Shown in pieces: positions 1 through 16,489 of a stretch of DNA of 16,489 bases (the first letter of the stretch is position 1; every line of letters begins with the position of its first letter). The notes below the pieces were generated by a model. The model was not told the DNA's origin, did no database searches, and saw only the letters and a program-made list of their open reading frames with translations. Position numbers and translations under genes: made by a program. Source of the DNA: DATKZS01 sp035527835 [NCBI: bacterium] (GTDB taxonomy: Bacteria > RBG-13-61-14); the NCBI GenBank assembly GCA_035527835.1, contig DATKZS010000047.1, positions 1 through 16,489 on the forward strand, in the 5' to 3' direction.

Positions 1-7
1 TACTCAT
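1..7 (-). CDS. Start of a divergent gene, first two codons only
   Basis: On the minus strand an ATG at 7-5 is preceded by a strong Shine-Dalgarno sequence, AAGGAGGA (minus-strand reading of 17-24), with a 9-nt spacer. The visible codons read Met-Ser, and the gene runs out of the window. A recognisable divergent promoter lies further upstream at 141-169. Its position beside a palindromic operator in front of the plus-strand block suggests a local transcription regulator such as a TetR-type repressor, but no coding sequence is visible to test that. The start itself is well supported; the function is unknown. Confidence 0.6.
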
Positions 8-84
8 GGTCAGTGGTCCTCCTTTTCAATTAATTTTGTAAATGAGCTGATGCTAACCCATCACGCTCGGTGAGGCCACTGACC
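8..84 (-). promoter_or_regulatory. Leader hairpin covering the ribosome binding site of the divergent gene
   Basis: Positions 8-21 pair with 72-84 as 13 base pairs with one bulged base (T17): 8-16 with 76-84 and 18-21 with 72-75. In minus-strand RNA the 3' arm contains part of the AAGGAGGA ribosome binding site and the whole spacer up to the start codon, so folding would hide the site. Inside the loop a second stem pairs 44-52 with 59-68, nine pairs with C64 bulged. If the reverse promoter at 141-169 is used, the leader is about 127 nt. It could be a cis-acting translation switch, or the repeat could act as a DNA operator. Confidence 0.5.
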
Positions 85-140
85 TATTTATTCATGATGG
101 CTTGGCGGTTCTCCGGTCCGTTTATTTTGGACAGCACTGA

Positions 141-169
141 ATTTTATTGATAAAAATATTTCTTGACAA
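141..169 (-). promoter_or_regulatory. Sigma70-type promoter for the divergent gene
   Basis: Read on the minus strand, TTGTCA (169-164) and TAAAAT (146-141) are 17 bp apart, each one base from consensus. The -35 box overlaps the forward promoter's -35 box (163-168) almost completely, so the two promoters probably compete for polymerase. An AT-rich 14-bp palindrome (142-155, TTTTAT-TG-ATAAAA) covers most of the -10 box and may be a regulator site or chance in AT-rich DNA. Transcription would start near 134. Confidence 0.55.
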
Positions 170-191
170 AGGAATGGGAATGGGCTAGTAT
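163..191 (+). promoter_or_regulatory. Strong sigma70-type promoter of the plus-strand block
   Basis: TTGACA at 163-168 is a perfect -35 box. It is followed after exactly 17 bp by TAGTAT at 186-191, a five-of-six -10 box. Transcription should start around 198, giving a leader of about 65 nt before the first gene's ATG at 264. No comparably good promoter was seen further inside the block. Confidence 0.75.
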
Positions 192-192
192 T

Positions 193-208
193 TTTTACGT
201 TCGTAAAA
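193..208. promoter_or_regulatory. Palindromic operator over the forward start site
   Basis: TTTTACGTTCGTAAAA is a perfect inverted repeat with 7-bp arms and a 2-bp centre. It begins one base after the -10 box and spans the expected transcription start, a classical position for repression by blocking polymerase. Size, symmetry and the ACGTTCGT core resemble operators of TetR-family dimers. The regulator's identity is inferred; the divergent gene at the left edge is the obvious candidate. Confidence 0.6.
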
Positions 209-263
209 TTCATTGAGCGGCAGTCGGCTTAGTCATTCCGGCGCTGTGATGGGGGGTAAGTAC

Positions 264-1601
264 ATGGCGAGCCTGGAAGGGAAGATCAAGGATTTTTTGC
301 GCGGCCATGGGGTCGAGATTTGCGGGATCGCGGGCCCGGAGCGGCTTTCCGGGCCCCCTTCCCTTGATCCCACCTACACCATGAAAGGCGCGCGGTCCAT
401 TGTGTCCATGGCCATACCCATGGACGCGGAGGCGATCTACAAGTTCCTGGGCAAGAAGTCGCACCTGCACCACAACCTGGACCAGACCCGCATGAACACC
501 CGGCTCCACCGCATCGCCTCGGGCCTGGCCGGCTACCTCGAGTCGCTGGGCCACCGGGCGCGGGCGGTGCCTTCCAACAATTCCTATCGCCGCTCGCCGG
601 ACGCCTTCGCCACTCATCCGTCCTTTTCGCACCGTTTCGGGGCGATTGCCTCGGGGCTGGCGGCCCAGGGCTGGTCGGGCAACGTGATGACCGAGGAGTA
701 CGGCGCGGCCATGTACCTGGGCACCGTGGTCACGGCGGCCGAGCTCGCGAGCGACGGGCCGCGCTACTCGCCGCGCCATTTCATTGACGGCTGGTGCAAC
801 AAGTGCCGGTTGTGCGAGAAGACCTGCGTGGCCGGAATGTTCGAGGCCAAGCAGGAGGAATACGTCCTGCTCAACGGCGAGCTCCACCCGCGCGGCAAGC
901 GCCGGAACATTGACCTTTGCAACGCGTCCTGCTTCGGGCTGCACTCGCTGTCGCGGGACAAGAACTGGACCACCTGGGGCACGCGCTGGATCGAGGACTG
1001 GGTTGACCATGAGCCCGATCCCGATGCCAGGGCCAAAATGCGCTATACCTTATTCAAGGAGGGACTTCTGGCCGGAGACTCGACCCCGAGGTATTCCATT
1101 ATCCGCGAGATCGCCATGACCCTGCAGCCGGAGAAATTTATCGAAGGCTACTGCGATGAGGTCGAGGAGATCGAGAGCGAGGCCGAGCGCTTCCAGAAGC
1201 TCAAGTGGTTCGCCCGTGAGCTGGACATCAAAAGCCCGGGCCTGCTCAAGAACGAGCGCATCCTGACCTGCGGCCAGTGCGCCCTGGTGTGCGGGCCTAC
1301 TCTCCCGGAATGCCAGAAACGCTATGGCCTGCTCCAGGAAGGCGGGTTCGTGGTCCCCGGACCCGACAACGAGGTCACCGTGGTTGACACCTACGAGAAG
1401 GCGTGCGAAATGAGAAGGAAATATATGCCCAAGGTCCCGGCCACGGACACGATCAAGGATTTCGTGGCCTCGACGATCATGTGGCACCAGTATTACGGCG
1501 GCATCGAGCTCAAGTCGGTGGCCGGTGGTATATTATATGATCGCAGGCTGAAAAAGGCGGTGGAGCTGAAACTCAAGGGACACAAGGACAGCGCCAACTG
1601 A
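264..1601 (+). CDS. QueG/reductive-dehalogenase-like Fe-S protein, cytoplasmic (445 aa)
   Basis: The N-terminal half matches the corrinoid-binding fold shared by epoxyqueuosine reductase (QueG) and reductive dehalogenases. It has the GARSIVSMAIPM strand and a GWSGNV segment where QueG has its Gly-rich loop. A ferredoxin-type motif follows, C178-x2-C181-x2-C184-x3-C188, but the usual Pro after the last Cys is Val. C219 and C223 and a late cluster C336-x2-C339-x3-C343-x6-C350 could hold a second [4Fe-4S] centre. There is no signal peptide, so it should be cytoplasmic. The ATG at 264 is chosen because GGGGGG lies 7 nt upstream; an in-frame TTG at 213 and an ATG at 249 lack such a site. It is first in the block, 37 nt before the next gene. 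The protein at 10680 is a paralogue. A reductase role is inferred; the substrate is unknown. Confidence 0.8.
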   Translation: MASLEGKIKDFLRGHGVEICGIAGPERLSGPPSLDPTYTMKGARSIVSMAIPMDAEAIYKFLGKKSHLHHNLDQTRMNTRLHRIASGLAGYLESLGHRARAVPSNNSYRRSPDAFATHPSFSHRFGAIASGLAAQGWSGNVMTEEYGAAMYLGTVVTAAELASDGPRYSPRHFIDGWCNKCRLCEKTCVAGMFEAKQEEYVLLNGELHPRGKRRNIDLCNASCFGLHSLSRDKNWTTWGTRWIEDWVDHEPDPDARAKMRYTLFKEGLLAGDSTPRYSIIREIAMTLQPEKFIEGYCDEVEEIESEAERFQKLKWFARELDIKSPGLLKNERILTCGQCALVCGPTLPECQKRYGLLQEGGFVVPGPDNEVTVVDTYEKACEMRRKYMPKVPATDTIKDFVASTIMWHQYYGGIELKSVAGGILYDRRLKKAVELKLKGHKDSAN

Positions 1602-1638
1602 AACCTCTGCCGGGTTTCCCGATGATTGGGTGAGATAA

Positions 1639-2493
1639 ATGGAAGCAAGCGCGGCGGCGATAAAGGACTACATCCGGTCGCGGGGAATTGACCTGGTGGG
1701 GATCGCCGCCGCCGGGGATCTGATCCTCGCCAGTCCGCCACGGCCCGCGGCCGAGCTGATGCCTTCCGCAAAGAGCGTGATCGTCATGGCCGTGGCCCAT
1801 AGCCTGGGCGCGGTGTATTCGCCCGACATCATGCTCTGGACCCGGAACAAGATGCAGACCTCGCGGCTGCTCGACCAGGCCGCGGAGGAAGTGGGCCGCG
1901 AGCTGGAGCGGCAAGGATACTTAAGCCTGCCCATCTCGGCGGACAAGCCGGTCGAGATCTTTAAAATCAATCCCGATACGGGCAAAAAGTTCAGGCAGAC
2001 CCGCGTGCTCGGCCACCTGTCCCTCAAGCACGCCGCCGTAAGCTGCGGCCTGGGCCAGATCGGCCGCTCGAACCTCTTGCTCACGCCCGAGTTCGGGCCG
2101 CACCAGCGGCTGTGCGGGATCATCACCGAGGCCCCGCTCGATCCGGACCCGCGCCGCGATCTCGACCTGTGCATCAAGGGCTGCGACAAGTGCGAGCGGG
2201 CCTGTCCCTCCAGAGCCCTGAACGGCGGCCAGTACAGCGTTGACCCCTGTTTTGCTTACTGGACCTACGGTTTCAACAAGCTCCCTCCCGCGAGCCTCCG
2301 CGAATGGCCCGCCTATTTGAAAATGCTCGGGCAGCACCGGAAGCGGCGCGATATCCTGGTCGAGTTCGGCCAGACCTCCATCACCGACGTGGACCACTGC
2401 ATCGAGTGCATGCGCGTCTGTCCGGCGGGAGAGCGCTGGAAAAAAATCAGGCCCGGGAAACTCCCGCCGCAGAAATCGGGCGGAACGGGATAG
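1639..2493 (+). CDS. QueG-like [4Fe-4S] protein, cytoplasmic (284 aa)
   Basis: This is a compact relative of epoxyqueuosine reductase. It has an N-terminal alpha/beta region (AKSVIVMAVAHSLG), a HLSLKHAAVSCGLGQIGRSN segment (Gly-rich loop at about residues 137-142) equivalent to the QueG loop, and two Fe-S motifs: C178-x3-C182-x2-C185-x3-C189-Pro and C254-x2-C257-x3-C261-Pro. Unlike its neighbour upstream it keeps both Cys-Pro endings, so two regular [4Fe-4S] clusters are likely. It is shorter than typical QueG, which usually exceeds 300 residues and often carries a C-terminal HEAT-repeat tail that is absent here. No signal peptide is present. The Shine-Dalgarno site is modest (GGGTGAGA). The gene lies 36 nt before the polyferredoxin gene and is probably co-transcribed. 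A housekeeping queuosine role is unlikely given three paralogues nearby; a corrinoid-dependent or plain Fe-S redox role is inferred. Confidence 0.78.
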   Translation: MEASAAAIKDYIRSRGIDLVGIAAAGDLILASPPRPAAELMPSAKSVIVMAVAHSLGAVYSPDIMLWTRNKMQTSRLLDQAAEEVGRELERQGYLSLPISADKPVEIFKINPDTGKKFRQTRVLGHLSLKHAAVSCGLGQIGRSNLLLTPEFGPHQRLCGIITEAPLDPDPRRDLDLCIKGCDKCERACPSRALNGGQYSVDPCFAYWTYGFNKLPPASLREWPAYLKMLGQHRKRRDILVEFGQTSITDVDHCIECMRVCPAGERWKKIRPGKLPPQKSGGTG

Positions 2494-2529
2494 AAGCTTA
2501 ATGGGAAGCCAAAGAGGGAAGGAGATGCA

Positions 2530-3633
2530 ATGAGCGATGAAATTTTTCTGCGCATCGCGCGTAATATTGATCAGGGGCCGCTGACCGCGCCCCGGGGCGG
2601 GGCCGGGTTCTCGGAGGCGTTCATCAAGTTCCTTAAGCTCGTTTATACGCCGGAGCAGGCCCAGCTCGTGCAGCACCTGAAGATGGGCATGAAGTTCACG
2701 TCCGCGGCCGACCTGGCCGCGGCCTCGGGAAAGAGCGTGGAAGAGGTGGAGGCCATTCTCGCGCCGCTCACCAAGAAGGGCAGGGTGATGGGCTTCGGAG
2801 CGAACTATGCCCTGCCCATGATCCCCCTGCTCCTGAACAACCACCAGTTCCGGCCGGAGCTGGGCGCGGATGATATTGCAGCGGGCAGGCTCTACCAGGA
2901 GTTCTTCATCAAGGACGGCTTCTACCGCTATTATGAGAGCTCGAGGAAGGGCACGCAGATCATGCGGGTGATCCCGGTGCGGCGCGCGGTGAAGAACGGC
3001 CAGACGGTGCTGGACACGGAGGAGGCGCACCAGATCATTGACGCGGTGAAGAACTTGAGGCTGGTGTCTTGCCCGTGCCGGACGCGGACGGAGAAGCTGG
3101 GCGTCCGGGAGTGCAGGGACAAGTATCCGCTCGGCTCGTGCATCATGATGGAGACGTCGGCGCTGTATTTCGAGAACCTGGGGATCGGGAAGAAGGTCAC
3201 GGCCCCGGAGGCCAAGAGATATTTTGACGAGATGCAGGAGCTCGGGCTGGTGGGGACCACGGAGAACTACGAGGACGCGGGCCATACGGTGATCTGCCTG
3301 TGCTGCGACTGCTGTTGTTCGCAACTGCGGGGCCGGACGCGGTGGGAGAACCCGGAGGCGGTTGCCCCCTCCAATTTCGTGGCCGAATCGAATGAAGACT
3401 GCGTCATGTGCGGAACGTGCGTGGACCGGTGTTTTTTCAAGGCCATCTCGCTCGATGAAGGGTTGGGCCGCGCGGTGGTGGACGCCGACAAATGCATGGG
3501 CTGCGGGGTCTGCGCCCTGGCTTGCGACCAGGAAGCGCTCAGGTTGAAAAGAGTGGAAAGGGAAAAGCCTTATGCCGGACCTCGCGAACTCTATAAAAAG
3601 GTAGCCTTGGAGAACCGCGGGAAAAGCGAATGA
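2530..3633 (+). CDS. Winged-helix polyferredoxin with CPCR and CLCCDCCC motifs (367 aa)
   Basis: The protein starts with a helical, winged-helix-like region (about residues 25-100, with TPEQAQLVQHL and a SVEEVEAILAPLTKKG helix). A middle domain carries C181-P-C183-R and the dense cysteine run C256-L-C258-C259-D-C261-C262-C263. The C-terminus is a two-cluster ferredoxin: C291, C294, C297, C301 and C322, C325, C328, C332. This matches a family of anaerobe 4Fe-4S proteins with a C-x-C-R and CCCCGCC-type signature, whose role is usually given only as electron transfer. The last Cys of each ferredoxin motif is followed by Phe or Asp rather than Pro, which is unusual. GGAAGGAG lies 5 nt before the ATG. 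It probably feeds electrons to the neighbouring QueG/Rdh-like proteins (inference). Confidence 0.85.
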   Translation: MSDEIFLRIARNIDQGPLTAPRGGAGFSEAFIKFLKLVYTPEQAQLVQHLKMGMKFTSAADLAAASGKSVEEVEAILAPLTKKGRVMGFGANYALPMIPLLLNNHQFRPELGADDIAAGRLYQEFFIKDGFYRYYESSRKGTQIMRVIPVRRAVKNGQTVLDTEEAHQIIDAVKNLRLVSCPCRTRTEKLGVRECRDKYPLGSCIMMETSALYFENLGIGKKVTAPEAKRYFDEMQELGLVGTTENYEDAGHTVICLCCDCCCSQLRGRTRWENPEAVAPSNFVAESNEDCVMCGTCVDRCFFKAISLDEGLGRAVVDADKCMGCGVCALACDQEALRLKRVEREKPYAGPRELYKKVALENRGKSE

Positions 3634-3701
3634 GAGCTGACGCGGTTTATCTTCGCATTGCCGAGAACTTCGACACTATTCACCTGATGGAAGGAGTTTG
3701 A
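3630..3701 (+). pseudogene. N-terminal remnant of a second polyferredoxin gene (23 codons)
   Basis: An ATG overlaps the stop of the polyferredoxin gene (ATGA) and opens a 23-codon frame ending in TGA at 3699-3701. Its product reads MRADAVYLRIAENFD and then IHLMEGV. The first part aligns with the start of the polyferredoxin just upstream (MSDEIFLRIARNID), so this looks like the 5' stump of a tandem copy whose remainder has been lost. The propeller gene begins 4 nt later, and its ribosome binding site lies inside the stump. The alternative is a genuine short peptide that couples translation of the two genes. Confidence 0.5.
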
Positions 3702-3705
3702 TGAG

Positions 3706-5526
3706 ATGTCCGGAAAGATTCAACTGGCCTTGGCAGGGATGCTGGTCATGTGTCTCGGCAATCCCGAGCTTAAGCCTTTCGATCTTTCACCAAGGACTGA
3801 TTGGAAGCCTGAGGGTTGTCGCCCGGCCGTCACCACCAACCCGATCTTGGATGCACCCACCGGCTATTCCCGCACTTTTCACGCCGATACGCACAATGCG
3901 GATGAAGTCGCGGTGGCCGTACCGCCGGTTTTGGAATTGGCCTGGGTGGCCGAGGAGAAAATGTATGTCATCGAAGGCCCGACCTTTGATGAAAAAGGGA
4001 ATCTCTATTTCACTCCCAATGCGTCGGACGAGCCGGTGCTTCTGGTCTCGCTCGCGCCCGAAGATGGGTCCAGGCGGTGGGCGATCAAGGGCCGGAATAT
4101 AAATGGCGCCGGCGCGCCTCTGGTATTGAACGACCCTGAAAATCCCGGGGAGCAGATCGTATACGTCGGGACATACGAACGTGCATTGGCCGTCCATACC
4201 GACGGGACGATTTTATGGGACGTGCGGACCGGGCTTCCCGACCCCCTCCCGGAAGATAAAAGCATCGGAATTCATTGTTTCGGCTTGAACTATCATCCCC
4301 AGTTGGATGCGCTGATCGGGGTTCCTGGAGACGGCCATGTCTATCTGCTGGACCGGAAGACGGGCAAGCCTCTTCTTGCCAAGCCTTACCGGGTCCCCGG
4401 GGAGAAATCGCCGCCCGCCAAGATAGCGGGCATCCCGGTAAGAAACTCCCTGATTCAGACAATTCTTGGGGGCGGGATCAAGGTTGCCAATTATTTTGCG
4501 ATTGATGCGCACTCCGGTCGGATCTTCGTGGCGGCCACCGCTCCCGACGAAGAGGACGGAAAATTGGACGGGATCTCCGAAGATGGCGCCATCTACGCTT
4601 TAGAGGCCAAAGCGAACAACGGCAGTATCGGCATTGAGGAAAAGTATCATCTTTCTTTCGCCGGCGGCACCAGCTCGACTCCATCACTCAATGCCGATGG
4701 ATCGAGAATTTACATTGGAGACAGTTTCGGGAAGCTTCTCGCCATTGATACGGCGGCCGGCAAGCAGATCTGGTCGGTTGATATCGGCGAGCAGATCGTG
4801 GCGTCCATATCGGTGGCGGCGGACAATGGCGAGCTGTATGCGCCCACCCTCAAATACATCGTCAAAGTGATAGATAAGGGGGATCACGGCGAAATAGCCT
4901 GGCGCTCCGATCTGAACATGTACGAGACCAGGCCCGGGCAAAAAGGCGTAAACCTGATGGGCGGAACCATCGCTGCCAACGGGGTTGTCTTTCATGCCGG
5001 GGTCGGCGTTAATATTTTTCCCCTCAAGGTTGGAGTTGGCCTATTGGATCGGGAAACCGGCCATATTCGCTACTTCGCGGAAGGTCGCGAGGAATCCGCG
5101 GCCGCTCCCTGCGTGGGACCGGACGGCTCGGTTTATATTGGCCATCTTCCCGTTCGTCGCGCCATCGCGCATTTCCTTTTCCCCTTTTCCACCGCGCCGA
5201 TCACGGGAGGAATCGGCAAGTACCGGGCAAAAGCTCTCAAACCCTTGGCCAGAGACGCGCTTTGCGCCGCTCAAGCGAGGGCTCAAAACGCCGAGCGCAT
5301 CAGAGGGGAATGTCCAGCGTCTGTAGATGCGGACTTGAAGCAAATCCAGGTGTTGATCCGGCAGTCACGCAACGCGATCGAGCGGGCAAGCGAGCGCGGC
5401 GAGTTGACAATCGATGAAGCCCGGATGATTGAAGATGGTCTTTCGCCGGTTTCCATGGAGCTTCGCCCCGAAAGGCTTCAAGCTGACGCCGACTCTTTAG
5501 CCGCGATTTGCTCCGAACTGGATTAG
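3706..5526 (+). CDS. PQQ-type beta-propeller protein, probably exported (606 aa)
   Basis: Repeated blade motifs run through residues about 80-490. Examples are GNLYFTPNA followed by a DGSRRWAIKG turn, IVYVGTYERALAVHTDGTILWDV, GHVYLLDRKTGKPL, GAIYALEAKANNG, GKLLAIDTAAGKQIWSV, and GVGLLDRETGHIRYF followed by GSVYIGHL. These are the alternating Tyr-Ala-Leu-Asp and Gly-Lys-x-x-Trp patterns of PQQ/BamB-like propellers. No evidence for bound PQQ is visible. The N-terminus (residues 4-18) is hydrophobic and may be a weak signal peptide; Cys16 is preceded by LVM, a poor lipobox. The last 110 residues form a charged helical tail rich in Arg, Glu and Ala. GGAAGGAG lies upstream of the ATG. Base composition looks less GC-rich than its neighbours, and it follows a truncated gene stump, so it may be a later insertion. 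Binding or scaffold role only inferred. Confidence 0.75.
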   Translation: MSGKIQLALAGMLVMCLGNPELKPFDLSPRTDWKPEGCRPAVTTNPILDAPTGYSRTFHADTHNADEVAVAVPPVLELAWVAEEKMYVIEGPTFDEKGNLYFTPNASDEPVLLVSLAPEDGSRRWAIKGRNINGAGAPLVLNDPENPGEQIVYVGTYERALAVHTDGTILWDVRTGLPDPLPEDKSIGIHCFGLNYHPQLDALIGVPGDGHVYLLDRKTGKPLLAKPYRVPGEKSPPAKIAGIPVRNSLIQTILGGGIKVANYFAIDAHSGRIFVAATAPDEEDGKLDGISEDGAIYALEAKANNGSIGIEEKYHLSFAGGTSSTPSLNADGSRIYIGDSFGKLLAIDTAAGKQIWSVDIGEQIVASISVAADNGELYAPTLKYIVKVIDKGDHGEIAWRSDLNMYETRPGQKGVNLMGGTIAANGVVFHAGVGVNIFPLKVGVGLLDRETGHIRYFAEGREESAAAPCVGPDGSVYIGHLPVRRAIAHFLFPFSTAPITGGIGKYRAKALKPLARDALCAAQARAQNAERIRGECPASVDADLKQIQVLIRQSRNAIERASERGELTIDEARMIEDGLSPVSMELRPERLQADADSLAAICSELD

Positions 5527-5577
5527 AACTCGATATCGATTCCGGGAAATTAAACTGGGGTTTCCAGGAAGAATGTT

Positions 5578-6642
5578 ATGAAGCATGGTCTTATTGATCG
5601 TCGCGATTTTATCAGGTCATCAGGAACCGCCGCCGCAGGCATGGGGGCCGCACTGGTGAGCGGATGTGCCGCTCTGGATCGGCGCGGGTATGAATCTTCG
5701 TTCGGCGAGCTGTCGGGAAGATTCTCCGCCCAGCCCCTGCCGCCGCTGGGCCATGAAAACGGCGCCGGGATTGATGAGCGGTGGATCGCGGAGTTCATCG
5801 CGGAGTTCGTGAAAAATGATGCCGGCAACTCGATGGAGGACAAATTCCCGGGCGAGAAAATTTATCAGGACGCTCTGGTCGGTTTCTCGGCCGGGCCGGA
5901 CCCGCTCTTTCTTGAATACAAAAAAATCATCGGCCCTTTCCACCTCACCCCGGACGAGGCCATGGCCATGGCCGCCGGGACCCAGGGGTTAAAAGCGCCT
6001 CCGGCCGAGCAGATCGGAGTAGTTTCTTTCATCCTGCCCTTTGCCGATCCGATCGTGGCGAGCAACGCCTCGGAAAAGCGCTGGTGCTCGTCGCGCTGGG
6101 CGCAGGCCCGTCTACTGGGCGGCCTGTTCACCCGGAAAGTTCAGATGGCTCTCATTACCGAGTTGGCCCGCTACGGCATCCTGGCCGCGGCCCCGGACAT
6201 GATGCCCCAATTCAAGACCAGCAGGAACACGGCCGTGGGCTACGCCTCGAACTGGTCATTCCGCCACCTGGCCTTTGCCGCGGGCCTCGGCAGCTTCGGC
6301 ATGAGCGACCTCTTCATCTCGGAAAAAGGCACGGCCCACCGCTCGGGAGCCGTGGCCGTCGCCTTGCCGCTCAAGCCCAATCGCGACCGGGCCCCGCACT
6401 ATCGGCATCATTGCCTCCAACACCATTTTGGCGGATGCCTTATCTGCTCCCAGCGTTGCCCGGTGGGCGCCATCTCCGAAAAGGGACACGATAAAAACAA
6501 GTGCGGCCAGAACGTGGTTTCGAGCTGGCCCCGCAATCAGGCCAAATACCGGATCAATATTTACGGGTGCGGCCTGTGTTCCTCTGATACGCCCTGTTCC
6601 CAGGAGAGTCCGATACAATTTTTCATGGGAGGAAAAATATGA
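5578..6642 (+). CDS. Tat-exported lipoprotein, reductive-dehalogenase/QueG-like (354 aa)
   Basis: The N-terminus has a twin-arginine motif (R8-R9-D-F-I-R) and a lipobox ending at C30 (V-S-G-C). The mature protein should therefore be exported folded through Tat and lipid-anchored. A segment HLAFAAGLGSFGMSDLFIS corresponds to the Gly-rich loop of QueG and reductive dehalogenases. Cysteines C287, C290 and C294-Pro follow, then C309 and C331-x2-C334-x5-C340. The canonical first Cys of the ferredoxin motif is Phe284; C279 may replace it. At 354 residues it is shorter than typical catalytic RdhA proteins (about 450-500). No RdhB anchor gene is nearby, and the lipid anchor could stand in for it. Its stop overlaps the next start (ATGA), implying translational coupling with the SRPBCC gene. 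Reductase function is inferred. Confidence 0.78.
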   Translation: MKHGLIDRRDFIRSSGTAAAGMGAALVSGCAALDRRGYESSFGELSGRFSAQPLPPLGHENGAGIDERWIAEFIAEFVKNDAGNSMEDKFPGEKIYQDALVGFSAGPDPLFLEYKKIIGPFHLTPDEAMAMAAGTQGLKAPPAEQIGVVSFILPFADPIVASNASEKRWCSSRWAQARLLGGLFTRKVQMALITELARYGILAAAPDMMPQFKTSRNTAVGYASNWSFRHLAFAAGLGSFGMSDLFISEKGTAHRSGAVAVALPLKPNRDRAPHYRHHCLQHHFGGCLICSQRCPVGAISEKGHDKNKCGQNVVSSWPRNQAKYRINIYGCGLCSSDTPCSQESPIQFFMGGKI

Positions 6643-7148
6643 AACGCGCGCTGATTACTCTTGCCATCATTTTTGCTTCGATCTCGGCCCTGATGGCCGC
6701 TGATCAAATCAGCACTTCGCAGAGCGGGATGGTGATCGCCCCGCCGGCGGCAATCTGGGCGCTGCTCGCGGACGTCAACCACTGGGCCGACTGGTGCCCG
6801 GCGGTGGAGAAGGCCCAAATCGTCAAGGGAGATGGCCAGACCCCAAACAGCCAAGTAAAATTCCGGCCCGTGATCGGGGGCAAGAAGACGCCCACGGCCA
6901 TCAAGCTCGTCTTGAGCAAGTCAGAGCCCAATCGGTTGCTGGAGTACCGGGGCGGCCCGGCGGGAATGGACATCACCCTGGGCTGGAAGATCGAGGAGAA
7001 GGACGGAGGGAGCGAGTTCACCAGCTACGAGACCATCAGCGGTCCGGGGGTAAAACTCTTCCTTAAACTCTACGGCCAATCCGGACTGGACCAGGAGCAC
7101 CGCGCCTGGGTGGAAGCCGCCAGGAAAAAGCTTGAATCAGGCAAATAA
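6639..7148 (+). CDS. Secreted SRPBCC (START/Bet v 1-like) protein (169 aa)
   Basis: A Sec signal peptide is clear: MKRALITLAIIFASISALMA with probable cleavage near residue 20-21. The mature protein matches the polyketide cyclase/SRPBCC helix-grip fold. It begins SGMVIAPPAAIWALLADVNHWADWCP, the typical opening strand, helix and Trp-rich turn, and continues with strand-forming repeats and a long C-terminal helix (HRAWVEAARKKLES). Members bind hydrophobic ligands in a deep cavity; some are enzymes. Export is less usual for this fold. It overlaps the preceding Tat lipoprotein gene by 4 nt, with GGGAGGA just before its ATG. It may hold or deliver a hydrophobic substrate to the periplasmic enzymes (inference). 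Confidence 0.8.
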   Translation: MKRALITLAIIFASISALMAADQISTSQSGMVIAPPAAIWALLADVNHWADWCPAVEKAQIVKGDGQTPNSQVKFRPVIGGKKTPTAIKLVLSKSEPNRLLEYRGGPAGMDITLGWKIEEKDGGSEFTSYETISGPGVKLFLKLYGQSGLDQEHRAWVEAARKKLESGK

Positions 7149-7172
7149 TCAGGGACAGACCAGGAGAGAGAG

Positions 7173-8252
7173 ATGAAAAGAAACAAGGGTGGAAAGAAAG
7201 CTCAGGAAAGTTTGGCTCCGACATCTTTTGATCGGCGGTTGTGGCTCAAGGCCGCCGGCGCGGGAGGGGGCCTGCTGGTTGCCGGCGGGATGCTGGGCAA
7301 GCCGGGGAAGTCAAGGGCCGCGGGCTTGCCGGGCCTCAAGCCGGGAGCGGCTTTTCAGGACCGCAAGCTCGACCCGAACGCCGGGCTTTCCGTGGTCTTG
7401 CTCGGCACGGGCACTCCCATCCCCAATCCGGACCGGGCCTGCGCCGCGACCCTGGTCATCGCCGGCGACAAGACCTTCCTGGTTGACACCGGCCGGGGGT
7501 TCCTCACCCGCCTCGTCGGCGCCGGGCTCAACAATGTCTCCATGGTCTTATTCACCCACTTCCATTCGGACCACTTCGGCGAGTTCGGCGAACTTATGGT
7601 CAACCGCGGCATCGCCGGCGTTGCCCAGCCCATGCCCGTGATCGGCCCGGCCGGGGTCAAAGAGGTGATTGGCTCTTTGCTTTCCGCCTATGCGCTCGAC
7701 AACAAATACCGCAAGGCCCACCACGGCGATAAGTGGTCGGAGTCCGCCATGCGGGCGGAAATTGCGGAGAAGACCCCGGGCGTGGTGTCCGAGGCGGACG
7801 GCGTCAAGATCACCATGTTCGAGGTGGAGCATCCGCCCGTGGTCCCGGCGATGGGCTACCGCTTTGATTACAAGGGCCAGTCGGTGGTGGTTTCCGGCGA
7901 CACCAAAAAATGCGCGAAGATGGTGGAAATGGCCCAGGGCGCGGACGTTCTCGTGCACGAGGCCGCGAACAGGAAAATGACGGAGCTGGCCATCAAAAAT
8001 ATGAGAGCCAATGCCGGCCCCGCCAACCAGCGCATGGCCGCCATGGCCGAGGAGATGCTCACCTATCACACCATGACCGATGAAGTCGCCCAGATCGCCC
8101 GCGACGCCGGGGTGAAAAAGCTGGTCCTCACCCACCTCGCGCCGTCGCTCCCCGAAAACGCGGCCATGGAGCGAATATTCGTCCTGGGCATGAGCGGCAT
8201 TTACAAGGGCGACATCATCGTGGGCCGCGACGGCATGGAAATCAAGGTCTGA
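7173..8252 (+). CDS. Tat-exported MBL-fold hydrolase, RNase Z/AtsA-like (359 aa)
   Basis: A Tat signal is present: D-R-R-L-W-L-K followed by a Gly/Ala-rich hydrophobic stretch to about residue 50. The metallo-beta-lactamase motifs are complete: H129-x-H131-x-D133-H134, H220 in EVEHPPVVPAMGYR, D243 in VVVSGDT, and H321 in LVLTHLAP. H220 before GYR and the SGDT strand are the pattern of RNase Z-type MBL proteins. An exported RNase Z-like enzyme cannot act on tRNA; the same subfamily contains the secreted arylsulfatase AtsA of Pseudoalteromonas. With two sulfatases in the same block, a zinc arylsulfatase role is attractive, but lactone or ester hydrolysis is also possible. The start is set by AGGAGAG 4-5 nt upstream. 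Confidence 0.82.
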   Translation: MKRNKGGKKAQESLAPTSFDRRLWLKAAGAGGGLLVAGGMLGKPGKSRAAGLPGLKPGAAFQDRKLDPNAGLSVVLLGTGTPIPNPDRACAATLVIAGDKTFLVDTGRGFLTRLVGAGLNNVSMVLFTHFHSDHFGEFGELMVNRGIAGVAQPMPVIGPAGVKEVIGSLLSAYALDNKYRKAHHGDKWSESAMRAEIAEKTPGVVSEADGVKITMFEVEHPPVVPAMGYRFDYKGQSVVVSGDTKKCAKMVEMAQGADVLVHEAANRKMTELAIKNMRANAGPANQRMAAMAEEMLTYHTMTDEVAQIARDAGVKKLVLTHLAPSLPENAAMERIFVLGMSGIYKGDIIVGRDGMEIKV

Positions 8253-8356
8253 CGGGCCGGCGCAAGCGTGGACTCAGCGAGCCGGATGTGATAAATACGA
8301 AAGGACCGGCGCCGCGGAGCTTGCGCGGACGGAAGTAAACTAAAGGGAGGAGTGCC

Positions 8357-8815
8357 ATGGCGAAGTTGATGAGTGTTGACGAGATGAAGGCCAGCGTGGG
8401 CAAGGAGGTCGGGGTGACACAGTGGTTCCAGATAGACCAGAAGCGGATCAACGCGTTCGCCGACTGCACCGAGGACCACCAGTTCATCCACGTGGACGAG
8501 GAGCTGGCCAAGAAGGGCCCGTTCGGGACCACCATCGCGCACGGGTATTTGACGCTGTCGCTGCTCTCGTATTTCGGGGCGCAGAACGCGCTCTTGCCGG
8601 CGGGACTCAAGATGGCGGTGAACTACGGGCTGAACAAGTTGCGCTTTATCAACCCGGTGAAGGTGAACAAGCGCATCCGCAACCGCGCGGTGTTGAAGAG
8701 CGTCGAGGACAAGGGCGGCGGCCGGGTGCTGGTCACGACCGAGAACACGGTGGAGATCGAGGGCGAGGACAAGCCGGCCATGGTGGCGGAGTCGCTGGCC
8801 ATGTTTTTCACTTGA
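8357..8815 (+). CDS. MaoC/NodN-like hydratase (152 aa)
   Basis: This is a single hot-dog-fold protein of the NodN/MaoC group. The hydratase motif is intact: T-E-D40-H-Q-F-I-H45-V-D, giving the catalytic Asp-x4-His pair, followed by KKGPFGTTIAHGYLTLSLL, a hallmark of this group. Relatives hydrate trans-2-enoyl-CoA or similar thioesters in the cytoplasm. No signal peptide is seen. GGGAGGAG lies 4-5 nt before the ATG. The gene is separated from the upstream hydrolase gene by 104 nt without a convincing promoter, and from the downstream sulfatase by a repeat-bearing gap. A CoA-linked step in the pathway encoded here is inferred; it could equally serve fatty acid metabolism. Confidence 0.87.
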   Translation: MAKLMSVDEMKASVGKEVGVTQWFQIDQKRINAFADCTEDHQFIHVDEELAKKGPFGTTIAHGYLTLSLLSYFGAQNALLPAGLKMAVNYGLNKLRFINPVKVNKRIRNRAVLKSVEDKGGGRVLVTTENTVEIEGEDKPAMVAESLAMFFT

Positions 8816-9049
8816 TAGCGCTCGGATTGAAGGGAAGCATGGGATTTTTTTAACGCAGATGAACGCAGATGAACACAGATAAGAGTATGAAGAGTTAAAA
8901 AGCAAGGAGAAGCGAGGCCGGTCGGGAGCACAATTTCTTGATTCTTAATTCTTCCGTCTTTCATCTGCGTTCATCTGTGTTCATCTGCGGCAAATTCTTT
9001 TGCCATGCGCGTATGAAGGCACTGTGATTTTGGTCAGAGGAGGACGGAG
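8816..9049. other. Gene-free gap holding an inverted-repeat pair
   Basis: This 234-bp gap between the hydratase and the sulfatase contains no convincing gene. Its main content is the 10-bp-unit inverted repeat described separately (8854-8990). The rest is purine-rich and unremarkable. A strong Shine-Dalgarno site, AGAGGAGGA at 9036-9044, serves the sulfatase gene. Confidence 0.6.
8854..8990. repeat. Inverted pair of 10-bp tandem units (CGCAGATGAA family), copy 1
   Basis: The left arm (8854-8880) is CGCAGATGAA twice and then CACAGAT. The right arm (8961-8990) is the reverse complement of the same units, with the variant CACAGAT unit in the middle instead of at the end. The arms therefore pair along their length with two mismatches, or perfectly over 17 bp when shifted by one unit. 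The 80-bp centre has no ORF. The same unit recurs at 16305-16390. Confidence 0.8.
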
Positions 9050-10546
9050 ATGGCGGAGAAGAGCGGCGGGTGGATCGGGCGCAGGGAATTCGTGAAGGCC
9101 GCCGGCATGGGCGCGGGGGTGCTGGCCGCGGCGGGCGTGCCCGGACTCGGGCGGGCGGACGAGCGGCCGAACGTGCTCCTGGTGCTGGTGGACCAGTGGC
9201 GGATGCCGCGCTGGTTTCCGGCCGGGGCCGAGCTGCCCGGGTTCGAGCGGCTCTCCCGGGAGGGGTTGACCTTCACCAACCACTTCGTGTCGGCCGTGCC
9301 CTGCTCTCCCTCCCGGGCCTGCCTCTTCACCGGCCTGCACCTCACCCAGCACAACATTCAGACCAACGTCAACTTCAACATGTCGCCGAGCCTCGATCCC
9401 CGCATCCCCACTCTAGCCCACCGCTTCTCGGCCGCCGGGTACCGCACGCCTTACTTCGGCAAGTGGCACCTCACCGAGCCCAGGGACTACCGCGGCCGCG
9501 GACTCACCGCCTACGGCTTCGAGGCCTGGCACGGACCCGACCACCAGGGCACCCCTCACGACGGCACCCTGAATGACCCCCGCTACGCCCGGCAGTCCAT
9601 CAACTGGCTGAGACTCCACGGCAAAAAGGCCCCATGGTTCCTCACCTGCTCTCTGATCAACCCCCACGACATCTGCTTCTACCGCCGCCTCGACGCGCCC
9701 TCGATCATGGTGCCCCGGGCCTCCGACCGCCTCCCCGGCAACTTCCACGACGACCTCACCACCAAGCCCCGCATCCAGGCCGTCTACCGCGAGGGCTACG
9801 GCAAGCTGATGGGAACTCAAACCAGTGAGCCCGAGCGCGTATGGCTCCGCTACCTCGACTATTACCTCTACTATTGCCAAATGGTGGACAAGCAGATCAA
9901 GCGCCTGCTCGACGCGCTCGACCGCCTCAAGCTCAGCGACAACACCATTGTCGTCTTCACCGCCGACCACGGCGACATGTGCGGCTCGCACCAGCTCCAG
10001 GCCAAGGGGCCGTTCGTGTACCAGGAGAACAACAACGTCCCGCTCGTCTTCCGCTGGCCCGGCCGGGTCAACGCCGGCGCCGAGTCGAGCGCGCTCAGCC
10101 ACAACCCCGACGTCTTCCCCACCCTGCTCGACCTGTGCGGCGTGAGCGCGCCCGTGGATTATCTTCCCGGCCGCAGCATCGCCTCCCTCGTGCGCGACCC
10201 CGCCGCGGCGCCCGTCCGCGACCACGTGCTCATGGGCTTCGGCATGAAACTCGGCTCCAACAACGCCCTGGCCAAGCTGGGCGCGCGCTCCGGCATCTCC
10301 GCCGAGGGCGTGCCCATGCAGATCCGCGCCATCCACGACGGGCGCTACAAATACGCGCGTTACTTCGATGACAACCTGGCCTCCGAGTTCGAGCTCTATG
10401 ACCTCCAGGAAGACCCGCTCGAGCTCAGGAACCTGGCCGGTGACCCCGGCTATAATAAATTGCAGCAGGAAATGGCCGCGCGGCTTGAAGAGGCGGAGGC
10501 CCGCGAGATGGCGCCGCTGCCCGAAGACGTGAAGTTGAAATCGTGA
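9050..10546 (+). CDS. Tat-exported formylglycine sulfatase (498 aa)
   Basis: The N-terminus carries a Tat motif (G-R-R-E-F-V-K) and a hydrophobic stretch ending near GRA|DERPN. The sulfatase core follows: PNVLLVLVDQWR supplies the first metal ligand Asp; C85-S-P-S-R89 is the site converted to formylglycine; G-K138-W-H140 and T-A-D306-H307-G-D are further active-site motifs. The type I arylsulfatase family cleaves sulfate esters, and some members cleave phosphonate or sulfamate esters. The metal-binding pair is Asp-Gln instead of Asp-Asp, as in choline-sulfatase and phosphonate monoester hydrolase relatives. It is closely similar to the sulfatase at 14842. A maturation enzyme is needed and is not in the window. 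AGAGGAGGA is placed 5 nt before the ATG. The substrate cannot be read from the sequence. Confidence 0.9.
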   Translation: MAEKSGGWIGRREFVKAAGMGAGVLAAAGVPGLGRADERPNVLLVLVDQWRMPRWFPAGAELPGFERLSREGLTFTNHFVSAVPCSPSRACLFTGLHLTQHNIQTNVNFNMSPSLDPRIPTLAHRFSAAGYRTPYFGKWHLTEPRDYRGRGLTAYGFEAWHGPDHQGTPHDGTLNDPRYARQSINWLRLHGKKAPWFLTCSLINPHDICFYRRLDAPSIMVPRASDRLPGNFHDDLTTKPRIQAVYREGYGKLMGTQTSEPERVWLRYLDYYLYYCQMVDKQIKRLLDALDRLKLSDNTIVVFTADHGDMCGSHQLQAKGPFVYQENNNVPLVFRWPGRVNAGAESSALSHNPDVFPTLLDLCGVSAPVDYLPGRSIASLVRDPAAAPVRDHVLMGFGMKLGSNNALAKLGARSGISAEGVPMQIRAIHDGRYKYARYFDDNLASEFELYDLQEDPLELRNLAGDPGYNKLQQEMAARLEEAEAREMAPLPEDVKLKS

Positions 10547-10556
10547 AAAATTTTAA

Positions 10557-10639
10557 AGACAGGATTAACAGGATTTACAGGATGAAGATGAAAAAGCTGG
10601 TGGTGTTTTCTAATCCTGTAAATCCTGTTAATTCTGTCT
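10557..10639. repeat. Inverted repeat of 9-bp units (ACAGGATTA family)
   Basis: Two 27-nt arms (10557-10583 and 10613-10639) pair with one mismatch around a 29-nt loop. Each arm consists of tandem variants of a 9-bp unit: ACAGGATTA, ACAGGATTT, ACAGGAT. It begins 10 bp after the sulfatase stop and ends about 40 bp before the next ATG. There is no run of T after the stem, so it is not a classical intrinsic terminator, though a stem of this size may affect transcript ends. Confidence 0.85.
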
Positions 10640-10679
10640 CAATATTTTCTTGTAATCATTTTGGAAAGGGGGGGACGTC

Positions 10680-11714
10680 ATGTCGTTGAACAAATTGATC
10701 GAGGAGTTCCTGCTCGAGCGCGGCGCGCTCAAGGTCGGGTTTTCCACCACGGAGACGCTGGCGGGCGGCCCGCCCAGCATTGACCTCGCTTATAAGTTGG
10801 AGGGCGCGCGGTCGGCGGTGAGCTTTGCCCTGCCCATGAACCGCGACCACATCCGGGCGTTTTTCGCCAAGGAGGACCGGGGGCCGCACGAGATTGACAA
10901 CCTGTCCACCAACACGCGCTCCAAGGGAATCTCGTGGGAGCTGGCCGACTTTCTCAAGAAGGAGGGCCACGCGGCCAAGGGCCTGAACGCCAACATGAAG
11001 TACCGCATGGAGCTGCCGGGGTGGGAGCTCGAGATGCACCCGGACATCTCTCACCGCTATCTGGCGGCGCGCTCGGGGGTGGGCTCGTTCGGCTGGTCCG
11101 GAAACGTGGGGATCAAGGGCTTCGGCACCGCCATCATCCTGGGCGGTACGCTCACCACGGCCGAGCTGGAACCCACCGATCCGATCCCGGAAGACGAGAG
11201 CTTCTGCGACCAGTGCAAGCTCTGCGTCTCCGCCTGCGCCGGCGGGATGTTTGAAAAAGACAAGGAAACGTCCGTCACCATCGGCGGCCATACCTTCACC
11301 CACGCCGCGAGAAAGGACCTGGTCCTGTGCCACTTCGTGTGCGGCGGCTTCAGCGGGCTCGCCCGGTCCGGCAAGTGGTCCACCTGGTCGCCCGGACGCT
11401 TCCGCTTCCCCGAAAACAAAGAGGAGCTGGCGAAGGAGTTCTTCCGCTCCATGCCGCTCTACGCCCAGCGCCCGCCCATGCCCGGCGGATACCACCATCC
11501 GTCGCTGCCCGGCATGACCACCTACATGACCTGCGGCAACTGCCAGATCCTCTGCTTCGGCGATAAAAAGCAGACCGCCGCGAACTTGAAGCTCCTCCAT
11601 AAGTCCGGATGTGTGCTCCAGCGCCCCGACGGCTCCCTATACTCGCTCCCGGCGGAAGAGGCCGCAATAGTCTTCGAGGAAATGGAACCGGAACGGAAAA
11701 AACTTTACTGCTAA
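10680..11714 (+). CDS. QueG/reductive-dehalogenase-like Fe-S protein, second paralogue (344 aa)
   Basis: This is a paralogue of the first gene in the block. Shared landmarks are GPPS-x-D, LEGARSAVSFALPM (GARSIVSMAIPM in the other), an Ile/Leu-Asp followed by NTR, GWSGNV, and a Lys-Trp-x-T-W motif late in the protein. The GVGSFGWSGNVGIKGFGTA segment corresponds to the QueG corrinoid-side loop. Fe-S motifs are C176-x2-C179-x2-C182-x3-C186 (followed by Ala, not Pro), C217-x3-C221, and C285-x2-C288-x3-C292. It lacks the roughly 100-residue insertion that the first gene has before its last cysteine cluster. No signal peptide is present, so it is cytoplasmic. A G-run (GGGGGGG) precedes the ATG. Redox role inferred; substrate unknown. 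Confidence 0.8.
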   Translation: MSLNKLIEEFLLERGALKVGFSTTETLAGGPPSIDLAYKLEGARSAVSFALPMNRDHIRAFFAKEDRGPHEIDNLSTNTRSKGISWELADFLKKEGHAAKGLNANMKYRMELPGWELEMHPDISHRYLAARSGVGSFGWSGNVGIKGFGTAIILGGTLTTAELEPTDPIPEDESFCDQCKLCVSACAGGMFEKDKETSVTIGGHTFTHAARKDLVLCHFVCGGFSGLARSGKWSTWSPGRFRFPENKEELAKEFFRSMPLYAQRPPMPGGYHHPSLPGMTTYMTCGNCQILCFGDKKQTAANLKLLHKSGCVLQRPDGSLYSLPAEEAAIVFEEMEPERKKLYC

Positions 11715-11716
11715 GG

Positions 11717-11760
11717 GGGTTTGTGGTTTGTAGTTTGTGGTTTGTGGTTGAAGAAAAGAG
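11717..11760. repeat. Left arm of the TTTGTGG inverted repeat
   Basis: The arm reads GGG, then TTTGTGG, TTTGTAG, TTTGTGG, TTTGTGG, then TTGAAGAAAAGAG. It begins 3 nt after the stop codon of the Fe-S gene and ends 6 nt before the four-helix-bundle ATG, so it also forms that gene's leader. Confidence 0.85.
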
Positions 11761-11766
11761 ACAGGC

Positions 11767-12159
11767 ATGGCGACACTTAAGCGGTTCCAGGATATTGAAG
11801 CATGGCAAAAGGCGCGTGAGCTTACGCGCGCTGTTTACAAGTGCTCGGGTTCGGGCCGCTTCGCCAAGGACTTTGTCCTGAGGGATCAGATACGGCGGGC
11901 ATCCGTATCCATCATGTCGAACATTGCCGAGGGTTTTGGGCGTGGCGGCTCAAAGGAATTGATAAATTTTCTATCCATCGCCAAGGGTTCAGCCGCGGAA
12001 TTAGAGTCGCAGCTTTACATCGCCCTGGATCAGGGTTATATCTTGAAACCGGAATTTGAAGAATTGCAACGGATGGCAAAATCCGCCCAAAACCTGCTGG
12101 CCGGTTTTGTCAATTATTTGAAAAAGTGCGACCTCAGCGGACAAAAATACAAGAAGTAA
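11767..12159 (+). CDS. Four-helix-bundle protein, S23/23S rRNA IVP family (130 aa)
   Basis: The sequence matches the S23/IVP four-helix-bundle family end to end. It has F-Q-D-I-E-A-W-Q-K-A in helix 1, LRDQIRRASVSIMSNIAEGFGR in helix 2, F-L-S-I-A-K-G-S-A-A-E-L-E-S-Q-L in helix 3, and an amphipathic C-terminal helix. Members were first noticed as ORFs inside 23S rRNA intervening sequences. The related Avd protein helps diversity-generating retroelements, and most free-standing copies have no known function. Length is typical. The ribosome binding site is weak. The gene is closely bracketed by inverted TTTGTGG repeats and probably does not belong to the metabolic block. No reverse transcriptase or rRNA sequence is nearby. 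Confidence 0.9.
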   Translation: MATLKRFQDIEAWQKARELTRAVYKCSGSGRFAKDFVLRDQIRRASVSIMSNIAEGFGRGGSKELINFLSIAKGSAAELESQLYIALDQGYILKPEFEELQRMAKSAQNLLAGFVNYLKKCDLSGQKYKK

Positions 12160-12205
12160 ATTGGCGTGATTTGCCGCTGCCCAATGGAAAACGGAACCTC
12201 CGAAA

Positions 12206-14818
12206 ATGAAAAAAAACGCTTCCAACCAAGGCTCTTCTCTTAACCACAAACCACAAACCACAAACCACAAACCCATCTCCCGCAGACTGTTCATCAACCG
12301 CAGTATAGCCGCGACAAGCGGCGCGGTTCTGCTGGCGAACGCACGGTCATGGCCGGCGTGGGCCGAGGTCTCAACATTTGAAGGCGCCATCGGGAGGATG
12401 GGCCGCATAGCCCATGATCATGAAAATGGGCGGACCTGGGTGAGCTGGCTCCAGGTGGACGTAACTAATGAGGAGATCGGCACCGAGTTCGGGCCCGCCT
12501 GCGTAACCCGGGCGGTTGACAAGGTCATGGTGAAATCGCGGACCGCCGGCCGCTACACCAAGCCTATTGACGTGAGCGCGGGCCAGGCGGAGGCCAAGCT
12601 CGATCCCCGGATCGCCGCCCGGAGCGGACGGGCCTGCGCGGCCTGGTGCGCCTGTGACCTGGACACCAGGCAATGGCAAGTGTTCGCGGCCTGTCATGAC
12701 AAGGGCGAGTGGTCGGGACCCATGCCGGTCACCGGCGGCGGCCGGCCGGCCCTGCATCCGTCAGTGGCGCTCGACCCGGACACGGGCGCGGCCTGGATCG
12801 CGTTCGAGGACTGGAGCGACGGCGCCATCTATCTGACCACGTACAGCGGCTCCGCCTGGACCGAGCCGGTCAAGATCAGCGAGTCCGGCGCAAATTATCG
12901 CCCCCAGGTGATCGTGACCCGCAAAAAGGGCAAGAACGGCGGCGCGGTGGCCGTGGCCTGGGACTCTTACCGCGGCCACCAATATGACATTTACCTGCGC
13001 CTGCTCGCGCCCGGCGGCGCGCTGGGTCCGGAGCTGCGCGCGACCGGGAGCGGCCGGTGGGACAGTTGCGCGGACTTGGCGGAGGACCAAGACGGCGGGC
13101 TGTGGCTTGCGTGGGTGCGCGCGAGCAATGAGCTCACGGAGATGGACTCGCACCGGCAGGTCATGGCGCGCTGCTTTGACGGCGAAAAGTGGTTGTGGCC
13201 GCTGTCGGCGGCGGACCTGGAATCGGCCGTCCCCGGCCGGCTCACCCGGAACTCCTGCACCTGGCACCCCAAGGTCCTGGTGGATGACATGAACCGCGTG
13301 CACGTGTGCTACCGGGAGGGCACGGACACCCTGGTCGGAAAGCTCAAGATGCGGACCTATACCGGCGATAGCTGGTCCCGGCCGCGCCGGATGAAGCTGG
13401 GGCCCCCCCGGAGCGTGGTGCACATGATCCGGGACTTCTCCGCGGCGCTCACGGGCCCGGACCGGATCGAGGGCGTGTGGGACAGCGTTTTCACCCGGCG
13501 GCTCGGGTTCGCGAGCCAGGTGGGGACGATCAGGGCGACGCCGCTGCCGGCGGGCGGCGCGCGGCAAAAGCTCACGGGCACGGAGGCGGAGGACCGGCGG
13601 GACGAGGGGTGGCCGCGGCGGGAGAAGTCCGGGCCGCGGGTCATGGAGGACAAGGGCCGGAGCATGATGCTGCTCTTCGGCGACACGCACACCCATTCCT
13701 GGTCGAGCGACGGCGCCGACCCCCCTGACTGGTACTTCCACTTCGCCCGCGACTACGCGCGCCTGGACTTTTACGCGCTCTCCGACCACGACTTCACCAT
13801 CTGCAACACGCCGGGTCTCGAGGCCTACATCGCCTTTTTGCCCCAGGCCTTCAACAGGCCGGAGTTCATCTGCTTCCAGGCCTACGAGTTCACCTCGCAG
13901 AGCCAGGGCCACCGCGTGGTCGTGTTCGAGGGAAACGACAAGAAGACCTTTGCCATGTCCCGGCCGCCTAAGCAGAAGAGCGAGACCACCGGATACCTCT
14001 ACCACTTCCTGAAGAAGTTCGACCTGGCCCCGGAATCGCGCGTCCTGGTCACGGCCCACAACATGTACCAGATCGGCAACGAGTTCGCGGAGTACGACGA
14101 GTCCCTGGAGCCCCTTTACGACGCGGCCAGCCTGCACGTGCTCGCGGAAAAGCCGTTTGGCGAATACGAGCCGCCGGGCGGGCGCGAGCGCAGCATTACC
14201 GACCAGGCCGCCTACGTCACCGTGCGTCTCATCAATCAGGCGCGGCCCCGGCACGGGCTGAAGAGCGTATGGTGCATGTGCTGGCGCGAGGCCCTGGACA
14301 CCGGAGCGCCGCTCGGCGCTTATGGCGCCTCCGACACCCACACCGCCAACGGCATCGGCTACGTGGTTACCGGACTGTGGGCCGGGCAAAAAAGCCGGGC
14401 CGCCATTTTCGACGCCATGTTCGCGCGCCGCTCTACGGCAATGGACAGCGGGCTGCGACTGATCGAGACCTGGAACACTTCGCCCCCGCCCATGGAGCGG
14501 CCGCGCCGCCTGCCCATGCTCCGGGCGGACGTGCGCTTTTACCTGGACGATCATTTCATGGGGTCGAAGCCGCGGATCAGCGATGCCCCGCTCGCCCGGG
14601 CCATGGTGTATAATGAGGACGCGGCGGACCCGGTGCGGGCGCTGGTGTTGGTAAAGGACGGCCAAGAGGCGCATACGGAGTTCACGGATGGCGCGAATCC
14701 GGCGCGGGGGGAATGGAAGGACCCGGAGTTTGCGCCGGGCAAACATTATTACTACGTCCGGGCCGAGTTCAAGAGCGGGAACATTGCGTATTCATCGCCG
14801 GTGTTCGCCAATTATTGA
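12206..14818 (+). CDS. Tat-exported propeller-PHP protein, DUF3604-like (870 aa)
   Basis: A Tat motif (S-R26-R27-L-F-I-N-R) and a hydrophobic stretch lead to a cleavage site near PAWA|EV. Residues about 55-440 show repeated Trp/Asp blade motifs such as PSVALDPDTGAAWIAFEDW and DLAEDQDGGLWLAWVRA, like sialidase-type propellers. A PHP metallo-hydrolase domain follows: G-D493-T-H495-T-H497-S, S-D527-H528-D529, A-H618-N and S-D710-T-H712-T. This matches DUF3604-type proteins, including the YYYVR ending and SSPVFANY. PHP domains bind two or three metals and hydrolyse phosphoesters or related bonds; the substrate is unknown here. Residues 10-23 before the Tat motif are encoded by the right repeat arm, so the present start is probably a secondary one. 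The Shine-Dalgarno site is poor. It is followed after 23 nt by a sulfatase gene. Confidence 0.82.
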   Translation: MKKNASNQGSSLNHKPQTTNHKPISRRLFINRSIAATSGAVLLANARSWPAWAEVSTFEGAIGRMGRIAHDHENGRTWVSWLQVDVTNEEIGTEFGPACVTRAVDKVMVKSRTAGRYTKPIDVSAGQAEAKLDPRIAARSGRACAAWCACDLDTRQWQVFAACHDKGEWSGPMPVTGGGRPALHPSVALDPDTGAAWIAFEDWSDGAIYLTTYSGSAWTEPVKISESGANYRPQVIVTRKKGKNGGAVAVAWDSYRGHQYDIYLRLLAPGGALGPELRATGSGRWDSCADLAEDQDGGLWLAWVRASNELTEMDSHRQVMARCFDGEKWLWPLSAADLESAVPGRLTRNSCTWHPKVLVDDMNRVHVCYREGTDTLVGKLKMRTYTGDSWSRPRRMKLGPPRSVVHMIRDFSAALTGPDRIEGVWDSVFTRRLGFASQVGTIRATPLPAGGARQKLTGTEAEDRRDEGWPRREKSGPRVMEDKGRSMMLLFGDTHTHSWSSDGADPPDWYFHFARDYARLDFYALSDHDFTICNTPGLEAYIAFLPQAFNRPEFICFQAYEFTSQSQGHRVVVFEGNDKKTFAMSRPPKQKSETTGYLYHFLKKFDLAPESRVLVTAHNMYQIGNEFAEYDESLEPLYDAASLHVLAEKPFGEYEPPGGRERSITDQAAYVTVRLINQARPRHGLKSVWCMCWREALDTGAPLGAYGASDTHTANGIGYVVTGLWAGQKSRAAIFDAMFARRSTAMDSGLRLIETWNTSPPPMERPRRLPMLRADVRFYLDDHFMGSKPRISDAPLARAMVYNEDAADPVRALVLVKDGQEAHTEFTDGANPARGEWKDPEFAPGKHYYYVRAEFKSGNIAYSSPVFANY
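12232..12274. repeat. Right arm of the TTTGTGG inverted repeat, inside a coding region
   Basis: The arm reads CTCTTCTCTTAA and then repeated CCACAAA units to CCC. It is the reverse complement of 11717-11760 with few changes. Translated in the frame of the PHP gene it gives a His-Lys-Pro/Asn-rich peptide directly before the twin-arginine motif. Confidence 0.85.
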
Positions 14819-14841
14819 GCGCGGCCCAAGGAGGGAAAGGG

Positions 14842-16296
14842 ATGCGGAGAAGGGAATTCATTAAGAGCGGCGCGGCGGCCGCGGGCCTGGCGCTCAGCGC
14901 CGGCAAGGTTTTATCGGCGCCGGCGCGGCCGAACGTGCTTATTATTCTGGTGGACCAGATGCGGATGCCGCGCTGGACGCCGCTCTTGCACACACCGAAC
15001 ATTGACGGCTTAGCGGCGGCGGGGGTGTCGTTCACGAACCACTTCGTGAGCGCGGTGCCTTGCTCGCCCTCCCGCGCCTGCCTGATGACCGGGACCTACA
15101 CCACGCAGAACCAGATGTACTCCAACTGCGACTTCGTGGAGGGCAACCTTCAGCCGAGCCTGGACCCGAGGATCCCGACGCTCGGCAGCGTGTTCCGGAA
15201 CGCGGGCTTTCGCACGCCCTACCGCGGCAAGTGGCACCTGACCCGCCGCGCCGACCGCAACCAAAAGGACGCGCTGGGCGATTACGGCTTCGAGGGCTGG
15301 AAGCCGCCGGAGGCCTATTTCGGCGGGCCGCCGTACTGCGGGGCCGCGTTCGACCCGATGTACGCGGGCCGGGCCGTGGAGTGGCTTTCCGCCCCGTCGA
15401 ACCGGAACGACCCGTGGCTGCTGGTCTGCTCGCTGGTGAACCCACACGACATCTGCGGGTATCCGCGTTATTACCCGCAGCAGAAATTCAAAGAGATCAG
15501 GACCGCGGCGGCGCCGAATAATTGGAGCGATGACCTCACGGGCAAGCCCGGGTGCCAGCGCGAGTACCAGGAGCGTTACACCAAAGTGGGCGGTCCCATG
15601 GACCTCGCCGACCCCGACGCGTGGCGGCGCTACCTTGACTATTACATCCACTGCCAGGAGGACGTGGACGAGAACATCGGCAAGGTGCTCTCCGCCCTGG
15701 AGAGATCGGGCCAGCGCGAGAACACCATCGTGGTGTTCACGGCGGACCACGGCGAGATGGCCGGGTCGCACCGGCTGCGCACCAAGGGCTGCTTCGCGTA
15801 CGAGGAGGTCATGAACGTGCCGCTCATTTTCTCGTGGCCCGGCCGGCTCCCGGCGGGCGTGACCACCGAGGCCTTCGCCAGCAACGTGGACGTGATGCCG
15901 ACGCTCGTGAGCCTCACCGGCGTGACCAACCCGGACTACATGGCCGGGGTGGACCTGGCCCCGGTGCTGGCCGACCCCGGCTCGCCGTCCGCGCGCTCCG
16001 AGATCATCTACCACCAGGACTGGGAGGTCGAGTTCACCATCGGCAAGTCCGCCAATGAGCAGGCCATCTTCAAAAACCCCGCCCACGTCCGGTGCCTGCG
16101 CGAGAGCGAGTGGAAATACGCCTATTACTTCGCGCCCGGCCGCGACGACGTCGAGCACGAGCTGTATAACTTAAAGGACGACCCGCTGGAGATGACGAAC
16201 CTGGCCAACGACGCCGGTTACGCGGCCAAGAGGAAAGAGATGTACGAGAGGCTCATGGAGGAGGAGGGGAGGCTGAAAAAAGAGTTTGAAAGTTGA
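14842..16296 (+). CDS. Tat-exported formylglycine sulfatase, paralogue (484 aa)
   Basis: The ATG at 14842 is chosen because AAGGAGG lies 7 nt upstream and the protein then starts with a perfect Tat signal (R-R-R-E-F-I-K, Ala-rich core, cleavage near LSA|PARPN). A longer frame from 14713 would run through the previous gene's end and bury this signal. Sulfatase motifs: PNVLIILVDQMR, C74-S-P-S-R78 (formylglycine site), G-K130-W-H132, T-A-D302-H303-G-E. It shares long identical stretches with the sulfatase at 9050 (FTNHFVSAVPCSPSRACL, SLDPRIPTL), so the two arose by duplication. Inserts near residues 135-165 differ and may set substrate choice. It is likely translated together with the PHP gene 23 nt upstream. 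The type I sulfatase mechanism is known for the family; the substrate is unknown. Confidence 0.9.
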   Translation: MRRREFIKSGAAAAGLALSAGKVLSAPARPNVLIILVDQMRMPRWTPLLHTPNIDGLAAAGVSFTNHFVSAVPCSPSRACLMTGTYTTQNQMYSNCDFVEGNLQPSLDPRIPTLGSVFRNAGFRTPYRGKWHLTRRADRNQKDALGDYGFEGWKPPEAYFGGPPYCGAAFDPMYAGRAVEWLSAPSNRNDPWLLVCSLVNPHDICGYPRYYPQQKFKEIRTAAAPNNWSDDLTGKPGCQREYQERYTKVGGPMDLADPDAWRRYLDYYIHCQEDVDENIGKVLSALERSGQRENTIVVFTADHGEMAGSHRLRTKGCFAYEEVMNVPLIFSWPGRLPAGVTTEAFASNVDVMPTLVSLTGVTNPDYMAGVDLAPVLADPGSPSARSEIIYHQDWEVEFTIGKSANEQAIFKNPAHVRCLRESEWKYAYYFAPGRDDVEHELYNLKDDPLEMTNLANDAGYAAKRKEMYERLMEEEGRLKKEFES

Positions 16297-16304
16297 AGAT
16301 TTTA

Positions 16305-16390
16305 TTTTGCCGCAGATGAACGCAGATTAACGCAGATAATTTCCTTTATAATTTCTTATCTGCGTTAATCTGCGTTCATCTGCGGCAAAA
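16305..16390. repeat. Perfect inverted repeat of 10-bp units, copy 2, between convergent genes
   Basis: Two perfect 35-nt arms (16305-16339 and 16356-16390) flank a 16-nt AT-rich loop. Each arm contains CGCAGATGAA, CGCAGATTAA and CGCAGATAA in tandem with a TTTTGC end. The units match those at 8854-8990. It sits 8 bp after the sulfatase stop and 14 bp beyond the end of the convergent acyl carrier protein gene, so it could end transcripts from both sides. However, the bases after the stem are not a T run in the plus direction. Confidence 0.88.
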
Positions 16391-16404
16391 ATATATCTTG
16401 TTGT

Positions 16405-16489
16405 CTACTTCTTCTCCACGTGCGATTCGATGAAGCTGATGGCGTCCTGGATGGTAACGATTTTTTCGAGGTCTTCGTCGGGGACTTCG
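16405..16489 (-). CDS. acpP: Acyl carrier protein, C-terminal end (partial)
   Basis: Reading the minus strand into a TAG stop at 16407-16405 gives EVPDEDLEKIVTIQDAISFI and then ESHVEKK. This is the well-conserved last helix region of acyl carrier protein, which typically has E-[IV]-P-D-E-[DE]-x-E-K-I followed by T-[IV]-x-D-A-[IV]. The phosphopantetheine serine lies upstream, outside the window. ACP carries growing acyl chains in cytoplasmic fatty acid synthesis and is usually in a fab gene cluster. Its presence marks the likely border between the accessory block and core chromosome. The ending Glu-Lys-Lys before the stop is a usual length for the family. Confidence 0.85.
   Translation of the reverse strand, partial: EVPDEDLEKIVTIQDAISFIESHVEKK

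Follow-up and report, generated by a model that had tools for sequence, protein, structure and literature searches.

What does it mean that a gene for a small four-helix-bundle protein of the S23/IVP type lies between two inverted arrays of a seven-base word? We know of no role for S23/IVP proteins, and an earlier note, made from the letters of this DNA, had suggested that gene and repeats together form a small mobile element. We analysed the window, that is, the whole stretch of 16,489 nucleotides, whose relevant features are the following.

10680 to 11714, + strand: host gene upstream of the cassette, Fe-S protein resembling QueG/reductive dehalogenases, with matches that fall far short of the cut-offs
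11717 to 12274, + strand: whole cassette, 558 bp, G+C 0.486, flanking genes 0.634 and 0.669
11717 to 11760, + strand: 5' arm, 4.6 units of GGTTTGT, of RGTYNNN type on the sense strand, with a purine-rich inner tail
11767 to 12159, + strand: S23/IVP four-helix-bundle gene, 130 aa (PF05635, TIGR02436)
12232 to 12274, + strand: 3' arm, the 5' arm copied inverted, AACCACA units
12206 to 14818, + strand: downstream host ORF, CehA/McbA-like metallohydrolase, under the NCBIfam cut-off; DUF3604, above the Pfam cut-off

Our analysis confirms that the arms, described in the earlier note as inverted TTTGTGG units with purine-rich tails, are real. The core arms are 33 nt each (11717-11749, GGTTTGT repeated 4.6 times, and 12242-12274, AACCACA repeated 4.6 times) with 97% complementarity, and measure 44 and 43 nt once the purine-rich tails and one 1-nt gap are counted. 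They align with a score of 34, while the best of 300 dinucleotide shuffles of both flanks reached 13, and they pair together in an RNA fold (z = -6.0, with equal stability in 0 of 100 shuffles). Profile searches bear out the proposed identity of the enclosed ORF, with 120.2 bits to PF05635 (cut-off 33.8) and 114.8 bits to the TIGR02436 four helix bundle protein (cut-off 24). The G+C content of the gene, 0.499, is indeed below that of its upstream (0.634) and downstream (0.669) neighbours. Moreover, IVP is the sole gene inside the cassette, and no transposase is aboard, as had been noticed.

How does the cassette sit among its neighbours? The stop codon of the upstream gene lies 2 bases ahead of the 5' arm, and the downstream ORF as listed begins within the cassette, with the 3' arm translated as NHKPQTTNHKP near its N terminus. 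In the two phyla searched, no relative turned up in which the Fe-S and CehA genes are neighbours without the cassette. The upstream gene has a 60% relative in 1 of 68 genomes of the phylum of genome G006, on a contig that stops 82 bases beyond that gene, and weak partial matches in 41 more; for the downstream gene, 23 of 194 genomes in the phylum of genome G017 give matches, all of them weak. The upstream gene has no match among the plasmids searched, none of 12 pattern matches in viral contigs is a relative, and the phages searched give no match.

The suspicion that other S23-family genes might also lie between inverted short-unit repeats proved well founded: matching inverted arms are found at 54 of 79 IVP loci, the window included, against 4 of 170 control ORFs, none of these four being a detected IVP. 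Arm-bearing loci span many phyla, and the median cassette length over the 54 is 515 bp. A period of 7 appears in 52 of 80 IVP flanks against 61 of 1634 control windows; among the other periods tested in the IVP flanks, 8 appears in 6, 14 in 43, and each of the remaining eight in 0 or 1 of 80. The arm unit is mostly 7 nt, of the form RGTYNNN, with its polarity fixed towards the gene: 52 of the 54 armed loci have RGTY in the 5' arm read on the sense strand, as the window does, and the other 2 have the reverse. Arms match one another within a locus and differ between loci, and the arm unit covaries with the IVP protein (Mantel r 0.35, 0 of 999 permutations). Together, the fixed polarity and this covariation tie the IVP protein to the arms. 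The association is partial, with 25 of the 79 loci under the arm threshold and arms at score 13 in only 82 of 157 distinct IVPs. As for the surroundings, the conserved flanks of one locus group were considered as rRNA and rejected (seven motifs, 0 matches in 80 loci); the flanks are protein ORFs. We also observed the same architecture in a second gene family, the PF13366 nucleases, with units of 8-10 nt.

Do such cassettes move? In Nostocales plasmids, four orthologous sites carry arms and gene in some plasmids and lack them in others. At site 1, 3 plasmids have the element, 5 are empty and 1 holds a different insert; at site 2, 1 has it and 7 are empty; at site 3, among those read, 2 have it and 3 are empty; and at site 4 there is 1 plasmid of each kind. 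One Nostocales element recurs at two other sites, where similarity stops at the arms, and two derivatives on these plasmids (L197 and L199) have lost the gene and kept the arms. Among the 30 best Nitrospira loci read, 23 have a gap of 19-23 bp, 6 an IVP and 1 another gap; three Nitrospira insertions are without clear heptads. No consistent target-site duplication was seen, GTAAT occurring twice at one plasmid site and nothing clear at site 1. We rejected a classical insertion sequence or MITE on the grounds that only the IVP gene is inside and that the plasmid sites have no consistent duplication; a helper transposase for the window cassette may be located elsewhere. The proposal of a small mobile S23 element is supported for the family, whose Nostocales members come and go as a unit; the mobility seen is that of related loci, and for the window locus it is presumed.

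Could heptad arrays instead expand through slippage and serve as hot spots of recombination, with IVP genes swapped in by chance and no element involved? Gene-less arrays are frequent, and one genome (G173) carries long pure direct heptad arrays with no detected IVP, as such an origin would allow. However, arms match within a locus, differ between loci and share one polarity, heptads track IVP presence across genomes, and the empty sites read contain no heptad array. Because of these empty sites we disfavour an origin by slippage only, which we regard as very improbable.

The earlier note had also named an observation that would count against an S23 element, namely arms that are widespread but unconnected with S23 genes. 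This objection applies in part only. Gene-less arms are in fact common, but they are far more frequent where IVP is present: gene-less heptad arrays occur in 9 of 18 IVP genomes against 4 of 72, and co-occurrence with IVP in a second genome set is 23 of 34 against 2 of 36, both comparisons being uncorrected for kinship, and a mirror-image control pattern being likewise enriched (10 of 18 against 8 of 72). The units of solo arrays fit the IVP arms of their own genome best in 6 of 7 genomes, the exception being G011. Arrays at five or more gene-less sites are found without an IVP above cut-off in 4 of 72 and 5 of 36 genomes, and G182 has true inverted gene-less pairs with no IVP above cut-off found.

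Taking these results together, we consider it likely that 11717-12274, with its arms of inverted RGTYNNN heptad arrays, is a one-gene mobile S23/IVP cassette whose four-helix-bundle protein acts on its own arms. How could such a cassette work? Two IVP crystal entries have five chains in each, which suggests that the protein is perhaps a pentamer. We propose that IVP would bind the heptad array of its own cassette, either as a folded single strand or as RNA, and would bring about or license copying or insertion of the arm-bounded unit, the strand chemistry presumably being left to host enzymes. Gene-less pairs might be moved in trans, by analogy with REPINs, which are thought to be moved by RAYTs. 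In transcripts the arms would pair into a stem and so protect the mRNA or rRNA of the host, and in 23S rRNA such stems would be removed by RNase III.

Copies of IVP at different sites differ with a dN/dS of 0.10-0.15, that is, under purifying selection, and because of this selection, the fixed polarity and the covariation of unit and protein, we favour a working protein over cargo. As a counterpoint, IVP may be just a passenger, or it may have a regulatory role. Arms and gene would then still be mobile, moved by some other enzyme, with IVP carried along or regulating its own expression or tolerance, and the heptads would be global-regulator sites or RNA-processing stems. No catalytic motif that would cut or join strands is known to us in IVP, and the pairing of the window arms in RNA would also suit this account, as would the paired hepta-/octanucleotide arrays of Geobacter metallireducens, which the excerpts of PMC2700814 call binding sites of a global regulator, left unidentified there. 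On the other hand, the Nostocales cassettes read have no gene inside besides IVP, and both the low dN/dS and the link of protein to arms speak for a protein at work; we judge the passenger or regulator role unlikely.

RNase III excises 23S intervening sequences from the transcript. Movement could accordingly take place at the level of RNA, with a transcript folded on its arms, excised in the same way and returned to DNA by a reverse transcriptase borrowed from elsewhere, with IVP in an Avd-like role. Some members do sit in 23S rRNA, and of 13 annotated plasmid loci with both neighbours on one strand, several of which represent one site, 11 have IVP in the same direction. Moreover, Avd of diversity-generating retroelements appears to be a related four-helix bundle, since one IVP (L189) matches bAvd PF22296 at E 7.8e-8, under that family's cut-off, and two others (L183, L181) do so weakly. 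However, an antisense insertion lies at nrdB/nrdA, with an empty relative, IVP is also placed antisense in Calothrix, and three bAvd loci outside IVP, a small control, are without inverted heptad arms. We hold the RNA route to be improbable. A role as retroelement accessory Avd is rejected for the window protein, which matches only IVP even at E up to 10, and no reverse transcriptase is found among the window proteins scanned (8 and 7 in two profile scans, covering part of the genes).

Two IVP loci lodged in 23S rRNA bear heptad arms, and thus the heptad-armed cassette family seems to take in the classical 23S intervening sequences. Like the cassette, they have the same protein family, one ORF and a stem formed by terminal inverted repeats, and tandem heptamers GACAGAT, three or two by strain, adjoin the S23 ORF (excerpts of PMC4990558). 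The window cassette, too, is an S23 ORF within such a stem. Intervening sequences, however, sit in rRNA, whereas the cassette of the window has protein genes on both sides, like almost all of the loci read; intergenic presence and absence and gene-less derivatives, both seen for cassettes, are not described for intervening sequences in those excerpts. Since the window locus is flanked by two protein ORFs and is not in a 23S rRNA gene, we rejected it as a 23S intervening sequence and file it just in the same cassette family.

REPIN-RAYT systems resemble the cassette in having one repeat-flanked gene, dispersed gene-less inverted doublets and a repeat tied to the gene, but RAYT is a Y1 transposase and REP a palindrome, while the cassette has a tandem heptad and an unrelated four-helix bundle (excerpts of PMC3116915). 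Membership was rejected for the window, where the enclosed gene is PF05635 and not a Y1 transposase.

The STRR of cyanobacteria are a dispersed heptamer repeat. Further examples are GGGAATC in Xanthomonas, often in inverted pairs (70 in Xcc), GGGGA(C/T)T in Nostoc (excerpts of PMC4692102), and TAACTGA in Beggiatoaceae and others, with S1, Csp and Csr as candidate partners and no protein partner established (excerpts of PMC4679880). As far as these excerpts and those of PMC2700814 go, the Xanthomonas, Nostoc, Beggiatoaceae and Geobacter heptamers share with cassette arms a period of 7 and a mostly intergenic place, and the Xanthomonas and Geobacter arrays are often inverted pairs, as in cassettes. 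The Nostoc and TAACTGA words reduce to RGTYNNN, the Xanthomonas word not quite. Cassettes, in contrast, enclose IVP, while the excerpts of the three papers establish no protein partner and name no maker of the repeats; the terms 'S23' and 'four helix' are absent from all three. We found no literature joining S23/IVP with heptad arrays as a mobile unit among the matches listed, which lie mostly outside subscription papers and preprints.

More generally, we tentatively suggest, at somewhat less than an even chance, a new class of mobile DNA: one-gene cassettes whose ends are inverted arrays of a short tandem word, of 7 nt in the case of S23 and 8-10 nt in that of PF13366 nucleases. A protein that is not a transposase would recognise the array, instead of one terminal sequence, and would spread gene-less hairpins as well as itself. 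Special cases and debris of this class would then be the intervening sequences of 23S rRNA and the cyanobacterial, Xanthomonas, Beggiatoaceae and Geobacter heptamers. The link between S23/IVP proteins and heptamers gives both a testable function, since sequence tells which repeat belongs to which protein. If IVP moves DNA, no known fold of a transposase, integrase or reverse transcriptase is involved on its part. If the picture is true, the 23S intervening sequence is one address of a general element, and several puzzling bacterial repeats may be explained by the cassette family.

The inverted arms that the earlier note described around the gene are present, and their cores lie as follows.

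11717-11749, core of the 5' arm, 33 nt, 4.6 heptad units (unit GGTTTGT), 97% complementary to the 3' arm
12242-12274, core of the 3' arm, 33 nt, 4.6 heptad units (unit AACCACA), inverted partner of the 5' arm

Tails included, the arms measure 44 and 43 nt; their score of 34 compares with a highest value of 13 among 300 dinucleotide shuffles. The enclosed gene (11767-12159) matches the PF05635/TIGR02436 profiles of the S23/IVP four-helix-bundle proteins (hereafter IVP), and its G+C content is lower than that of its surroundings, as had been claimed (0.499 versus 0.634 and 0.669 in the neighbours). Two bases separate the upstream stop codon from the start of the cassette, whose 3' arm is translated within the next ORF as listed. 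At four loci (L001, L003, L010 and L053) and their relatives, from several groups, one same large gene, presumably DUF1156-like, directly follows the IVP gene, and its start is the translated 3' arm.

Scanning one genome per species gave at least 591 stretches, 516 of them coding for relatives, and by eye most of the best 80, which we kept, have inverted arms of degenerate heptads. Comparing the flanks of many S23-family genes, as the earlier note had proposed, we find inverted short-unit repeats (arm score ≥14) at 54 of 79 IVP loci (the 80 plus the window, minus L050, a duplicate of L049, and L072, which was too short) versus 4 of 170 other ORFs from the same loci (Fisher p = 3e-30, uncorrected for kinship and for flanks common to some loci). 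The four armed control ORFs include no detected IVP; one IVP does occur among the controls, at score 12. Of 80 IVP flanks, 52 show a tandem period of 7, compared with 61 of 1634 control windows. Period 8 is seen in 6 of the 80 flanks, period 14 in 43 and each other period in 0 or 1. Although the heptad varies by locus (GTCCAAA, GTTCAAG, GTTTCAG, GTTGCGA, AGTCGAA and others, with 8- or 9-nt units at a few loci), within one locus both arms match. Read on the sense strand of the 5' arm, RGTY, the start of the general heptad RGTYNNN, predominates at 52 of the 54 armed loci and is reversed at 2. When the set is widened to 157 distinct IVPs of the same genomes and plasmids, arms reach a score of at least 13 in 82, so that about half fall below threshold; polarity is sense in 67, reverse in 5 and neither in 10. 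Two Kiritimatiellae loci (L061, L066) have long composite arms of CTGGTTTGAGTCGCGGC-type units with inner inverted repeats, and similar arms also surround other ORFs of L066. Annotated neighbours of the IVP gene include cas6/cas4 (L185), cas10/cmr3-like (L192) and nrdB/nrdA-like genes (L190); at L220, which has one array only, the gene lies between what we take to be guaB- and guaA-like genes.

The earlier note had also suggested a small, repeat-bounded mobile unit, and for the family this holds at plasmid sites, where arms and gene come and go together. Two Nostoc plasmids, L189 and L181, show reciprocal empty sites. The L189 unit of arms and gene (~419 bp) follows immediately on a stop codon and ends shortly before the next ATG, two codons that stand 3 bp apart in L181; L181 in turn carries a different unit of ~500 bp with GGGRAAA heptads, where L189 has an overlapping TAATG. 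The first site is filled in L189, L193 and L194, empty in L181, L200, L201, L203 and L204, and holds another insert in L202, while at the second L181 carries its unit and the seven other plasmids shown lack one. The L189 unit has matches in 15 plasmid records, with at least 80% of it covered in 7; matches end at the arms and flanks differ in Aulosira and at one site common to Trichormus and Scytonema. At the Trichormus site, six plasmids of 97.6-98.1% identity are without the unit by coverage, the three empty plasmids read have a clean junction, and GTAAT flanks the insert on both sides. A further unit, at site 4, lies between nrdB and nrdA, antisense to both, and is absent from one relative of 85% identity. 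Both arms are kept with little or no gene in L197 and L199, in L198 the left arm remains together with a short stretch resembling the right one, and L276 is a truncated copy. Among 79 Nitrospira genomes searched, 74 match. Of the 30 best loci, 23 have a gap of 19-23 bp between two genes, presumably ispF and cysE; 6 carry an IVP gene in that gap, and 1 has 120 bp there and no IVP. Three of the six insertions lack clear heptads. Each of these differences between filled and empty sites could be a gain or a loss.

IVP genes also occur within rRNA. Genome G158 has two identical copies within identical stretches (L271, L272), and in L271 an LSU rRNA match (3997-7295) encloses the gene (5761-6084). 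The arms there, ATTCAGG/AATCAGA/GTTCAGG, closely resemble the Nostoc unit AGTCAGR. An Azospirillum plasmid copy (L188) likewise lies inside LSU rRNA, with heptads AGAGGAC/GGATGAC. For the Coxiella intervening sequence, one paper reports three tandem GACAGAT heptamers (two in some strains) before the S23 ORF, together with a terminal stem of 28 bp and processing by RNase III (PMC4990558). Such 23S intervening sequences share protein and end structure with the window cassette but lie inside rRNA; the window cassette does not, and we therefore do not file it among them.

The repeats fit their own protein. The higher the identity of two IVP proteins, the more similar their arms tend to be (Mantel r 0.35, 0 of 999 permutations, with 35 homologous-flank pairs dropped and same-genome pairs retained). 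We surveyed heptad arrays without an IVP gene in seven genomes, over forty regions (11-20 kb each) that hold part of these genomes' IVPs; adjacent similar arrays were mostly inverted (20 versus 5 direct). The fraction with cosine ≥0.5 to the arms of their own genome's IVPs was 0.25 in G007 (n=4), 0.00 in G011 (n=6), 0.33 in G013 (n=49), 0.19 in G028 (n=27), 0.44 in G029 (n=34), 0.57 in G034 (n=30) and 0.50 in G036 (n=4); with the arms of another genome it never exceeded 0.17. Own-genome arms fitted best in six of seven, the exception being G011. Across genomes, counting overlapping sites of one array apart and leaving co-occurrence uncorrected for kinship, we find at least 5 RGTY-heptad sites in 9 of 18 genomes with an IVP over cut-off versus 4 of 72 without, among the 90 genomes of G034's order. 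Among the 70 genomes of G036's phylum, with the weakest two IVP matches (G519 and G523) classed below cut-off, at least 5, 10 and 20 sites occur in 24, 23 and 21 of 34 with IVP versus 5, 2 and 0 of 36 without. The mirror-image control pattern is also enriched in the order of G034 (10/18 versus 8/72), and since both patterns are enriched, arrays beyond the RGTY class go with IVP. Genome G182 has true inverted heptad pairs with no IVP detected; G173 (L210-L214) has long pure direct arrays (GGTCGGC and others) with no IVP detected and no inverted partner, perhaps from a different process. Expansion is extreme in G515 and G527, with 4156 and 2452 RGTY pattern matches (overlaps counted apart) and 8 and 9 IVP matches.

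The protein itself is under selection, with dN/dS of 0.10-0.15 among copies at different sites; between two copies at the Trichormus/Scytonema site the value is 0.86 on very few changes. Over the 157 sequences S48, E55 and E78 are conserved at 100%, Q41 and N52 at 99%, S75 at 97% and R44 at 90%, and from this conservation these polar residues could form a binding or active site. Solved relatives, 2GSC (XCC0516) and 2RLD, have five chains each. The L189 protein matches bAvd at E 7.8e-8, below that family's cut-off; a profile search with the window protein gave no bAvd match. PADLOC returned no hit of any kind for the two IVPs tried.

Apart from the cassette, the window holds three inverted arrays without a gene.

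8852-8880 and 8960-8989, inverted array, 9- or 10-nt unit AACGCAGATG
10559-10583 and 10612-10637, inverted array, 9- or 10-nt unit ACAGGATTA
16311-16337 and 16358-16384, inverted array, 9- or 10-nt unit CGCAGATGAA

They are of the same type as arrays around PF13366 (PDDEXK_3) nuclease genes elsewhere, and we suspect that they go with such genes, which occur in 23 of 28 genomes. Inverted arms (score ≥14), mostly of 8-, 9- or 10-nt tandem units, with CACAGAG, CGCAGATGAA and CACGAAGA among the commonest, flank 21 of 30 PF13366 loci (L241-L270), counted without control ORFs and with one locus too short to test and another, L257, read on the wrong strand, its inverted pair being present. PF13366 genes are thus a possible second one-gene cassette family, and two unrelated families may share one plan.

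Heptamer arrays have been reported, in the portions available of three papers, without an established maker (PMC4692102, PMC4679880, PMC2700814), and among the matches listed in our literature search no paper joins S23/IVP to heptad arrays. A published system for comparison is REPIN-RAYT (PMC3116915).

The unit that lies antisense to its neighbours and the clean junctions in DNA favour, without deciding it, strand chemistry at the DNA level; given the copies lodged in rRNA and the weak relationship to Avd, it may instead act at the RNA level. More generally, in this family arms and gene form one unit that comes and goes, and we propose that the IVP protein would recognise a run of heptads and drive or license the spread of its unit, and that gene-less pairs may spread in trans.
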